DNA from: Bryobacterales bacterium
GTDB taxonomy: Bacteria; Acidobacteriota; Terriglobia; Bryobacterales; Bryobacteraceae
Reading direction: 5' to 3'
DNA: 64,000 nucleotides
NCBI GenBank assembly: GCA_003167255.1
Contig: PMTR01000194.1
Location: forward strand, 1-64,000
Shown here: one piece after another, positions 1-64,000 of the stretch
How positions within the stretch are numbered: position 1 is the stretch's first letter
How the letters are laid out: each line of letters opens with the position of its first letter
Notes under the pieces: generated by a model
What the model saw: the letters and a program-made list of their open reading frames with translations, nothing else
What the model was told of the DNA's origin: nothing
Database searches by the model: none
Program-made: the position numbers and the translations under genes

Positions 1-1
1 C

Positions 2-20
2 AGCCGGCTTTCAGCCGGCT
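2..20. terminator. Short perfect hairpin, possible terminator
   Basis: Two copies of the self-complementary octamer AGCCGGCT are separated by TTC, so the segment can fold into an 8-bp stem with a 3-nt loop. A second, weaker stem (GCGACT/AGTCGC) follows at 35-52. The hairpins lie downstream of the small minus-strand gene at 67-294. There is no clear U-tract, so termination is only one reading; a dispersed palindromic repeat is equally possible. Confidence 0.35.
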
Positions 21-66
21 CTTCCCCGCAACGTGCGACTCTTCGCAGTCGCCCAGCGCGCTCCCC

Positions 67-294
67 CTATTCCTTATTGAGCACGCGCCGGCAACGCTCG
101 AACAATTCCAGCAGCGCTTCGGCGTGTTCCTCTGCCGAGCGCGCCACCGGCTTCCCCGAAAATCCCGTCGAACCCTGCGGCGACTTGCCATATCCCGTGG
201 TCACTGCGATGAACTTCATCAGCTCCACCGCCACTTCGTCCTTGCTGCGCGCCGGAGCGCTGGCCGGGTCGCCGTTCGATTCCTGGTCCGCCAT
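67..294 (-). CDS. Small conserved-looking hypothetical protein (75 aa)
   Basis: A 75-residue acidic protein with no signal peptide and no membrane segment. I do not recognise the family. The second half (SAEEHAEALLELFERCRRVL) looks like an amphipathic helix. The start is well supported: an AGGAGG ribosome-binding site lies 7 nt upstream of the ATG. It is transcribed away from the HipA-like gene at 339, so the two probably share the roughly 45-bp intergenic promoter region. A few residues (TTGYGKSPQGSTGFSG) form a Gly/Ser-rich linker between two likely helical parts. No function is assigned. Confidence 0.6.
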   Translation of the reverse strand: MADQESNGDPASAPARSKDEVAVELMKFIAVTTGYGKSPQGSTGFSGKPVARSAEEHAEALLELFERCRRVLNKE

Positions 295-338
295 TGGTCA
301 TCCTCCTGTGTGTTAAAACTCTAGGTTACTCGATTCCC

Positions 339-1181
339 ATGCCGCTTACGGCTGTCCGGCACGTGCGAAAAATGCGAGGCGGGGCACAGTCCCATCTGCT
401 CGAAGCGGATAACGGCTGCTGGTATGTCGTCAAGTTCCGCAACAATCCCCAGCACCGCCGCATCCTGGTCAACGAACTGCTCTCTTCCGTCTTCCTCGGA
501 TACCTCAAAATCTCCGTTCCGGAAACCGCCCTCATCCGCGTCACCGCCGATTTCCTCGCCGCCAACCCCGAACTCCACCTCAACGTCGGAACCCGCCGCC
601 TGCCCATCGAGCCTGGCTGGCATTTCGGCTCCCAATTCCCCGGCGACCCCAACCGCATCGCCGTTTACGACTACCTGCCCGACGCCCTGCTTCCCCAAGT
701 CGCCAACCTCGACGATTTCCGCGCCGTTCTGGTCTTCGACAAATGGGTCGCCAATGCCGACGGCCGCCAGAGCATCTTCCACCGCGCCCTGGTCCACCGT
801 TCCGAAGACCGTGCGCCCGCATCCCGTCCCGGCTTCGTGGCCCGCATGATCGACCACGGCTTCGCTTTCAACGGCCCCCACTGGGACTTCCCCGAATCCG
901 CCGTCCAGGGCCTCTATCACCGCCGTCAGGTCTACGAGTCCGTCCGCTCCCTCGACGATTTCCGCCCCTGGCTCGACCAAGTCGTTCACTTCCCCGAAGA
1001 AGTCATCGATCAGGCGTGGAAGCGCATCCCGCCCGATTGGATCGACGGCGAGGAAGACCAACTCGCCCAACTCCTCGACCGCCTCCATGCTCGCCGCAGC
1101 CGGCTTCCCGAACTGATCTCCGCCTGCCGCGAAGCCCGCATCAATCCCTTTCCCAACTGGGCAGGAAGCACTACGCGCTAA
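339..1181 (+). CDS. HipA-like kinase domain protein (HipA_2 type)
   Basis: A 280-residue cytoplasmic protein resembling the HipA_2 family of stand-alone HipA-like kinase folds. The N-terminus shows the family signature: residues around RKMRGGAQSHLLEA, then a WYVVKFRNNPQHRR segment carrying the presumed nucleotide-binding lysine and an NEL motif. A VFDKWVANADGR segment fits the catalytic-loop Asp-Asn region, and MIDHGFAF fits the metal-binding Asp. The first possible start is TTG at 294, but the ATG at 339 begins exactly where family members usually begin, so I prefer it. No HipB partner is adjacent, so this is probably not a classical HipBA toxin. The aminotransferase gene starts 1 nt after its stop, suggesting co-transcription. 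Confidence 0.7.
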   Translation: MPLTAVRHVRKMRGGAQSHLLEADNGCWYVVKFRNNPQHRRILVNELLSSVFLGYLKISVPETALIRVTADFLAANPELHLNVGTRRLPIEPGWHFGSQFPGDPNRIAVYDYLPDALLPQVANLDDFRAVLVFDKWVANADGRQSIFHRALVHRSEDRAPASRPGFVARMIDHGFAFNGPHWDFPESAVQGLYHRRQVYESVRSLDDFRPWLDQVVHFPEEVIDQAWKRIPPDWIDGEEDQLAQLLDRLHARRSRLPELISACREARINPFPNWAGSTTR

Positions 1182-1182
1182 A

Positions 1183-2064
1183 ATGGTCTTCGTGCTGCAC
1201 CGTTTCGTACTTCACAACGACCGCATTTGCGAAGCCTCCGAACCCGGCCTTTCTCCCGGCCAGGTGGGCCTGCTCTCCGGCTGGGGAGTCTTCACCACGA
1301 TCCGCGTTGCCGATGGCGTCCTGTTCGCCTTCGACCGCCACTGGGCCCGCATCTCCCGCGACGCCGCCGCTCTCCACGTCCCTCTCCCCATCGCGTCAGA
1401 GACTGTCCACCGCCAGTTGCTTGAGCTGGTTGAAGCCAACAACGCCCGCAACGCGACCCTCCGTCTTGTGATCGTCCGCAACACCGGTGGCATGTGGACC
1501 GGCCCGTCCACCGGCCGCCCCGCCGACCTCATCGCGCTCACCGCCGATTCCAAAGAATGGGGCGCAGCCGTCAGGCTGGCCTACGTTGCCGACGCCCGCC
1601 ATGCCGCCAACCCCTTTTCCGGCACCAAGATCCTCTCCTGGGCCTACAATCTCACTTGGGTGGAACAGGCGCAGGCGCGCGGCCTGGACGAAGTGGTTCT
1701 CCTCAACGAGCACGGCCACGTGGCCGAATGCACGTCCGCCAACATCTTCGCTGCCGTCGGCAACCAGGTCTGGACCCCTCCGCTTAGCGCCGGCTGTCTG
1801 CCTGGCATCACCCGCGAGCTTCTGCTGGGCGAAGTCCACGTCCCCGGGATTGAGCTGATCGAAAAGGATCTGACCCCCTCCGACCTGGAAAGCGCGGATG
1901 AGGTATTCATCACGTCTACCACGCGCAATCTGCTCCCGGCAAGCGAGATCGAAGGAAAAAAGGTGGGCCGCACCGACCACGCTCGGGCCGCGCTATCCGC
2001 CGCCTTCGACGACTACGTCTCGCGATACGTGGCGGAACACAAATCCGCTCCCGTGGCGAAGTAA
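1183..2064 (+). CDS. Class IV aminotransferase (PabC/IlvE-like)
   Basis: A fold-type IV PLP enzyme of 293 residues. The PLP-binding lysine lies in GTKILSW (about residue 149), and the typical segments LLNEHGHVAECTSANIF (cofactor phosphate/substrate region) and FITSTTRNLLP (near the C-terminus) are present. Family members convert branched-chain 2-oxo acids to amino acids (IlvE), cleave aminodeoxychorismate to p-aminobenzoate (PabC) or act on D-amino acids. The sequence alone does not separate these. The gene follows the HipA-like gene by 1 nt and ends 13 bp from the convergent TIGR03435 gene. Length is normal and the protein is cytoplasmic. Confidence 0.8.
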   Translation: MVFVLHRFVLHNDRICEASEPGLSPGQVGLLSGWGVFTTIRVADGVLFAFDRHWARISRDAAALHVPLPIASETVHRQLLELVEANNARNATLRLVIVRNTGGMWTGPSTGRPADLIALTADSKEWGAAVRLAYVADARHAANPFSGTKILSWAYNLTWVEQAQARGLDEVVLLNEHGHVAECTSANIFAAVGNQVWTPPLSAGCLPGITRELLLGEVHVPGIELIEKDLTPSDLESADEVFITSTTRNLLPASEIEGKKVGRTDHARAALSAAFDDYVSRYVAEHKSAPVAK

Positions 2065-2077
2065 GGGATATTAACTG

Positions 2078-2845
2078 TCAGTTGGGCGTGGGAACCGGCT
2101 CGGCATGATCAACCACGAGTATCCTGATCGGCCCGGACTCTGGGACGAGCTTGAGGCCGAGTTGTTCCTGAATCGCCGCGGTGAGTAGCGGCGGAGCGAA
2201 ATCGCTGCCCGCCGGATCGGTATAGTCGCCGGACGCGAAGGTTAGCGTCAAGGTGAAATAGCCGTCCAGGTTGGTTGCGTCCTCGACCGGCTTCCCGGCA
2301 AAGCGAGTCAGGCGTTCCGCCAGTTGCCGCATGGACATCGGACCAACGAGTTGCATCGAGTTTCCGCTCCGCATCGGTGAATTCGGCAAAGCATATCCCT
2401 GCTCCGAGGCTTTCATTTTCGGCCCGTTCGGCAGGACCACCAGACGGTACATGGCTACAGTCCGCGTCACCCAGTGAGTCACCAGATGAAACCGCTCGAC
2501 CAACAGATGCTGCAGCATGGTGCGCATGGTGGCCTGCGACACCGGCGCGCCGCTCGTCGCGGCGATGTCATAGTGATTGTTAGAAAGCCAATCTGGCCCG
2601 GAAACTTGATCGTCCCGCAGATCATAGGCCTGCTTGATCAAAAACCCCAAGCTCATGTTCTTGATGTCGAGTCGATTTGGCAGGACTGTGAAGTGGAAGG
2701 CACCTTCGGAGTCTTTCAACGCCTTTACCGACGCCGCCTCAAACGACAGGGCGGAATCCGGCGCCGCCTGGGCGTACGCAGCCACTCCGGTTGCACCAAA
2801 TGCCAGCAAGCCGACGGCAGAAAGGTTCAGGAAGTTGGCGCGCAT
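2078..2845 (-). CDS. TIGR03435 family protein, exported
   Basis: A 255-residue protein of the TIGR03435 family, greatly expanded in Solibacter relatives and of unknown function. It starts with a signal peptide (MRANFLNLSAVGLLAFGATG, cleavage near AYAQA). The family pattern follows: FEAASVKAL near residue 35, a segment on orderly transition to ISQAYD-like (LIKQAYDL), SGPDWL, then LQHLLVERFHL, and a C-terminal LGLKLVPESGPIRILVVDHAE motif. It stands alone on the minus strand with a convergent neighbour 13 bp away. A second, divergent member lies at 48945-49742. In this family genes are often scattered and unlinked, as here. Confidence 0.85.
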   Translation of the reverse strand: MRANFLNLSAVGLLAFGATGVAAYAQAAPDSALSFEAASVKALKDSEGAFHFTVLPNRLDIKNMSLGFLIKQAYDLRDDQVSGPDWLSNNHYDIAATSGAPVSQATMRTMLQHLLVERFHLVTHWVTRTVAMYRLVVLPNGPKMKASEQGYALPNSPMRSGNSMQLVGPMSMRQLAERLTRFAGKPVEDATNLDGYFTLTLTFASGDYTDPAGSDFAPPLLTAAIQEQLGLKLVPESGPIRILVVDHAEPVPTPN

Positions 2846-2849
2846 AGAG

Positions 2850-3740
2850 CCGGGAGCCCCTTAGGAATTGAGTTTAAGCTAACTAAGAGGGCAGAAGTTA
2901 GAAGCGAGAAGTTCAGAGGTCTGCGCGAAGCGCGCTCCTTCATTCTGACTTCCACATCGACGGTTTGTGTCGATGTTTGCGCCGCCGGCGACAAAAAGGA
3001 AATGGTTCCAAGTGATCCGATTTCCAGCCTCGCCCACCACCGGCATGCACGGCACTGAGCTTCGCGTTCAGGAGCGCCGGACGTTCCGCCTCTCTGCTCC
3101 CCTAGTGCCGTTTTCCCCGGCCCCAGGATCAATGCTTCGAGACTTCGCCGCAGCCTTCTACCTTCTCTCCTCAACGGAGCCGGGCGCTCGTAACGGCCTT
3201 TCCCTCGCCTAAAACGGCTACCGCCTCTCCGCGGCCTCCATTCCAGGGTCAACGTTCCTGGCCTGCTACTTCGCTCCCTGCCCTAAAGCCTCCCTGCCCG
3301 TTCGGCCCTTCTGCTCCATCACCTTCGCCGGTTCGCCCCGGTCAATGGCAACATCAATGCGTCTGGCCCGTTGCAGTTCCGCCTCAAGACTCGACTGGCC
3401 GCTTCCCCTGCCTCCACTCCCCTTCAGGACTTTTACATCCCTCTGGATCGAAGTGTTCAGCAGGCTCCGCTGCCCGTCAGCTCATCTTCCGACTACGCCC
3501 GATTTCCTCTCGCTCCCCGACGCCGGTTCTATTTCTAGGGTTGGCCTCGGATCACCGTTCCTGGTCCGCTACGTTTCCGGAGACTGACTGTTCCTCAAAC
3601 CTCTTGGAACCTTCACCACTATGCGCCCGCAAGCCCTTGCCGGTCAATGCTTTTGTGAGTTCGCACACGCAAAATCCTCAAGATTTATCTGTCTTGTTTC
3701 GAATGAGTTACACGACCTTGCGGTGGATCTTGTGTGGATA
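2850..3740. other. Gene-free region with internal repeats; possible decayed element or long RNA
   Basis: About 900 bp without a convincing gene. The left end (2878-2965) has a degenerate GAAGTTAGAAGCGAGAAG-like run and the inverted pair GCGCGAAGCGCGC. On the + strand one frame from 2967 to 3587 has a single stop (3210) but an implausible Ser/Pro/Leu/Arg-rich composition. On the minus strand the region is strongly purine-rich. A 25-bp motif occurs twice about 300 bp apart (near 3250 and 3550, core CGTTCCTGG followed by C/T-C-T/C-GCTAC). I see no transposase, intron domain V or rRNA signature. Confidence 0.4.
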
Positions 3741-3763
3741 AAACGAGAACCGCGCGCCTTGTT

Positions 3764-4879
3764 CTATTTCTTCAGCTTCAGAATCATCCCGGTATTCGTC
3801 GCCAGCCAGATATTCTCATCGTCCGGCGCCGCCAGGAACGTCCGCAACGCTTCCGCCCGATAATCCACTTCCATTGGTTCCCATTTCGCGAGATCCTTGC
3901 TGACCAGCACCTGCACCCTGCCTGGAATGATGCCGCTCAGTTGGCCTTGTGGCACGTTGCCCGCCAGGTATGCCGTCCCGTCCGCCGCCAGCCAAACATC
4001 GCTGACCGCAAACTTGGCGTCGTGATAAAGCGACCGGCTCTTGCCGGTGGTCCAATCGAGCGCATACGCCTCACTCGGAAAGCGAAACCCCGATCCGTAT
4101 TCGATCAGCCCCAAACCGCCTCCATTGCCCTTTATACGAATCCGCGACACCGTGCCGAACAGCGACACCGAGTTTTGATGCCAGGTCTTGCCGCCGTCAA
4201 TCGTGGACAGGGTATAGGAAAGATGCGGCGATTCCCGCCGGTGAAGCGCCGCCTGCGGATCCACCCAATCAGGCCGCTCATAAAACGCGTTGCGCGGCGG
4301 AATGTTCCATCCCGTAATCACGCCCAGTCGCGGCGTGGCGAACGCAATCCACGTGTAGGCACTGTAGTGCGCGTCCCCCGGCTGTTCCGCCGCCACCAAA
4401 ACTGGAGCCCATTTTTGGCCGCCATCGTGAGTTTCGAGCACGGTTTTCTTCGGCCCTACCGCCCAGCCGTTCTTTTCGTCGGCGAAGTAGACGCGGTAGA
4501 TCTCCCCCGGCGGCTTGGGCAGCCTGGTCCAGGTCTTGCCCATCTCGAGCGTCTGCCACACGCCCTTGGCCGTCACCAGCCAGCCCACGCTCTCATTCAG
4601 GAAGAACAGCGAAACCGGCGTCTCCTTCAACGGCAGCACCTGCCAGTGCGCGCCGCCATCGCTGGTCACCACCGAAGTCGGCTGCTGGCGCTTCCCGTCA
4701 ACGATCACGCCCACCGCCACGCCGCGCGTGGCCGATGGAAACTGCAAGTCCACAATCTCCAGGCGTGACTTGTCCTGATCGTAAAAGTATTGGATCTGCC
4801 AGCGTTGTGCTTCGACCGACGTCGCGCACACCGCCAGAATGGAAACGCCCCAAACCGTCCGAGCAAATGCCGGAATCAC
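3764..4879 (-). CDS. Exported YCF48/BNR-repeat propeller protein
   Basis: A 371-residue protein with an N-terminal signal peptide (cleavage near VEAQR) followed by repeated propeller blades resembling photosystem-stability-factor-like YCF48 and BNR repeats. Blade signatures are visible several times: VTSDGGAHWQVLP, QTLEMGKTWTRLP, ETHDGGQKWAPVL and TIDGGKTWHQNSV, each with the S/T-x-D-G-G-x-x-W Asp-box. Such proteins are extracytoplasmic and usually bind partners or glycans; the role here is unknown. Its start lies 7 nt after the stop of the GAF protein, so the two are probably co-transcribed in the order GAF then propeller. Confidence 0.7.
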   Translation of the reverse strand: MIPAFARTVWGVSILAVCATSVEAQRWQIQYFYDQDKSRLEIVDLQFPSATRGVAVGVIVDGKRQQPTSVVTSDGGAHWQVLPLKETPVSLFFLNESVGWLVTAKGVWQTLEMGKTWTRLPKPPGEIYRVYFADEKNGWAVGPKKTVLETHDGGQKWAPVLVAAEQPGDAHYSAYTWIAFATPRLGVITGWNIPPRNAFYERPDWVDPQAALHRRESPHLSYTLSTIDGGKTWHQNSVSLFGTVSRIRIKGNGGGLGLIEYGSGFRFPSEAYALDWTTGKSRSLYHDAKFAVSDVWLAADGTAYLAGNVPQGQLSGIIPGRVQVLVSKDLAKWEPMEVDYRAEALRTFLAAPDDENIWLATNTGMILKLKK

Positions 4880-4886
4880 CGTGCTC

Positions 4887-5483
4887 CTATTGTTTCATGG
4901 GAATCGGTCCGGAGGAAAGCACCAACTCCACATGATTGGCTGTCTCCACCGCCGTCGGCGCCATTCGCGCCAACACCAGCACGCAGCCGATCTGCTCCCC
5001 GACGGTCGTCAGCACTTCCAGTTCGCCGCCAGTGTGCTGGTGCGGCAAGCGGTGCTGCACGTTGATGACGCCCACTACCCGGTTGCGCGCGATCACCGGA
5101 GCCGAAAGAAATGCCTCAAAGTTGTCTTCTTCCAGTTCGCCGAATTTCTTGAACCGCGCATCCTTGTACGCCTCGCGCGAGATCCCCACCAGCCGCCGCT
5201 CCCGCGCTACCCATCCCGTCAAGCCTTCATTCCAGCGCATCCGCAGCTTGCCAATGGTCGAGGGGTGTGGCGTATTTGACGCGCACAGCACCAGATCGTC
5301 GCCGTCCTGCAAGTAGATCAGGCACGAATCGCACTGCGTGAACTCCACCACCAGCGAGACCACCCCCTGCAATACATCTTGCAGGCTCAGGTCCTTTACC
5401 ATGAAGCGGCTGATCTTCTGAAACAGCCGCAACTGCTGCTCGGTCCGTTGCAGACGCACTTCCAGGTCTTTGGCTTTAGCCAC
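4887..5483 (-). CDS. GAF domain protein
   Basis: A 198-residue cytoplasmic protein. Residues 1-25 form a short coiled coil (KAKDLEVRLQRTEQQLRLFQ). A GAF domain fills about 20-170: VSLVVEFTQCDSCLIYLQD, then GLTGWVARERRLVGI, and the closing APVIARNRVVGVINVQHR strand pair. GAF domains bind small ligands or mediate dimerisation. No output domain is attached, so it may act in trans on a kinase or phosphatase not in this window. It heads a two-gene unit with the propeller protein. The ATG is clear and length is normal for stand-alone GAF proteins. Confidence 0.75.
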   Translation of the reverse strand: MAKAKDLEVRLQRTEQQLRLFQKISRFMVKDLSLQDVLQGVVSLVVEFTQCDSCLIYLQDGDDLVLCASNTPHPSTIGKLRMRWNEGLTGWVARERRLVGISREAYKDARFKKFGELEEDNFEAFLSAPVIARNRVVGVINVQHRLPHQHTGGELEVLTTVGEQIGCVLVLARMAPTAVETANHVELVLSSGPIPMKQ

Positions 5484-5540
5484 GACTCTATTATAGCTTC
5501 GGCCCGGCCCGAGCCCCTCTAGGAGATTGATGAAAAAGGC

Positions 5541-5618
5541 TTAGCCGCCGATGAACGCGGATTAACGCAGATTGAAAACAAAACTTATCCGCGTTCATCG
5601 GCGTTCATCGGCGGCTGA
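5541..5618. repeat. Long inverted repeat (CCGCGTTCATCGG type)
   Basis: A 78-bp palindromic unit between the GAF gene and the copper island. The left arm holds GCCGCCGATGAACGCGGAT (5544-5562). The right arm is ATCCGCGTTCATCGGCG followed by a partial direct copy TTCATCGGCGGC. Arms are separated by an AT-rich loop of about 24 nt. The outer arms can pair nearly perfectly. It resembles dispersed intergenic palindromes rather than a terminator, since the flanking genes are divergent. Confidence 0.7.
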
Positions 5619-5686
5619 AATTGGGTTTTTCAGCATCCTGCTACGCGGTCGCTAGATTTCCGAAAGCCTGCTAAACTGGAATCTGG

Positions 5687-6019
5687 ATGAGAACTTTTTC
5701 CACTTCGTTGATGGTGCTGCTGGTGGTGGCAGCCCTCTTCTTTGGAAACTGCTTCTCCTGCCCGCAGATGCTGCTTGGCTCGCAACCGCATCAGCCACAA
5801 CACAACTGCTGCCCCAGACCGCAACCGGTCTCCGCAAGCTGCCAAGCCCAAGGCATGCAGCATTTCGTCAAAGCCGATAGCGGCGCGCAACCGGTCATTC
5901 TTCCCGTAGCCGCCGACCTCATCGAGACCCCAGCCTTGATCGTTCTTCCCAACGGCCCCTTCACCGTTCCGGCCGCCGCCGAGCACGCTCCGCCCGGCAT
6001 CCTCTCTCTCCGCATCTAA
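5687..6019 (+). CDS. Small exported Cys-rich protein leading the copper island
   Basis: A 110-residue protein with a signal peptide (MRTFSTSLMVLLVVAALFFG). The mature part has a cysteine cluster in its first third (NCFSCPQML, HNCCPRPQ, ASCQAQGMQHF), five or six cysteines plus His and Met, then a Pro/Ala/Val-rich tail without cysteines. The Cys/His/Met mix and its position ahead of a Cus-type pump suggest periplasmic copper binding or sensing, but I do not recognise a named family. It is separated from the TolC-like gene by a hairpin-containing spacer of 95 bp and could share or have its own promoter. Confidence 0.6.
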   Translation: MRTFSTSLMVLLVVAALFFGNCFSCPQMLLGSQPHQPQHNCCPRPQPVSASCQAQGMQHFVKADSGAQPVILPVAADLIETPALIVLPNGPFTVPAAAEHAPPGILSLRI

Positions 6020-6040
6020 ACCTTTCCTCTGACCTGTTGG

Positions 6041-6097
6041 CGCACACACCCGTGTGTGCGAAGTGCCCCTTTGGCCCGACGCTCGTGTCGGTACCGT
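6041..6097. repeat. Two tandem hairpins between the Cys-rich gene and cusC
   Basis: CGCACACACCCGTGTGTGCG (6041-6060) is an almost perfect palindrome (8-bp stem, 4-nt loop). It is followed by CCGACGCTCGTGTCGG, a second stem of 5 bp. They lie 20-70 bp upstream of the cusC start. They could attenuate or process the transcript between the two genes, or be another copy of a dispersed palindrome. No poly-U run follows. Confidence 0.45.
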
Positions 6098-6114
6098 CTT
6101 TCAGGTGAAAGGAA

Positions 6115-7350
6115 ATGACTCTAAAACACTGTCTCTATCTTTTGGCTCTGCCCGCGCTGGCTGCCGCGCAACCCCTGCCCGCGCTCATAAACGAAGCCCT
6201 GCGCAACAACCGCGAGATCCTGGCCGCACAGAAGAAATACGAAGCTGCCCGCCAGCGTCCCGCACAGGAGAACAGCTTGCCGGATCCGATGATCTCGCTG
6301 GGCTATAACAGCGTCGGCAACCCGCTGCCGGGCGCCGGACTTGGCAGCCAGGTGCTGGCAAACGTTGCCGTGATGGTTTCGCAGGAGTTACCGTTCCCTG
6401 GGAAGCTCAAGCTTAAAGGTGACATGGCTTTCAAGGAGGCACAGGCCGAGTTTCAGCAGTACCAAGCCGTGCAACTGGCCGTAATCTCCCGACTGAAGCA
6501 GGCCTACTATCGGCTGCAATACACCTACGCGGCTACCGATCTCCTGGTCCGCGATCGTGACCTGCTGGAAAAGCTATTGAAGGTGACCGAAGACCGCTAT
6601 TCGGTGGGGCGCGCCGCCCAACAGGATGTGTTCAAGGCCCAAACCCAAACCAGCATTCTGGAAACGCGGCTGGTGAAACTCGAACAGGAGCGAAAGAGCC
6701 GCAGCGCTGAGATCAACAGCATTCTGAATCGCGCGGTGGGCACGCCGGTCGGCCGGCCAGAAGATGTAAAGCCGAAAGAGTTGACGGCGACGCTGGAAGA
6801 ACTACTGGCTGCCGCGCGCCAGAATTCGCCGATGCTGGGCCGCGATCAGAAGATGATCGAGCGCTCGGAACTGGCCGTCAACATGGCGCGCAAGGAATAC
6901 TATCCCGACGTCACGCTCAACGCGGGCTATTACAACATGGGATCGATGCCGCCGATGTATGAGGTGCGGGCGGATTTCAAAGTCCCGATCTACTTCTGGC
7001 GCAAACAGCGAGCCGGCGCAAGCGAGCAAGTCAGCAATCTGTCGCAGGTGCGCCGGACGTACGAAGCCACGGACCAATCGCTGCGCTATCAGATCCAGGA
7101 CGATTTCCTTATGGCGCAGGCTTCGGCACGGCTAATGAAGCTCTACAGGCAGACTATCGTGCCGCAAGGGAACCTGGCGCTGGAATCTTCTCTCTCCACT
7201 TACGAAACGGGAAGTGTCGATTTCCTGTCGGTGCTTTCCAACTTTACGATGGTGCTCGATTACGAGATGAACTACTACGACGAGGCGCTTAACTATGCGC
7301 TGGCGCTGAGCCGCCTCGAAGAGACGACGGGCCAAGCGCTCACGGATTGA
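6115..7350 (+). CDS. cusC: TolC-family outer membrane channel (CusC/CzcC-like)
   Basis: A 411-residue outer membrane efflux protein that should provide the exit duct of the tripartite pump encoded with the next two genes. It has a short signal peptide (cleavage near LAAAQP) and two TolC repeats: about residues 25-200 and 220-405. Heptad-rich helices are evident (LLVRDRDLLEKLLKVTEDRY, QDVFKAQTQTSILETRLVKL), and GSVDFLSVLSNF is the typical second-repeat hairpin. There is no Cys after the signal peptide, so it is probably not lipidated, unlike E. coli CusC. A GAAAGGA ribosome-binding site precedes the ATG, and cusB starts 10 nt after its stop. Confidence 0.88.
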   Translation: MTLKHCLYLLALPALAAAQPLPALINEALRNNREILAAQKKYEAARQRPAQENSLPDPMISLGYNSVGNPLPGAGLGSQVLANVAVMVSQELPFPGKLKLKGDMAFKEAQAEFQQYQAVQLAVISRLKQAYYRLQYTYAATDLLVRDRDLLEKLLKVTEDRYSVGRAAQQDVFKAQTQTSILETRLVKLEQERKSRSAEINSILNRAVGTPVGRPEDVKPKELTATLEELLAAARQNSPMLGRDQKMIERSELAVNMARKEYYPDVTLNAGYYNMGSMPPMYEVRADFKVPIYFWRKQRAGASEQVSNLSQVRRTYEATDQSLRYQIQDDFLMAQASARLMKLYRQTIVPQGNLALESSLSTYETGSVDFLSVLSNFTMVLDYEMNYYDEALNYALALSRLEETTGQALTD

Positions 7351-7360
7351 GGCAATTCAA

Positions 7361-8872
7361 ATGAAAGCGATTCGAATAATCGGTTTGCTAGTGGTGATCG
7401 CAGCCGCGTTTGTGGGCGGGTACGTCTACAAGGCCGTAAAAGGCGGCACGGCAGGAACCGCGGAAAAAGGCGGGCGCAAGGTTCTCTACTGGGTGGACCG
7501 GATGCATCCGGCATACAAGTCCGACAAGCCAGGGATCGCCCCGGATTGCGGCATGAAGCTCGAACCGGTATATGCCGATGGCGGCGCTGCCTCTGTTCCG
7601 GCGGCCGAGCGTAAGGTGCTGTATTACCGCGACCCCAAAGACTCGAATTACAAGGCGCAACAGCCCGGGCTCAATCCGGAAACCGGCAACGAACTAGAGC
7701 CAGTCTATGCGGACGATATTTCCACGATGGAAGTCGGCACGGTCCAGATTACTCCGGAGAAGCAGCAACTGATTGGAGTGAAGTACGAACAAGTGGAAGT
7801 CGGCGGCGGCTCCCGAAGCATCCGGGCAGTAGGCAAGGTGGCGATCGACGAGACTCGTATCGGCCATGTGCACACGAAGGTGGAAGGCTGGATCGACAAG
7901 GTGTTCGTCGACTTCACGGGCAAGCTGGTGGAAAAGGGCCAGCCGCTGCTGACGATTTACAGCCCGGACATGTTGGCGTCCCAGAGGGAGTTGCTTCTCG
8001 CCGCTAAAGCAAAAACCCTCATGCAGGACAGCGCGTTGCCGTCGGGTTTCGATCAGAGCGAATCTTTGCTTCAGGCAACTCGCCGGCGGCTGGAATTGTG
8101 GGATCTCAGCGAAGCGCAGATCAACCAGGTTCTCAAAACCGGAGAGCCGATCAAGAACATCACTTTGTACTCGCCGATGACAGGGTATGTCACAGATCGC
8201 AAGGCCTTCCCGCAAGTCAAGGTCATGCCCGACACGGACTTGTACACAATCGTGGATCTCAGCCACGTCTGGATCATGGCGGACGTATTCGAGTATGAAG
8301 CCCCGAACATCCGCTTAGGCCAGACGGCCCGCGTATCTCTCCAGGCAATTCCGGGAAGGGTCTTCAACGCCCGGATTGATTTCCTCCAGCCGGAGGTCGA
8401 TCCAATGACCCGGACTCTCAAAGTACGGCTCAATATGGATAACCCCGGCGTGATGCTCAAGCCTGACATGTACGCGGACATCGAATTTCTGGTGAACATT
8501 CCGTCCAAACTTACGGTACCGGCGAACGCAGTGCTCAACGCCGGCGAACGCAAGACGGTCTTTGTCGATCGGGGTAACGGCTACTTCGAACCGAGACAAG
8601 TTAAGACCGGCGAGCGCGAGGGTGACCGCATCCAGATTCTGTCGGGTCTCAGCGGGGGTGAGCGTGTTGTCACTTCGGGTAACTTCCTAATCGATTCCGA
8701 AAGCCAAATGAAGGCCGCCGCATCGGGAATGGGCGGGATGGCGGGGATGCCCGGAATGACTAATGGGCCGGCAAAGCCTGAAACGCCTGCGAACAAGCCG
8801 AAGGCTCCGGCGGGAAAGCCCGACGCGAAAGGGATGGACGACATGCCGGGGATGGGAGTCAAAAAGAAGTGA
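7361..8872 (+). CDS. cusB: RND periplasmic adaptor with two metal-binding-like modules (CusB-like)
   Basis: A 503-residue membrane fusion protein of a heavy-metal RND pump. An N-terminal membrane anchor (about 5-25) is followed by a heavy-metal-binding domain (DRMHPAYKSDKPG then DCGMKLEPVYAD). A second, degenerate copy follows (DPKDSNYKAQQPG then ETGNELEPVYAD) in which the Met, His and Cys ligands are replaced. Next come the barrel-sandwich/alpha-hairpin region (GHVHTKVEGWIDKVFVDF), the beta-barrel and a membrane-proximal domain. The C-terminal tail is Met/Gly-rich (GMGGMAGMPGM, GMDDMPGMG), which suits Cu(I)/Ag(I) binding. Its stop overlaps the cusA start by 4 nt (GTGA), indicating translational coupling. 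Confidence 0.9.
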   Translation: MKAIRIIGLLVVIAAAFVGGYVYKAVKGGTAGTAEKGGRKVLYWVDRMHPAYKSDKPGIAPDCGMKLEPVYADGGAASVPAAERKVLYYRDPKDSNYKAQQPGLNPETGNELEPVYADDISTMEVGTVQITPEKQQLIGVKYEQVEVGGGSRSIRAVGKVAIDETRIGHVHTKVEGWIDKVFVDFTGKLVEKGQPLLTIYSPDMLASQRELLLAAKAKTLMQDSALPSGFDQSESLLQATRRRLELWDLSEAQINQVLKTGEPIKNITLYSPMTGYVTDRKAFPQVKVMPDTDLYTIVDLSHVWIMADVFEYEAPNIRLGQTARVSLQAIPGRVFNARIDFLQPEVDPMTRTLKVRLNMDNPGVMLKPDMYADIEFLVNIPSKLTVPANAVLNAGERKTVFVDRGNGYFEPRQVKTGEREGDRIQILSGLSGGERVVTSGNFLIDSESQMKAAASGMGGMAGMPGMTNGPAKPETPANKPKAPAGKPDAKGMDDMPGMGVKKK

Positions 8873-11800
8873 TAAACGCCATCATTGAGCTCTCTGCCCG
8901 GAACAAGATTATCGTCTTCATCGCGATCGCGGCGGCTGTGATGGGCGGGCTGTGGTCGATGCGGACGGTACCGCTCGATGCGCTCCCGGATATGAGCGAC
9001 ACCCAAGTGATCGTCTATTCGCGGTGGGATCGCAGTCCGGACATCATGGAGGACCAGGTCACGTACCCGCTGGTCACCGCAATGCTGGGCGCGCCGAAAG
9101 TTAAGGATGTACGCGGGTTTTCAGACTTCGGCTACTCCTACGTTTACATCATCTTCGACGAAGGAACAGACATTTATTGGGCCCGCTCCCGCACCCTGGA
9201 ATACCTCTCGAACGTCCTGCCGCGCCTGCCCCAGGGCGTCAAAACCGAACTCGGACCGGATGCTACCGGCATTGGATGGGTGTTTGAGTACGCCCTGATT
9301 GACACGACAGGCAAGCAGAGCCTCGCTGACCTGCGCAGTTATCAGGACTGGTACCTTCGCTACTATCTGAAATCGGTTCCCGGGGTCGCCGAGGTCGCGC
9401 CACTGGGCGGATTCGTGCGGCAGTACCAGGTCAACGTCGATCCGAACAAGCTTCAATCGTTCAACATTCCGCTTAGCAGAGTCGTGGCGGCGGTGCGCAG
9501 CGGCAACAATGACGTCGGTGGCCGGCTGGTGGAATTCAGCGGCGCCGAATACATGGTGCGCGGCCGCGGCTACGCGCAATCAACCGGCGACATCGGCAAG
9601 ATCGTGTTGGCGAAGACTCCGAGCGGCGTTCCCATCCGCATATCCGACGTGGGAGAAGTGACTCTCGGACCCGACATCCGCCGTGGGGTTGCGGACTGGA
9701 ACGGGACAGGTGAGACCGTCGCCGGCATCGTCATCATGCGCCAGGGAGAAAACGCCCTGCAAGTGATCGAGCGTGTCAAGCAGAAACTCAAAGACACTGA
9801 GGGAGGACTTCCTCCGGGGGTGAAGGTCGTTACCGCATACGACCGGTCCGAACTGATCCTCCGCTCTATCGAGAACCTGAAGGGCACTCTCACCGAAGAG
9901 TTGATCATCGTGGCCATTGTCATCATGATCTTCCTCTGGCACATCCCCAGTGCCACCATCCCGATCGTCACCATTCCCGTGGCAGTGATCATTTCATTCA
10001 TCCCCATGAAGATGATGGGCTTGACATCGAACATCATGTCCCTGGGGGGTATCGCGATCGCTGTTGGGGCCATGGTGGACGCGGCCATTGTAGTTGTCGA
10101 GCAGACCCACAAAAAGCTCGAAGAATGGGAACGCACAGGCCGCAAGCAGGATTATCACAGGGTCGTGATCGATGCGGTCAAAGAAGTCGGCGGCCCGAGT
10201 TTCTTCGCGCTACTGGTCATCGCGGTCGCCTTCCTGCCGGTGCTGACATTGGAAGCTCAGGAAGGCAGGTTGTTCAAGCCGCTTGCGTATACGAAGACGT
10301 TTTCCATGATCATTGCGGCCGTTTTGGCCATCACGCTGGATCCGGCCATGCGGCTGCTGTTTACCCACATGAAGAACTATGAGTTCAGGCCTCGCTGGCT
10401 GGCTCGAGTGACGAACGCCGTCCTGGTGGGCACGATCCATTCGGAAGAGACGCACCCGATCAGCAAGATCCTGATCAAGTTGTACGAACCGGTATGCGAG
10501 CTGGCCTTGCGATGGAAATGGTTCGTGATCGCCGGGGCGGTGGCTCTGGTCATCCTAACCGTTCCGGTCTTCGAGAGGCTGGGCTCTGAGTTCATGCCTC
10601 CCCTCGATGAGGGCTCGCTGCTCTACATGCCTTCGACGCTGCCCGGCATTTCCGTCACGCAGGCTCAGCAGTTGATGCAGGTGCAGGATCGCATTATCAA
10701 GCAGTTCCCCGAAGTGTCCACCGTGCTAGGCAAGGCAGGTCGCGCCGAAACGTCCACCGACCCCGCTCCGTTTTCGATGATGGAGACGGTGATTGTTCTC
10801 AAGCCGGAGACGCAGTGGCGGAAGGTGGACACCTGGTATTCGTCCTGGGCGCCCAAATGGGCGAAGGCCATATTCCGCAGATTCACGCCGGACCACATCT
10901 CAACCGACCAGTTGATTGAAGAGATGAACCAGGCGCTTAAAATTCCCGGCACTGCGAACGCCTGGACGATGCCCATCAAGGCGCGCGTGGACATGCTCAC
11001 CACAGGCATCCGTACCCCGGTTGGAATTAAGATCTACGGAGCAGACATCAAGAAGATCGAAGATCTCGGCACCCAGATCGAGGCTTTGTTGCCAAAGGTG
11101 CAGGGCACGCGAAGTGTCTTCTCGGAACGCACCAGTGGCGGCTACTTCCTCGATTTCAAGTGGAATCGCGACGAGCTGGCGCGCTACGGCTTGAGCATTG
11201 ACGACGCTCAGGACGTAATCATGAGCGCCATCGGCGGCGAGAACGTCACCACTACCATCGAGGGCCGCGAGCGCTATCCCGTCAACGTGCGCTACATGCG
11301 GGATTATCGCAGCGATCCCGACAAATTGGGGCGCGTCCTGGTGCCTACCATGGACGGCCGGACCCAAGTACCGCTCGCGCAACTGGCCGAGATCCAGGTT
11401 GTGAGTGGTCCCGCGATGCTGCGAGACGAGAACGGCATGCTGAACGGTTACGTATACGTCGACGTTGCCGGCCGCGATATCGGCGGCTATGTCGAGGAAG
11501 CGAAGCAGGTGGTGCGCGATAAGGTGAAGCTTCCATCCGGGTATTCGTTCGCCTGGAGCGGCCAGTATGAGGCCATGCAACGTGTTCGGGACAAGCTGAT
11601 CGTGGTGCTTCCGCTCACGATTTTTCTGATCGTCATGTTGCTGTATATCAACACGAAATCCATGACCAAGACCATGATCATCATCTTGGCCGTACCGTTC
11701 TCAGCCGTGGGCGCCATCTGGTTCCTGCACTTCCTCGGTTACAACATGAGCATCGGCGTGTGGGTCGGTTTGATCGCGCTGATGGGTGTCGATGCCGAAA

Positions 11801-12132
11801 CCGGCGTGTTCATGATGCTGTATCTGGATCTCGCTCACGACCAGGCGAAGGCGGAAGGCAAGCTCAAGAGTCTTGGAGACCTCCAAGAGGCGATCATGCA
11901 TGGCGCGGTGAAAAGAATCCGCCCGAAGTTCATGACCGTCGCAACGATGTTCATGGGGTTGATACCGATCATGTGGTCCGTGGGAACGGGAGCCGATGTG
12001 ATGAAGCGCATCGCCGCCCCGATGATCGGCGGGATCTTTACGTCATTCATTCTGGAGCTGGTGGTTTATCCGGTAATCTACGAGGTGTGGAAATGGAATT
12101 TCGAATTGAAAAAAGAACTGGCGCGCTCTTAA
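8869..12132 (+). CDS. cusA: Heavy-metal RND transporter, CusA type (Cu+/Ag+ efflux)
   Basis: A 1087-residue inner-membrane proton-driven pump of the HME-RND class. The proton-relay motif GAMVDAAIVVVEQ carries D404 and E411. Three methionines line up with the Cu(I)/Ag(I) site of E. coli CusA: M587 (LLYMPSTLPG), M637/M638 (FSMMETVIV) and M709 (RVDMLTTGIRTP). This argues for monovalent copper/silver rather than Zn/Co/Cd. About 22 extra residues (WYSSWAPKWAKAIFRRFTP region) lie between the second and third Met compared with E. coli spacing. Start is GTG overlapping the cusB stop. The next gene begins inside its last codons. Confidence 0.92.
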   Translation: MINAIIELSARNKIIVFIAIAAAVMGGLWSMRTVPLDALPDMSDTQVIVYSRWDRSPDIMEDQVTYPLVTAMLGAPKVKDVRGFSDFGYSYVYIIFDEGTDIYWARSRTLEYLSNVLPRLPQGVKTELGPDATGIGWVFEYALIDTTGKQSLADLRSYQDWYLRYYLKSVPGVAEVAPLGGFVRQYQVNVDPNKLQSFNIPLSRVVAAVRSGNNDVGGRLVEFSGAEYMVRGRGYAQSTGDIGKIVLAKTPSGVPIRISDVGEVTLGPDIRRGVADWNGTGETVAGIVIMRQGENALQVIERVKQKLKDTEGGLPPGVKVVTAYDRSELILRSIENLKGTLTEELIIVAIVIMIFLWHIPSATIPIVTIPVAVIISFIPMKMMGLTSNIMSLGGIAIAVGAMVDAAIVVVEQTHKKLEEWERTGRKQDYHRVVIDAVKEVGGPSFFALLVIAVAFLPVLTLEAQEGRLFKPLAYTKTFSMIIAAVLAITLDPAMRLLFTHMKNYEFRPRWLARVTNAVLVGTIHSEETHPISKILIKLYEPVCELALRWKWFVIAGAVALVILTVPVFERLGSEFMPPLDEGSLLYMPSTLPGISVTQAQQLMQVQDRIIKQFPEVSTVLGKAGRAETSTDPAPFSMMETVIVLKPETQWRKVDTWYSSWAPKWAKAIFRRFTPDHISTDQLIEEMNQALKIPGTANAWTMPIKARVDMLTTGIRTPVGIKIYGADIKKIEDLGTQIEALLPKVQGTRSVFSERTSGGYFLDFKWNRDELARYGLSIDDAQDVIMSAIGGENVTTTIEGRERYPVNVRYMRDYRSDPDKLGRVLVPTMDGRTQVPLAQLAEIQVVSGPAMLRDENGMLNGYVYVDVAGRDIGGYVEEAKQVVRDKVKLPSGYSFAWSGQYEAMQRVRDKLIVVLPLTIFLIVMLLYINTKSMTKTMIIILAVPFSAVGAIWFLHFLGYNMSIGVWVGLIALMGVDAETGVFMMLYLDLAHDQAKAEGKLKSLGDLQEAIMHGAVKRIRPKFMTVATMFMGLIPIMWSVGTGADVMKRIAAPMIGGIFTSFILELVVYPVIYEVWKWNFELKKELARS

Positions 12133-12875
12133 TGGGACTGGTGCTCCTGGCGCCGGCGGCGTTCGCCCAACAGGAGTTTCGATACCAGGCATGGCACGGT
12201 CACTCGCGGCCGCCGCACATCAGGAAGGCGGGCAACATGGGCACGCTGACCATCACGGACGCGGGCGTGTCGTTTGAGGAAACGTACCAGGGTGGCAAGA
12301 AGCCCAAACATCCGCACGCATGGCGCTGGGACTACCAGGATATCCAACAACTGAGGATGGGCCCCACGTCCCTGACTGTCCTGACATACCAGGACAACAA
12401 GTGGAAATTGGGGGCGGATCGTGAATACAAATTCGACCTGGTTTCGGACAAGACGTTTGAGGATCCGTACCAGTTTCTCAAAGGCCGGCTCGACCAGCGA
12501 TTTGTGACTGAAATTCCGGACCGCATCTCAGCGGTCGTCTGGGAAATCCCCGTGAAGCATCTGCTCCGCTTCAGCGGCGACGAGGGTGTGCTCCAAGTGG
12601 GATCCGATGAGATCGTCTACAGGTCGGCGAAGAAGAGCGAGTCGCGGACGTGGCGGTATCAGGATATCGAGAACATCAGCAGCTCAGGGCCGTTCGAGTT
12701 GACGATCACCACCTTCGAGCGCGCGAAGATGCATTACGGGGACCGGAAAGGCTTCAATTTCGAGCTGAAGCAGCCGCTTGAGGAAGCCCGATATAACGAT
12801 CTGTGGCTGCGCCTGAACCAAGCGAAAGGTCTCAAGATCCTGAATTCGTACAGAGAGGGAGCCGGGGCCCGATAG
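12093..12875 (+). CDS. Exported protein with two PH-like halves, in the cus operon
   Basis: A 260-residue protein with a signal peptide ([20 protein letters not shown], cleavage near AFAQ). I do not recognise a named family. It contains an internal duplication. Half one (about 45-130) has [25 protein letters not shown] and LTVLTYQD. Half two (about 160-245) has [23 protein letters not shown] and LTITTFER. The pattern of a short beta meander ending in a Trp-Tyr-Gln-Asp-Ile strand resembles PH-like folds. The ATG at 12093 overlaps cusA by 40 nt, is preceded by GAGGTG and gives a charged signal peptide. The alternative ATG at 12132 (TAATG overlap) would leave no positive n-region. Confidence 0.7.
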
Positions 12876-12897
12876 TTTCGGTGAGGGAGTCTATCAT

Positions 12898-15123
12898 ATG
12901 AACCACGATGCAACGGGAAGCGCGGCCCAGAGTCACCACGGCCAGCCGAGCGAACTCGCGCCTGCGCCAACTCATGAAGCACAGCCGGGCACTGCGGCAA
13001 CTGGACGCACAGAATACGTATGCCCCATGCATCGGGAAATCGTGCGCAACGAACCTGGAAGCTGCCCGATCTGCGGCATGGCTCTCGAACCCAAGGCGAT
13101 TTCGGCGGGGGACGAGCAGAATCCCGAGCTTGCCGATATGAAGCGGCGCTTCTGGGTCAGCCTCGCCTTGACCATACCAATACTGATCGCCGCGATGGGG
13201 GAAATGATCCCCGGACAACCGCTGCGGCGCTTGGCTTCCCAGCGCGCCTGGACGTGGGTCGAGCTCATCCTCGGCAGCCCCGTAGTCCTGTGGGGATGCT
13301 GGCCATTCTTCGTACGCGGTTGGCAATCGATTGTGAATCGCAGCCTGAACATGTTCACTCTCATCGGCCTGGGTGTGTCGGTCGCCTATGGGTACAGCCT
13401 CATTGCGGCGCTGGCGCCAGGAGCATTCCCAGTGTCTTTCCGCGATAATGCCGGCAACGTGGCAGTTTACTTCGAGGCCGCCGCGGCTATTGTCACACTG
13501 GTTCTTCTTGGTCAGGTGCTGGAATTGAGCGCCCGCAGCCAGACTGGCGCGGCCATCAAAGCGCTGCTGGGTCTTGCGCCCAAGACTGCGCGCCTGGTAC
13601 GCGAAGACGGTTCTGAAACGGATGTCCCGCTGGACCAGGTGCAGGTTGGCGCTCGCCTTCGAGTCCGTCCGGGAGAGAGAGTGCCGGTTGACGGCGCGGT
13701 CGTGGAGGGCACCAGCAGCGTAGACGAATCGATGATCACCGGCGAACCGATCCCGGTCGAAAAGGGCGCCGGCGATCGGGTCACGGGCGCGACTGTGAAT
13801 AGCACCGGGACGCTGGTGATGCGGGCCGAGCGCGTCGGTTCGGAAACTCTGTTGGCTCAGATCGTGCGAATGGTGTCCGAAGCCCAGCGAAGCCGCGCAC
13901 CCATTCAGAAGCTGGCTGATCAGGTGGCCGGCTACTTCGTGCCCGTCGTGGTGGGCGCCTCACTCCTGACGTTTGTCGTCTGGGCGTTGGCAGGTCCGCA
14001 GCCGCGATTGGCACACGCGTTGATCGCCGCTGTTGCGGTCTTGATTATCGCCTGCCCATGCGCTCTGGGGTTGGCGACGCCGATGTCTATCATGGTGGCG
14101 ACTGGCAAAGGCGCGACGATGGGCGTGCTATTCAAGAACGCCGAGGCTATCGAGTTCATGCGCAAGGTGGACACTCTGGTGGTTGACAAAACCGGAACGC
14201 TCACCGAGGGCAAGCCAAAACTGGTGGTGGTGAAGCCAGCGCCCGGCTTCGATGAAGCGCGACTGCTGCAACTGGCCGCGAGCCTGGAACGCGCGAGCGA
14301 ACACCCCCTTGCCGCCGCTATCGTGGCGGGGGCGGAAGCTCGTAGCCTTCCGTTTCTCGTCGTCGAAAGCTTTGAATCCGTGACAGGAAAGGGCGTCAAA
14401 GCCCGGGTGGACGGGCTAGCCTTGCTCCTCGGCAATGGCCGATTGGTGGAAGACTCGGGTGTTAGTCCAGCAAGCATGGCCGCGGAGGCCGAGACGATGC
14501 GCGCGGACGGCCAAACAGTCATGTTCGTCGCTGTGGACGGCAAACCTGCCGGGCTGATCGGCGTTGCCGACCCCATCAAGGCGACCACAGCGGAAGCCAT
14601 TCGGCAGTTGCACGAGGAAAACATCCGGATCGTCATGTTGACCGGAGATAGCCGAACGACGGCTCAGGCAGTGGCCGGCAAACTCGGAATCGACGATGTT
14701 ATTGCCGAGGTCCTGCCGGAAGACAAGAGCAACGCGGTCAAGCGCCTTCAAGAGGAGGGCCGGTTCGTAGCCATGGCGGGCGATGGTATTAACGATGCCC
14801 CGGCGCTGGCAAAAGCCCAGATCGGGATCGCCATGGGAACCGGGACTGACATCGCGATGAAGAGCGCAGGCGTTACCCTGGTCAAAGGCGACCTGGGAGG
14901 CATCGTGCGGGCGCGCCGGCTGAGCCGCGCCACGATGCGGAACATTAAGGAGAACCTATTGTTCGCCTTTGTGTACAACGCGCTCGGCGTACCCATCGCG
15001 GCCGGTGTGCTCTACCCCTTCTTTGGTATTCTATTGAGCCCGATGATCGCCGCGGCCGCGATGAGCTTCAGTTCAGTTTCTGTGGTCTGCAATGCACTGC
15101 GCCTCCGGCGCGTCAAAGCGTGA
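12898..15123 (+). CDS. copA: Copper-translocating P-type ATPase (CopA/CopB-like)
   Basis: A 741-residue P1B-type ATPase exporting copper (or silver) across the inner membrane. The N-terminus is His-rich (NHDATG, SHHGQP, THEAQP). It then has a heavy-metal-binding module YVCPMHREI with [11 protein letters not shown] instead of classical HMA domains. Eight membrane helices are expected. The transport motif is CPC (386-388, [13 protein letters not shown]), the phosphorylated aspartate is D430 in [10 protein letters not shown], and the hinge [11 protein letters not shown] is intact. Helix motifs YNALG and MSFSSVSVV in the C-terminal pair fit Cu+-ATPases. It follows the PH-like gene by 22 bp with a GAGGGA site. 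It overlaps the convergent MFS gene by 11 bp. Confidence 0.93.
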
Positions 15124-16378
15124 ATTCCCGGCCTTCGATGCCGGCGTGGTCGGACACCTCCGGCTGCGTCCTACCGTGCAGCGCTTTCCAGGCGATGGCC
15201 AAAGCAACAACAACTAACAACGTCGAGGTCAGAAGATACGGAGCGTTCATTTGCCAGGCGAACAGCGCCCCACCCAATATCGGACCGCCAGTTTGACCGA
15301 GGCTGTTAGCCGCACTCTGGGTGCCGAGCGCTGCACCCACACGCCTGCTTCCGCCGCTCTTGGAGATGAGAGCAGCGAGATTCGGCGAGATCACCGCCGT
15401 GCCCAAAGCGATTAGCCCGACCACTGCAAATACCGAGAGCTTTGTATGCGCCACGATGAGAAGTGCAAGACTCGTCCCGATCAAGCCAAAGGCCGTGGCT
15501 ATCTGGAGGATTTCTCGGATGCGTCCCGAGAGGAAACCGACCGCCCCGATCTGAAAGACGGTCATCACCAGTCCGCAAACCACAAAGACCGCTCCCACTT
15601 CTTTTGGCCCGTAGTCGAACTTCGCCTGTGCATAGAGTGGGAATGTCGACTCAAAGATCGCAAGCCCGAATTGGGCAACGAGCGCCATACCGAGGAGTGG
15701 GGCGAGAGTTCGCGCCAGCCGTCGCCAATCTGTCTTCTGCTCTTCCACGCGCGGCGCCTGTGCGGCCAGCGACTCCGGTAACCACCATGTGGCTGCGAGA
15801 AGCGCCAGCAGTCCCAGAACCGCTGCTGCAAAGAACGGGACCGAGAAGCTATCAAGCTTGAAGCACCAGAATCGCGTCATGAAATGCAGGTCTCGGCGAG
15901 CCAACAGCCCTCCGAGCGCTGGACCCACGACAAAGCCGAGGCTTGTCGCCGTGCCCAGCGACGCCATGCCCCGGCCGCGCTTTTGCTCCGTCGTCATATC
16001 GGCAACGTAGGCTGCCGCGACTGGCAGTGCCGCCGACGACAAAATGCCGCCGAGAATGCGCGCCACGTAGAGCATCCACAACGACGTGGCAAGGCCGAAG
16101 AGTACCTGCGCAATAGCGTAACCCGCAATCCCAATCAGCAGGAGCGGTCTTCTTCCCGTTCGATCGGACCAGCGTCCCCACACGGGGGCAAACAGGAGTT
16201 GGCCGAGCGCGAAGACGCCGGTGATCAAGCCGAGGTGCATTGCTACCGCCTTGCGGGAAGCGCCCCCTCCCAGCGCGAGCCGCTCGACGTAGAAGGGCAG
16301 TACCGGCTGCGTAATACCCAAGCCGATCATTACGACAAACAGACAAGCGAGAAGAATAAACAGGCGCTGATTGATCAC
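15113..16378 (-). CDS. MFS transporter, DHA1/TetA-like
   Basis: A 421-residue inner-membrane protein with about 12 hydrophobic helices. The MFS signature loop between helices 2 and 3 is [19 protein letters not shown], and motif C-like glycine-rich sequence [15 protein letters not shown] lies in helix 5, which is typical of drug/H+ antiporters. A charged central loop (about 200-220) separates the two halves. Substrate is not predictable. Its neighbours (copA convergent, aarF-like gene upstream on the same strand) place it in the copper island, so a metal-related or metal-chelate export role is possible but only inferred. A pair of hairpins separates it from the upstream gene, so it may have its own promoter. 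Confidence 0.82.
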
Positions 16379-16454
16379 CTCAGACCTCTTCCGTTTGTTC
16401 CCGTTGCACTCTGCCGCGAGACCAAGGCCATTCTGACTTCTGCCTTCTCACTCC

Positions 16455-16487
16455 CATATCCCGCAGGGATATCAAGGGCGCAGCCCT
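16455..16487. terminator. Double GCA-loop hairpins between aarF-like and MFS genes
   Basis: ATATCCC-GCA-GGGATAT is immediately followed by AAGGGC-GCA-GCCCTT. Both are perfect stems with the same 3-nt loop. They lie just downstream of the AarF-like gene (minus strand) and upstream of the MFS gene, so they could terminate or stabilise the upstream transcript. The identical loops suggest a repeat family. A CTGACTTCTGCCTTCTCAC run lies next to it, similar to the run at 2878-2965. Confidence 0.5.
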
Positions 16488-16508
16488 TGGCTAGTCGGAA
16501 GGGGAGCG

Positions 16509-18122
16509 TCAGCGTTGGCTATGGTCGCGACGCAACGCCCCAATACCGGTGATCAGCATGCCGACAATCCCGCTGACAAGCATTGCTTTGCCGACAGTAT
16601 CCTGCCAGTGGCCCACCGGAGTCATCAACAGCATCGAGCCGCCGATCACCAGAGCAGCGAAAGCGATGGCGCCCGCGAGCCGCCCCAGATTGCGGCTTAA
16701 TCGGCCTCCCAGGGCTTCCAAACTCGGAAGCCGGCCCAGATTGCCTTCGGCGATACGCCGGAGGATGCGTCGCGTGTCGCCGGGCGCATCATTTACCAAG
16801 CGCTCCAGTTCGCGCGCAAGCTTGGTTGTCTTTTCCTTTATCCGCGTCAGGGAGAAGTGCTTCGCGGTCAGGCGTGAGATCTCTTCGTGAAACGATTCCA
16901 TGTAGTTATGCTGCGGGGCGAGTTCGCTCACCAGGGATTCCAGGATGACGAAAGCACGCGTTAGCAGGAAAAACTCGCCTGGATTGTGTACCCCGTTCCG
17001 GGTTCCGGCATGCAGCAGCGATTCGAGCGCGTCCCCGATTGAAGCATTCGCCAGGCCGCCCTTGTCAATTTCATAGAGCGTGGCCCTGATGTCCACCAAC
17101 AGCGCCGCACGGTTGACTTCTTCGCTGGCCGGCGCCATTTCGAGATAGGCCTCGGTGGCGGCCCGCGCATCGCCTTTGACGACCGCTTCGAGCAGGCGTA
17201 TCAGCGAGTCGCGCATCGGCTCGTCAAGGTCGCCCGTCATCCCGAAATCGAGAAGAGAGAGCCGCCCGTCGGGCAGAACGAAGACATTGCCGGGATGCGG
17301 GTCGGCGTGAAACAACCCTTCTTCGAAGATCGATTGCAGCATCAGCTTTACCAGGGTGTTGATCGCCTGCGGCATCGCTTCCGGGTGCAGCCTGGCGTAG
17401 AGATCCACCCGTTCGCCGGCCGAGTACTCCATCGTGAGCACGGTTCTTCTCGAATACTCCGCAACGACATCCGGAATCCAGAGCTCAGGGACATCCGCCA
17501 GTGCCGTGCGAAAGAGCACTATGGAGCGCGCTTCGCGAGTGAAGTCGATTTCCCGGTTTAGAGTGTTGGCAAATTCATGCACCACAACAGGGAGGTCAAG
17601 TGCGTGGAGATGCGGAAAGAGCTTTTCTCCCAGCGCTACCAGGTAAGTCAGTGCCGCGATATCCTTCGAAATGACTGCTCCAAGGCCGGCCCGCTGCACC
17701 TTCACGGCCACGTGACGCCCATCGTGCATTGTCGCCTCATGCACCTGGGCGATGGTGGCGGCGGCGAGCGGCGTTTCGATGAACGACGAGAATAACTCCG
17801 TCAACGGGGCACCCAGTTCCCCTTCGACCGTGGCGCGCACCGCGTCAATACCCATCGCTGGCAAATGGTCGTGCAACAACCTCAACTCATCGATGTAAGC
17901 GACCGGCAGCAGATCGCTCCGCATCGCGAGCACTTGGCCGAATTTGAGAAAGGTCAGGCCCAGTTCTTCGAGGGCTTCCCGTACCGCTTTCGGCGTCGGC
18001 CAATGTTTCTTGCCGAGCAGGGCTCTCAGGAACTTGTGCCGGGCGAGCACGCGCAGGATTTGCATTAGTCGCGGCGCCGCTCGCAGCAGGCTGCTTTTCT
18101 CCGTGTCGGTCATTACACCCAT
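16509..18122 (-). CDS. ABC1/AarF/UbiB-family atypical kinase
   Basis: A 537-residue protein of the UbiB/ADCK family, ATPases/atypical kinases linked to ubiquinone and lipid metabolism. Family marks are present: the KxGQ motif in [17 protein letters not shown], the Ala-rich loop [11 protein letters not shown] replacing a Gly-rich loop, VAVKVQRAG with the invariant Lys, [12 protein letters not shown] for the catalytic loop and LLDFGMTG for the metal Asp. Two C-terminal membrane helices (about 485-530) anchor it. The start has GGGAGGA 4 nt upstream of ATG; an in-frame ATG three codons later is also possible. It lies in the copper island between the NosL-like and MFS genes, all on the minus strand; the connection to copper is unexplained. 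Confidence 0.87.
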
Positions 18123-18223
18123 GCGCTCCTCCCAACAGTCTTATGTAGAATAATTCCGAAATGACCATTTCCTTAGGTTCAGTTCCGCTCCTGCGAGCCG
18201 TCCACTTCCGGCAATCCGGCAAA

Positions 18224-18718
18224 CTACTTGTCAAAAGCCGCTGCCGCCTGGCTGAACGGCATCACTTCGCCGCCGTGCTCCCGGGCGAACTGCACAGCGT
18301 CGCTCCGTTGGGCAAAAGCTATGAGGCTTGGCGCGCAGCGGTCGTAATGCAGGCCGGCGGACTGCTTGTCGTCCTCAACAATTTCCTTTGTCCGCTCGCA
18401 CATGTTGACGTCGCTTGCCCTCACAACGTATGCGTTATCGGGCGAAAGCGCTTTCCCAGTGAGAAACGATGTCAGTTGCGTGATACTGATCGGTTTGCCC
18501 ATCTGCTGGTGTTGGGAAAGGGCGCACGCAGGACAGCAGAAGAGTCTCGAACGCCCGTCGATGAATGCCACCGTTCGGGAGTGAGCGTGAATTGGCCGGT
18601 TGCAGGCATAGCACTGATCGGCATCTGAGTGGGCAAAATTCTTCCACTCCGCGTACCCCAGAGCCAATACGGCAAGGAAGCAAGCCAACCCGGCGAACCA
18701 GACCCGTCGTTGCAGCAT
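18224..18718 (-). CDS. NosL-like Cys-rich membrane-anchored protein, probable copper chaperone
   Basis: A 164-residue protein with an N-terminal membrane anchor (about 5-22) and an extracytoplasmic domain. Possible metal ligands are abundant: C36-x2-C39, H44 and H46 (PIHAH), C61-C62-x2-C65 (FCCPACAL), M106-C107, H124, C128 and M153. The C-terminal half (LHYDRCAPSLIAFAQRSDAV, then FAREHGGEVMPF) matches the end of NosL-type copper chaperones, where an AF...A..F...HGG pattern is typical. The Cys pairs in the N-terminal half are unlike standard NosL lipoproteins. It is the first gene of the minus-strand side of the copper island, about 100 bp upstream of the AarF-like gene. Confidence 0.65.
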   Translation of the reverse strand: MLQRRVWFAGLACFLAVLALGYAEWKNFAHSDADQCYACNRPIHAHSRTVAFIDGRSRLFCCPACALSQHQQMGKPISITQLTSFLTGKALSPDNAYVVRASDVNMCERTKEIVEDDKQSAGLHYDRCAPSLIAFAQRSDAVQFAREHGGEVMPFSQAAAAFDK

Positions 18719-18780
18719 AGCGATCGCCCTTTTAGGATTCTACGCCATCTGTGCCGCCGGCGTGGCGTGGACCCCAATCG

Positions 18781-18861
18781 GAGCCGCGACCGTAAGGGAG
18801 CGTTTGCCGTCACGGCCTGTCACCTCGATCCTAAACTGACGCTCCCTAACGGTCGCGGCTC
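18781..18861. repeat. Paired dispersed repeat (GAGCCGCGACCGTnAGGGAGCG) in inverted orientation
   Basis: GAGCCGCGACCGTAAGGGAG starts at 18781 and its complement ending GGTCGCGGCTC closes at 18861, giving an 81-bp palindrome with 21 of 22 outer positions paired. The centre holds a further short stem (GCCGTCACGGC). The same 22-mer recurs singly at 24541, 35748 and, with a 5-bp insertion, at 31154, with a half copy at 24451. It sits between divergent genes. It behaves as a REP-like element of this genome. Confidence 0.8.
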
Positions 18862-18896
18862 TGCCTGCGCGCCGGCCGTGATAGGCTGTTGGGAAT

Positions 18897-19304
18897 ATGA
18901 AAGGCCAACTCAAAGCGTCCACTCCCGCCGAGTACCTGGCCCAACTCGACGAGCCGCGCCAAAGCGAAGTTGCCGCACTCGATGCGCTGATCCGCAAGGC
19001 CGCGCCGAAGCTCGCGCCATTCATCCACATCGGCATCCTGGCTTACGGCCCGTGGCATTACAAATACGCCAGTGGCCGCGAAGGCGACGGGTTCCGCATC
19101 GGCGTGGCGAGCAATCAGAATTATATTTCGCTATACGTTTGCGCGGAGGATGAAAAAGGTTCCGTGGCCGAACGGCACAAGGCCGCGCTGCCCAAAGCCA
19201 AGATCGGCCGCTCTTGTGTCCGCTTCAAACGGCTGAGCGATCTCGACCAGGCCGCGCTGGTGAAGTTGATCCGCGACGGGGCGCGGAATCCTGGGAAGGC
19301 GTAG
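18897..19304 (+). CDS. DUF1801 (YdhG-like) protein
   Basis: A 135-residue cytoplasmic protein of the DUF1801/YdhG family (iron-chaperone-like fold, function uncertain). The family features are the N-terminal helix AEYLAQLDEPRQSEVAALD, a central GPWHYKYASGREGDGFRIGV strand region, and the C-terminal KIGRSCVRFKRLSDLDQAAL segment where members bind or contact ligands. Start ATG has only a weak ribosome-binding site (TTGGGAAT). It stands alone just right of the palindromic repeat at 18781-18861, divergent from the NosL-like gene. Length is normal for the family. Confidence 0.75.
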   Translation: MKGQLKASTPAEYLAQLDEPRQSEVAALDALIRKAAPKLAPFIHIGILAYGPWHYKYASGREGDGFRIGVASNQNYISLYVCAEDEKGSVAERHKAALPKAKIGRSCVRFKRLSDLDQAALVKLIRDGARNPGKA

Positions 19305-19321
19305 CGCTACTGAGGCAGCGC

Positions 19322-19666
19322 TTATGCCGCAGGCGGGTTCATCAGCAGGCGCTTCTCGATTTCCCAGAGGCGGCGCTCCAGGATGTTCATCCGCTCTTTC
19401 ACGGTTGAAACGCTGTTGCCGGTATTGACCTCAAGTTCGCGGAATTGTATGCGTACCTGCTCTTGCCAGGGAAGAAAGGCCTTGAGCAACTCCGTCTGCA
19501 TGTCGCGCATCTGCTCGGAAAGACCGTCCATCCGGACGTCCAGTCTGGTGTCGAGGGCCGCCAGATCCTTCTTAACGGCCGCCACATCTTTCGCAACGGC
19601 CGCCACATCTTTCGCAACAACCGCCACATCCTTCTTCGTCGCGGGAGCGTTCTCGTTTTCAGCCAT
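19322..19666 (-). CDS. Coiled-coil protein with 7-residue repeats
   Basis: A 114-residue soluble protein, probably fully helical. Residues 12-45 consist of perfect heptads (KDVAVVA, KDVAAVA, KDVAAVK, KDLAALD), encoded by a 21-bp DNA repeat on the complementary strand. The rest is also heptad-rich (LEVNTGNSVSTVKERMNILE, RRLWEIEKRL), so it should form a multimeric coiled coil. No signal peptide. It lies 12 bp downstream of thrS on the same strand and may be co-transcribed. I do not recognise a family; an oligomerisation or scaffold role is the only thing the sequence suggests. Confidence 0.6.
   Translation of the reverse strand: MAENENAPATKKDVAVVAKDVAAVAKDVAAVKKDLAALDTRLDVRMDGLSEQMRDMQTELLKAFLPWQEQVRIQFRELEVNTGNSVSTVKERMNILERRLWEIEKRLLMNPPAA
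19574..19637. repeat. 21-bp tandem repeat (about 3 copies) inside the coiled-coil gene
   Basis: AACGGCCGCCACATCTTTCGC occurs at 19574-19594 and again identically at 19595-19615, followed by a diverged third copy to about 19637. The period is exactly seven codons, so copy-number change would add or remove whole heptads without breaking the frame. Confidence 0.85.
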
Positions 19667-19678
19667 GCTATCCCTATC

Positions 19679-21613
19679 TTACTCCGCCACGGCTCTCGAC
19701 TCAATCAGCGCGCGGATGCCGGACAGGAACTCTTCCAGCGTCTTGACGCCCTGGTCGCCGTGCTTGCGGTTGCGCACGGCCACCTGGTTGTTCTGCTGCT
19801 CGCGGTCGCCCACCACCAGCATGAACGGGATCTTCTGCAACTGCGCTTCGCGGATTTTGAAGTTCACTTTCTCACTGCGCTCGTCGATAGTGGCGCGGAT
19901 GCCGGCGGCGTCCAGTTGCTTCTGCAAGCCGCGCGCGTATTCGGTCTGGCGGTCGGTGATCGGCAGCACGATGGCTTGCACGGGGGCGAGCCATACCGGG
20001 AACGCTCCCGCGTACAACTCTATCAGGTAGGCGATCATGCGCTCCATGGTGCTGACAACGGCGCGGTGGATGATGACCGGACGGTGATCCTTCCCGTCCG
20101 CACCGACATATTTCAGCTCGAACTGGTTCGGAAGGTGAAAATCCACCTGGACAGTCGAATAGGTCTCTTCGTGCCCCATCACATCGGCAAGCTGGATATC
20201 CAGCTTGGGGCCATAAAAGGCGGCCTCGCCGCGCGCCTCCACATAGGGCAGTCCGAGCGAATCCATGGCCTCGCGGAGAACCTGTTCTCCCAATTCCCAC
20301 ATGGCGTCGTTATCGACGTACTTTTCCTTGTCGGCCTTGTCGCGCAGCGACAAGCGGTACCGGTATTGCGTGATGCCCAGGTCGCGGTAGGCCTGCTCGA
20401 CCAGCTTCATCACGCTGGAGAACTCTTCCTTGATCTGGTCCGGCGTGCAGAAGATGTGAGCATCGTTGAGCGTCATCGCGCGCACGCGGCTCAATCCGCT
20501 CAAGGCTCCCGAGCGCTCGTAGCGGTACATCGTGCCCATCTCGGCGATGCGCACCGGCAGGTCGCGGTAACTGCGCTGCTTCGACTCGAATATCAGAATA
20601 TGGTGCGGGCAGTTCATCGGACGCAAGACCATCTGCTCGGTTTCCAGGTCCATCGGCGGGAACATGCTGCTCTGATAATGGGCCCAATGGCCCGAGCGCT
20701 GGTACAGTTCGACCTTCGCCAGGTCGGGAGTGTATACGTGCTGGTATCCGCCCGCCCGTTCCCGCTCGAGAATGTACTCTTCCAGCAGCCGCCGCACCGT
20801 CGCGCCTTTTGGCAGCCATAGCGGTAGACCCGCACCCACGGCCTCATTCACCGTGAACAGTTCGAGTTCTTTTCCCAGCCGCCGATGATCCCGCCGCTTG
20901 GCTTCCTCCAGACGGTTGAGGTACTCTTCCAGGTCTTTCTGGCTAAAGAAGGCCGTGCCGTAGATTCGCTGCAACTGCTTGTTGTGCTCGTCGCCTTTCC
21001 AGTAGGCGCCGGCGATGGACAGTAGCTTGAAGGCTTTCAGCTTGGAGGTGTCGGGCACGTGCGGGCCGCGGCAGAAGTCGATGAAGTAAGGGCCGAGGGT
21101 GTACTCGCTGAAAACCTCGCCGGCGCGCTCGCTGATGAGCTCGCATTTCATCCAGGCGTCGCCGTATTTTTTGAGGCCGTCTTCCTTTTTGGTGTAGATA
21201 CGCTCGTAGGGGAGATTGCGCTTCTGAATCTCCCACATTTTCTTTTCGATCTTCTCGAGGTCCTCGGGCGTGAAGGGCGTGGCGCGGTCGAAATCGTAGT
21301 AAAAGCCGTTCTCGATGGGCGGCCCGATTCCCAGCTTGGTTTCGGGATACAGTTCGAGCACGGCGGCCGCCAGCAGGTGCGCAGTGGAATGGCGGTAGAC
21401 CTGGAGCGCCTCGGGATCTTTGTTGGTGAGGATCTGCAAAGCGGCGTCGGCTTCGATGGGACGCGTGAGATCGTACAACTCGCCGTTGAGGCGGGCGACG
21501 ATGGCGGCATCCGCGAGGCGCGTACCGATCGACCTGGCAATATCGATGGGACGAATACCCGCTTCCACCGACCGCTGGCTGCCGTCGGGCAGGGTAATTT
21601 CAATGTTGCTCAT
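19679..21613 (-). CDS. thrS: Threonyl-tRNA synthetase
   Basis: A 644-residue class II synthetase that charges tRNA-Thr. Domains run in the usual order. TGS is at 1-60 (ITLPDGSQRSVEAG). The editing domain is at 65-230 with HSTAHLLAAAV and the CRGPHVP zinc/editing motif. The catalytic core is at 240-530: motif 2 around RYERSGALSGLSRVR and the substrate-zinc Cys in MNCPHHILIF. The anticodon-binding domain is at 540-640. All catalytic motifs are intact and length is normal. The coiled-coil gene follows 12 bp downstream. The sigma-factor gene is divergent, its start about 55 bp away. Confidence 0.97.
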   Translation of the reverse strand: MSNIEITLPDGSQRSVEAGIRPIDIARSIGTRLADAAIVARLNGELYDLTRPIEADAALQILTNKDPEALQVYRHSTAHLLAAAVLELYPETKLGIGPPIENGFYYDFDRATPFTPEDLEKIEKKMWEIQKRNLPYERIYTKKEDGLKKYGDAWMKCELISERAGEVFSEYTLGPYFIDFCRGPHVPDTSKLKAFKLLSIAGAYWKGDEHNKQLQRIYGTAFFSQKDLEEYLNRLEEAKRRDHRRLGKELELFTVNEAVGAGLPLWLPKGATVRRLLEEYILERERAGGYQHVYTPDLAKVELYQRSGHWAHYQSSMFPPMDLETEQMVLRPMNCPHHILIFESKQRSYRDLPVRIAEMGTMYRYERSGALSGLSRVRAMTLNDAHIFCTPDQIKEEFSSVMKLVEQAYRDLGITQYRYRLSLRDKADKEKYVDNDAMWELGEQVLREAMDSLGLPYVEARGEAAFYGPKLDIQLADVMGHEETYSTVQVDFHLPNQFELKYVGADGKDHRPVIIHRAVVSTMERMIAYLIELYAGAFPVWLAPVQAIVLPITDRQTEYARGLQKQLDAAGIRATIDERSEKVNFKIREAQLQKIPFMLVVGDREQQNNQVAVRNRKHGDQGVKTLEEFLSGIRALIESRAVAE

Positions 21614-21667
21614 AGGGAAATTTCAGCGTAACACGTTGAGACAGCCGCTACGGAAGGGGCTTGCGAT

Positions 21668-22306
21668 ATGATGGTGACGGTGGCCATGCCCGTTTCAAGC
21701 CAAGCCGGAGTGGATGAATCGACTCTTGTGGCGCAGTCCCGCCAAGGCGATACCGTGGCGTTCGGGGAACTGGTGCGGCGGTACGAAGCCAAGATCTTCC
21801 GGCTGGCCCAGCACGTCACGCAAAATCGCGAGGACGCCGAAGACGTGCTGCAGGAAACCTTCATGAAGGCGTACGAGCACCTCGACCAGTTCCAGGGGAA
21901 TTCCAAATTCTATACCTGGATCGTGCGTATCGCGGTTAACCAGGCGCTGATGAAACTGCGCCGCCGCAAGACCGACAAATCGGTGTCGCTCGACGAGACC
22001 ATCGACACCGGCGAAGACACCATCGTGCGCGAGGTTGCGGCCTGGGATGAGGACCCGGAGCAGCGCTTCTCGCGGGAAGAACTCGGCGGGATTCTGGATA
22101 CGGCCGTGGAGAGTCTGGAACCGCCTTACCGTTCGGTATTCGTGCTGCGCGACATCGAAGAGTTGTCCACCGAAGAGACCGCGGATGCGCTGGGCCTCTC
22201 CATACCGGCGGTGAAGAGCAGGCTCCTGCGGGCCCGCTTGCAGTTGCGCGAGAAGTTGACCCGCTACTTCAAACGCAAGGGGGACGACGCCTTTGCTTAC
22301 ATGTAA
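21668..22306 (+). CDS. ECF-type RNA polymerase sigma factor (RpoE-like)
   Basis: A 212-residue sigma-70 family factor of the extracytoplasmic-function class. Region 2 spans about 30-100, with the core-binding and -10 recognition segment DAEDVLQETFMKAYEHL and FYTWIVRIAVNQALMKLRRR. Region 4 spans about 150-205, with EELSTEETADALGLSIPAVK forming the helix-turn-helix. It overlaps the following zinc-finger anti-sigma gene by 14 nt, the usual coupled arrangement, so its activity is probably held by that partner. The start is one of two adjacent ATGs; an internal ATG after MMVTVA is also possible. Confidence 0.9.
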   Translation: MMVTVAMPVSSQAGVDESTLVAQSRQGDTVAFGELVRRYEAKIFRLAQHVTQNREDAEDVLQETFMKAYEHLDQFQGNSKFYTWIVRIAVNQALMKLRRRKTDKSVSLDETIDTGEDTIVREVAAWDEDPEQRFSREELGGILDTAVESLEPPYRSVFVLRDIEELSTEETADALGLSIPAVKSRLLRARLQLREKLTRYFKRKGDDAFAYM

Positions 22307-22547
22307 AGACTTCCTGAAGGAACTGAGCGACTACCTGGACGAAACCGTCGACAAGGAAGTGCTGGCCAAGCTGGAGCGTCATATCACCGAGTGCCCGAAT
22401 TGCTGGGTGATCGCCGACACGACGCGGAAGACCATCCGGGTTTACAAAGGGATGGATCCGCACCCGTTGCCGAGCGATGTGGAATCGCGGCTGATGCGGG
22501 CGCTCGAAAAGAAGATCGCCGCCGGGAAGAGCGGGCAGACTACTTGA
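22293..22547 (+). CDS. Zinc-finger anti-sigma factor (zf-HC2), soluble
   Basis: An 84-residue protein whose N-terminal part is a zinc-binding anti-sigma domain: C4 (LTCKDFLKEL), then H30-x3-C34-x2-C37 in LERHITECPNC. There is no membrane helix, so unlike many RseA-like partners it should be cytoplasmic and may respond to redox or metal directly through the Cys/His site. The start is TTG at 22293, with AAGGGGG 9 nt upstream; using it gives the conserved first Cys. The gene overlaps the sigma gene end by 14 nt and runs 8 bp into the 3' end of the convergent TIGR03437 gene. Confidence 0.82.
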   Translation: MLTCKDFLKELSDYLDETVDKEVLAKLERHITECPNCWVIADTTRKTIRVYKGMDPHPLPSDVESRLMRALEKKIAAGKSGQTT

Positions 22548-24342
22548 CGGCCATCGTGACCTTGGCCTGAGTAGTCACCGCTGTGCCACCGGTTCCCAGC
22601 GTCACCACCACCAAGGCATTTCCAGCACTGACGCCCGAGGGCACCGGCACGTTCACTTGCATGAGGCCGGGCACGGACCCGAGAGGCGCCTGGGCAACCG
22701 CGCCGGGCGCCGGCAGTCCGCCGATGGTGACGGCCACCGCCAGTTTAGGCGAAATATTCCCGCTGATGAGGTTGAGTACGGTGGCGGCGGCATTGCAATG
22801 GCTGGCTGGCGTGGATCCGCTCGCCGGGATATCGACGCAATTGGTCAGGCCGTAGCCCGTCAGGTAGAGCACGGCAATGGTGGTGCCTTTGATGGCTGGG
22901 TTGGTGGTGCTGTTGATGGAGTAATCGCCGGTCGCCGGGTTGAAATTCAGGATGGCGCCCTGGCCGGTTCCCGAGGCATCCATGGTGAACAGGCCGGGAT
23001 TGGCATCCACCACGTTGACCTTGGTCGGACTGGCCACCGCGATCGAGTTGTAGGTGACGGCCAGGTTCACCTGGCTGCCGCTCTTGGCCGCGACGGTGAA
23101 GGGCACGATGCAACTGATCTCGTCGACGCTGCTGTAGAGCAGGGGCGCGGCGACACCATCGATGGTGACGGACGTCTGGGTTGTGCCGCTGGCCGGCAGG
23201 ATGGTCGAAAGCGGGTCCTCGACCGTTAAGGGGACAAGGTTGGAAGGCCCCAGACCCAACCCATAAACTGTGACGATCTCACCCGGAGCGACGTTGCCCG
23301 CCACATAACTGGCGGCATCGGTGACGGCCATTACCTGGGGACCCGGCAGATAGACTTTGAATGTGGAAGACGCCGTGGTGGCGGAGGCCGCAGCCGCCGT
23401 GGGAGTGGTGATGGTGAGGGGCAAGTTGCCGGCGGCGGTCATCTGAGTGGCCGGAATGGTGACCAGCATGGCAGTCGAGCTAAGTACATTGGGCGCCGGC
23501 AGCTTGACCGCTCCGATGGCAGCGGTGGAGGTGCTAAAGAAATTCGACCCGCTGACCGTAACCACCATGTTCGGCGAATTGATCAGGGCGCCGGGTGGCC
23601 ACAGGCCGGTTACGACGGGCGTCCCCGCGTTGACGCTCAAAGTGACCGCCACGGTGACGGCGGCGATGGCCGTATTGGCCGGCGTGAATTTGATGGTTCC
23701 CGAGTAACTACCTGGGGAGAGTCCCGTCGGGTTCACGTTCACGTCGATCGTCGAGGGAATCCCCACAATCGAAATGCTGCCGCTGTACTGCGCCGAGAGC
23801 CACGTGCCTCCCGAGACCGCGATAGCGACCGATATGGCCGCCCCCGTGCTAGTGAGCACCAGGGGCTGAGCAGCCGGAAAGTTTGCCTGATCGGTGGCGT
23901 ACATAAATGCCAAGGTGGTGGTGTTGGGCACCAGCGTCGGCGGCGGGTCGCTCACTTCCAGGGTGACGATGTAGGTCTGCGTGGTTGTGTTGGCCTGCGG
24001 CGCATTCACCGTGATGGTGGCTTGCTGCGCCCCCGATGGCAGGGACGTGGGGTTGACATAAACCTTGATACTCGCCGGAGTCGTACCGGAATAGGCCGAC
24101 AGGCTCACCCAGGGCGACGCGATCTGCGGAATCGTGAAGGTGAGCGCGGTTCCGGTGCTCTTGATCTGCAGGGTTTGCGCGGCGGGCAAAGCGTTGCCTA
24201 TGGTGTACTTGAAGTCGATGGCCGCGGGAGAAAAAGCAAGATCCGGAGTGGTTGCGTATGCCAGATTCACGCCCTGGAAAAGCAGGATTGCCGGCAGTGC
24301 GAGTTGGCGGAGACGCACCGCCCGACTGGTATTACCGTTCAT
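22540..24342 (-). CDS. Exported BACON/IPT-like protein with TIGR03437 C-terminal domain
   Basis: A 600-residue secreted protein. Signal peptide: MNGNTSRAVRLRQLALPAIL to about AYA. Two BACON-like beta domains follow (DLAFSPAAIDFKYTIGNALP; TTLAFMYATDQANFPAAQPL), each with the SW/TWLS aromatic motif (SPWVSLSAYSG; GGTWLSAQYSG). Then come an IPT/TIG-like domain (VVTGLWPPGALINSPNMVVT) and a TIGR03437 C-terminal domain (about 365-600; ASYVAGNVAPGEIVTVYGLG). These modules are adhesion-like and found on acidobacterial surface proteins; no catalytic domain is visible. The frame is open to 24513, but those 57 residues are Arg/Pro-rich and encoded by a structured leader, so I place the start at ATG 24342. 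Confidence 0.82.
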   Translation of the reverse strand: MNGNTSRAVRLRQLALPAILLFQGVNLAYATTPDLAFSPAAIDFKYTIGNALPAAQTLQIKSTGTALTFTIPQIASPWVSLSAYSGTTPASIKVYVNPTSLPSGAQQATITVNAPQANTTTQTYIVTLEVSDPPPTLVPNTTTLAFMYATDQANFPAAQPLVLTSTGAAISVAIAVSGGTWLSAQYSGSISIVGIPSTIDVNVNPTGLSPGSYSGTIKFTPANTAIAAVTVAVTLSVNAGTPVVTGLWPPGALINSPNMVVTVSGSNFFSTSTAAIGAVKLPAPNVLSSTAMLVTIPATQMTAAGNLPLTITTPTAAAASATTASSTFKVYLPGPQVMAVTDAASYVAGNVAPGEIVTVYGLGLGPSNLVPLTVEDPLSTILPASGTTQTSVTIDGVAAPLLYSSVDEISCIVPFTVAAKSGSQVNLAVTYNSIAVASPTKVNVVDANPGLFTMDASGTGQGAILNFNPATGDYSINSTTNPAIKGTTIAVLYLTGYGLTNCVDIPASGSTPASHCNAAATVLNLISGNISPKLAVAVTIGGLPAPGAVAQAPLGSVPGLMQVNVPVPSGVSAGNALVVVTLGTGGTAVTTQAKVTMAVK

Positions 24343-24430
24343 TGGTTTCACCAGCCTGTACCGCAACGGCACAGGCGCCTTCAGATATCCATATCGGCGG
24401 GTTCGACGGGGGCTATAGCCCCTTTCGGGA
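24343..24430 (-). ncRNA. Structured 5' leader with mutually exclusive hairpins; candidate cis-regulatory RNA
   Basis: Read in the minus-strand (transcript) sense. CCCGAAAGGG (24429-24420) overlaps GGGGCTATAGCCCC (24422-24409), so the shared G-run can pair either with the upstream CCC through a GAAA loop or with the downstream GCCCC, but not both. After a GATATGGATATC near-palindrome comes a strong 10-bp hairpin, GCCTGTGCCG-TTG-CGGTACAGGC (24376-24354), which ends 11 nt before the ATG. Alternative pairing next to the start is what switches look like. It does not match the c-di-GMP, TPP, cobalamin or SAM riboswitch consensus I know. Confidence 0.45.
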
Positions 24431-24450
24431 AAACCGGCCCAGGTTGGGGT

Positions 24451-24562
24451 CGGTCGCGGCTCTGATTGGTTGGCGGCGAGCGGGGTGATGCCATGAGCGT
24501 GTTCGAGTCTCACGAACTCTAATTAAACGTCCGCGGCAAACGCTCCCTGACGGTCGCGGCTC
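24451..24562. repeat. REP-like element: one full copy and one half copy
   Basis: CGCTCCCTGACGGTCGCGGC begins a full 22-bp copy at 24541-24562, and a half copy (GGTCGCGGCTCTGATTGG) lies at 24452-24469. Both are followed by the same TnGGATTGG/TGATTGG tail, so the repeat unit probably extends beyond the 22-mer. They sit between the divergent TIGR03437 and sugar-transferase genes. The stretch also holds the putative promoter region of both genes; no confident -35/-10 pair could be chosen. Confidence 0.7.
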
Positions 24563-24594
24563 GGATTGGGTTCACCATGCTATGCTGAACTCGG

Positions 24595-26010
24595 ATGTTC
24601 TCTCGCCAACGTAAAGCCCGTGTTTTGTTTGGGCTATCGGATCTCATCCTGACCACGGCGGCATTTGAGGCGGCGTACCTGACGCGCGCCCGGCTGCCAC
24701 TCGAACATCCATTCTCCCTGAGTATCGAACAGAAAGCGCTCGTGCTCGGCTTCTCTTTGGTGGCATGGGTTGCCATCGGGCTGTGGCTGGAGGTGTACGA
24801 AAAGCTCGATTCCGGACATCCGCGCATCATCCTGCGGGATTCCTTCCGGCAATGCCTTTACGGCGCGGTCTGCCTGGTGGTCTTCGAGTATGTCTTGCGC
24901 ATGGAACTCAGCCGCCCGTTCCTGATGCTGTTTTTGGCGTATGCCTGGGTGCTGCTGCTGCTCTTCCGGCTGACGGCGGGACGGGTGGTGGGAGTCATCC
25001 GGCGGGAGTTCGCGGCGCCACACTACGTCATGGTAGTGGGAACGGGCGAGCGGGCGCTGCGGATCGGACGGCTGCTCGAGGAATCGGCCGTGTATGGCAT
25101 ACGGCTGCGCGGGTTTTTGAACGAACAGACGGGCGCGGCGCCGGGAGAGATCGCCCTGGGCGCGGTGCATCCGGTGCGGCCGATTTGGGAGTTGCCGTCG
25201 ATTCTGCGGCAGCACGTGGTGGATGAAGTGGTCTTCGCGGTGGGAAGCGAAAGCCTGGCCGATCTGGAAGAGATCTTTTTGTTGTGCGATGAAGAGGGAG
25301 TGCGCACGCGCGTGGCGGTGGATTTTTTCCCGCACGTCAACAGCACGGTTTCGCTCGACCGGTTCGGAACCATTCCGCTGCTGACGTTTTCGGCGGCGCC
25401 CTACGATGAAATCCGGCTGCTGGTAAAGCGCTCCACGGACGTGGTGATCGCGGCGGCGGGCCTGGTGGTGCTGGCGCCGGTGATGGCGGCGATTGTGCTG
25501 GTGATCCGGCTGACGTCGCCGGGGCCCGCGATCTTCCGGCAGGTGCGGTGCGGGCTGAACGGGCGGCGGTTCCTGTTCTACAAGTTCCGCTCCATGGTGG
25601 AAAACGCGGAGGATCTGAAGCTGGGCCTGGCGCACCTGAACACGCGCGACGAGATCGTGTTCAAGATTCCACACGATCCGCGGCTGACGGCGCTGGGGCG
25701 GTACCTGCGCAAGTTCTCGATCGACGAATGGCCGCAGTTGTGGAACGTGCTGCGGGGCGATATGTCGCTGGTGGGTCCGCGGCCGGCCGTGCAGAGCGAG
25801 GTGGATCAATATCAGCGATGGCAGCGGCGGCGGCTGCGGATGCGTCCGGGCCTGACCTGCCTGTGGGCGATTTCCGGGCGCGACCAGGTGGATTTCGAGA
25901 CCTGGATGAAGATGGATATGCAATACATCGACAACTGGTCCCTGGCGCTCGATTGGAAGATCCTGCTGCGCACCATCCCGCGCGTGCTGACGGGCCACGG
26001 AGCGAACTGA
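24595..26010 (+). CDS. Polyprenyl-phosphate sugar-1-phosphate transferase (WcaJ/EPS type)
   Basis: A 471-residue inner-membrane enzyme that starts exopolysaccharide repeat units by moving a hexose-1-phosphate from a nucleotide sugar to undecaprenyl phosphate. N-terminal membrane helices (about 10-120) are followed by a CoA-binding-like domain (VMVVGTGERALRIGRLLEES, about 145-250). The C-terminal catalytic domain has a further helix (STDVVIAAAGLVVLAPVM), the KFRSM motif, and DEWPQLWNVLRGDMSLVGPR. Length and order fit the TIGR03025 class. No other polysaccharide genes are adjacent, which is unusual. A degraded copy of its 3' end lies at 38265-38376. The sensor gene begins 24 bp downstream. Confidence 0.88.
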   Translation: MFSRQRKARVLFGLSDLILTTAAFEAAYLTRARLPLEHPFSLSIEQKALVLGFSLVAWVAIGLWLEVYEKLDSGHPRIILRDSFRQCLYGAVCLVVFEYVLRMELSRPFLMLFLAYAWVLLLLFRLTAGRVVGVIRREFAAPHYVMVVGTGERALRIGRLLEESAVYGIRLRGFLNEQTGAAPGEIALGAVHPVRPIWELPSILRQHVVDEVVFAVGSESLADLEEIFLLCDEEGVRTRVAVDFFPHVNSTVSLDRFGTIPLLTFSAAPYDEIRLLVKRSTDVVIAAAGLVVLAPVMAAIVLVIRLTSPGPAIFRQVRCGLNGRRFLFYKFRSMVENAEDLKLGLAHLNTRDEIVFKIPHDPRLTALGRYLRKFSIDEWPQLWNVLRGDMSLVGPRPAVQSEVDQYQRWQRRRLRMRPGLTCLWAISGRDQVDFETWMKMDMQYIDNWSLALDWKILLRTIPRVLTGHGAN

Positions 26011-26034
26011 AATAGGTATTAGAATAGATCGGCA

Positions 26035-29000
26035 GTGAGGCGCCTCCCGGTCTGGCTAGCTGCGTCGCTTCTGGTGGCTTCGCTCCTTCAGGCGAAGCGC
26101 CTGCCCATCAAGACCTACACCACGGCCGATGGGCTGGCGCGGGACCACATTCTCTGCATCGTTCAGGACTCGCACGGTTTTCTCTGGTTCTGCACGGCCG
26201 AGGGACTTTCGCGCTTCGACGGATACCAGTTCACCAATTACCATACCGAGCAGGGGCTGCCCGGCAATTTGGTCACCGACTTTCTCGAGACGCGTGAGGG
26301 CGACTATTGGATCTCGACAACCGACGGGCTCGCCCGGTTCGACCCGAGGGGCGCCGGCGCAGCCCGATTCCATCGTTATCCGCTGGGCGGCCAGGGCAAA
26401 CCGGTGCCGGTCACAGTGCGGGAAGACGGCGCTGGTGGAATCTGGTGCGGCACCTCCACGGGCGAAGGTGTTTTTTACCTGGGCCCCAAGGACACCGCGT
26501 TTCGCCGCATCACCGTGCCGATGGCCGACCCGTACGTGACTGCGCTCGCGATTGACCGGCGGGGAACGGTATGGATCGGCTCGCCGAATGGACTCAACCG
26601 CCGCAATCCGGACGGGACCACGCGAGCATACACCGCCGCCGACGGCCTGCCGAATACTTCCATCATGGCACTGCGGGAAGACCATGAAGGCGGAATGTGG
26701 GTAGGGACGCGGCTCGGTCTGGTGCACATGGACGCCGCGTCGGCGCGCATGCGGGTGTACGGGACGAAAGACGGCCTTCCCGGTGCGCGCATCGAATCGC
26801 TACTCGAAACGTCGGACGGAAAGTTGTGGGTGGGCACCGTCGAAGGACTCGCCGAATGGACTCCCAGGCAGCCAGTGGACGGGCGCGAGTTCCAGGGGTA
26901 CACGGCGGCGCAGGGGCTGAGCGCCAGGCCGTGGGCGCGCTGGCCGAAGACCGCGATGGGAACCTCTGGATCGGCACGTTCGGCTCGGGCGCGATGAAGA
27001 TGGCTCGCAACGGGTTCACCACCTACACGGAAACCGACGGAGCTCCCTGGGTGTCGTCGCTCACGGAAAGCCGGCTGGGCGAAATGTGCATCCTGTACGC
27101 AACGAAAGATGGCCTGCGAATTGGCAAGTTCGACGGCCGAAGGTTCGTTCCCATCCGGCCGGCCTGGCCGAGCCAGATCACGTATTTTGGATGGGGCCGG
27201 GGACAGATGCTGGTGCAGGACGAGGCCGGGGAATGGTGGATCCCGACCGGCCAGGGACTCTGCCGGTTTGCCCGCCAGGATGGCGTGGAACGGCTGGCGG
27301 GCGCGCGTCCGAGGGCCATCTACACGAAGCACGATGGACTCCCCGGCGACGATATCTTCGCGGTGTTCGCAGACTCGCGCAACGGCATCTGGATTGGAAC
27401 CATTGGTCTGGGAAACGAAGATGGCCTGGCATTTTGGGACCGGGACACCGGGCGCGTGCATGCTTTCTCCCAGGCAGACGGGTTGCCCGCGCACCCGGTT
27501 CCGAGTGCCTTTGCCGAGGACCGCGCGGGCAACGTCTGGGTAGCCCTGTACCACGGCGGAGTGGCGCGTTACCGCCAGGGCCGGTTCACGGTATTCGGAG
27601 ACCGCGATGGAATCTCCGGCGGTCCGCGGGCGCTCCTCGCCGATTCGGCGGGGCGGCTCTGGGTGGGGAGCACGCGGGGCCTGATCCGGATCGACGATCC
27701 CACCGGGGACCGGCCGCACCTGGTTGTCTACGGCACGGCGCAAGGCCTCTCCAGCAGCGATGTCGGCGCGCTTACCGAAGACCGCTGGGGACGCATTTAT
27801 GCCGCCACCGGGCGCGGCATCGACCGGTTCGACCCGCAGCCCGAAGGGAGCGGAGAACCGGCGGCGGCACCGCCGGCGCTACCGGGCCTGGGCCGCATCC
27901 AGCATTACACCACCGCGGACGGCGTGGCTCCGGGCGAACTGGATCTGGCATTCCGGGACCGGCAGGGGAGCTTGTGGTTCAGCACGCCATTGGGCCTCTC
28001 GCAGCTTGTTCCCACGGTGGACCGCCCGCAGTCTCCACCCCCGGTGCTGGTTACCGGTGTGAGCGTGGGAGGCGTGGCACAGGCCATCTCCGATCTGGGA
28101 CAGTCCACCGTCTCCGGGTTGCGATTCCCGCAAAACCCGCTGCGCGTGGACTACGTGGGGCTGGGTTTCCTGCCGGGCGGAGCGCTTCGTTATCAATACA
28201 TGCTGGAAGGCGCGGATAGCGATTGGAGCGCGCCCACCGACCAGCGCACGGTCATTTACGCCAGGCTGGCGGCGGGGAGTTACCGTTTCCTGGTGCGCGC
28301 GATGGCGGGCGACGGCATCGCCAGCCCACAACCGGCGAGCGTGGTATTCACCATTCTGCCGCCGGTGTGGCGCTCGTGGTGGTTCCTGCTGGCCTGCGGG
28401 ACGGTGATGGCGCTGCTTATGTACGCGCTGTACCGCTACCGGCTGGCGCAGTTGCTGGCGGTGGCCAACGTGAGGACGCGCATCGCCACGGACCTGCATG
28501 ACGATATCGGAGCGAGTCTTTCGCAGATCGCGATTCTGAGCGAGGTGGCGCAGCGGGAAGCGGGCAAGGAGGCGCGCCATGGGCCATCGCTTTCGGAGAT
28601 CGCGGGAATCTCGCGCGAGCTGGTCGATTCCATGAGTGACATCGTGTGGGCCATCAATCCCGACCACGACCGGCTCAGCAACCTGGTGTACCGCATGCGG
28701 CGTTTCGCGACCGACCTGCTGGGCGCGCAAGGGATGGCGCTCGAGTTTCGCTCGTCGGTGGCCGATCGCGACTTGCGGATCGGAGCGAATGTCCGGCGGC
28801 AGATCTACCTGATCTTCAAAGAGGGAACCCACAATATCGCGCGGCATTCGGGCGCGAGCCGCGTGGAAGTGGAACTGGATCGCACCGGAGATGGCATGGT
28901 TTTGCGCTTGCGCGACAACGGCAGGGGATTCGACGCGAGCGCCGGGAGCGACGGCCACGGACTGACCAACATCCGAAAGCGCGCCGCTGCTTTGGGCGCC

Positions 29001-29117
29001 GAAGTGGAATGGCAGTCCGTGCTGGGCCAGGGGACGACGCTGCGCATGACCGTGCGGCTGGAGCCGGCAAGAAGCCTATCAGTATTGAGGGGCAGAATGA
29101 CCGGGCGTTTCCGGTAG
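26035..29117 (+). pseudogene. Propeller-type (Reg_prop/Y_Y_Y) sensor histidine kinase, split by one frameshift
   Basis: Read across one frameshift this is a sensor of about 1027 residues. It has a signal peptide (GTG start, MRRLPVWLAASLLVASLLQA), two seven-bladed regulator propellers with many DGLP and G.LWIGT blades, a Y_Y_Y domain (LRYQYMLEGADSDWSAP), one membrane helix, and HisKA_3 (DLHDDIGASLSQIAIL) with HATPase (DNGRGFD, HGLTNIRKRA). The 5' frame runs 26035-26997 and the 3' frame takes over near 26921. A single missing base in GCGCCAGGCC, probably one C, restores GLSAQAVGALAEDRDGNLWI. This could be a real lesion or an assembly error. The cognate regulator is probably at 31269. The last codons overlap the promoter of 29127. 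Confidence 0.8.
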
Positions 29118-29126
29118 GCTGGTAAC
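29076..29126 (+). promoter_or_regulatory. Shared promoter box, copy A
   Basis: The core CTATCAGTATTGAGGGG (29076-29092) ends 34 nt before the ATG of the gene at 29127. The whole 51 bp is nearly identical to copy B at 31218-31268. TAGGCT (29115-29120), a TAnnnT -10 candidate, sits at -12 to -7 relative to the ATG, implying a leaderless transcript. The copy lies inside the last codons of the sensor kinase gene. Confidence 0.6.
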
Positions 29127-31142
29127 ATGGGGTACATCAGGATGCTGCGGTGGGCGAGCGTGCTGCCGTTGTGGGCTGCGGCGGCCTCGGCGGCGGTACC
29201 GGTTCTCAGCTACACACTCGGGTCGCCGGTCACTTTCGCGACACATGCCCAACTGGCCGGCTATGGGTTTCAGTGGGGTCCGTCGGACGGCCAGTTCGGA
29301 GCTATCCCGGGGATCGGTAACAATTACACGTTCTATGGCACGGCAGGCTCGGCGGCGTCGTGCGCGGGAACACCGGGTACCAACGGAACCTACACGTTCA
29401 CCGGCACGCTCGATCATGTAGCCGGAAGCAATGGCTGCAAGAAACTGTTTGGCCCCGGCGATGGTCCGTCCGGCTGGGTATTTGACCGGGACTATGCCGG
29501 CGGCGGCCAGGTACTCAAGTTCGCGAGCGGCGGCAAAAGCGGATACCTGATGCCGTTTCACGGCGAATACCACTGGCAGAATCCGGCCACCACGAATCAC
29601 GAGTGCGCCGTCTCCGGCGGCACCACCGTGCCGTGCTTCTATTCGGGGATTGGCCTCGCGGTATCCACCGACAACGGCAAGACCTTCCAGGTGGTGGGAC
29701 AGATCATGCAGCCGAGCCAGCCGCTTTCGGTCTACACAGGCGGCGGCCAGAACATGCACGTGGGGTATGGATCGCTGATTGTGGCCGATGCAAGCGGCAA
29801 TCATCTCGATAACCCGCCCGCCGACCCGACTGCGGCGTACTTCTACCTTTTCTTTGCGGACCTGGTGCCGGGATCGCCGGGTTACTGCGCGGCGAACACC
29901 TGCGCGGGTGTGGCGCGCGCCAAATACTCGGATCTAATTGCCGCCGCGTTTTCCGGCGATCCCAACCAGGTGGCGAAAGTGTTCTACAAGTACGACGGCG
30001 CCTCGCCGAATCCGTGGACCGAGCCAGCGACCAGCGCCACACCCGATCTTTCGGGCACCGCCGGGAAGTACGCGCCCCTGTGGACCGACGGGCCGGATGC
30101 GGGTGAAGTGATCTACGACAGCGCCTTCAATGTGTACCTGGCGGTGGTTCAGACCTCAGCCGGCGTCTATCTGCGGGCATCCAGCGATCTGATCCATTGG
30201 TCGTCAGCCATCGGCCCCACGTATAACGAGCCGGGCCGCACGCTGTATTATCCGGCCCTGATGGGCGAAACCGGCGACCCCACCATCGGCGGACCCGCGC
30301 CACGCATCTACTTCAGCAGTTTTCCCACCGGCTCCTTTCCCGACTACACCACGCAGATCTTTGAGAGCGTGACGATCACGCTCTCGACGGCGCCGCCGGG
30401 GCCGTTGCTGACGCCGGCCGCGGTGGAAAATGGCGCGACCTATATTTCGGGAGGCCTGGTGCCGGGCTCATGGGCGCAGGCGAGGGGCTTCAATTTTGGC
30501 GGTACGACACGCATTTGGGGAACTGCCGATTTTGTGGGGCTCGGCAACGATCTCCCAACGAGTTTGAACGGTGTCGCCGTGAAGGTGAACGGATTGGCGG
30601 CGGCGATCTACTACATCTCGCCGGACCAGGTAAATTTCCAGGTGCCGGCCGGAGTCGCCGGCAACGCTACGGTTCAAGTGTTCAACAGTGGTGTGGGAAG
30701 CAATATCGTAACGGTGGCGGCCGCGACAAATTCTCCCGGTATTTTCCCGGTGATTGAGAATGGAATCAATTACGCGGGGGGCGTGTTTCTGGACGGGAAG
30801 CGGGTGGGAGATCCTTCGATTGGTCCGGCGTTCCGTAACGCCAGGCCGGGAGACGTAATCCAGCTCTTTGCTACCGGCCTGGTGCCTTCTCCCGCCGGCG
30901 TGCTGGTGAGTCTGCAAACTGTCAGCGGGGTCACCGTGACCATCGGAGCCGTGACTGTGCCGGCGGATTTTGCGGGCTTGGTGGCCGTCGGGGAATTCCA
31001 GATCAATTTCACGGTGCCGCAGCAGTTCTCGAGTTTGCCGGCAGGGAATTATCCGCTGACCATTTCACTGAATGGAGTATCGTCGCCCGCATCCATCGAT
31101 TCGAATCCGCAGGGGGCGGTGGTGCTGCCGGTTCAGCATTAA
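29127..31142 (+). CDS. Exported propeller-like protein with TIGR03437 C-terminal domain
   Basis: A 671-residue secreted protein. Signal peptide: MGYIRMLRWASVLPLWAAAA. The body (about 25-420) looks like a five-bladed propeller of the glycosidase or DUF4185-like kind: GFQWGPSDGQFGAI, SGWVFDRDYAGGG, FYSGIGLAVSTDNGKTFQVV, PLWTDGPDAGEVIYD and YLRASSDLIHWSSAI. Several short Cys-bearing loops (ASCAGTPG, GYCAANTCAG) are present. The C-terminal TIGR03437 domain (about 430-671) has ENGATYISGGLVPGSWAQAR, YYISPDQVNFQVPAG and FATGLVPSPAGVL. No catalytic residues could be confirmed. It lies between the sensor kinase and response regulator genes and starts from promoter copy A without a clear ribosome-binding site. 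Confidence 0.8.
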   Translation: MGYIRMLRWASVLPLWAAAASAAVPVLSYTLGSPVTFATHAQLAGYGFQWGPSDGQFGAIPGIGNNYTFYGTAGSAASCAGTPGTNGTYTFTGTLDHVAGSNGCKKLFGPGDGPSGWVFDRDYAGGGQVLKFASGGKSGYLMPFHGEYHWQNPATTNHECAVSGGTTVPCFYSGIGLAVSTDNGKTFQVVGQIMQPSQPLSVYTGGGQNMHVGYGSLIVADASGNHLDNPPADPTAAYFYLFFADLVPGSPGYCAANTCAGVARAKYSDLIAAAFSGDPNQVAKVFYKYDGASPNPWTEPATSATPDLSGTAGKYAPLWTDGPDAGEVIYDSAFNVYLAVVQTSAGVYLRASSDLIHWSSAIGPTYNEPGRTLYYPALMGETGDPTIGGPAPRIYFSSFPTGSFPDYTTQIFESVTITLSTAPPGPLLTPAAVENGATYISGGLVPGSWAQARGFNFGGTTRIWGTADFVGLGNDLPTSLNGVAVKVNGLAAAIYYISPDQVNFQVPAGVAGNATVQVFNSGVGSNIVTVAAATNSPGIFPVIENGINYAGGVFLDGKRVGDPSIGPAFRNARPGDVIQLFATGLVPSPAGVLVSLQTVSGVTVTIGAVTVPADFAGLVAVGEFQINFTVPQQFSSLPAGNYPLTISLNGVSSPASIDSNPQGAVVLPVQH

Positions 31143-31153
31143 GGGCTGGATCA

Positions 31154-31180
31154 GAGCCGCGACCGTAATGTAAGAGAGCG
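31154..31180. repeat. REP-like element, diverged copy
   Basis: GAGCCGCGACCGTAATGTAA followed by GAGAGCG. This is the dispersed 22-mer of 18781 with a 5-bp insertion in its middle. It lies 11 bp downstream of the stop of the TIGR03437 gene and about 40 bp upstream of promoter copy B. Confidence 0.7.
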
Positions 31181-31217
31181 TCGCCGGCCGATGGAGCGAC
31201 TCCTGGCGGTCAGAACA

Positions 31218-31268
31218 CTATCACTATTGAGGGGCAGAACGACCGGGCTTTTCCGGTAGGCTGGTAGC
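31218..31268 (+). promoter_or_regulatory. Shared promoter box, copy B, upstream of the response regulator
   Basis: The core CTATCACTATTGAGGGG (31218-31234) ends exactly 34 nt before TTG 31269, the same distance as copy A to its ATG. TAGGCT (31257-31262) occupies -12 to -7. Between core and start the two copies differ at only a few positions, including ATG/ACG inside the mini-frame before a conserved TAG. An upstream GGAGCGACTCC inverted repeat (31192-31202) could be an extra operator. Confidence 0.6.
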
Positions 31269-31946
31269 TTGGGAATCGACGGATCAGCGAAGACGCGGGA
31301 AAATGGCGGACCGATCAAGGTGGCGATCATCGAAGACGACCGCCGCATTCGCGACGGTCTGGGCACGCTCATCAACGGCACGGCTGGCTACCGCTGCAAT
31401 CTTTCGTTCCGGTCCATGGAGGATGCGCTGGCGCACGCCTGGAGCCCGGTCCCGGATGTCGCCCTGGTAGACATCGGGCTGCCCGGCATGTCGGGCATCG
31501 ACGGCCTCTCGCGTCTGCGCGAAAAGTATCCCGGGGTGGCGCTGCTGATGCTCACTGTCTACGAGGACGATGAGCGGATCTTTGAGGCTTTGTGCGCCGG
31601 AGCGAGCGGCTATCTGCTCAAGAAGACCCCGCCCAACAAGCTGCTGGAGTGCCTGGGGGAAGTGTTGCGAGGCGGCGCGCCGATGTCGCCGGAGGTGGCG
31701 CGGCGCGTGCTGCGGCTGTTCCGCGAGATTCGCCCTCCCGAGCGCGTGGAGTACGACTTGACGCCGCATGAACTGCGACTGCTGAAACTGCTGGTGGAGG
31801 GCCACAATTATCAGAGCGCGGCGGGCGAGCTGGGTGTGAGTTTCAGCACCATCAACTTCCACATGCAGAATATATACGGAAAGCTCCAGGTGCACTCCAA
31901 GTCGGAGGCGGTAGCGAAGGCGCTGAGACAGCGACTGGTGAGGTAG
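31269..31946 (+). CDS. NarL/FixJ-family response regulator
   Basis: A 225-residue DNA-binding response regulator. The receiver domain (about 17-135) has the acidic pocket IIEDDRR, phospho-acceptor D68 in VALVDIGLPGMSG, the Thr switch in LLMLTVYEDD and the Lys of GYLLKKTPP. A LuxR-type helix-turn-helix fills 155-220 (LTPHELRLLKLLVEGHNYQS; FSTINFHMQNIYGKLQVHSK). The start is TTG, chosen because it aligns with the ATG of the duplicated upstream region at 29127. No ATG is available before the receiver. It is the likely partner of the HisKA_3-type sensor at 26035, from which it is separated by the TIGR03437 gene, and may control its own promoter box. Confidence 0.88.
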   Translation: MGIDGSAKTRENGGPIKVAIIEDDRRIRDGLGTLINGTAGYRCNLSFRSMEDALAHAWSPVPDVALVDIGLPGMSGIDGLSRLREKYPGVALLMLTVYEDDERIFEALCAGASGYLLKKTPPNKLLECLGEVLRGGAPMSPEVARRVLRLFREIRPPERVEYDLTPHELRLLKLLVEGHNYQSAAGELGVSFSTINFHMQNIYGKLQVHSKSEAVAKALRQRLVR

Positions 31947-32077
31947 AGCAGGGTCGAAGGCAAGAACCAGGCGGACGGGGGCGTCCGGCGCGGCCAACCG
32001 GACCGCCTCACGCCGGTGACTGGTGGTCTGCAGCCGAAATCCTGATCGTCAACGAAGGTCCCGTTTTCACTCGCCGT

Positions 32078-32115
32078 CGCCGACATTACGTCGGCGTTGC
32101 GGGCCGGAGGCCCGC
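32078..32115. terminator. Two hairpins after the response regulator gene
   Basis: CGCCGAC-ATTAC-GTCGGCG (32078-32096) is followed at once by GCGGGCC-GGA-GGCCCGC (32099-32115), both perfect 7-bp stems. They lie about 135 bp after the regulator stop and just before promoter copy C. No U-tract follows, so intrinsic termination is uncertain. The segment 31947-32077 in front of them shows nothing I can name. Confidence 0.45.
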
Positions 32116-32265
32116 TCCACGGTGCTGTGCGGGGACGGATACCTCGGGACATATTGGTCACTCTGAGTGACCGAGACCACTGGTAATGTTGAGGGGTGCG
32201 CGGCAAGCGGCGACTCTGTACAATTCTGTCTATGCATCCCGGAGGGGGATTGGTTCAAGGAGGAG
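32111..32265 (+). promoter_or_regulatory. Shared promoter block, copy C, with palindromic operator
   Basis: From CCCGCTCC (32111) to the TACAAT region this block is a diverged duplicate of 35909-36030. It contains the perfect inverted repeat GGTCACTC-T-GAGTGACC (32156-32172), the box core CTGGTAATGTTGAGGGG (32180-32196) and a TACAAT -10 element (32219-32224). Here the gene has gained a conventional leader: AAGGAGGAG (32257-32265) precedes ATG 32273. The ancestral start position would be the ATG at 32232, 35 nt after the core. Confidence 0.65.
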
Positions 32266-32272
32266 ATCGAAC

Positions 32273-35200
32273 ATGCGCATGCGGACTCGGGCGATAGTCC
32301 TGATCGCGGTAGCCGCGGCTTTCGGCATCTTCGTTGGGAAACGCCTGCTTTATCCCACCGTCACTCCCCTGGCCGCTTCGCTGACATCTCCGGCGGCGCA
32401 GTCGTATCTGGTGATCCTGGGCGTCGGCGATACGACGGGGACGACGTGGGATGGCACGATTGCCGCTACCGGAGCCGCCATCCTGAATCTGCGAGGCTGG
32501 CGATTCTCGGATACGGACGCGGTCACGGGGACCACGGGCTGGAAGCTGTCCACCCGGGAGTCTCCCGCGGGTCCCTCGGCATCATCCGGGCCGCTGCAGG
32601 AGAACGGCGTCATCGTCACCATCTCGGCAGCCAGTGGTCCCGTCAGCTTCGACGTCAAAACGGCACAGGGAAACTTCAGCTTCTCCTCAACGGACGTCCC
32701 CTTTGGCGCCAGCAAGTCGTTTCTGAAAGGCAGCGCGCTGGTGGCGCAGACGGCCACGGGGCTGCAGTTGACCACCTCGAATGAGGAAGAGGATTTCCCG
32801 GCCATGGCTCAGTCCGGCGATGACGTGTACCTGGTCTACACCGAATTCGTTCACGGGGACCGCTCCCAGGCCCTGGCCCAGAACGTCAAGCAAACCATCA
32901 CCGATTTCACTTCCTTCGCCCGCGCCGCCGGCGGCGATCAGGTCTTCCTGATGCACTACTCCAAATCGCAGCGCGTCTGGATCGGCCCGTTCCCGGTCAC
33001 AGGCGCCGGCGAGGACATGATGCGCAACGCGGTTGCGATTGACGGCCAGGGGCGCGCCTGGATTCTTTATTCCGCGCGGCGGGCCGGTAACTCCGATATT
33101 TACGCCCGCTACACGCGCGCCGATGGCGTCATGTCGGCGGAGATCCGCCTCACCACTGATCCTGGAACCGATCTCTTCCCCGTGGCCGCCACCGACGCAG
33201 CGGGCCGGGTTTGGGTGGCATGGCAGGGATTCCGCAACAACAATCTCGAAGTTCTGGCCAGCGTTCAGAACGGCGACACGTTCTGGCCGGAGACCATCGT
33301 TTCCACCTCACCGGCCAGCGACTGGGACCCTGCCATCGCCACGGCCGCAAACGGCGAAGTGGCCATTTCCTGGGATACCTACGATAAAGGCGATTACGAC
33401 GTCTACCTCCGCCGGGTCCAGTTCACGGACCACGTGGGGATGGATGCGCCGATCCCGATCGCCGCAACGCTGAACTTCGAGGCTCGCAGTTCCATCGCCT
33501 ACGACCCGCAGAACCGCTTATGGATCGCCTACGAGGTCTCCGGACCCGACTGGGGCAAGGATTACGGTCTGTACGACACCACCGGAATCGCTCTCTATCA
33601 CAACCATACGGTTCAGGTTCGATGTCTGGTGGGGAGCGATCTTTACTCCACCACCAACGATGTCGCCACGGCGCTGCCGGGCGCGCCCGCGGCCCAACTG
33701 TTCCTGCCGTCGATATCGGGCCCTTACGGTCCTCAGCCCGACCCCAATCTCGCGCTGAACCGCAAACCGAACGCGGACCTGGGGCTTTCGATCAGGCAGG
33801 ACGGGCCCAAGAACAGTTTCCCGCACCTGGCCACGGATTCCGATGGCACGGTGTACCTCTTATTCCGCGAGCCCGCGGGCGACGGGCTTTCCACCAGCCA
33901 GGCCACGGGCCCTACGATCGGCTCGATCTGGGTCTCGGCGATGGTGTACTTTGACGGCAGCCAGTGGCACGGGCCGGGTGTGCTGGCGAGTACGGACACG
34001 CTCAGTGACAGCCGCCCCGCGATCCTTCCCCAGGGTCCCGGGCACCTGTTGATCGCGCACTCGATGGACCACCGGCTGACGCCGCTGCCGAATGGGACGC
34101 CGCAGGCGGACAGCGCCAACTCCGATATTTACGCGCTGGACCTCTCCGTCACGCGGACCCAGCAGTCGCCGCAGTTGCAGAAACTGGCGCCGGTGACGCC
34201 CGCGACGCCGGATCCTTCGGTCGCCGCCGAGGCCGCGTCAGTGGCGCTGGATCGGAGCTACCATCCCACGGTCAACGGCCAACAGTACCAGCTTGTGCGG
34301 GGGGATTTCCACCGCCACACGGAGATCTCCTTTGACGGCCAACGCGATGGTCCCCTGATCGACAGCTACCGCTATTTCATCGATGCGGCGTCGCTTGGCT
34401 GGGTGGGGTGCTGCGATCACGATGACGGATCCGGCCGCGAATACTCATGGTGGATCGTTCAGAAGTTCACGGATGCCTACACGCTGGGCTCCAAGTTCGT
34501 GCCGATGTTCTACTTTGAGCGCAGCGTCGCCTATCCGGAGGGACACCGCAACGTGCTCTTCGCGCAGCGCGGGGTTCGTCCACTACCCCGCCTTCCCATA
34601 TCGGCGGTTACGTCGAGCACGCCGGGCCCGCCCGCGCCCGACACTACCATGCTGTATGCGTATCTGCATTTCTTCAACGCTATTTCCGCCCCACATACGA
34701 GTGCTACGGACGCAGGGACGGACTGGCGCAACCACGATCCGGTGGTCGAACCATTTGTGGAAATCTATCAGGGCGCCCGCCAGGATTACGAGATGCCCGG
34801 CGCGCCCCGAGCCAACACCGCTTCCGATTCGATCGCCGCCTTCGAGGCCGCCGGTTACGTGTCGAACGCGCTGGGCCTGGGCTACCAGCTTGGGTTCGAG
34901 GCCTCCAGCGACCACGTCTCCACACACATCTCCTATACCAACATCTGGGTGACCTCCCCGACCCGCGCCGCCATCATGACGGCCCTGCACGCGCGCCACC
35001 TGTACGGCTCCACCGACAACATCCTGGCGGATTTCCGCAGCGGCACGCATTTCATGGGCGAATCTTTCACCACCAGCACGCCGCCGGTGTTCACCGTGCG
35101 TCTTTTCGGCACCAATAGCTTCGACAGTGTGGTGGTGGTCAAGGACGGCAATGTGGCTTATTCGACCAAAGGCGATCGGGTGATCTCCTTCACCTGGCAG

Positions 35201-35323
35201 GATACAGCCGCGGTAAAGGGCAAGACCAGTTACTACTATGTGCGCGGTGTCGAGACGCCGCTGACGGGGCAGGTCACGGGGCAGATCGTTTGGGTGAGTC
35301 CGATGTGGGTGACGATGCAATGA
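32273..35323 (+). CDS. Exported BNR-propeller plus PHP/DUF3604-like metallohydrolase
   Basis: A 1016-residue extracytoplasmic protein. Signal anchor: MRMRTRAIVLIAVAAAFGIF. The middle (about 170-620) is rich in propeller-like blades (DVYLVYTEFVHGDRS, RAWILYSARRAGNSDIYARY, VWVAWQGFRNNNLEVLAS). The C-terminal third is a PHP-type phosphoesterase-like domain: GDFHRHTEIS with H680 and H682, CDHDDG with D715 and H716, E749 in YFERSV, H758 in EGHRNV, and EASSDHVSTHISY near the end. These are the metal ligands expected of DUF3604-like PHP domains. The ATG at 32273 has a perfect ribosome-binding site. Its stop overlaps the next start (ATGA). Confidence 0.8.
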   Translation: MRMRTRAIVLIAVAAAFGIFVGKRLLYPTVTPLAASLTSPAAQSYLVILGVGDTTGTTWDGTIAATGAAILNLRGWRFSDTDAVTGTTGWKLSTRESPAGPSASSGPLQENGVIVTISAASGPVSFDVKTAQGNFSFSSTDVPFGASKSFLKGSALVAQTATGLQLTTSNEEEDFPAMAQSGDDVYLVYTEFVHGDRSQALAQNVKQTITDFTSFARAAGGDQVFLMHYSKSQRVWIGPFPVTGAGEDMMRNAVAIDGQGRAWILYSARRAGNSDIYARYTRADGVMSAEIRLTTDPGTDLFPVAATDAAGRVWVAWQGFRNNNLEVLASVQNGDTFWPETIVSTSPASDWDPAIATAANGEVAISWDTYDKGDYDVYLRRVQFTDHVGMDAPIPIAATLNFEARSSIAYDPQNRLWIAYEVSGPDWGKDYGLYDTTGIALYHNHTVQVRCLVGSDLYSTTNDVATALPGAPAAQLFLPSISGPYGPQPDPNLALNRKPNADLGLSIRQDGPKNSFPHLATDSDGTVYLLFREPAGDGLSTSQATGPTIGSIWVSAMVYFDGSQWHGPGVLASTDTLSDSRPAILPQGPGHLLIAHSMDHRLTPLPNGTPQADSANSDIYALDLSVTRTQQSPQLQKLAPVTPATPDPSVAAEAASVALDRSYHPTVNGQQYQLVRGDFHRHTEISFDGQRDGPLIDSYRYFIDAASLGWVGCCDHDDGSGREYSWWIVQKFTDAYTLGSKFVPMFYFERSVAYPEGHRNVLFAQRGVRPLPRLPISAVTSSTPGPPAPDTTMLYAYLHFFNAISAPHTSATDAGTDWRNHDPVVEPFVEIYQGARQDYEMPGAPRANTASDSIAAFEAAGYVSNALGLGYQLGFEASSDHVSTHISYTNIWVTSPTRAAIMTALHARHLYGSTDNILADFRSGTHFMGESFTTSTPPVFTVRLFGTNSFDSVVVVKDGNVAYSTKGDRVISFTWQDTAAVKGKTSYYYVRGVETPLTGQVTGQIVWVSPMWVTMQ

Positions 35324-35655
35324 AGCTGGTTCTGCTGCTCCCGCTGCTACTCGCCCCGCATCTCGATGCTCAGCCGCTTCGTCCGTTGCACGTCTCCGCG
35401 GAAGGCAACATCCTGGACGACTCCAACAATCCCGTGCTGCTCCGCGGCCTCAATCGCAGCGGCACCGGCTCCGGAAATGCCGACGCCACCGCGACGGATG
35501 CCGCCACGGTGTTCTTCGCCGGCCTGGTGGGCCCGGGCGAGTTCCAGTTCAACGTCGTGGTGCCGGCTTCCCTCGCCAACGGCGACCAGCCCATCACGGC
35601 AACCTACGGCGGCTTAACCACGCGGCCGGGGACCCTGATCACCGTTCATAATTGA
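35320..35655 (+). pseudogene. Internally deleted GH5-TIGR03437 gene (remnant, 111 aa, frame intact)
   Basis: A 111-residue open frame with a signal peptide (MKLVLLLPLLLAPHLDAQ). The next 30 residues (LHVSAEGNILDDSNNPVLLR then GLNRSGTGSG) look like the first strand region of a GH5-type cellulase. After NADATATDA it jumps directly into the end of a TIGR03437 domain (VFFAGLVGPGEFQFNVVVPA to LITVHN), almost identical to the end of the protein at 36031. The catalytic barrel and most of TIGR03437 are missing, an in-frame loss of several hundred residues. The start overlaps the PHP gene stop by 4 nt. It may still be made as a small secreted peptide. Confidence 0.7.
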
Positions 35656-35747
35656 AACTCCGGCGGCGCAAGCCAGCGGCCGGACAAGCAGGCCGCGCCC
35701 TCGGGACCGGTCCCGTGACCGCGAGGAAAGGTTCGCGGGACGGGCAC

Positions 35748-35769
35748 CGCTCCCTTACGGTCGCGGCTC
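35748..35769. repeat. REP-like element, full copy
   Basis: CGCTCCCTTACGGTCGCGGC plus TC, a full copy of the dispersed 22-mer. A neighbouring inverted pair GTCCCGTGACC/GGTTCGCGGGAC (35711-35742) adds a second stem. The element lies in the spacer 35656-35908, which otherwise holds nothing recognisable. Confidence 0.8.
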
Positions 35770-35908
35770 GCATCGGGGCCATTAGCCTGGGCGATGGATT
35801 GCGGAAAGGCACGCGCGAGTGAGCGGCCGCGGAAAGGCACCAAGCCAGCCGGTCATCGATATTGCAGATGGACTGGTCATTTGCTGACAGGCGCTAACCG
35901 GCATTATG

Positions 35909-36030
35909 CCCGCTCCGCGGTGTAGCGCGCAGGGGGCCGCCTCGGTGACGTGTTGGTCATTCTGTGTGACGCAGACCACTAGTAGTGTTGAGGGGTCCGC
36001 GGCGGGCGGGTCCTCTGTACAATTCTCCTA
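35909..36030 (+). promoter_or_regulatory. Shared promoter block, copy D
   Basis: Homologous to 32111-32231. It contains an imperfect GGTCATTC-T-GTGTGACG inverted repeat (35955-35971), the box core CTAGTAGTGTTGAGGGG (35979-35995) and TACAAT (36018-36023) ending 7 nt before ATG 36031. No ribosome-binding site lies between the -10 element and the ATG, so a leaderless message is predicted. Confidence 0.65.
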
Positions 36031-38091
36031 ATGGGTTCTCAGAGGGCGAATTGTCCAGCGAGCGGGTTCAGGCTGGTTCTGGTGGCGATTCTGTTCCCCA
36101 TGGCCGCCATGGCACAGTCGATTGATCCCGTCTGGGTGCCGGGGTCATCGCAAAAAGTTTGCCAGCTCATCGGCGAACTGGATCATGAGACCGGGCAACC
36201 GGCCGCTAGCCAGACGGAGACGAATTACGGATTGTCTGGAAACGACCTGGGCTCCTCCCTCGAGCACAACGGCAAGTTGTGGTTCCTCTTCGGCGACTCG
36301 AACCCGACCACTACCTTCAACGGCAAGCCCAACGCCCAGAGCAATCCGCCCAGAACGCCCTCGGACAATGACGCCATCGGATTCACGTCCGGCGCCAACA
36401 TCGAGCAGTGCCTCAAGCTCGACTTCGTCCGCGACTCGATCGGCGCCTACCAGAACCCAGTGGTGCTGAACGCGCAAGGCCAGCCCGCCATCACGCTCAG
36501 AAGTTTCGAGATACCCATCGCGGGCATCGACGTAGCCGGGAGGATGTTCGCGATTTTTGCGACGGACGACAATAAGCAGACGGGCGCGCCCGGCGAGCCG
36601 GGCTTTTCCACACGCTCCGTGCTGGCCGTCTCCGATGACGACGGCAACACCTACCACTATCTGTATGATTTCTCCGCCCCGCAGTGCTCCCTCTGCAACG
36701 GCGCCAAGTTCATCAACGCCGCCATCGTCAGTGGGACCGACGGCTACCTCTATTTCTGGGGATCCCAGGGCGGCACGGGCTACCGTAATAGCTCCGTGTT
36801 CCTGGCGCGCAAGCTGGCCTCGAGCATGGCCCAGCCGGGTGGCATGCAATACTTCACCGGACTGGCCAAGGGCGCCGTCACGCCCAACTGGTCCGCCGCC
36901 GAATTAGACGCGGTTCAGTTGTTCCAGGATGTCGACGGCACGCCCCCCACGCCCAACAACTGCACCGGCGAGCTGGGCGTCGACTACAACACGTTCGTCC
37001 AGCGCTGGGTGATGCTCTATAACTGCACCGACAAGACACCGGCAAACCCGAGTGGGATCTACATGCGGTTCGCGCAACAGCCCTGGGGATCCTGGGGCGC
37101 TCCGCAGACCATCTTCAACAGCCAGCGGGACCGGGGACTTTGCCACTTCATTCACCGCGCCGTTACGGCCAGCAGTCCGGCTTGCGATCAGGCAGGCGAC
37201 CCCGGCCGTGAGGACATCGAGGGCGGCGCTTACGGACCGTACTTCATCTCACGCTTCACTACCGGCGACGCGGCGCACGGCACTTCCACCTTCTATTACA
37301 CGCTGTCCACCTGGAACCCGTATGTCCCAGTGATTATGAAGACCACGATTCAGAACGCGGGCCAAAGTGCGCCGGTGATCGGGCTGACAGCGAACGCTGA
37401 AGGGGAATCGGCAGCCATTGCGCCGAATACCTGGGTGGAGATCAAAGGAGCGAACCTTGCCCCGGCGGGCGATACGCGCATCTGGCAGGCCTCGGATTTT
37501 GTGAAGAGCCAGATGCCAACGCAGCTCGACGGCGTCAGCGCCACGGTGAACGGAAAAGCGGCCTACGTGTACTACATCAGCCCCACGCAGGTGAACATTC
37601 TTGCTCCTCCCGATGCGATGACCGGCGCGGTGCAGGTCGTAGTGAACAATAAGGGATCCACCACCGCGGCGTACACGGCTCAGGCACAACCGGTTTCACC
37701 CTCGTTTTTCGTGATCAACGGAGGGCCGTACGTGCTCGCGCAACACGGCGCCGACTACAGCCTGGTTGGTCCGGCCAGTCTGTACCCCGGCTACACCACG
37801 CCAGCCAAGCCGGGCGAGACCGTGGTGCTTTACGCCAACGGTTTCGGACCGGTTTCCCCGGCGGTGGTCAGCGGCACGTCCGGGCAAACCGGAACGCTCG
37901 CCCCGCTGCCTGCCGTTACGATCGGCGGGATCACGGCCACCGTTACGTTTGCAGGCATCAACGGAGCACCGGGCCTGTTTCAATTTAACGTGGTAGTACC
38001 GGCATCGGTTGCGAATGGGGACCAGCCAATCGCGACAACCTACAACGGCGTGACCTCCCAGCCGGGGACGTTGATCACCATACAGCATTGA
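36031..38091 (+). CDS. Exported DUF4185-like protein with TIGR03437 C-terminal domain
   Basis: A 686-residue secreted protein. Signal peptide: MGSQRANCPASGFRLVLVAI, cleavage near AMAQS. The body (about 30-440) fits DUF4185, a sialidase/glycosidase-like propeller: TNYGLSGNDLGSSLEHNGKL, WFLFGDSNPTT, SVLAVSDDDGNTYHYLYDF, GYLYFWGSQGG and GVDYNTFVQRWVMLYNC. Six or more Cys in loops may form disulphides. The TIGR03437 domain (about 450-686) carries WVEIKGANLAP, YYISPTQVNIL and FYANGFGP-like VVLYANGFGPVSP. It starts at promoter copy D, apparently leaderless. It is a paralogue in layout of the protein at 29127. Confidence 0.82.
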   Translation: MGSQRANCPASGFRLVLVAILFPMAAMAQSIDPVWVPGSSQKVCQLIGELDHETGQPAASQTETNYGLSGNDLGSSLEHNGKLWFLFGDSNPTTTFNGKPNAQSNPPRTPSDNDAIGFTSGANIEQCLKLDFVRDSIGAYQNPVVLNAQGQPAITLRSFEIPIAGIDVAGRMFAIFATDDNKQTGAPGEPGFSTRSVLAVSDDDGNTYHYLYDFSAPQCSLCNGAKFINAAIVSGTDGYLYFWGSQGGTGYRNSSVFLARKLASSMAQPGGMQYFTGLAKGAVTPNWSAAELDAVQLFQDVDGTPPTPNNCTGELGVDYNTFVQRWVMLYNCTDKTPANPSGIYMRFAQQPWGSWGAPQTIFNSQRDRGLCHFIHRAVTASSPACDQAGDPGREDIEGGAYGPYFISRFTTGDAAHGTSTFYYTLSTWNPYVPVIMKTTIQNAGQSAPVIGLTANAEGESAAIAPNTWVEIKGANLAPAGDTRIWQASDFVKSQMPTQLDGVSATVNGKAAYVYYISPTQVNILAPPDAMTGAVQVVVNNKGSTTAAYTAQAQPVSPSFFVINGGPYVLAQHGADYSLVGPASLYPGYTTPAKPGETVVLYANGFGPVSPAVVSGTSGQTGTLAPLPAVTIGGITATVTFAGINGAPGLFQFNVVVPASVANGDQPIATTYNGVTSQPGTLITIQH

Positions 38092-38264
38092 GCGGCACAA
38101 CGCATGTCCCCGAGGTCGATGGCGTGGCGCTTGGTCATCGGATGGGATGCCATCGAAGTTACGACTGCCGGCTGAGACCGCGCGGTCCACCGCGCATCAG
38201 TTGCGTAGAAACTGCGCACCACATTGTCTACCTGACGAGCCCGACCGCGATCGAGCATTGAGCT

Positions 38265-38376
38265 TTGTGGATGCAGTACATTGATAGTTGGCCCCGGGCG
38301 ATCGATGGGAAGCTCTGTTGCACGCCATCCGGCGCGTTCCGATGGGCCATGGAGCGAACTGAAAGCAGATTAGATT
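38265..38376 (+). pseudogene. Degraded copy of a sugar-transferase 3' end
   Basis: TGGATGCAGTACATTGATAG onward matches the last about 30 codons and the stop region of the gene at 24595-26010 (there GGATATGCAATACATCGACA). Similarity continues through GGGAAGCTCTGTTGC, the GGCGCGTT region and GGAGCGAACTGAAA, including the bases after the ancestral stop. The frame encodes MQYIDSWPRAIDGKLC and is no longer bounded properly. The upstream spacer 38092-38264 holds nothing else recognisable. This points to a former paralogue here or a local duplication. Confidence 0.75.
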
Positions 38377-38994
38377 ATGCACCTGATTCCGACCCAAGAC
38401 GAGGTCGTCGCCGTGTTGCGAGAGACGGGAGCGCTGCGCGACGGTCACTACGAATACCCCACGGGGATGCATTCCAACGAGTATCTCCAAGTGCCGCTGG
38501 CGCTACGCTACTACCAGCATCAACGGATGCTCTCGGTGGGATTGAGCCGCCTGCTGCGCGCCAACCCGGAAATCCGCGCCGGGGTGAGGGACCTTTCGAT
38601 CGTCACGCCGATGACGGGCGGATTGCCGGTGGCCTACGGAGTGTGCGAGTCGCTGCGCTGCCGGCAGGTCTACTGGGCCGAACGGGACCCCGAGCGAGAA
38701 CCACTGCACTTCCGCCAATTCCTGGAGCCGGAGAAAGGCGAGCAGGTGGTGATCGTCGACGACATTCTGCGCACCGGACAGAAGCTGGCCGAACTGAAGC
38801 AGCTTCTGGAATCGCGCGGGGCGGTGGTGGTGGGTCTGGCGGTGATTATCTACCAGCCGACGCCCAAAACTCTCAACTTCGGATCGCTGCCGCTGTACTA
38901 CCTGGCGAAGTTGGACCGGGCCAGTTACTACACCGACAGTGCGCAGTGCGAAATGTGCAAGCGGAGCGAGCCGCTCGAAAAGGTCTGGGTGTAG
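38377..38994 (+). CDS. pyrE: Orotate phosphoribosyltransferase-like protein
   Basis: A 205-residue type I phosphoribosyltransferase. The PRPP-binding signature VVIVDDILRTGQKL is intact (about 124-137). The N-terminal RETGALRDGHYEYPTGMHSN resembles orotate phosphoribosyltransferases, which make OMP from orotate in UMP synthesis. The C-terminus carries a CEMCKRSEPLEKVWV segment with a C-x2-C pair often seen in this group. No other pyr genes are nearby, so a salvage or regulatory PRTase is also possible. It begins right after the sugar-transferase remnant; the start ATG has no strong ribosome-binding site. Confidence 0.7.
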   Translation: MHLIPTQDEVVAVLRETGALRDGHYEYPTGMHSNEYLQVPLALRYYQHQRMLSVGLSRLLRANPEIRAGVRDLSIVTPMTGGLPVAYGVCESLRCRQVYWAERDPEREPLHFRQFLEPEKGEQVVIVDDILRTGQKLAELKQLLESRGAVVVGLAVIIYQPTPKTLNFGSLPLYYLAKLDRASYYTDSAQCEMCKRSEPLEKVWV

Positions 38995-39134
38995 GCCCAT
39001 TTGCTGAATTGCTGTGCAGAGCGTGACAAACCCGTTACAGAACGTACGATTGGACGCATCCGGGGCGGCTTTTCCACAGGGTTTTGAACAATTGAGTGGA
39101 AAAGGCTGGGAAGTGGTAAATTCGAATTACGGTG

Positions 39135-39668
39135 ATGCTTAAACTGAGTTTGCTGGTGATGCTCCTATGGGGAGTAGCGTCGGCACAGACGGGCGGCGCC
39201 GAGAAGCTGGCGCCATACTACCCGACTCCGGAAACCATCGTAGAGAAGATGCTGCAGCTCGGCAGCCTGAAGGCTGGGGAGAAGGTGTACGATCTCGGGT
39301 CGGGCGACGGGCGCATCGTGATCATGGCGGCGCAGAAGTTCCATGCGGACGCGGTCGGGGTGGAACTGGACAAGGATCTGTGCAAGCTGAGCACCGACAA
39401 GATCCTGAAACTGCACCTGGAAAAGAACGCGCATATCGTCAACGGGGATCTGCTGAAGCAGAACTACAGTTCCGCGGACCTGATCACGGTTTATTTGCTG
39501 CCGGGCTTCATCGACAAAGTTCAGCCGATGCTCGATCAGCAGTTGAAGAAAGGCGCCCGGGTGGTGGCGCACGATTTCGAATTCAAGAACTGGACGCCGG
39601 ACAAGGTGGAGAACGTCGCCGACGACGGCGAAGGGAGAAGTCACACGCTGTACTTGTACAGGAAATGA
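39135..39668 (+). CDS. Class I SAM-dependent methyltransferase with signal peptide
   Basis: A 177-residue protein whose first 19 residues (MLKLSLLVMLLWGVASAQTG) form a clear signal peptide. The rest is a short Rossmann methyltransferase: motif I VYDLGSGDGRIVIMAAQ, the acidic motif II VGVELDKDL, NGDLLKQN, and YLLPGFIDKVQPML. This compact form resembles the ATPSC/FAM173-type lysine methyltransferase group. Export is odd, because S-adenosylmethionine is cytoplasmic. The start could also be GTG at 39132. The histidine kinase gene starts 7 nt after its stop, suggesting one transcript. Confidence 0.75.
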   Translation: MLKLSLLVMLLWGVASAQTGGAEKLAPYYPTPETIVEKMLQLGSLKAGEKVYDLGSGDGRIVIMAAQKFHADAVGVELDKDLCKLSTDKILKLHLEKNAHIVNGDLLKQNYSSADLITVYLLPGFIDKVQPMLDQQLKKGARVVAHDFEFKNWTPDKVENVADDGEGRSHTLYLYRK

Positions 39669-39675
39669 CCGACTG

Positions 39676-40812
39676 ATGTTTTCCGAGGAATTCCAATGGC
39701 CGCGGTACCTCTCCAGGGCTCGCGTCCTGCTGGCAGCCGTCGCGCTGCTCATAGCGAGCGTCGACACCGGGCGCAACCTGCCGTTTATAGCGCTACTGGG
39801 AGTGTTCCTGGTGGCGAGTATCCTGGCGGAGTTGCGCGGCAAAGCGCGGAGCGGGATGCTGGGCCTGCTGGCGCTGTTTGCGGACACGCTCTACTTCCTG
39901 ATTGTGGCTTATTTCGGGAGCCCACGGCTGTTGTGGCTGGAGTCGGTGTTTTTCCTCTACCTGCTGACGGAAGCGCTGGTATTCTACGGGCCGGTGGAGG
40001 TGGGAGTGATCACGGCGGGCAGCACGATTTTCTGCGCGGTCCTGCCCCAACAACAAGTTCATCTTCCCGCGGTGGTGCTGGCGGGCGTGCTGGCGTGCGG
40101 TTTCGCAGTCAGCAAGCGCAGGCTGAGCCGGCGGACGGAAGAACTGGCGGCGCAACTGGACGAGGCGCAAAAGGCGGCGGAGAAGGCCAGCGAGGAAGAG
40201 CGGCAGCGGATCGCCTCGGATTTCCACGACGGGCCGTTGCAGAGCTTCATCAGTCTGCAGATGCGCCTGGAGATTCTGCGCAAGCTGCTGGATCGCGATT
40301 TCGAGGCGGGTGTGCAGGACCTGAAGCAACTGCAATCCCTGGCGCAATCGCAGGTGAGGGATCTGCGCGCGTTCGTGCACAGCATGCGTCCGGTGGATGT
40401 GGACGGCGCCAACCTGATCGCCACGGCGCGGCGGACGGCGGAGGGATTCCAGAAAGAGAGCGGCATCCCGGTGACGTTCCTGGGCACCAACAAGCCGGTG
40501 GGGTTGCCGCAGGAGATGACGCTGGAAGTTCTGCAGATGCTGCGCGAGGCGCTGCACAACGTGCAGAAGCACGCCGCGGCCACGCGCGTGGCAGTGGAAG
40601 TGGAGCAGACCGACCGTGGCCTGGAGATTTCGGTGGACGACAACGGACACGGTTTCAGCTTCGCCGGCACGTATTCGCTGGAAGAACTGGAACTGCTGCG
40701 GCTGGGCCCGGCGAGCCTGAAGCGGCGGGCGCGGTCGTTGAACGCGGACCTGCTGCTGGAATCGCGGCCGGGACGGGGATCGGGCATCAAGTTCCGGATT
40801 CCGCTGCAATGA
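39676..40812 (+). CDS. Membrane sensor histidine kinase (HisKA_3/NarX type)
   Basis: A 378-residue kinase. Five or six N-terminal membrane helices (about 15-145; VLLAAVALLIASV, LESVFFLYLLTEALVFY) form an unusual integral sensor, followed by a coiled coil (RRTEELAAQLDEAQKAAEKA). The phospho-acceptor is H184 in DFHDGPLQSFISLQMRLEIL, typical of HisKA_3. HATPase motifs are EALHNVQKHA (N box), DDNGHGFSF (G1) and PGRGSGIKF. No response regulator is adjacent; the NarL-type regulator at 31269 is 8 kb away and more likely belongs to the other sensor. Its stop overlaps the next gene by 4 nt (ATGA). Confidence 0.87.
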   Translation: MFSEEFQWPRYLSRARVLLAAVALLIASVDTGRNLPFIALLGVFLVASILAELRGKARSGMLGLLALFADTLYFLIVAYFGSPRLLWLESVFFLYLLTEALVFYGPVEVGVITAGSTIFCAVLPQQQVHLPAVVLAGVLACGFAVSKRRLSRRTEELAAQLDEAQKAAEKASEEERQRIASDFHDGPLQSFISLQMRLEILRKLLDRDFEAGVQDLKQLQSLAQSQVRDLRAFVHSMRPVDVDGANLIATARRTAEGFQKESGIPVTFLGTNKPVGLPQEMTLEVLQMLREALHNVQKHAAATRVAVEVEQTDRGLEISVDDNGHGFSFAGTYSLEELELLRLGPASLKRRARSLNADLLLESRPGRGSGIKFRIPLQ

Positions 40813-41861
40813 CGGCCGGGATTTGGCAGGCGAAAGCGCCTGCCCCACAAGCAAGCAGGCCCTCGCGGACCAAAGTGGGACAGACGCTTTCGTCTGTCAA
40901 CCCGGCGATCTCGGCGATTTTCCCAGGGCTTCTAACGCTCACGGCTCTGCTGGCGCTTTCCGCGTGCGGGCGGTACGCGGATTTTGCGCTGCCGGCGGTG
41001 GCGGGGGGCGATCCGAAGACCACGTTTGCATTCGAAGAGCGGCCCGCGCCGGTGATGGAGCGCGGGAGCGCGAACGATTTGCTCAATCCCTCGGTATTTC
41101 GCGCGGGCAGCGGATTTACCAACTACTACTCGATGTTCGACGGTAAGACCTGGCACACCCGCGTGGCTGAATCCGCGGATGGGATTCAGTGGCGCGATAC
41201 GGGCAAAGTGCTTTCGCCCGATCCGGCCACGTGGGAAGGCTCTTATATCGCGGCGAATGGATCGGCGTTATTTTACGGCGGGCAGATCTGGTATTGGTAT
41301 GAGGCCGGGGCCCGGGAGCGGTTGCGGATCGGCCTGCGGCAACAGGCGGTGCTGGAACCAGGGCCGTGGGGAAGTTGGGACGAGCGCGGGGTGGCGGACC
41401 CGTATGTGATTCGCGTGGAGCCGTATTTCTACCTTTATTATTTGGGGCAGGACCGCGGGGCGCGGCAGAAAATCGGGGTGGCGCGGTCGCGCGATGGGGT
41501 GCGGTGGGAGAAGCTGCGGAGCAACCCGGTGTTGGAAGGGGACGACAACGTGGGCGAGCCGGCGGTGTGGCAGTCGCACGGGTTTTACTGGATGCTGTAT
41601 ACGGCGCGCGAAGCGGGCGAAGTGCGGCGGATGAGGCTGGCGCGGAGCGTGGATGGAGTCCAGTGGACTCTCCTGGCGGCGAAGTTCGGCGGCGCGCAGG
41701 CATGGGATGCGAAAGTGGTGTGCGACCCGAGCGTGGTGGTGGATGGAGACCGCGTGCTGGTGTGGTTTGGCGGCGGCGACGTGGCACGGGTGGACGAAAA
41801 CATTCACGGGCAGATTGGTTTTGGGGTGCTGCGCCCGGTTAGTGCTACGCTCGAAAAGTGA
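40809..41861 (+). CDS. GH43-like five-bladed propeller lipoprotein
   Basis: A 350-residue predicted lipoprotein with a lipobox LLALSAC (Cys at about residue 53) and a mature domain like glycosidase-related five-bladed propellers (GH43/GH32 type): SMFDGKTWHTRVAESADGIQ, WRDTGKVLSPDPATWEGSYI, VADPYVIRVEPYFYLYYLG, VARSRDGVRWEKL and LARSVDGVQWTLL. The first 50 residues are atypically long because they are encoded by a twin-hairpin repeat. GTG 40876 would be a shorter start. The start overlaps the kinase stop, and bshA begins (GTG) at its own last codon, so the three genes are translationally linked. Confidence 0.75.
   Translation: MTAGIWQAKAPAPQASRPSRTKVGQTLSSVNPAISAIFPGLLTLTALLALSACGRYADFALPAVAGGDPKTTFAFEERPAPVMERGSANDLLNPSVFRAGSGFTNYYSMFDGKTWHTRVAESADGIQWRDTGKVLSPDPATWEGSYIAANGSALFYGGQIWYWYEAGARERLRIGLRQQAVLEPGPWGSWDERGVADPYVIRVEPYFYLYYLGQDRGARQKIGVARSRDGVRWEKLRSNPVLEGDDNVGEPAVWQSHGFYWMLYTAREAGEVRRMRLARSVDGVQWTLLAAKFGGAQAWDAKVVCDPSVVVDGDRVLVWFGGGDVARVDENIHGQIGFGVLRPVSATLEK
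40825..40898. repeat. Twin-hairpin repeat, lying inside the lipoprotein gene
   Basis: GGCAGGCG-AAAG-CGCCTGCC (40825-40844) and GACAGACG-CTTT-CGTCTGTC (40879-40898) are perfect 8-bp stems with 4-nt loops, about 34 nt apart. CCCCAC after the first and GTGGGA before the second add outer pairing. Both are read through in frame as the N-terminal extension of the lipoprotein. A similar pair lies at 45133-45193. Confidence 0.8.
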
Positions 41862-42985
41862 ACGTCGGAATTACCTGTTATCCCACCTATGGCGGCAGCG
41901 GGATTGTGGCGACCGAGCTGGGCCTTGAGCTGGCCACCCGCGGCCACGAGGTCCACTTCATCAGCTACTCGAACCCGATCCGGCTGGATGCGGGCATGCC
42001 GCGCATTCATTATCACGAGGTGGAGGTTTCCACCTACCCGCTGTTCCAATATCCGCCGTATTGCCTGGCGCTGGCTTCACGCATGGCGGAGGTGGCGGAG
42101 TCCTATGACCTGGACGTGCTGCACGTGCACTACGCGGTTCCGCATTCCATCTCGGCGATGCTGGCGCAGCAGATGCTGGCGCCCAAGCGGCGGCTGCCGT
42201 TCATCACCACGCTGCATGGGACGGACATCACGCTGGTGGGAGTGGACCCTTCCTATTTTCCGATCACCAAGTTTTCGATTGAGCGTTCGAACGGGATTTC
42301 AGCGGTGAGCGATTACCTGCGCGAGCGAACGGTGGAAGTGTTCGGGGTGGCGAACGAGATCCGCGTGATCAAGAACTTCGTCAATTGCGACCGCTACAAG
42401 CCGGACGAGGAAAAAGCCGGGGCGTCGCAGTATGCGCCGGCGGGCGAAAAGCTGCTGCTGCACCTTTCGAATTTCCGGCCGGTGAAGAGGGCCCTCGATT
42501 GCGTGCGGATTCTGGCGGAGGTCCGCAAGAGCACGCCGGCGCACCTGCTGATGGCGGGCGACGGTCCGGACCGCGGGCCGGCGGAGCACCTGGCGCGGGA
42601 ACTGAAGGTGGAGAAGCACGTGTCGTTCCTGGGCAAGCAGAACCACGTAGAGCGGCTGATCCCGCTGGCGCACGTGCTGCTGATGCCGAGCGAGCTGGAA
42701 TCGTTCGGGCTGGTGGCGCTGGAGGCGATGGCGTGCGGCGTGGTGCCGGTGGCGACCAATGTGGGCGGCGTGGCTGAGCTGATCACCGACCGGGAGGATG
42801 GGTTCCTGGAGGCGGTGGGCGATGTTGCGGCGCAATCCGCGCGGGTGGTGCAACTCCTAACGGACGGGGACCTGCATTACCGGATGCGGAAAGCGGGCCG
42901 ATGGAACGCGTCGGAGAGATTCTGCGCGGAGAAGATCATTCCGATGTACGAGAAGTATTACGAGGATGTGGTGAAGGGCGCGTAA
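41858..42985 (+). CDS. bshA: N-acetyl-alpha-D-glucosaminyl L-malate synthase (bacillithiol step 1)
   Basis: A 375-residue GT-B, family 4 glycosyltransferase. It should join UDP-GlcNAc and L-malate in the first step of bacillithiol synthesis. The BshA-type opening MNVGITCYPTYGGSG is distinctive, followed by VHYAVPHSISAMLAQQML, TLHGTDITLVGVDPSY and the C-terminal donor site motif PSELESFGLVALEAMACGVV with the E-x7-E pair. No bshB or bshC is in the window. The start is GTG overlapping the previous stop (GTGA). Presence of bshA implies bacillithiol as a low-molecular-weight thiol, which fits a metal-stressed organism, though the link is inferred. Confidence 0.93.
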   Translation: MNVGITCYPTYGGSGIVATELGLELATRGHEVHFISYSNPIRLDAGMPRIHYHEVEVSTYPLFQYPPYCLALASRMAEVAESYDLDVLHVHYAVPHSISAMLAQQMLAPKRRLPFITTLHGTDITLVGVDPSYFPITKFSIERSNGISAVSDYLRERTVEVFGVANEIRVIKNFVNCDRYKPDEEKAGASQYAPAGEKLLLHLSNFRPVKRALDCVRILAEVRKSTPAHLLMAGDGPDRGPAEHLARELKVEKHVSFLGKQNHVERLIPLAHVLLMPSELESFGLVALEAMACGVVPVATNVGGVAELITDREDGFLEAVGDVAAQSARVVQLLTDGDLHYRMRKAGRWNASERFCAEKIIPMYEKYYEDVVKGA

Positions 42986-42995
42986 GGGGGGCGGC

Positions 42996-44006
<1,011 letters not shown>

Positions 44007-44013
44007 CAGCCAG

Positions 44014-44034
44014 ATTGTAGCACCCAAGGTGCTA
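44014..44034. promoter_or_regulatory. galE -10 element and overlapping operator-like palindrome
   Basis: On the minus strand TACAAT (44019-44014) preceded by TGC forms an extended -10 for galE. The perfect inverted repeat TAGCACC-CAA-GGTGCTA (44018-44034) overlaps it and lies 28 bp upstream of the antitoxin ATG. AbrB/MazE antitoxins often bind such repeats to control their own operon; here binding would also block galE. Confidence 0.5.
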
Positions 44035-44062
44035 TCCTTAAGGTAAGGAAGTAAGGAAACTT

Positions 44063-44287
44063 ATGACGTTCGCCAAGATGACCAGCAAAGGGCAAGTGAC
44101 GGTGCCCAAGGAAGTTCGCGTCAAGCTTCGGCTAAGCCCAGGCGATGTATTAGCTTACGAGCTGGAAGGCGACTCCGTCAGGGTGCACAAGGCAGAAGGG
44201 TTCGACGGCCAATGGCACCGCGCGGTGGCTGGCACTCTGGACGAGTGGCACAGCGCCGAAGACGACGAGGCCTTTCGTGATCTGTGA
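44063..44287 (+). CDS. AbrB/MazE-type antitoxin
   Basis: A 74-residue protein with a swapped-hairpin AbrB DNA-binding domain at 1-45 (MTSKGQVTVPKEVRVKLRLS, then PGDVLAYELEGDSVRVHKAE). The C-terminal tail (DEWHSAEDDEAFRDL) is acidic and should wrap the toxin. It overlaps the PemK/MazF-like toxin gene by 11 nt, the classical antitoxin-first order. GGAA 4-8 nt upstream of the ATG and a run of TAAGGTAAGGAAGTAAGGAA precede it. Probably represses its own operon through the palindrome at 44018-44034. Confidence 0.85.
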   Translation: MTFAKMTSKGQVTVPKEVRVKLRLSPGDVLAYELEGDSVRVHKAEGFDGQWHRAVAGTLDEWHSAEDDEAFRDL

Positions 44288-44606
44288 AGCGGGCGACGTG
44301 GTGGTGGTGCCGTTCCCTTTCAGGGACTCATCTGAAACGAAACGGCGGCCAGCTTTGATCTTGAGCCCGGCGGAATTCAACCGGCAGTCGGGGCACAGCG
44401 TCATGGCGATGATCACGTCCGCAAGCCGCTCGTCATGGCCGGGAGACGTTGTGATCGGAAGCAGCAATGCCGGCTTGCGGATGCCTTGCGTAGTGCGAAT
44501 GAAGCTATTCACTCTGGACAACCGGCTGATTGCGAAAACCATCGGCAGATTGCCCGAGCAGGAGTGGGCGCAGGTTCGCGGGTTCCTCGACGGGCTGCTA
44601 CGCTGA
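44277..44606 (+). CDS. PemK/MazF-type mRNA interferase toxin
   Basis: A 109-residue toxin of the MazF/PemK family, ribosome-independent endoribonucleases. The first strands show GDVVVVPFPFRDSSETKRRP with the usual loop and basic residues, followed by ALILSPAEFN, then VMAMITSASR and the PCVVRMKLFTLDNRLI region. The catalytic Arg (KRRP) and Thr/Ser (MITSAS) positions are present. Start is GTG inside the antitoxin end. The family's growth-inhibiting role is established; target sequence cannot be predicted. The ThDP enzyme begins 9 nt after its stop. Confidence 0.85.
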   Translation: MICEAGDVVVVPFPFRDSSETKRRPALILSPAEFNRQSGHSVMAMITSASRSSWPGDVVIGSSNAGLRMPCVVRMKLFTLDNRLIAKTIGRLPEQEWAQVRGFLDGLLR

Positions 44607-44615
44607 GGGGATTCT

Positions 44616-46295
44616 ATGCCAAATGGTGCGGAGTTGTTCGTGGCGACGGCCGTGGAGTTGGGGATCGACACGGTTTTCACGCTGGTGGGCGATCACCTGA
44701 ACGAAGTGCTGGCGGTGGCGGCGCGGAGCGGGATGCGGGTGGTGGATATGCGGCACGAGTCGGGGGTGGCGCATGCGGCGGATGCGTGGGCGCGGATTCA
44801 CCGGCGGCCGGCGCTGTCGCTGGTGACCGGCGGGCCGGGGCATACGAATTCGCTGACGGGACTGGCGACAGCCAACCTGGCGGGGAGCCCGCTGATCGCG
44901 GTGAGCGGCAGCCGTCCGAGCACCATGGCGCACCGGCAGGCGTTTCAGGATATCGATCAAGTGGGGATGGCGCGGCCGGTGGTGAAGTGGGCGGCGGAAG
45001 TGCCGGAAGCAGGCGAGATTCCGCGGTATTTGCGGCAGGCATATGCGACGGCGAATGCGGGGCGCAGAGGCTGTGTGCATTTGACGGTGCCGGTGGATGT
45101 GATGACGGCGCAGACCGCACAACCGCCCCCCGGGGACAGACTCCTCTGTCCCAAGGCGCCGTTTCTGCGCCGCGTGGACAGAGCTGTCTGTCCCCGGTCT
45201 GTGGTGGAGCTGTTGCGCGAAGCAGAACGGCCGGTCGTGATTGCGGGGAGCGGGGTGTGGTGGGCCGGGGCGGAAGAGGCGCTGCGGAGGTTCGTCGAGC
45301 AGACTTCCCTGCCCCTTTACACGATTACGATGGCACGCGGGACGGTTTCGGACGATCATCCGCTGGTGATGGGGTATGCGGACCCGGCCCTCAATTATGC
45401 GGTGCATACGGCGTTTCGCGAAGCGGATTTGTTCCTGGTGGTGGGGAAGCGGATCGATTACCGGCTGGCGATGGGGGGCGCGCGGCTGTTTCCGCAAGGC
45501 GCGCGGTTCATACAGATCGATGTGCATGAAGAAGAGCTGGGACTGAACCGGCCGCTCGAGGTGGGGATTTGCGCGGATGCGCGGGTGGCGCTGGAGGCGA
45601 TGACGGAAGCGGCGGGCCCGGAGCCGTGGGCGCCGCGGCCCTGGTTGGCGCGGGTGCGGGAGTTGCGCGACGAGTGGCTGGCGCGTCTGGCGGAGCAAGG
45701 GAAGGATGAGAGCGGGCCGATGCATCCGGCGGCATTCTTCCGGGAATTGCGGCGGGCGTTACCGCGGGACGTGCTGTATTCGTGGGACGGCGGCGATTTC
45801 GCGCATTGGGGACGGGCGACGCTCGAGGCGCGGCAGGCTGGTGGATGGCTGCGGTTGGGGCCGCTGGGAACGATCGGGTCGTCGCTGCCGAACTCGCTGG
45901 CATTGCAACTGGCGCACCCGGGAAAGCCCGTGGCGATGATCACGGGTGATGGCGCGTTGGGATTCTACCTGGCGGAGATGGACAGCCTGGTGCGGCACAA
46001 GCTGCCGGTAGTGCTGATCGTGGGCAACGATGCGGGGTGGGGGCTCGAGCGGGAGTTGCAGCGGTCCGCCACGCGTGGAATGGCAACGGTGGCGTGCGAG
46101 CTGCAATCGGCCCGCTATGATCTGATCATGAAAGGATTCGGCGGCGGCGGCGAAACTGTCGAGCGGCTGGACGAAATTGCGCCGGCAGTAGATCGCGCGT
46201 TCGCGGCGGGCGTGCCGTATTGTCTAAACGTCAAGATCCGCGGGGCGCGTTCCCCATTCACGGAGTGGCAGATCGCGGGCAAGAAGAAAGGGTAA
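44616..46295 (+). CDS. Thiamine diphosphate-dependent enzyme (acetolactate synthase-like)
   Basis: A 559-residue ThDP enzyme of the acetolactate synthase/oxalyl-CoA decarboxylase/benzoylformate decarboxylase superfamily. The catalytic Glu is in RHESGVAHAADAWAR, the PYR domain continues with LSLVTGGPGHTNSLTGLATA, and the ThDP-binding motif is ITGDGALGFYLAEMDSL with VGNDAGWG closing it. The reaction cannot be assigned. Between the PYR and middle domains (about residues 169-197) there is an insertion read from a twin-hairpin repeat (PPPGDRLLCPKAP, RRVDRAVCP), in frame. A GAGGGGA site precedes the ATG. Confidence 0.82.
   Translation: MPNGAELFVATAVELGIDTVFTLVGDHLNEVLAVAARSGMRVVDMRHESGVAHAADAWARIHRRPALSLVTGGPGHTNSLTGLATANLAGSPLIAVSGSRPSTMAHRQAFQDIDQVGMARPVVKWAAEVPEAGEIPRYLRQAYATANAGRRGCVHLTVPVDVMTAQTAQPPPGDRLLCPKAPFLRRVDRAVCPRSVVELLREAERPVVIAGSGVWWAGAEEALRRFVEQTSLPLYTITMARGTVSDDHPLVMGYADPALNYAVHTAFREADLFLVVGKRIDYRLAMGGARLFPQGARFIQIDVHEEELGLNRPLEVGICADARVALEAMTEAAGPEPWAPRPWLARVRELRDEWLARLAEQGKDESGPMHPAAFFRELRRALPRDVLYSWDGGDFAHWGRATLEARQAGGWLRLGPLGTIGSSLPNSLALQLAHPGKPVAMITGDGALGFYLAEMDSLVRHKLPVVLIVGNDAGWGLERELQRSATRGMATVACELQSARYDLIMKGFGGGGETVERLDEIAPAVDRAFAAGVPYCLNVKIRGARSPFTEWQIAGKKKG
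45133..45193. repeat. Twin-hairpin repeat inserted in frame in the ThDP-enzyme gene
   Basis: GGGACAGA-CTCC-TCTGTCCC (45133-45152) and GGACAGA-GCTG-TCTGTCC (45176-45193), perfect stems with 4-nt loops and 23 nt between them. The layout matches 40825-40898. It encodes the odd Cys/Arg/Pro-rich linker between two ThDP-enzyme domains, which family members do not need. Confidence 0.8.
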
Positions 46296-46310
46296 AATGA
46301 GGCATCGTCC

Positions 46311-46826
46311 ATGTCGCAGAAGCCCTCCAGTGTGATTGCGATTTACCCGGGATCGTTCGATCCGATTACGAACGGGCACCTCGATCTGATCCAGCGGGGC
46401 GCGCGGATGTTCGATAAGTTGATCGTGTCGATTCTGCAAAACGACACCAAGAAGCCGTTGTTCTCAGTCAAAGAACGGAAGGCCATGCTCGCGGAGGTGG
46501 TCCACGTCTACCCCAACGTGGAAGTGGATTCGTTCAATGGGCTGCTGGTGGATTATGCAGCGGCGCGCGATGCCACCGTGCTGCTGCGCGGGATTCGGGC
46601 GATTTCGGATTATGAGTACGAGTTGCAGATGGCGCTGATGAACCGGCGGCTGCGGCCGGACATCGAGACAGTGTTCATGATGGCGAACGAAGCCTATTCG
46701 TTCATCAGCTCGCGGCTGGTGAAGGAAGTGTACGGGCTGGGCGGGAATATCTCGGGGCTGGTGCCGCCATCGGTGGAAGTCCGGATGCACCGGCGATTAT
46801 CGAAGATTAAACACAAAGGGGCGTAA
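46311..46826 (+). CDS. coaD: Phosphopantetheine adenylyltransferase
   Basis: A 171-residue nucleotidyltransferase that makes dephospho-CoA from 4'-phosphopantetheine and ATP, the fourth step of CoA synthesis. Hallmarks: YPGSFDPITNGHLDLI with the T/H-x-G-H nucleotide motif, LLRGIRAISDYEYELQMALM, and ISSRLVKEV (ISS-x-x-R-x motif) near residue 135. Full length, intact. It follows the ThDP enzyme by 15 bp and precedes the aminotransferase by 8 bp, so these are likely one transcript. Confidence 0.96.
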   Translation: MSQKPSSVIAIYPGSFDPITNGHLDLIQRGARMFDKLIVSILQNDTKKPLFSVKERKAMLAEVVHVYPNVEVDSFNGLLVDYAAARDATVLLRGIRAISDYEYELQMALMNRRLRPDIETVFMMANEAYSFISSRLVKEVYGLGGNISGLVPPSVEVRMHRRLSKIKHKGA

Positions 46827-46834
46827 CCAAGCGA

Positions 46835-48025
46835 ATGCAGGCGACCAAGAACCCGATCGCGGAACGGATCTCATCGATCAGCGTTTCCTCCACGCTGAAA
46901 GTGGCGGCGGACGCGGAAAAGCTTCGCGCGGAGGGCGTGGACGTGGTGGACTTCGGAGCGGGCGAGCCCGATTTTCCGACACCGGACAACATCAAGCAGG
47001 CGGCCGTTCGCGCGCTGGAGCAGAACTTCACGAAGTACACGCCGGCGGGCGGTACGGCGGAGTTGAAGAAAGCCGTGTGCGAGCGGCACGCGCAGGATTT
47101 CGGCACGGATTACAAGCCGAGCGAGTGCCTGATCACGGTGGGCGGCAAGCACGCCATTTTCAACCTGACGCAGGCGCTGGTGAATCCGGGCGACGAAGTA
47201 GTGATTCCGGTGCCGTACTGGGTGACGTACAAGGACGTGGTGAACTACGCCGGCGGCAGGTGCGTGTTTGTGGACACGGACGAAAACAACGGGTTTGCGC
47301 TGACGGCGGCGATGATCGAGCCGCACCTGACGGACCGGACCAAGATGGCGATTATCAATTCGCCGTCAAACCCGAGCGGCGCCCTGGTGGAGCGCGAGGA
47401 GTTCGAGAAAATCTTTCGCATGACGTCGGCGCGCGGAATCTATCTGCTGACGGACGAATGTTACTGCAAGTTCCTGTATGACAGCGAGCCGTACTCGATT
47501 GCGTCGGTCGAGGGAGCGAAGGAAACGGTGCTGGTGGCGGGCTCGCTTTCGAAGACGTATGCCATGACGGGGTGGCGGATCGGGTTCGGGCTGGTGCCGG
47601 CGGCGATTGTGGGAGCCATGACCAAGCTGCAAAGCCATTCGACGTCGAACCCCACGTCGATTTCACAGAAGGCGGCGGTGGAAGCTCTGCGGGGGCCGCA
47701 GGAATCGGTAGGGACGATGCTGGCGGAATACCGGCGGCGGCGCGACTTCGTGGTGGAGCGGCTGCGGGCGATTCCGGGAGTGACGTGCCAGGAGCCGCGC
47801 GGCGCATTCTACGCGTATCCGAATGTGGGAGTGGTGCTGGGCAAGAACGGGATCGGGAGCATGCAGCAACTGGCGGAGCGGCTGCTGACGGAAGTACACC
47901 TGGCGGTGGTTCCGGGTGAGGCGTTCGGCACGGACCGGCATGTGCGCATTTCATACGCGACATCGATGAAGGAACTGGACCGCGGGCTGGAGCGTCTGCA
48001 CGGGTTCATCGTGAAGAATTCGTAG
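46835..48025 (+). CDS. Aspartate-type aminotransferase (class I)
   Basis: A 396-residue PLP-dependent fold-type I aminotransferase. The PLP lysine lies in AGSLSKTYAMTGWRIGF (about residue 239). DFGAGEPDFPTPDNIKQAAV is typical of AspB/AatA type 1-gamma enzymes, INSPSNPSGAL holds the conserved Asn, and VRISYATS with its Arg binds the substrate carboxylate. Probable reaction: aspartate plus 2-oxoglutarate to oxaloacetate plus glutamate; prephenate transamination is also known in this group. It sits between coaD and the ManA-like gene, closely spaced. Confidence 0.92.
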   Translation: MQATKNPIAERISSISVSSTLKVAADAEKLRAEGVDVVDFGAGEPDFPTPDNIKQAAVRALEQNFTKYTPAGGTAELKKAVCERHAQDFGTDYKPSECLITVGGKHAIFNLTQALVNPGDEVVIPVPYWVTYKDVVNYAGGRCVFVDTDENNGFALTAAMIEPHLTDRTKMAIINSPSNPSGALVEREEFEKIFRMTSARGIYLLTDECYCKFLYDSEPYSIASVEGAKETVLVAGSLSKTYAMTGWRIGFGLVPAAIVGAMTKLQSHSTSNPTSISQKAAVEALRGPQESVGTMLAEYRRRRDFVVERLRAIPGVTCQEPRGAFYAYPNVGVVLGKNGIGSMQQLAERLLTEVHLAVVPGEAFGTDRHVRISYATSMKELDRGLERLHGFIVKNS

Positions 48026-48041
48026 TCGAAGAATCGTAGTC

Positions 48042-48830
48042 ATGGAGAAGCCCATTCGCCTCACGCCTTCGCTGCGGGAAAAGGTGTGGGGCACGACGCA
48101 CCTCGCGCCGTGGTTCGCGAATTCCGCGGAGCCCATCGGCGAGGCCTGGTTCCTGTCCGAGCGCGAATTGCCGTTGCTGGTGAAGCTGATCTTCACTTCG
48201 CAACGGCTGAGCGTGCAGGTGCATCCGGACGATGGCGAGGACGGGCCGCGCGGCAAATCGGAGATGTGGCACATCCTGGCGGCGGAACCGGGCGCGACCA
48301 TTGCGCTGGGGTTTCGGGAGCCCATCACGCGCGAGCATCTGCGGGAAGCCGCGCGGACCGGCGAGATCGAGCGGCTGATCAACTGGATGCCGGTGAAGGC
48401 TGGGGAGACCTATTTCACCGCGGCGCACACGGTGCACGCGATCGGCGCGGGGATTGTGTTGTGCGAGATTCAACAGAATTCGGACGTGACGTACCGGCTG
48501 TGGGATTACGGGCGGGATCGGCCGCTGCACGTGGAGCAGGCCGCGGCGATTGCGGATTTGGGAGTGCATCCGGGGCCGGTCGAGCCGGTGGCGATTGCCG
48601 AGGGTCGCGAACTGCTGGTGCGGTCGAAGCACTTTGTGACGGAGTTGGTGGAGGTGGGGCAGTTTGTGCCGGCCGCGGAGAAGTGCCAGTTGTGGATTTG
48701 CGTGGAAGGCAGCGGCACGATTGGTGGGGAAACGGTACGGGCGGGCGAAGTATGGCTGCTGCCGGAAACGGGTGAGCAACCGGTGGTGCGCGGGCCGGCG
48801 CGGTTCTTGAGGACGTGGGCGCCGGGGTAG
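48042..48830 (+). CDS. Class I mannose-6-phosphate isomerase-like protein
   Basis: A 262-residue cupin enzyme of the short ManA type. Expected reaction: fructose-6-phosphate to mannose-6-phosphate. Zinc ligands are visible: His in LSVQVHPDD, Glu in KSEMWHIL and His in AHTVHAIGAG. The catalytic-site motif EIQQNSDVTYRLWDYGR is intact. The C-terminal cupin half is short. The spacer from the aminotransferase is 16 bp. It may supply GDP-mannose precursors for the polysaccharide made by the sugar transferase, but this link is inferred. Confidence 0.87.
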   Translation: MEKPIRLTPSLREKVWGTTHLAPWFANSAEPIGEAWFLSERELPLLVKLIFTSQRLSVQVHPDDGEDGPRGKSEMWHILAAEPGATIALGFREPITREHLREAARTGEIERLINWMPVKAGETYFTAAHTVHAIGAGIVLCEIQQNSDVTYRLWDYGRDRPLHVEQAAAIADLGVHPGPVEPVAIAEGRELLVRSKHFVTELVEVGQFVPAAEKCQLWICVEGSGTIGGETVRAGEVWLLPETGEQPVVRGPARFLRTWAPG

Positions 48831-48944
48831 GGTGGGTTAGCTGTCGGCGGTGGCTAATTTGATCGAGACCTCGTTGCCATGAAAACAACCTGCGGCTGGC
48901 GGTCTTGGTCTAAAATGTTTCTTTGGCCGATGGAGGTAACATCC

Positions 48945-49742
48945 ATGCAGGATCAAGGCTCCTCTAGCTGGCTCTGGCGCTGTTTGTTTTGTGCGCTTCT
49001 CCTGACGTTCACATGCTCGTCGCAGCCGGGGCCACAGTTTGATGTCGCCGCGGTCAAGGCCAGCAGCTCGAAGAGTGCATTCGCTAGCCTAGATTTCAGG
49101 GGCGGTCAGTTCATATCCCGGAATGTCACGCTGCGCGACCTGATCGGCCTGGCTTACCGGCCCAACAAGGTCAGGGGCGGGCCGGACTGGATGGACTCCA
49201 CCCGTTTCGACATCATCGCGAAAGCGGAGGGCGCCGGGTTTGAGCGGCGGCGTAAGATGCTCGCCACCTTGCTTGCGGAGCGGTTCGGATTGGTTGCCCA
49301 CATAGACCAGGAAGTTCAGCCGGCGCTGGCGCTCGTCATCGCTAGGAAGGGGACAAAGTTCCCACCGGTCGACCCGAACTATCCCGTGGACCAAGGGGAG
49401 CCTGCTTGCGTGGGAGAACTCCCGCCCGGGCCCTCCGAGATGCAGGAGATCTGCCGCGGGACTATGGGTGAGTTCGCAAAGTATCTAGGGACTTTTGCGC
49501 CCTCCTATATCGACCTGCCGGTGGTTGACCAGACCGGCTTAAGCGGCCGTTTCGAGCTGCGGTTGCACTGGTCGCCGCACGCTCACATGGGAAGTGCTGA
49601 TAACACCGGCGCCGCCTCGCCGGGCGGCGACCTCACGATTCTGGAAGCGCTGGGATCGCAACTCGGGCTCAAGCTGGAGCGGCGGCGGCTTCCTCTGCCG
49701 GTTCTAATCGTTGAACGCGCCCAGAAACCGACTCTCGATTGA
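48945..49742 (+). CDS. TIGR03435 family protein, exported (second copy)
   Basis: A 265-residue member of TIGR03435. The start is ATG 48945 with GGAGGT 7 nt upstream; the longer frame from 48879 adds residues lacking signal features. The signal peptide SSSWLWRCLFCALLLTFTCS ends in a possible lipobox (LTFTCSS). Family motifs: FDVAAVKAS, RNVTLRDLIGLAYRP, GGPDWMDSTRFDIIAKA, MLATLLAERFGLVAH, GRFELRLHW and LGLKLERRRLPLPVLIVERA. Sequence divergence from the copy at 2078 is large, so this is not a recent duplication. Confidence 0.85.
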   Translation: MQDQGSSSWLWRCLFCALLLTFTCSSQPGPQFDVAAVKASSSKSAFASLDFRGGQFISRNVTLRDLIGLAYRPNKVRGGPDWMDSTRFDIIAKAEGAGFERRRKMLATLLAERFGLVAHIDQEVQPALALVIARKGTKFPPVDPNYPVDQGEPACVGELPPGPSEMQEICRGTMGEFAKYLGTFAPSYIDLPVVDQTGLSGRFELRLHWSPHAHMGSADNTGAASPGGDLTILEALGSQLGLKLERRRLPLPVLIVERAQKPTLD

Positions 49743-49763
49743 GGCTTAATAGAAAAGCCGTGA

Positions 49764-49795
49764 CACGGGAATGGGGACGCACGGGAATGGGGACG
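49764..49795. repeat. 16-bp direct repeat, two perfect copies
   Basis: CACGGGAATGGGGACG at 49764-49779 and again at 49780-49795, 20 bp downstream of the TIGR03435 gene. Nothing else is recognised in the spacer 49743-49890. Confidence 0.7.
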
Positions 49796-49890
49796 GACGC
49801 ATTTCTCGCTCTCCTGCGCGGAATCCAATCGGGCCAGAGAATACCGAGGTGCCGTCACAGACCTTCAGGCCGCGTCGCGGACTTCCACTG

Positions 49891-50298
49891 TCATTTGCTT
49901 GCCCAGAGTCGCGAGAGCAGCTGGATCTTTTCCGCCTTCGAAGCATGCTCGGGATCGAGCATACGGCGGATCACTCGCTCGTGGACTCCCAGGCGGCGCG
50001 CCAACTCGGAGTTGTTCACTCGCTGATCGCGCATCGCCAGATAGAGCGCCAGTTTCGGCGCGAGCCAAAGGGGCACTGGCACCAGGCGCTGACCACGCTT
50101 GGCGGCTGACGGCGCGGGGATCTCTTCCTTGCGGGACAACCGGATTGAGAGATCCGACCCGAGGGCATCGATGGCTTCTTCCATTGCCTCATGATCGTCC
50201 TTACCATCGGTCGAGACCCGTGGGAGATCGGCAAACTCGACCAGAATGCGGCCGTCGCTGCCGGCCGTGAATCTTGCGGGATACGTAAAGGCGGACAT
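49891..50298 (-). CDS. HicB-like antitoxin with C-terminal helix-turn-helix
   Basis: A 135-residue protein. The N-terminal part (about 1-60) is a HicB-type partial RNase H fold: FTYPARFTAGSDGRILVEFA, then DLPRVSTDGKDDHEAMEEA and IDALGSDL. The C-terminal part (about 85-135) is a helix-turn-helix (VNNSELARRLGVHERVIRRM). ATG 50298 is preceded by GAGAGGTG, better than the in-frame upstream ATG. No HicA toxin is present beside it. It follows the ribbon-helix-helix gene by 4 bp and is the last gene of a three-gene minus-strand unit. Confidence 0.82.
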   Translation of the reverse strand: MSAFTYPARFTAGSDGRILVEFADLPRVSTDGKDDHEAMEEAIDALGSDLSIRLSRKEEIPAPSAAKRGQRLVPVPLWLAPKLALYLAMRDQRVNNSELARRLGVHERVIRRMLDPEHASKAEKIQLLSRLWASK

Positions 50299-50302
50299 TG
50301 CT

Positions 50303-50509
50303 TCACCTCTCATAGGTCATGCAGCTGGAGTGGGTGCTAACGGATTCGACGAAGCCGGCATAGCGCATCCAGGGGGGTTGATTGCCCGGCGGCAAGTACT
50401 GGCGCACTGCCCGGCGGACGAGTTCGGCAACCGGCACACCAAGGGCCTTAGCCTCTCTCTTGATTAGCGCGTATTCCCGCTTGTCGAATCTGATTTGGGT
50501 GCGGATCAT
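50303..50509 (-). CDS. Ribbon-helix-helix (CopG-type) antitoxin-like protein
   Basis: A 68-residue protein. The N-terminal 45 residues are a ribbon-helix-helix domain: TQIRFDKREYALIKREAKAL and GVPVAELVRRAVRQYLP. The remaining 25 residues (PPWMRYAGFVESVSTHSS) resemble the linker tail of VapB-like antitoxins that bind a PIN toxin. No toxin gene accompanies it. GGGAG lies just before the ATG. It follows the zinc-ribbon gene by 12 bp and precedes the HicB-like gene by 4 bp. Confidence 0.75.
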   Translation of the reverse strand: MIRTQIRFDKREYALIKREAKALGVPVAELVRRAVRQYLPPGNQPPWMRYAGFVESVSTHSSCMTYER

Positions 50510-50521
50510 TTCATCTCCCGC

Positions 50522-50674
50522 TCACCCGATGCCCAGGTCGTCAATCCGCTCGAGCGGGGCGCCACAGGTGCGGCAGATGAGCGCGTGGCAATCGCCGCAG
50601 AGCAGCGGATCGGGGACCGGCTTGGCACAGGCCGGGCAGTAGAATTCGACGGCGGGCTGAACTGGTTCGGGCAT
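50522..50674 (-). CDS. Zinc-ribbon mini-protein (50 aa)
   Basis: A 50-residue protein with three Cys pairs: FYCPACAKP (C13, C16), LLCGDCHAL (C26, C29) and ICRTCGAPL (C34, C37), plus H30. It should bind one or two zinc ions, like a minimal double zinc ribbon. ATG 50674 is preceded by AAGG, with a TACACT element 20 bp further up. It heads the three-gene unit and is divergent from the UvrC-like gene at 50729. I do not recognise a family. The small size and even Cys spacing argue for a real gene. Confidence 0.6.
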   Translation of the reverse strand: MPEPVQPAVEFYCPACAKPVPDPLLCGDCHALICRTCGAPLERIDDLGIG

Positions 50675-50728
50675 AGCCTTGTTATTTCAGTGTAGCCTTA
50701 AGAACATGCGGGCTACGCCCTACCGGCT

Positions 50729-51844
50729 ATGACGGCGATCGAAGTCGGCGAAAACCTGGCGCAACTGGACCGGGCGGTGGAAGCGCTTCCCAACAGCCCG
50801 GCGGTATTCCTGCTTTGGCCGCGCGAGGGTGCGCCCTACCTTTCGAAAACCGGGCTGTTGCGGCGGCGGCTGCTGCGGCTTCTGGAGGAGCGTGAGCGGC
50901 CCTCGCGACTGCTGAACCTGCGGCATACGGTGCGGCGGATCGAGTACTGGCTCACTGGCTCAGGCCTCGAATCGAGCGTGGTGATGTATCAACAGGCCAG
51001 ACGGCACTTCCCGGAAACATATCTGGAGCTGCTGAAACTGCGGATGCCGCCGTACGTCAAGATCGTTCTTGGGAACGAGTTTCCGCGCAGCCACATTTCG
51101 ACGCATCTGACGAGATCGGCCGGGCTGCATTTCGGGCCGTTCCGCTCGCGCGTCTCGGCGGAGCGCTTCGAGGGGCAGTTTCTGGACCTGTTCCAGATGC
51201 GGCGGTGCCAGGAAGACCTGGCGCCAGCGCCCCAGCATCCGGGCTGCATCTACGGCGAGATGGGGATGTGCCTGCGGCCGTGCCAGCAGGTGGTGGGCGC
51301 GGCGGAATACGGGCACGAAGTGGCGCGCGTGGTGGAATTCCTGCAGACGGACGGGCGGTCGCTGCTGGAGGCGATTGGCCATTCCCGCGACCGGCTGAGC
51401 GAGGAGATGAAATTCGAAGACGCGGCGCGGCAACACAAGCGGTACGAGAAAGTGCAGGAAGTGTTGAAGCTGCGCGACGACCTGGCGCGCGACGTGGACC
51501 GGCTCAACGGCGTGGCGATTACCGGGTCTCTGGCGACGGATGCGGTGGAGTTGTGGCAAGTGCGCGATGGCCACTGGCAGGAGCCGCAACGATTCCGCTA
51601 CGGTGTGGAGGAAGGCGTGACCATCTCGCTGGACCGCAAGCTGCGGGAGAGTTTCGCGGGCGTCGAGGCGCGCAAGCTGACCGTGAGGGAACGGCAAGAG
51701 TATTTGGCGCTGCTGGCGCGGTGGTATTACTCGAGCTGGCGCGAAGGAGAGTGGCTGGGGTTCGAAAGCTTCGAGGATATCCCTTACCGGAAACTGGTGA
51801 ATGCGGTTTCACGAGTAGGCGGGGCGGGGCGGCAGCTTGTATGA
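50729..51844 (+). CDS. UvrC-like protein without the C-terminal endonuclease half
   Basis: A 371-residue protein similar to the first half of UvrC. An N-terminal GIY-YIG-like domain (about 20-115) is degenerate: AVFLLW and PYLSK replace the usual signatures, and the catalytic Glu region reads ESSVVMY. A Cys motif C160-x12-C173-x7-C181-x3-C185 corresponds to the UvrC cluster reported to hold 4Fe-4S. A UVR helix pair for UvrB contact follows (about 205-250). There is no RNase H-like nuclease or HhH. About 120 C-terminal residues are unassigned. It may be a UvrB-binding regulator or Cho-like partial nuclease. Confidence 0.75.
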   Translation: MTAIEVGENLAQLDRAVEALPNSPAVFLLWPREGAPYLSKTGLLRRRLLRLLEERERPSRLLNLRHTVRRIEYWLTGSGLESSVVMYQQARRHFPETYLELLKLRMPPYVKIVLGNEFPRSHISTHLTRSAGLHFGPFRSRVSAERFEGQFLDLFQMRRCQEDLAPAPQHPGCIYGEMGMCLRPCQQVVGAAEYGHEVARVVEFLQTDGRSLLEAIGHSRDRLSEEMKFEDAARQHKRYEKVQEVLKLRDDLARDVDRLNGVAITGSLATDAVELWQVRDGHWQEPQRFRYGVEEGVTISLDRKLRESFAGVEARKLTVRERQEYLALLARWYYSSWREGEWLGFESFEDIPYRKLVNAVSRVGGAGRQLV

Positions 51845-51872
51845 TGGATAAACCGGTCAGGAGGATCGCCGA

Positions 51873-52142
51873 ATGAAAGATTGGGGGTTCGCGCAAACCC
51901 ACGCTTCGCAGGAGATGGCGGAACTGCACTACTTTTCGATTAAGAAAGGCGATGTGGAGTTCATCATCACGGTGAAAGAGTACGTCACCCCGAAGGAACC
52001 GACGATGCATTTCTTCGCGCAGACCGACAAGTTCACCAACCAGAAGAACGCGCCCTACCGGCCGTGCGGGTGGGGAAAGACAATCCTGGCAGCGCTGTCG
52101 GAGTGCGTGAAGGCTCTCAACAAGTTTCCTTACGAGGGCTGA
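51873..52142 (+). CDS. Hypothetical protein (89 aa)
   Basis: A small soluble protein with no recognised family. It begins MKDWGFAQTHASQEMAEL and has two likely beta strands (HYFSIKKGDVEFIITVKEYV; TMHFFAQTDKF) followed by NAPYRPCGWGKTILAALSEC and a C-terminal helix. The only Cys residues are C66 and C78. AGGAGGA precedes the ATG at good spacing, and the stop of the UvrC-like gene is about 30 bp upstream. It overlaps the 3' end of the convergent STAS gene by 13 bp. Confidence 0.6.
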   Translation: MKDWGFAQTHASQEMAELHYFSIKKGDVEFIITVKEYVTPKEPTMHFFAQTDKFTNQKNAPYRPCGWGKTILAALSECVKALNKFPYEG

Positions 52143-52483
52143 AAGCTGCGCACGGCCTCGTCTTCGTCCGAGAAGATTACGAAAATGGTGCTAAAGAGCC
52201 GGGTGACCTGGAGCATGTCGCTGACCTTACTTCGGGCATTGAGGATCTTGATCTGCGCGCCTATGCGGGACGCGGTGACGTAGCAGCCGGCCATTTGGCC
52301 CAATCCGCTGCTATCGATGTAGGTGACACCCCGCAAGCTGATCAGGATGTGCTTGTGGCCGGACTCAAGCAGTTGCTTCACGGTATCGCGGAGCAGAGCA
52401 CAGCCATCGCCGAGCGTGAAACGGCCGGTCATATCGACGATGGCCACATCGCCCACAAGGCGCACGGCTACTTGCGGATCCAT
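52130..52483 (-). CDS. STAS-domain anti-anti-sigma factor
   Basis: A 117-residue single STAS domain. Phosphorylatable Ser is in GVTYIDSSGLGQMAGCYVTA, and VAIVDMTGRFTLGDGCALL is the first strand-loop segment. Such proteins bind and inactivate anti-sigma kinases when unphosphorylated. Neither the kinase nor phosphatase is nearby. The frame extends to 52609, but ATG 52483 has GAGGGAC just upstream and gives the standard family N-terminus (MDPQVAVRL). It is the third gene of a glmS-yjbQ-STAS run. Confidence 0.85.
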   Translation of the reverse strand: MDPQVAVRLVGDVAIVDMTGRFTLGDGCALLRDTVKQLLESGHKHILISLRGVTYIDSSGLGQMAGCYVTASRIGAQIKILNARSKVSDMLQVTRLFSTIFVIFSDEDEAVRSFQPS

Positions 52484-52553
52484 GATTGTCCCTCGATCAA
52501 TTATGGTGCAAAGCGGCGGCCCTGGGGCCATCGGGACTTCACCGGGGCGACGT

Positions 52554-52985
52554 TTACCCCAGCAGGTGCAGGACCACGCCGCGGCGGTGCGGTGCGGCGC
52601 GGTGCTCAAAGAGGTAGATGCCTTGCCAGGTGCCGAGCGTCAGGCGGCCTTCCTCAACCGGGATGGAAAGCTGCGTCGGCGTGAGAGCGGCGCGGATGTG
52701 GGCGGGCATGTCGTCGGGGCCTTCGACGGTATGGCGGTAGAGACGGGTATCCTCGGGGACCAGGCGGGTGAAGAAGGCGGCGAGATCGTGAACCACGTCG
52801 GGATCGGCGTTTTCCTGGATGGTGAGCGAAGCGGAAGTGTGCTGCACGAAGACGGTGAGCAGGCCTGTAGAGACGTCGCGGGCGGCCACCCACTCGGCGA
52901 TGGGGTGCGTGATTTCGTAAAGACCTTTGCCTTGAGTGAGGACGGTAAGCCGGTGCGTGAACTGTTGCAAGGCGGTGTTACTCAA
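52554..52985 (-). CDS. YjbQ/UPF0047 family protein
   Basis: A 143-residue protein of the YjbQ family, for which thiamin-phosphate-synthase-like activity has been reported. Motifs: [53 protein letters not shown], and C-terminal [15 protein letters not shown] with the family-typical H and R. All motifs are intact. Its start overlaps the end of glmS by 8 bp, so it is translated from the same message. Confidence 0.9.
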
Positions 52986-54831
52986 CGGTGACGCTCTTGG
53001 CCAGATTGCGGGGTTGATCCACGTCGCAGCCGCGCCGGACGGCGATGTGATAGGCCAGAAGCTGCAGCGGCGCGATTTCCAGGATGGGCGCCAGCAGATC
53101 GCTGGCCGGCGGAATCTCGATGACGTGGTCGGCGAATCTGCGCACTTCCTGATCGCCTTCCGTGACCAGCGCCACCACGATGCCTTCGCGCGCCTTCACC
53201 TCCTGGATATTCGAGAGGGTCTTCTCGTAGAGCAGGCGGCTTTCGCGGTTGGAGGAATCGTGGGTGGCGAGCACCACCACTGGGAGTTTCTCATCGATCA
53301 GGGCGTTGGGGCCGTGCTTCATTTCGCCGGCCGGGTAGCCTTCGGCGTGGATGTAGGAAATCTCCTTGAGCTTGAGCGCGCCTTCGAGCGCGATGGGGAA
53401 ATGCACGCCGCGGCCGAGAAAGAGGAAATCGGTGGCGCGATGCAGCTCGCGGCCCAAGGCTTCGTAGACCGGGTCGTGGGAAAGCACCGCTTCGAGTTTA
53501 CCGGGGATGTGCAGGAGTTCCTGCACAAGCGCGCGCGAGCAGGATTCGTCGAGCGAACCATTGGCCTGCCCCAGGTACATGGCGAGGATGAAGAGCGCGG
53601 TCAACTGGCAGGTGAAGGCCTTGGTGGAAGCGACGCCGATTTCGGGGCCGGCGTGGGTATAGATGGTGCCGGCGGCCTCACGAGTGATCATGGAGCCGAC
53701 AGCGTTGCAGATGGCCAGCGTGGGCGAGCCCTTCTGCTTGGCCTCGCGCTGGGCGGCCAGGGTATCGGCGGTTTCTCCGGACTGCGAAATCACGATGGTG
53801 AGGGTGTGGTCGCTCATGATGGGATCGCGGTAGCGGAATTCGCTGCCGTAATCGACCTCGACGGGAAGGCGGGCCAGCTTCTCGATCATGAACTTGCCGG
53901 CCAGCGCGGCGTGCCAACTGGTGCCGCAAGCGATAATCTTGACCTGGCGGAAGCGGGCGAACTCGGCCGGCGCGATATCCATCTCATCCAGAAACACCTG
54001 GCCGGTTTCCTGGCTGACGCGGCCCAGGGTGGTATCGCGGACGGCGCGCGGCTGCTCATAGATTTCCTTGAGCATGAAGTGCTTGTAGCCGCCCTTTTCC
54101 GCCAGGATGGGGTCCCACAGAATATGCTCGCGTTTGCGGCTGATGGGGTGGCCTTCGAAATCGCTGAGGCGCACGCCATCGTCGGTAAGCACCGCCATGT
54201 CGCCATCGGCGAGAAAGATCATGTCCTGGGTATGCGCGAGGATGGCGGGGACGTCGGAAGCGACGAAGTATTCGCCATCGCCGGTGCCGACCACCAGCGG
54301 GGCCTGATAGCGCGCGGCGACGATCTTGCGCGGATCGGCACTCGAGATCACGGCCATGGCGAAAGAGCCGGTGAACTCGCGAACGGCGGCGCGCACGGCG
54401 TCTTCCAGGTTGCCGTTGAAATGGCTCTCGACCAGGTGGGCGATGACTTCGGTATCGGTCTCCGTGACGAAGACGTGGCCCTGGGATTGGAGGCGGTGCT
54501 TGAGGGCCAGATAGTTTTCGATGATGCCGTTGTGGACCACCACCAGCGAGCCGTGGCAATCGCGGTGCGGGTGGGCGTTCTCTTCGGTGGGCCGGCCGTG
54601 GGTGGCCCAACGCGTATGGCCGATGCCGAAAGTGCCCTCGAGCGGGTTCTGGCGGATGACTTCTTCGAGGTTGCGCAGCTTGCCCTGGGCGCGGCGAATG
54701 GCGAGTTGGTTGTCGTCGCCATAGACGGCCAGGCCGGCGGAATCGTACCCGCGGTATTCCAGGCGCTTGAGACCTTCGAGGATGATGGGGACGGCTTTAT
54801 GCGAGCCGATGTAGCCGACAATTCCGCACAT
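52978..54831 (-). CDS. glmS: Glutamine-fructose-6-phosphate aminotransferase (isomerizing)
   Basis: A 617-residue enzyme that makes glucosamine-6-phosphate for cell-wall and UDP-GlcNAc synthesis. Cys2 after the initiator Met (MCGIVGYIG) is the glutaminase nucleophile, followed by [20 protein letters not shown] and a [12 protein letters not shown] region (about 1-240). Two SIS isomerase domains follow ([33 protein letters not shown]), and the C-terminus ends in AKSVTVE. ATG 54831 is fixed by Cys2; the upstream frame is spurious. UDP-GlcNAc from this route is also the BshA substrate. It overlaps yjbQ by 8 bp. Confidence 0.97.
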
Positions 54832-54838
54832 GGATTCA

Positions 54839-55486
54839 TTATAGATGGGTCGCGAGCGGAGCCCGGGGCTGATGGGAGATTGCAGGAACGAAGCCAATTT
54901 CGGGGGAAGCGGTTGGAGCGGCGGGAGTTACGGGAGTGGGGCGTAGCGTGAGATCGGGGCCAAACGTGTAGATGGTGGGGCCGGGGTAAGTGAGTTCTTC
55001 TTCGGTGGCTCGGGCGGGCAATTCAGCGGAGGCGATGCGGGCTTCCTGGAGTGTCTGAATCTTGGTGAGGGATGCCTCGTAGGATTTTTCGAAGAGGGTG
55101 ATGCGGCGGTGCAGTCGCATGAAGACGGGGCTGGAGTTGTTGAAGCCTTCGCCGAGGGGGGCGCCGTCGCGGCGGGAAGCGTGGGTGGTGTTGAATTCCC
55201 AGAGGTGGGCTTCGGCGCGGAAGAGGCGGCGGAGCGACCATTCGTTGCGGATGAGGGTATCGACGTGAAAGCGCTCTTCGGGCGACTGGGGCGAAAAGCG
55301 GGTGAAGTATTCGACCTGGAGGCGGTAGAAATCGGCGCGCTCCTCGCCATAGCAGAATTGAGAATCGGCGTCGAGGCCGGATTTGAAAGCGTTCTGAGAA
55401 GACACAGCTTTGCCTTCAGGGGTGCGAGGACCCGTGGATTTCTGGGAGTTGAGGCGATTGGCGGCGATCTGACTGGGGGTTGCCAT
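54839..55486 (-). CDS. Acidobacterial hypothetical protein with [11 protein letters not shown] motif
   Basis: A 215-residue protein. The N-terminus carries [20 protein letters not shown] and SQNAFKSGL, a motif recurrent in hypothetical proteins of acidobacteria and planctomycetes, function unknown. The middle is helical and charged ([40 protein letters not shown]). The last 60 residues are Pro/Thr/Ala-rich and probably disordered. No signal peptide. AAGGAG lies 6 nt before the ATG. It is just 7 bp upstream of glmS, so the two may share a transcript. Confidence 0.7.
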
Positions 55487-55775
55487 AAAGGCTCCTTAAA
55501 TAGAAATGGGACGGGCCCGGGTGAGGGTCCATCCCGGTTTCAGGGTAGCAGGCGAGATTGGGGAGTTCGGGGTGGGAGAATCGTAAGTAGTTGAAAAATT
55601 AGGTGAAAATAATTTGGCTGGGGTTGTGAATGGGAGTGGGCGTTGCGGAGTCGGCGGATGAAAGCCGGGAACGACGGCGATACGACCAAGGGGCAGTCGA
55701 TGGCGGTTGCAAGGGCGTTTGTTGTTCCCAATCCTTCAGGGACTTCACGAGAGCAATCCAGTGCACACTTCATCG
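55487..55775. other. Intergenic stretch, nothing recognised
   Basis: This 289-bp stretch lies between the start of the [11 protein letters not shown] protein and the end of the ClC-TPR gene. It is locally AT-rich near 55595-55625 (AAAAATTAGGTGAAAATAAT), which could hold a promoter on the minus strand. No RNA, repeat or short gene was identified. Confidence 0.4.
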
Positions 55776-58532
55776 TCAACGCCGCGCCAGCTTCGCCATC
55801 ACCAGCGCCGCAGCATCATCGGCTCCCGGCGGCGCGCTGCACCATTTCAGCCGTTCCGCCCAGAGCTGGCGGGCCGTGGCCTCGTTCGCCTCGGCTGCGT
55901 CGCTGTAGGATTCCGGCCGCTTATGCCCCGCTAGCGCAAGCTGCGCGGCCCGCACCGCATCGTCGTTCCCGGAGCCGGCCTTCGCGCAGAGGACGACTTC
56001 GCCGAGAATCTGCTGCAGCAACTCGTGGCTGCGCCGGAACCGTTCCGCTGAGGGCACGCCGGCCAGAGTCGGATCGAGCGCCAGAACCTTTCCGCAAATC
56101 TCGGTCTGCCTGGCTGCCGCCGCATCGCCCGGGTCCGTCCGCAGCGCCCCAGCGAAATCGTGCCGCGCCCCTGCGTAGTCGCCCATGGCGAACTCCGCAT
56201 CCCCTAGCAAGTGGTACGTGGCGCTATCGGGGTGCTCTTTCTCCGCATCGCCGCGCAGCAGCCGCGCCGCGCTTTCGGGCACGCCGTAGTCGATCAGCAT
56301 GCGCGCCACGCGCTGGCGCAGAGCCAGATCGTCCGGCAGCGCCGCGGCCGTGATCAGGAGCTCCGCCTGCGCCTGTGCGCTCCGGCCGGCTTTGGCAAGT
56401 GTCTCCGCCAGTTCCAGCCGCGTATCCAGGCGCCGCTCCGGCGTCTTCTGCGGCCACTGACCGTAGATCGCCCGCTGATAATTCCCGATGGCCTCATCGA
56501 TCTTCCCCTGCCGAACCGCAATCCTGGCCAGCCCCAGGTTCGCCGGCCCGCTTCCCGGATTCTCCTTGAGGGCTTCATTCAGGTAGATGGACGCCTCATC
56601 CAGGCTTCCCGCGTTCACCAGCGCCAACCCCAGCGCCAGCCGGTAGTCGGTTCTGCGCAAGCTGGAGAGGGCGGTCCGAAACTGCGCGATCGCCTCGTCA
56701 TTGCGCCCCTGCGATTCGAGCGCCTGCCCCGCCTGAAAGTGACCCTGCCCCCGCGCCATTCGCTCGCTGCGGTAATAGTAGCTGAGGAAACTCGCCACAA
56801 TTCCGACCGCCAGCACGGCGATCAGAAGCCTAGTTGCCAGACGCGCCAGCGTCTTTCCACTTTGCTCCTCCGACAGCTCCGGTTCCGGGTGCGGCTCCGC
56901 TCCATACGCCGCCAGGATGTCCGGAAGTGAAATCGTCCCTCGCAGTCCGCGAACGTCGTCGCGCCTCACGACCGGCAGCGCTTTCAACCCGGTCTCCGCC
57001 AGCCTGCGCATCGCCGCATCGAGCGGATGATCGCGATGCAGGTGTGGAAAATTTTCGTCGGTCAGGGTTTCCGCGGGACCCGGTTCGGGCACCAGCGCGC
57101 CGACGGGCTCCCAGGCGGGGTTCTCCTCCTCCGCCGCATCCAGTTGATCCAGGGTGAGCATTCCCCGCAGCCCACCTCCATCCACCACCGGCCACGCGCC
57201 GCGTTCCCGGTCCACCATGGCGGCTGCCTCGCGAATGGGGGTTTCCGCCTGGAGCGACGGCGCACCGGCCCGATACGCCTGTTCCACCGTCAACGGTTCT
57301 TCTCGCGCGCGGGCTCCGGCCGGCAGGCGGATGCCATCCTGATGCTGCAGCGCCTCGTAGATCGGCTCGCGCTGGAGCCGCATGGAAATGAAATAGCTGA
57401 TCAGGTTGGCAATCATCAGGGGCACGATGATGGAGTAATCGCGTGTGATCTCGAAGATCATGATTACCGAGGTCAGCGGCACGCGGATGATGCCCGCAAA
57501 CGCCGCTCCCATCCCCACCAGCGCATAGGCGCCCACGCTGCCTGTATAATCCGGCATCAGCAGGTGGGCCGACCCTCCCACCGCGCCCCCCATCATCGCG
57601 CCGATGAACAGGCTCGGGCCGAAAATGCCCCCCGCATTTCCCGAGGCGTAGCAGGTTGTGGTCGCCGCCATTTTCAGGCACACCAGCAGCGCCATGGTGC
57701 CGATCAGCATCTGGCCGTTCAGCGCCTTTCCCACATATCCGTAACCGACGCCCAGGACCGCCGGCGCGAACCATCCCAGCAGGCCCACCAGCAGCCCGCC
57801 TGCCACCGGCTGGAACCACAGCGTCCATTTCGGCATTCTCAGAAAACGCTGCCGCTGCCACAGCAGCAGCTTGACGAACGCCACCGATACCAGCCCGCCC
57901 GCCACGCCCAACACCGCGTAAAACAGGAACTCGATGGGATGCACCAGTTGATACGCCGGCACGTGGAACAGCGGTTCATCGCCCAGCAACAGGTGCAGCA
58001 CAATCCACGAAGTCGCCGAGCTGAGCACAATCGAGCCCAGTACCGGCGCGTGCAGATCTCCCATCACTTCTTCCAACGTGAAAAGCACCGCCGCGATGGG
58101 CGTGTTGAACGCCGCCGCCAGCGCCGCCGACGCCCCGATCGGCACCAGCGCCTTGACGCTCCGCTGCGAGAGTCCCAGCCGGCGACCCAGCACCGACGCC
58201 AGACCCGCCCCCACCTGCACCGACGGTCCTTCGCGCCCCAGAGCCATTCCGCTGGCCAGCGTCACCGCGCACATGGTGAATTTCCCCACCACGGTCCGCA
58301 GGCTGATGAAGCCGTCGCGCAGGAACAGCGCCGTCTTGGTTTGTGGAATCCCGCTGCCGCGCGCTTGCGGAAAATAGCGCGCCAGCATGAACCCCGTGCC
58401 CAGCGCTCCCGCCACCGGAATTAAAATGCGCCGCCACGCCGGAGCGCCGGCCGGATAGAGGCGCGCCCCCAGATTCTCGGTCAGCAGGATAAACGCCACC
58501 ACCACCAGCCCGACCGTCGCCCCGATGATCAA
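55776..58532 (-). CDS. ClC chloride channel/antiporter fused to CBS, membrane helix and TPR domain
   Basis: At least 918 residues. ClC core (about 1-390): selectivity motif RGSGIPQ (58-64), GREGPSVQVG with gating Glu E101, LFTLEEVMGD with E154/E155 at the internal-proton position (suggesting H+ antiport), and NAGGIFGPSLFIGAMMG. Two CBS domains follow (about 405-545). A further helix (567-586; LLIAVLAVGIVASFLSYYY) precedes 6-8 TPR-like repeats (595-870; FQAGQALESQGRNDEAIAQF, GDAEFAMGDYAGARHDFAGA). Start TTG 58532 truncates the first helix; the frame continues upstream through RHRHEDKILLILT to about 58601, where CTG follows GGAGG, so the real start is probably there. Confidence 0.88.
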   Translation of the reverse strand: MIIGATVGLVVVAFILLTENLGARLYPAGAPAWRRILIPVAGALGTGFMLARYFPQARGSGIPQTKTALFLRDGFISLRTVVGKFTMCAVTLASGMALGREGPSVQVGAGLASVLGRRLGLSQRSVKALVPIGASAALAAAFNTPIAAVLFTLEEVMGDLHAPVLGSIVLSSATSWIVLHLLLGDEPLFHVPAYQLVHPIEFLFYAVLGVAGGLVSVAFVKLLLWQRQRFLRMPKWTLWFQPVAGGLLVGLLGWFAPAVLGVGYGYVGKALNGQMLIGTMALLVCLKMAATTTCYASGNAGGIFGPSLFIGAMMGGAVGGSAHLLMPDYTGSVGAYALVGMGAAFAGIIRVPLTSVIMIFEITRDYSIIVPLMIANLISYFISMRLQREPIYEALQHQDGIRLPAGARAREEPLTVEQAYRAGAPSLQAETPIREAAAMVDRERGAWPVVDGGGLRGMLTLDQLDAAEEENPAWEPVGALVPEPGPAETLTDENFPHLHRDHPLDAAMRRLAETGLKALPVVRRDDVRGLRGTISLPDILAAYGAEPHPEPELSEEQSGKTLARLATRLLIAVLAVGIVASFLSYYYRSERMARGQGHFQAGQALESQGRNDEAIAQFRTALSSLRRTDYRLALGLALVNAGSLDEASIYLNEALKENPGSGPANLGLARIAVRQGKIDEAIGNYQRAIYGQWPQKTPERRLDTRLELAETLAKAGRSAQAQAELLITAAALPDDLALRQRVARMLIDYGVPESAARLLRGDAEKEHPDSATYHLLGDAEFAMGDYAGARHDFAGALRTDPGDAAAARQTEICGKVLALDPTLAGVPSAERFRRSHELLQQILGEVVLCAKAGSGNDDAVRAAQLALAGHKRPESYSDAAEANEATARQLWAERLKWCSAPPGADDAAALVMAKLARR

Positions 58533-58570
58533 CGTCAGGATCAGCAGGATCTTGTCTTCGTGGCGGTGTC

Positions 58571-58750
58571 TTAGGTCGGCAGAAGCGCTGGTTGTGTCCA
58601 GAAATCCTCCGTTACGTTCAATGATAGGACGACTGGCGCCCCAGTACGGGACGGCTGCCTGGCTGGCTTTCGCACGACGATGCGGAACGTGCCCAACGGC
58701 ACGACCTCTTCTCCGGGCTGCACACGGAAATCCTTTGAATTGATTTTCAT
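58571..58750 (-). pseudogene. Short frame with a PPK2-like N-terminus (possible remnant)
   Basis: A 59-residue frame starting MKINSKDFRVQPGEEVVPLG. These first residues resemble the opening of polyphosphate kinase 2 proteins (NSKDFRV-x-PG-x-x-V). The remainder (TFRIVVRKPARQPSRT, APVVLSLNVTEDFWTQPALL) matches nothing I know, so the body of the gene seems lost. It could equally be an unrelated small gene. It overlaps the upstream extension of the ClC gene by about 30 bp. The spacer 58751-58871 shows nothing further. Confidence 0.3.
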
Positions 58751-58871
58751 CTCAATACCTTCGGTGTCACGAGCTGACTGTGGCGTTCTCAGCTACTCAT
58801 GGGGCGAAGATCGCCGCGCTTCCTGCAGAACACCCAAACCCCACCTTGGTCTGTAGCTACGCCAATGCGCA

Positions 58872-59765
58872 TCAGTTCTTTTTTGCACTCAGCGCTTCGA
58901 AGCCGGAAATGACGTCGAACAGTTCCTCGTCGATGCCATTCTGGCGCAAACGATGAAATGTCCTGTTGAGGTCCTCCAGCAATTCGTTGATGTTCTTGTC
59001 GGCGCGTTGCATCGCCGCCAGGCGGCTCGCGTTCTCGCTGGCGAGGGATTCGGCGCACGCCCGGAAGAGCGACACGAAAAGATATTCGCGGATAAGCGCC
59101 CGCAAGGTCGCGATGCCGTCACCCATGATCTCGGGCAAGGTTCCCGTCGGCCAGGGAAGTTCGGCCAGCTTGCGTCGCCAGTTTTCGTCCAGCGGTAGCA
59201 ATCGCTGAGTGACGGGCGCATAAACCGCTCCGGACGTGGGGCGGTTGTAGAAGAGGTGGAGTTCGGTGACTTCACCGTGGCGTTGTCGCGCCTCGCTCTC
59301 CACCAGAATTTGCCCGACGAGCGGGGTGATGGCCTTGACGGAATTCGGCACCGTGAAGAGCCCCCTTAGCGGCAGGCCCGCGTCCGCCAAGCGCTCATGG
59401 ACGCGCTCACCGACGGCCCAGACCTCGGCTTTGGCCGGTAGAGTCGCCAGCGTCTTGACCGCAAAATCGGCCACCACATCGTTAAACTGGCCCACCAGTC
59501 CCTGGTCTGAACCGAACACGATCGCGCCAATCGCACGGGCAACTGTTCTTCCTCCCTGTTCTGCAATCAACGGCGCCGACGCGCTTTCCCGGAAGCATGC
59601 GCCCAACCCCAGTTCCACTGTGCGATAGTAGTCGGCCAACGCGCTCACCGATTTCTCATATTGTCCGATGCTGGAGGCGGCAACTGCCTTCATCGTGCGG
59701 ACGACGGATTGGAGATCCCCCGCTCCGCCGATTTTTCGGCGCAGGCTCGCCGTAGTGTTGCTCAT
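58872..59765 (-). CDS. atpG: N-type ATP synthase gamma subunit
   Basis: A 297-residue central-stalk subunit of F1. The N-terminal helix [20 protein letters not shown] and C-terminal helix [37 protein letters not shown] are the coiled coil that rotates inside alpha3beta3. The middle domain is divergent from housekeeping gamma ([20 protein letters not shown] is recognisable). It is the last gene of the operon (order Q-R-B-E-F-A-G), as in described N-ATPase operons. Its start overlaps the alpha stop by 4 nt (ATGA). Confidence 0.9.
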
Positions 59766-61405
59766 GACTTCTCCTCGGGTTTAGGCTTAGGCTTGACCTC
59801 CGCTTTGTCTTCAGGCTTGGCCTTGGGCTTGGGCTTGACCTCCGCTTTGTCTTGAGGCTTGGCCTTGGGTTCGGTCTTGGGCTGGAAGGAAGCAAGCGAT
59901 TTGCGCGCGATTTCGACAATCGCTTTGCGGTCCTCGTCGCTGAGTTTGTCGGCGGTATCCAATCGCCCGCGCACGTCCGCTGGGATATCGGCCGCCGCCT
60001 TGAGTAGGGCGTGCTCGGCGTCCGCCATCTGGTCGAGAGGCACGCGGTCGAAAAGTTCTGCGGTCAATGCCAGCAGCACGGCGATTTGCTCAGGCACGGA
60101 TACCGGGGCGAATTCCGGCTGTTTCAGGCAGGCGCGGATTCGCCGCCCGTGTTCGATAGTCTTGCGAGTGCCTTCATCCAGGCGGGCTCCGAACCGGGAA
60201 AAGGTTTCGAGCTCCTCAAACTGCGCGTAGGCTAGCTTGAGATCGCCCGCCACCGCACGGTAGGCCGCGCGTTGCGCCTTACCGCCTACGCGCGAAACGG
60301 ATCTTCCGACATCGACCGCGGGTAGCACGCCCAATTCGAATAGCGACGGCGAGAGGTAGATCTGCCCATCCGTGATGGAAATCAAATTGGTCGGAATATA
60401 GGCGGAGATGTCCTGCGCTTCGGTTTCGATTATAGGCAGCGCGGTGAGCGAACCGCCGCCGAGTTCCTGCCGCAAATGCGTCGCACGTTCGAGCAGCCGC
60501 GAGTGGATATAGAAGATGTCGCCGGGAAACGCTTCGCGACCGGGCGGGCGGCGCAGCAAGAGAGAGAGTTCGCGGTAGGCGCGCGCGTGATGGGTGAGGT
60601 CGTCGTAAACAATCAGCACATCTCGGGCCGCCTCCATGAAAGACTCTGCGATGCTGGTCGCGGCATAAGGAGCAATGTAAGCGAGGCCCGGCGGGTCGTT
60701 GCCTTCGCTAACGACGATGACGGTGTAATCCATCGCGCCCTTTTCCCGTAAGGTCGCCACGGCCTTGGCGACGGCGGACGCGCGCTGCCCGATGGCACAA
60801 TAAACGCACAGCACATCTTGGTCGCGCTGGTTGAGGATGGTGTCGATCGCGATGGCGGTCTTGCCTGTCTGGCGGTCGCCGAGAATCAACTCGCGCTGGC
60901 CGCGTCCAACGGGAATGAGCGCATCAATGACTTTTAGGCCGGTCTGGAGGGGCACAGTGACGGGCGCCCGGTCCATGATGGGCGGGGCGGGGCGTTCGAC
61001 GGGCAGGCGCTTGCCAGAGGCCACCGAACCGTTGCCATCGAGTGGCCGACCGAGCGGGTCGATGACGCGCCCCAGCAGTCCATCGCCAACGGCCACGTCC
61101 ATGACGCGGCCTGTGCGCTGGACTTCATCTCCCGCATGGAGATGCCAGTATTCGCCAAGCAGAACGACGCCAATTTCGTTCTCATCCACGTTGAACGCAA
61201 TGCCGAGCACGTCACCGGGAAACGTTACCAATTCATCAAAGCCCACGCCGGGGAGACCCGACACCTTGGCGATGCCGGTAGCGACACTGGTGATCGTGCC
61301 CACCTCCCGTGGCGTCATTTCCGGCGTGAATGCTTCTCGCACTTGGCTTATTCCAGCAAACACGCCGTCGAAAAGGTTCTGGAGGCTTTCAGGTTCCATG
61401 TTCAT
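59762..61405 (-). CDS. atpA: N-type ATP synthase alpha subunit with Lys/Pro/Glu-rich tail
   Basis: A 547-residue F1 alpha subunit (nucleotide-binding, non-catalytic). Walker A GDRQTGKT, the [12 protein letters not shown] segment, Walker [41 protein letters not shown], and the Arg finger region [12 protein letters not shown] are intact. After about residue 508 the protein adds a 38-residue tail of repeats ([35 protein letters not shown]), absent from ordinary alpha subunits. The DNA encoding it (about 59772-59875) is a direct repeat. Start overlaps the atpF stop by 4 nt. Confidence 0.93.
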
Positions 61406-62463
61406 TGACTCTTTGCTTCTGGCTTTGGTTCTTCAGGTTTAGGCTCAGTCTTGGCTTCGGGTTCAGACGTGGCCTTGGCCTCAGGCTTAGGCGCAGCCTT
61501 GGCTTCGAGTTTGGCCTTGGCCTTAGCTTCGGGTTCGGGCTCCGCTTTGGCTTTGGCTTCGGGTTTAGGCCCGGCTTTGGCTTCGGGTTCAGGCTCCACC
61601 TTGGCTTCGGGTTCAGGCTCGGCTTTGGCCTCAGGTTTAGGCTCGGCCTTGGTTTCAGGTTCAGCCTCGGCCGCGGGCTTCGGCGCGGCCTTGGCTTCAG
61701 GTTTGTCCTTCTCTTTCAGAAGTTCATCGACGCCCTTTTCCATCGACGCCAGATAATCCGCGATGCTCCACGCCACCTTTTGCCCATTCGTGGTGAGTTC
61801 AATGCCGCTGATCAGGTCTGGCGCGGTCTCGAACCGGACGCGAATTTCAGCCGAGAACGTTTCGTTGAGCGCATTTTGTATGGCCGCGCGTTGCTCCGCA
61901 GGCACGTCAAACGTGCTGCGCACAACCGCAGGGTCGGAGGCTGTCTTAAGGGCCGCGCCGAGGCCTTCTTTCGCCTTGCCGTCCATCTCTCGCAAGCGGC
62001 GAGTGAACACCTCGCCCAGGCGTTCTTCCAGACTCGTCGTGGCGAGATCCGTCAGCGCCTTTCGAGCGATCGCAAACACTTCCTTCTGGGCCCGGCGGCT
62101 GATGGCTTGATTTAGATTATGGGCGTCGTTTCTCAGCGTTTCCTGTCGCTTGGCACTCAAGGCGTCGGCCGCCTTCCGCGCTTCGTCAAGGAGCCGCTGC
62201 CGTTCGGCCCGCGCCTCGTCTGTCGCCTTACTCAAGAGGGCGGCGCGCTGTTGGTCAAACTCCGCGTTCTTGTTCTGGAACTCGTCGTGCTCCTTTTCAG
62301 CTTCGGCCTTTTTCGCGTCTGCGTTCGAGAGCTCCGCGGCGATCCGCTTTTCCCGCTCATCAATTGCGTGGAGGATAGGCTTGTAAAGAAAGCGCCTCAT
62401 TAACCACACCAGGATGAGGAAGTTGAGCGCCTGCGCACCGACGGTGAACCAATCGATAAGCAT
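61402..62463 (-). CDS. atpF: N-type ATP synthase B subunit with delta-like part and long KPEA tail
   Basis: A 353-residue subunit. One N-terminal membrane helix ([20 protein letters not shown]), a long charged helix (30-160), then a delta-like domain at about 150-245 ([40 protein letters not shown]). N-ATPase operons lack a separate delta gene, and their long B subunits supply it. From about residue 255 the last 100 residues are low-complexity repeats of the kind [26 protein letters not shown]. At DNA level these are tandem repeats of about 12-24 bp at 61410-61700. Overlaps atpA by 4 nt. Confidence 0.87.
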
Positions 62464-62466
62464 GGG

Positions 62467-62748
62467 TTACTTTCCCGCGGTCTGGGCGATGACGTGGTTC
62501 CAGAACGGATTGGCGAAAATGAGAATCATCGAGACCACGAAACAGTAGATAGCGATGGACTCGATCATCGCCAGGCCCACGAACAAGGTCCGGGTGATGG
62601 TAGCAGAGGCATCAGGCTGCTGGGCCAGCGAAGTCAGCGCCGTTGCGACCGCCCTCCCTTCCGCCAGCGCTGGCCCTATGGAGCCCAAACTGATGGTGAT
62701 GCCGGCGATGACAATTGATGCCACCGCGATAATAGTCATGTTGTCCAC
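62467..62748 (-). CDS. atpE: N-type ATP synthase c subunit, probable Na+ site
   Basis: A 93-residue, two-helix proteolipid. Helix 1 ends GSIGPALAEGRAVATAL with E30; helix 2 carries FVGLAMIESIAIYCFVVSMI with E63, S64 and Y68. Offset by two residues these match the Na+-binding positions Q32, E65, S66 and Y70 of the Ilyobacter c ring; position 32 is Glu here, as in N-type ATPases, and the T67 position is Ile. Most sodium ligands are kept, so Na+ coupling is probable but not certain. It is 3 bp upstream of atpF. Confidence 0.92.
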   Translation of the reverse strand: MDNMTIIAVASIVIAGITISLGSIGPALAEGRAVATALTSLAQQPDASATITRTLFVGLAMIESIAIYCFVVSMILIFANPFWNHVIAQTAGK

Positions 62749-62772
62749 AGTGTCTCCTTTTGTTGTCGTAGT

Positions 62773-63474
62773 TCATGCTGGAACGGTTTGCATGGGTTCA
62801 GGCTTGGGCTTACGGACCCTCGTTGCGGCCGCGATGTACACCGCCGCCAGGATGCTGAAGATGTACGCCTGCACCATGCCGGTGAGCAGGCCGAGCACCG
62901 TCATAATGATCGGGAAGATGAAGGGCGTAATAGTGAGTAGGATGCCAATAATCATCGCCCCGCTCATCATATTGCCGAACAGACGGACGGCCAGGGCCAG
63001 CGTGCGCGACAGTTCGCTGATGATGTTAAATGGCACCATGATGAACGTCGGCTTCGTATAGGACTTGAGGTAGTTGCGCACCCCCTGCTCCTCGATGCCA
63101 AAGAACGGCACTGCGACAAATACGCACAGCGCGAGCGCGGCCGTGGTCGAGAGCGAAGCAGTCGGCGGCTCGTAGCCGGGAATCACGGTGCAGAGGCTGG
63201 CTGTAGCGACAAACAGGAAGAGCGTGCCCAGGAAGCCGAGATATTTCTGCGGCTGACTCAGGCCGACCTCTTCAATCTGCTTCGAGATGCCGGTGACTAA
63301 GATTTCCAGAAGGTTCTGCCAGCGGGAACGTTCCAGGCCGGTGGAGAGTTTGCGCGTGATGAGTCTTGAGCCGCCGGCCAGCACGAGCATCAGTGCCCAC
63401 GTGAACGCAATGGTGGCGTTCAGTTTGAAAACTCCGTATTGCCAGAAAATCATCTGATCGGGACTAAGGTGCAT
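62773..63474 (-). CDS. atpB: N-type ATP synthase a subunit
   Basis: A 233-residue membrane subunit forming the ion half-channels. The essential Arg is in SELSRTLALAVRLFGNMMSG (helix 4/5). NLLEILVTGISKQIEEVG and GFLGTLFLFVATASLCTVIP are typical for N-type a subunits. The C-terminal helix VQAYIFSILAAVYIAAAT ends in a charged tail (RVRKPKPEPMQ). It overlaps atpR by 11 bp and is followed by atpE after 24 bp, a gap without a clear structure. Confidence 0.93.
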   Translation of the reverse strand: MHLSPDQMIFWQYGVFKLNATIAFTWALMLVLAGGSRLITRKLSTGLERSRWQNLLEILVTGISKQIEEVGLSQPQKYLGFLGTLFLFVATASLCTVIPGYEPPTASLSTTAALALCVFVAVPFFGIEEQGVRNYLKSYTKPTFIMVPFNIISELSRTLALAVRLFGNMMSGAMIIGILLTITPFIFPIIMTVLGLLTGMVQAYIFSILAAVYIAAATRVRKPKPEPMQTVPA

Positions 63475-63781
63475 GGCTGGCCGCCTGTGCCGGGAAACTT
63501 GGCTTCTCTGCCACCCGGGTGAGCCGCGTCACAATAACGCGTGCCAGGACAAATGCAAGGAGGCACACCAGCAGGCTCTCCCAATGGCCGCGTGCGATGA
63601 AATAGAAGCCAACCAGTGCAATGCTCGTTCGCAGCAACAGGCTGCTAACGAACCAAAGCGCCGGCTGCTTGGATGAGAAGCCTTTGCGAACTGTCCACCA
63701 AAGGCCACCGAAGAATATTGCGCCGATCAACAGGCCCGTCACCAAGGCCAGCACCAGACGCAGAGCGTCAGTCATCGTCAT
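63464..63781 (-). CDS. atpR: AtpR, N-ATPase-specific membrane subunit
   Basis: A 105-residue protein with three membrane helices (ALRLVLALVTGLLIGAIFFG; ALWFVSSLLLRTSIALVGFY; SLLVCLLAFVLARVIVTRL). Position between atpQ and atpB and the short three-helix form identify it as AtpR, found only in N-type ATPase operons and thought to help assemble or stabilise the c ring. Its Arg residues (LLLRTSIAL, LARVIV) lie inside helices, as is usual for this subunit. It overlaps both neighbours (14 bp with atpQ, 11 bp with atpB). Confidence 0.88.
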   Translation of the reverse strand: MTMTDALRLVLALVTGLLIGAIFFGGLWWTVRKGFSSKQPALWFVSSLLLRTSIALVGFYFIARGHWESLLVCLLAFVLARVIVTRLTRVAEKPSFPAQAASHAP

Positions 63782-64000
63782 CCTCCTGCTGTTCCCTCAT
63801 TTCTCGGTCTTCCTTCGCGACCCAGTGCCAGGCATTCAAACAGCCGATTGCGAGGCCGATGATCAGCAGCATCAACGTCCAGGAATGGCTTCCCGGATGG
63901 CGATTATCCAACCAGATCCCCAACGCCGCGCCGAGCAACGTCGGAAGCACCACCGACCAGCCGATAAGCCCCATCATGCCCAAGCCAAGCCAGACGCCCT
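63768..64000 (-). CDS. atpQ: AtpQ (AtpI-like), N-ATPase subunit, 5' end outside window
   Basis: At least 77 residues visible; the frame is open past the right edge (VWLGLGMMGLIGW), so the start lies outside. Two membrane helices (LIGWSVVLPTLLGAALGIWL; WTLMLLIIGLAIGCLNAWHW) and an acidic tail (EQQEDDDD) are typical of AtpQ, an AtpI-like assembly factor of N-ATPases. In the known order D-C-Q-R-B-E-F-A-G the beta (atpD) and epsilon (atpC) genes should lie just beyond the right end. It overlaps atpR by 14 bp. Confidence 0.85.
   Translation of the reverse strand, partial: GVWLGLGMMGLIGWSVVLPTLLGAALGIWLDNRHPGSHSWTLMLLIIGLAIGCLNAWHWVAKEDREMREQQEDDDD

Follow-up and report, generated by a model that had tools for sequence, protein, structure and literature searches.

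The window analysed here is a stretch of 64,000 nucleotides (positions 1 to 64,000 of contig PMTR01000194.1) from a member of the Bryobacterales, a soil bacterium. Near its end a single minus-strand frame encodes, in order, a ClC domain, a CBS pair, one membrane helix, TPR repeats and a C-terminal module, with the genes of an alternate F1F0 ATPase lying upstream and ending about 270 bp before it. The part made up of the membrane helix, the repeats and the terminal module is called TM-TPR below. Residues are numbered on a reading of 941 amino acids; the numbers of a preliminary description of this DNA are those given here minus 23. The features are as follows.

55776..58601, minus strand: whole gene, ClC-CBS-TM-TPR fusion (941 aa from CTG 58601, 918 aa from TTG 58532; from homologues)
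58606..58610, minus strand: GGAGG, probable ribosome-binding site of the CTG start (from the sequence)
57321..58601, minus strand: ClC membrane domain of antiporter type, residues 1-427 (Pfam Voltage_CLC, 3e-94; phmmer to CLC-ec1; model)
58230..58232, minus strand: predicted external gating glutamate E124 (E101 in the earlier numbering; CLC-ec1 E148; by alignment)
58068..58070, minus strand: predicted internal proton glutamate E178 (E155 in the earlier numbering; CLC-ec1 E203; by alignment)
56901..57299, minus strand: cytoplasmic CBS pair, residues ~435-567 (Pfam CBS, 4.8e-12, two stretches; model against 3org)
56784..56840, minus strand: additional membrane helix, residues 588-606, inside a predicted continuous helix 578-630 (hydropathy 2.33; AlphaFold)
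56076..56771, minus strand: TPR superhelix, probably extracytoplasmic, residues ~611-842 (Pfam TPR; AlphaFold pLDDT 91; TPR matches in the PDB, Z ~17)
55779..56075, minus strand: C-terminal helical module with two invariant cysteines, residues ~843-941 (alignment; AlphaFold)
55986..55988, minus strand: invariant Cys 872 (46 of 46 aligned proteins)
55839..55841, minus strand: invariant Cys 921 (46 of 46 aligned proteins)
58872-63781, minus strand: alternate F1F0 ATPase of the N-ATPase type, with TIGR03165-type subunit 2 and subunits A, B, alpha and gamma (NCBIfam)

The gene had been described as starting at position 58532, from which a TTG-started frame runs to a stop at 55776 on the minus strand. 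No ATG, GTG or TTG occurs between the upstream stop and 58532. The start is more probably CTG 58601, because TTG 58532 falls inside helix B, the first membrane helix of ClC. The GGAGG upstream of the CTG and the N-terminus that this start yields, which resembles that of the nearest relative (locus L002), make a protein of 941 rather than 918 residues likely.

The ClC domain scores 316 bits for Voltage_CLC (PF00654), whose cut-off is 24.8 (3e-94). Of the glutamates that the preliminary description took as marks of antiport (E101 and E154/E155 in its numbering), E101 and E155 do align with E148 and E203 of CLC-ec1, and each of the 34 partnered ClCs in the alignment has a glutamate at both the external and the internal position. 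Since both proton glutamates mark antiporters as opposed to channels, the ClC part is predicted to be of the H+/Cl- antiporter type. In most ClCs that have a TPR gene upstream the GREGP motif is changed to GPEDP, with the glutamate retained, and GSGIP to GSGVN or GSGIV; the ClC genes concerned are those of L017, L029, L062-L066, L068-L073 and L076. The CBS pair scores 46.5 bits in two stretches C-terminal to the membrane domain. Among the partnered ClCs, those of L016 and L029 have no CBS match over the cut-off and the frame of L067 stops shortly past the ClC domain. In these three CBS is thus reduced or undetectable while the TPR partner is retained, so nucleotide sensing cannot be essential for pairing.

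One hydrophobic segment follows the CBS pair. It covers 19 residues (588-606, or 565-583 in the earlier numbering, where a membrane helix had been placed at 567-586) and has a mean hydropathy of 2.33. Many stretches beyond it match Pfam TPR families over the cut-off, and together with the Voltage_CLC and CBS matches this confirms the fusion of ClC, CBS, helix and TPR that had been read from the letters. TPR_21 (PF09976, YfgM-type) spans the helix weakly, scoring 27.3 and 25.7 bits where the cut-off is 25.5, and is matched at E 0.001 in only 4 of 15 TM-TPR members. Family and fold searches run on the whole of residues 588-941 returned matches of TPR type only.

The full-length AlphaFold model (25 sequences) has a mean pLDDT of 85.7 and a pTM of 0.57. 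It shows the ClC fold, with Z ~51 against CLC-ec1, and the CLC-plus-CBS structure 3org (CmCLC) aligns to it along residues 12-571. Over the C-terminal part, whose structure prediction the preliminary description had proposed, this model has a single continuous helix (578-630) containing the membrane segment. Residues 588-941 modelled alone form a TPR superhelix with a pLDDT of 91.1 and a pTM of 0.80, and match consensus TPR structures in the PDB at Z ~17. LapB and PilF are among the fold matches of the TPR part; the ClC chains matched in the PDB aligned only to the ClC and CBS part. The linker between CBS and the helix (569-583) is of low confidence, so the model does not fix where the TPRs lie.

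C872 and C921 of the terminal module are invariant across an alignment of 46 TM-TPR proteins, both fused and free-standing, at pairwise identities down to 17%, and they are frequently the sole cysteines C-terminal to the helix. The C-terminus of ClC-CBS proteins is cytoplasmic in known ClC structures, and one further helix would therefore put the TPRs on the outside. The TPR domain is thus probably extracytoplasmic (periplasmic), as had been proposed before, and the two invariant cysteines, which probably form a disulphide there, are in keeping with this, as are the Cys-rich N-termini of some separate partners. The separate partners of L017, L063 and L067 have an N-terminal Cys-rich segment of CxxC type ahead of the membrane helix, which would fit a cytoplasmic location of that end; these segments are possibly cytoplasmic zinc ribbons.

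To find relatives, one genome per species was scanned, which gave 29 related loci. The fusion itself, which it had been proposed to seek across genomes, recurs in 11 loci on other Acidobacteriota contigs (L002-L010, L014 and L016, with L008 and L010 truncated by contig ends) and in five further genomes, one of these five being a contig already counted in the 11. Elsewhere the halves are neighbouring genes. In L011 and L012 ClC is encoded first and a separate TM-TPR gene lies downstream, its start sharing ATGA with the ClC stop; L017 and L029 have the reverse order, and there the TM-TPR gene overlaps the start of ClC. Split pairs in other Acidobacteriota mostly have the TM-TPR gene upstream of ClC, often with overlapping stop and start codons. 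In the stand-alone set, 13 of 29 tabulated split junctions show stop/start overlap (one of the 13 relies on TTG), and another 13 have an ATG at most 42 nt downstream, mostly at most 13 nt. The architecture is far beyond chance, because it recurs in many contigs and its halves also occur as neighbour genes.

A TM-TPR profile built from alignment A1 was searched in 396 Acidobacteriota genomes. It gave 46 strong matches (at least 129 bits) in 45 genomes; below these came a gap in score and then partial, TPR-only matches at 111 bits or less. In all 45 genomes a strong match is fused to or directly beside a ClC gene (for 30 the loci were read, G309 was covered through locus L077 and 14 pairings come from coordinates). 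The sole TM-TPR match away from ClC belongs to the genome of the window itself and is a partial duplicate. At the threshold applied, 232 of the 396 genomes have a ClC, most ClCs having no partner, and no genome among the 396 has the partner without a ClC. The pairing is therefore a dedicated association at the genomic level, and the TM-TPR part, besides its fused form, is a stand-alone ClC companion family in Acidobacteriota, which the preliminary description had missed. No third gene common to the split loci was found among the flanks of the families sampled, and the recurring homologies among flanking genes are confined to close relatives. In three other phyla (297, 241 and 77 genomes) the profile found nothing at 1e-30, a weak result that had no positive control.

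In a ClC tree of 46 rows, made by a quick method, the partnered ClCs and five unpartnered rows (L013, L015 and L018-L020) form one group of 39 rows (support 94, not starred), with distant ClCs of other phyla outside. The fusion lies within one starred group of 19 rows, alongside two split loci with the ClC gene first (L011, L012) and two that lack a partner (L013, L015). The draft genomes of the five unpartnered loci gave no TM-TPR match despite having a ClC, so losses of the partner are likely and it appears dispensable in some lineages. Distances among the ClCs correlate with those among the TPR parts (r = 0.76), a confounded figure which common species history alone could give.

The organism's own genome has one ClC only; a second was looked for and none was found. 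The partial duplicate spans 956 bp at 94% identity to the window gene (G000:C177:80391-81346; L061:2392-3347), with a frame of 376 aa that holds the end of the second CBS domain, the helix and the TPRs without the final cysteine module. It directly follows a gene for a Pal-like lipoprotein, with a two-component pair beyond. A Pal-like gene also adjoins the fusion gene in L002, L003 and L007. In L002 the complete fusion gene follows the orthologous pal; the pal-adjacent site is therefore probably the older one, and the copy in the window has probably been relocated or duplicated. The alternate F1F0 ATPase was considered as part of a module with the ClC-TPR gene and rejected, as the flanks of the relatives examined hold no homologues of its subunits. 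Downstream of the fusion gene lies a frame of 215 aa (54839-55486, minus strand) without an NCBIfam or Pfam match.

Since the same domain elsewhere is a separate gene always beside ClC, TM-TPR looks like a dedicated accessory subunit. On balance we favour, with some reserve, an extracytoplasmic subunit of an H+/Cl- antiporter, fused here and separate elsewhere, with its action at the periplasmic side. The ClC domain is expected to form a dimer that exchanges Cl- for H+ between the two sides of the inner membrane, and the CBS pair to lie in the cytoplasm. From there helix 588-606 would take the chain through the membrane once and continue as a rod into the periplasm, where the rod would carry the TPR superhelix, closed by the helical module with its probably disulphide-bonded cysteine pair. 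Because TM-TPR is a separate protein beside ClC in related bacteria, contact between the two is likely to be functional and old, and the fusion would fix them at 1:1. The TPR unit would most likely lie above the ClC dimer on its periplasmic face, or close to that face, stabilising or gating the antiporter. The more specific proposal, that TM-TPR is a single-pass beta-subunit of bacterial ClC, its periplasmic TPR domain covering or gating the antiporter, and that extracytoplasmic regulation of ClC arose independently in bacteria and animals, is put forward tentatively, at a little below an even chance.

The best surviving alternative, which we consider unlikely, is that the TPR domain serves as an anchor or recruiting arm, bringing another envelope protein, for instance a Pal-like lipoprotein, to ClC without touching the antiporter itself. 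TPRs usually bind other proteins, and the sequence and fold matches include the envelope TPR proteins PilF/PilW, LbcA and LapB. A Pal-like gene adjoining the fusion in L002, L003 and L007, and the partial copy in the organism's own genome, also fits a recruiting arm, but that neighbourhood is confined to a few close relatives, and the split loci sampled share no third gene.

Poorer still are the prospects of TM-TPR as an assembly or quality-control chaperone, acting in the biogenesis of ClC and not in the mature antiporter. Periplasmic TPR proteins with a membrane anchor, of the TPR_21/YfgM type, are linked to secretion and folding, a TPR_21 match lies weakly across the helix, and the gene overlaps are compatible with co-translational assembly. 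However, a chaperone permanently fused to its own client would be unusual, and TPR_21 is matched by so few members (the 4 of 15 noted above).

A cytoplasmic TPR domain, with the hydrophobic segment as a re-entrant or peripheral helix and the TPRs and CBS pair together forming a cytoplasmic regulator, is very improbable. The linker and helix are of lower confidence in the full-length model, and in the fused forms the charges flanking the helix are balanced, clearly favouring neither orientation. Yet a hydrophobic helix precedes the TPRs in 46 of 46 proteins, with hydropathy of 1.9-3.0 across 19 residues, the separate partners are laid out like single-pass anchored proteins, and two invariant cysteines, frequently with no other cysteine past the helix, suit an oxidising compartment.

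An artefact of sequencing or assembly that merged two neighbouring genes, for which the separate and adjacent parts in some relatives might speak, can be dismissed almost entirely: a frame error or mis-assembly is ruled out by the recurrence of the fusion in many contigs and, for most split pairs, by their reversed order, since no frame error converts TPR-first genes into a fusion. The preliminary description had raised the prospect of two genes in other strains joined here by a frame error; split genes do exist, but they are real paired genes and the fusion recurs, so the frame error falls away.

ClC, CBS and TPR domains are individually known. No paper describing an accessory subunit of a bacterial ClC was found among the open-access papers searched, nor one on a ClC-TPR protein; neither the dedicated partner family of Acidobacteriota nor its fusion turned up there. 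As the partner occurs both fused and separate, these proteins offer a natural test set for the effect of an extracytoplasmic subunit on a Cl-/H+ antiporter.

The window protein resembles CLC-ec1 (ClcA) in its membrane fold (Z ~51), its GSGIP and GREGP motifs and both glutamates, and CmCLC (3org) in having a CBS pair after the membrane domain. It departs from both beyond CBS, where a membrane helix leads to a TPR superhelix and then to a C-terminal module carrying two conserved cysteines. YfgM and LapB are TPR proteins with a membrane anchor. TM-TPR shares the superhelix with these and with PilF/PilW, the anchor with YfgM and LapB, and LapB and PilF appear among its fold matches, but it pairs exclusively with ClC, adds the cysteine-pair module and may be fused to the transporter.

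The closest parallel in mode of working may lie with animal ClC proteins, whose accessory subunits include GlialCAM and barttin. OSTM1 covers the luminal face of CLC-7 with a disulphide-bonded helical domain (PMC7440919), and TMEM9 is a beta-subunit for ClC-3, ClC-4 and ClC-5 (PMC12403049). The parallel with OSTM1 and TMEM9 concerns a possible way of working, and membership of their families is not claimed. OSTM1 was absent among the matches listed for the TM-TPR domain, which matched TPR families and folds. TM-TPR also differs from the eukaryotic beta-subunits in being bacterial and often fused, with no homology found, and from OSTM1 in having a TPR domain where OSTM1 has two three-helix bundles with five disulphides. 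Like OSTM1, it probably places a disulphide-containing helical domain on the non-cytoplasmic side, and like OSTM1, TMEM9, GlialCAM and barttin it is, at the genomic level, a membrane-anchored accessory dedicated to a ClC. If the reading proposed here is true, regulation of ClC by extracytoplasmic subunits evolved separately in bacteria and animals.
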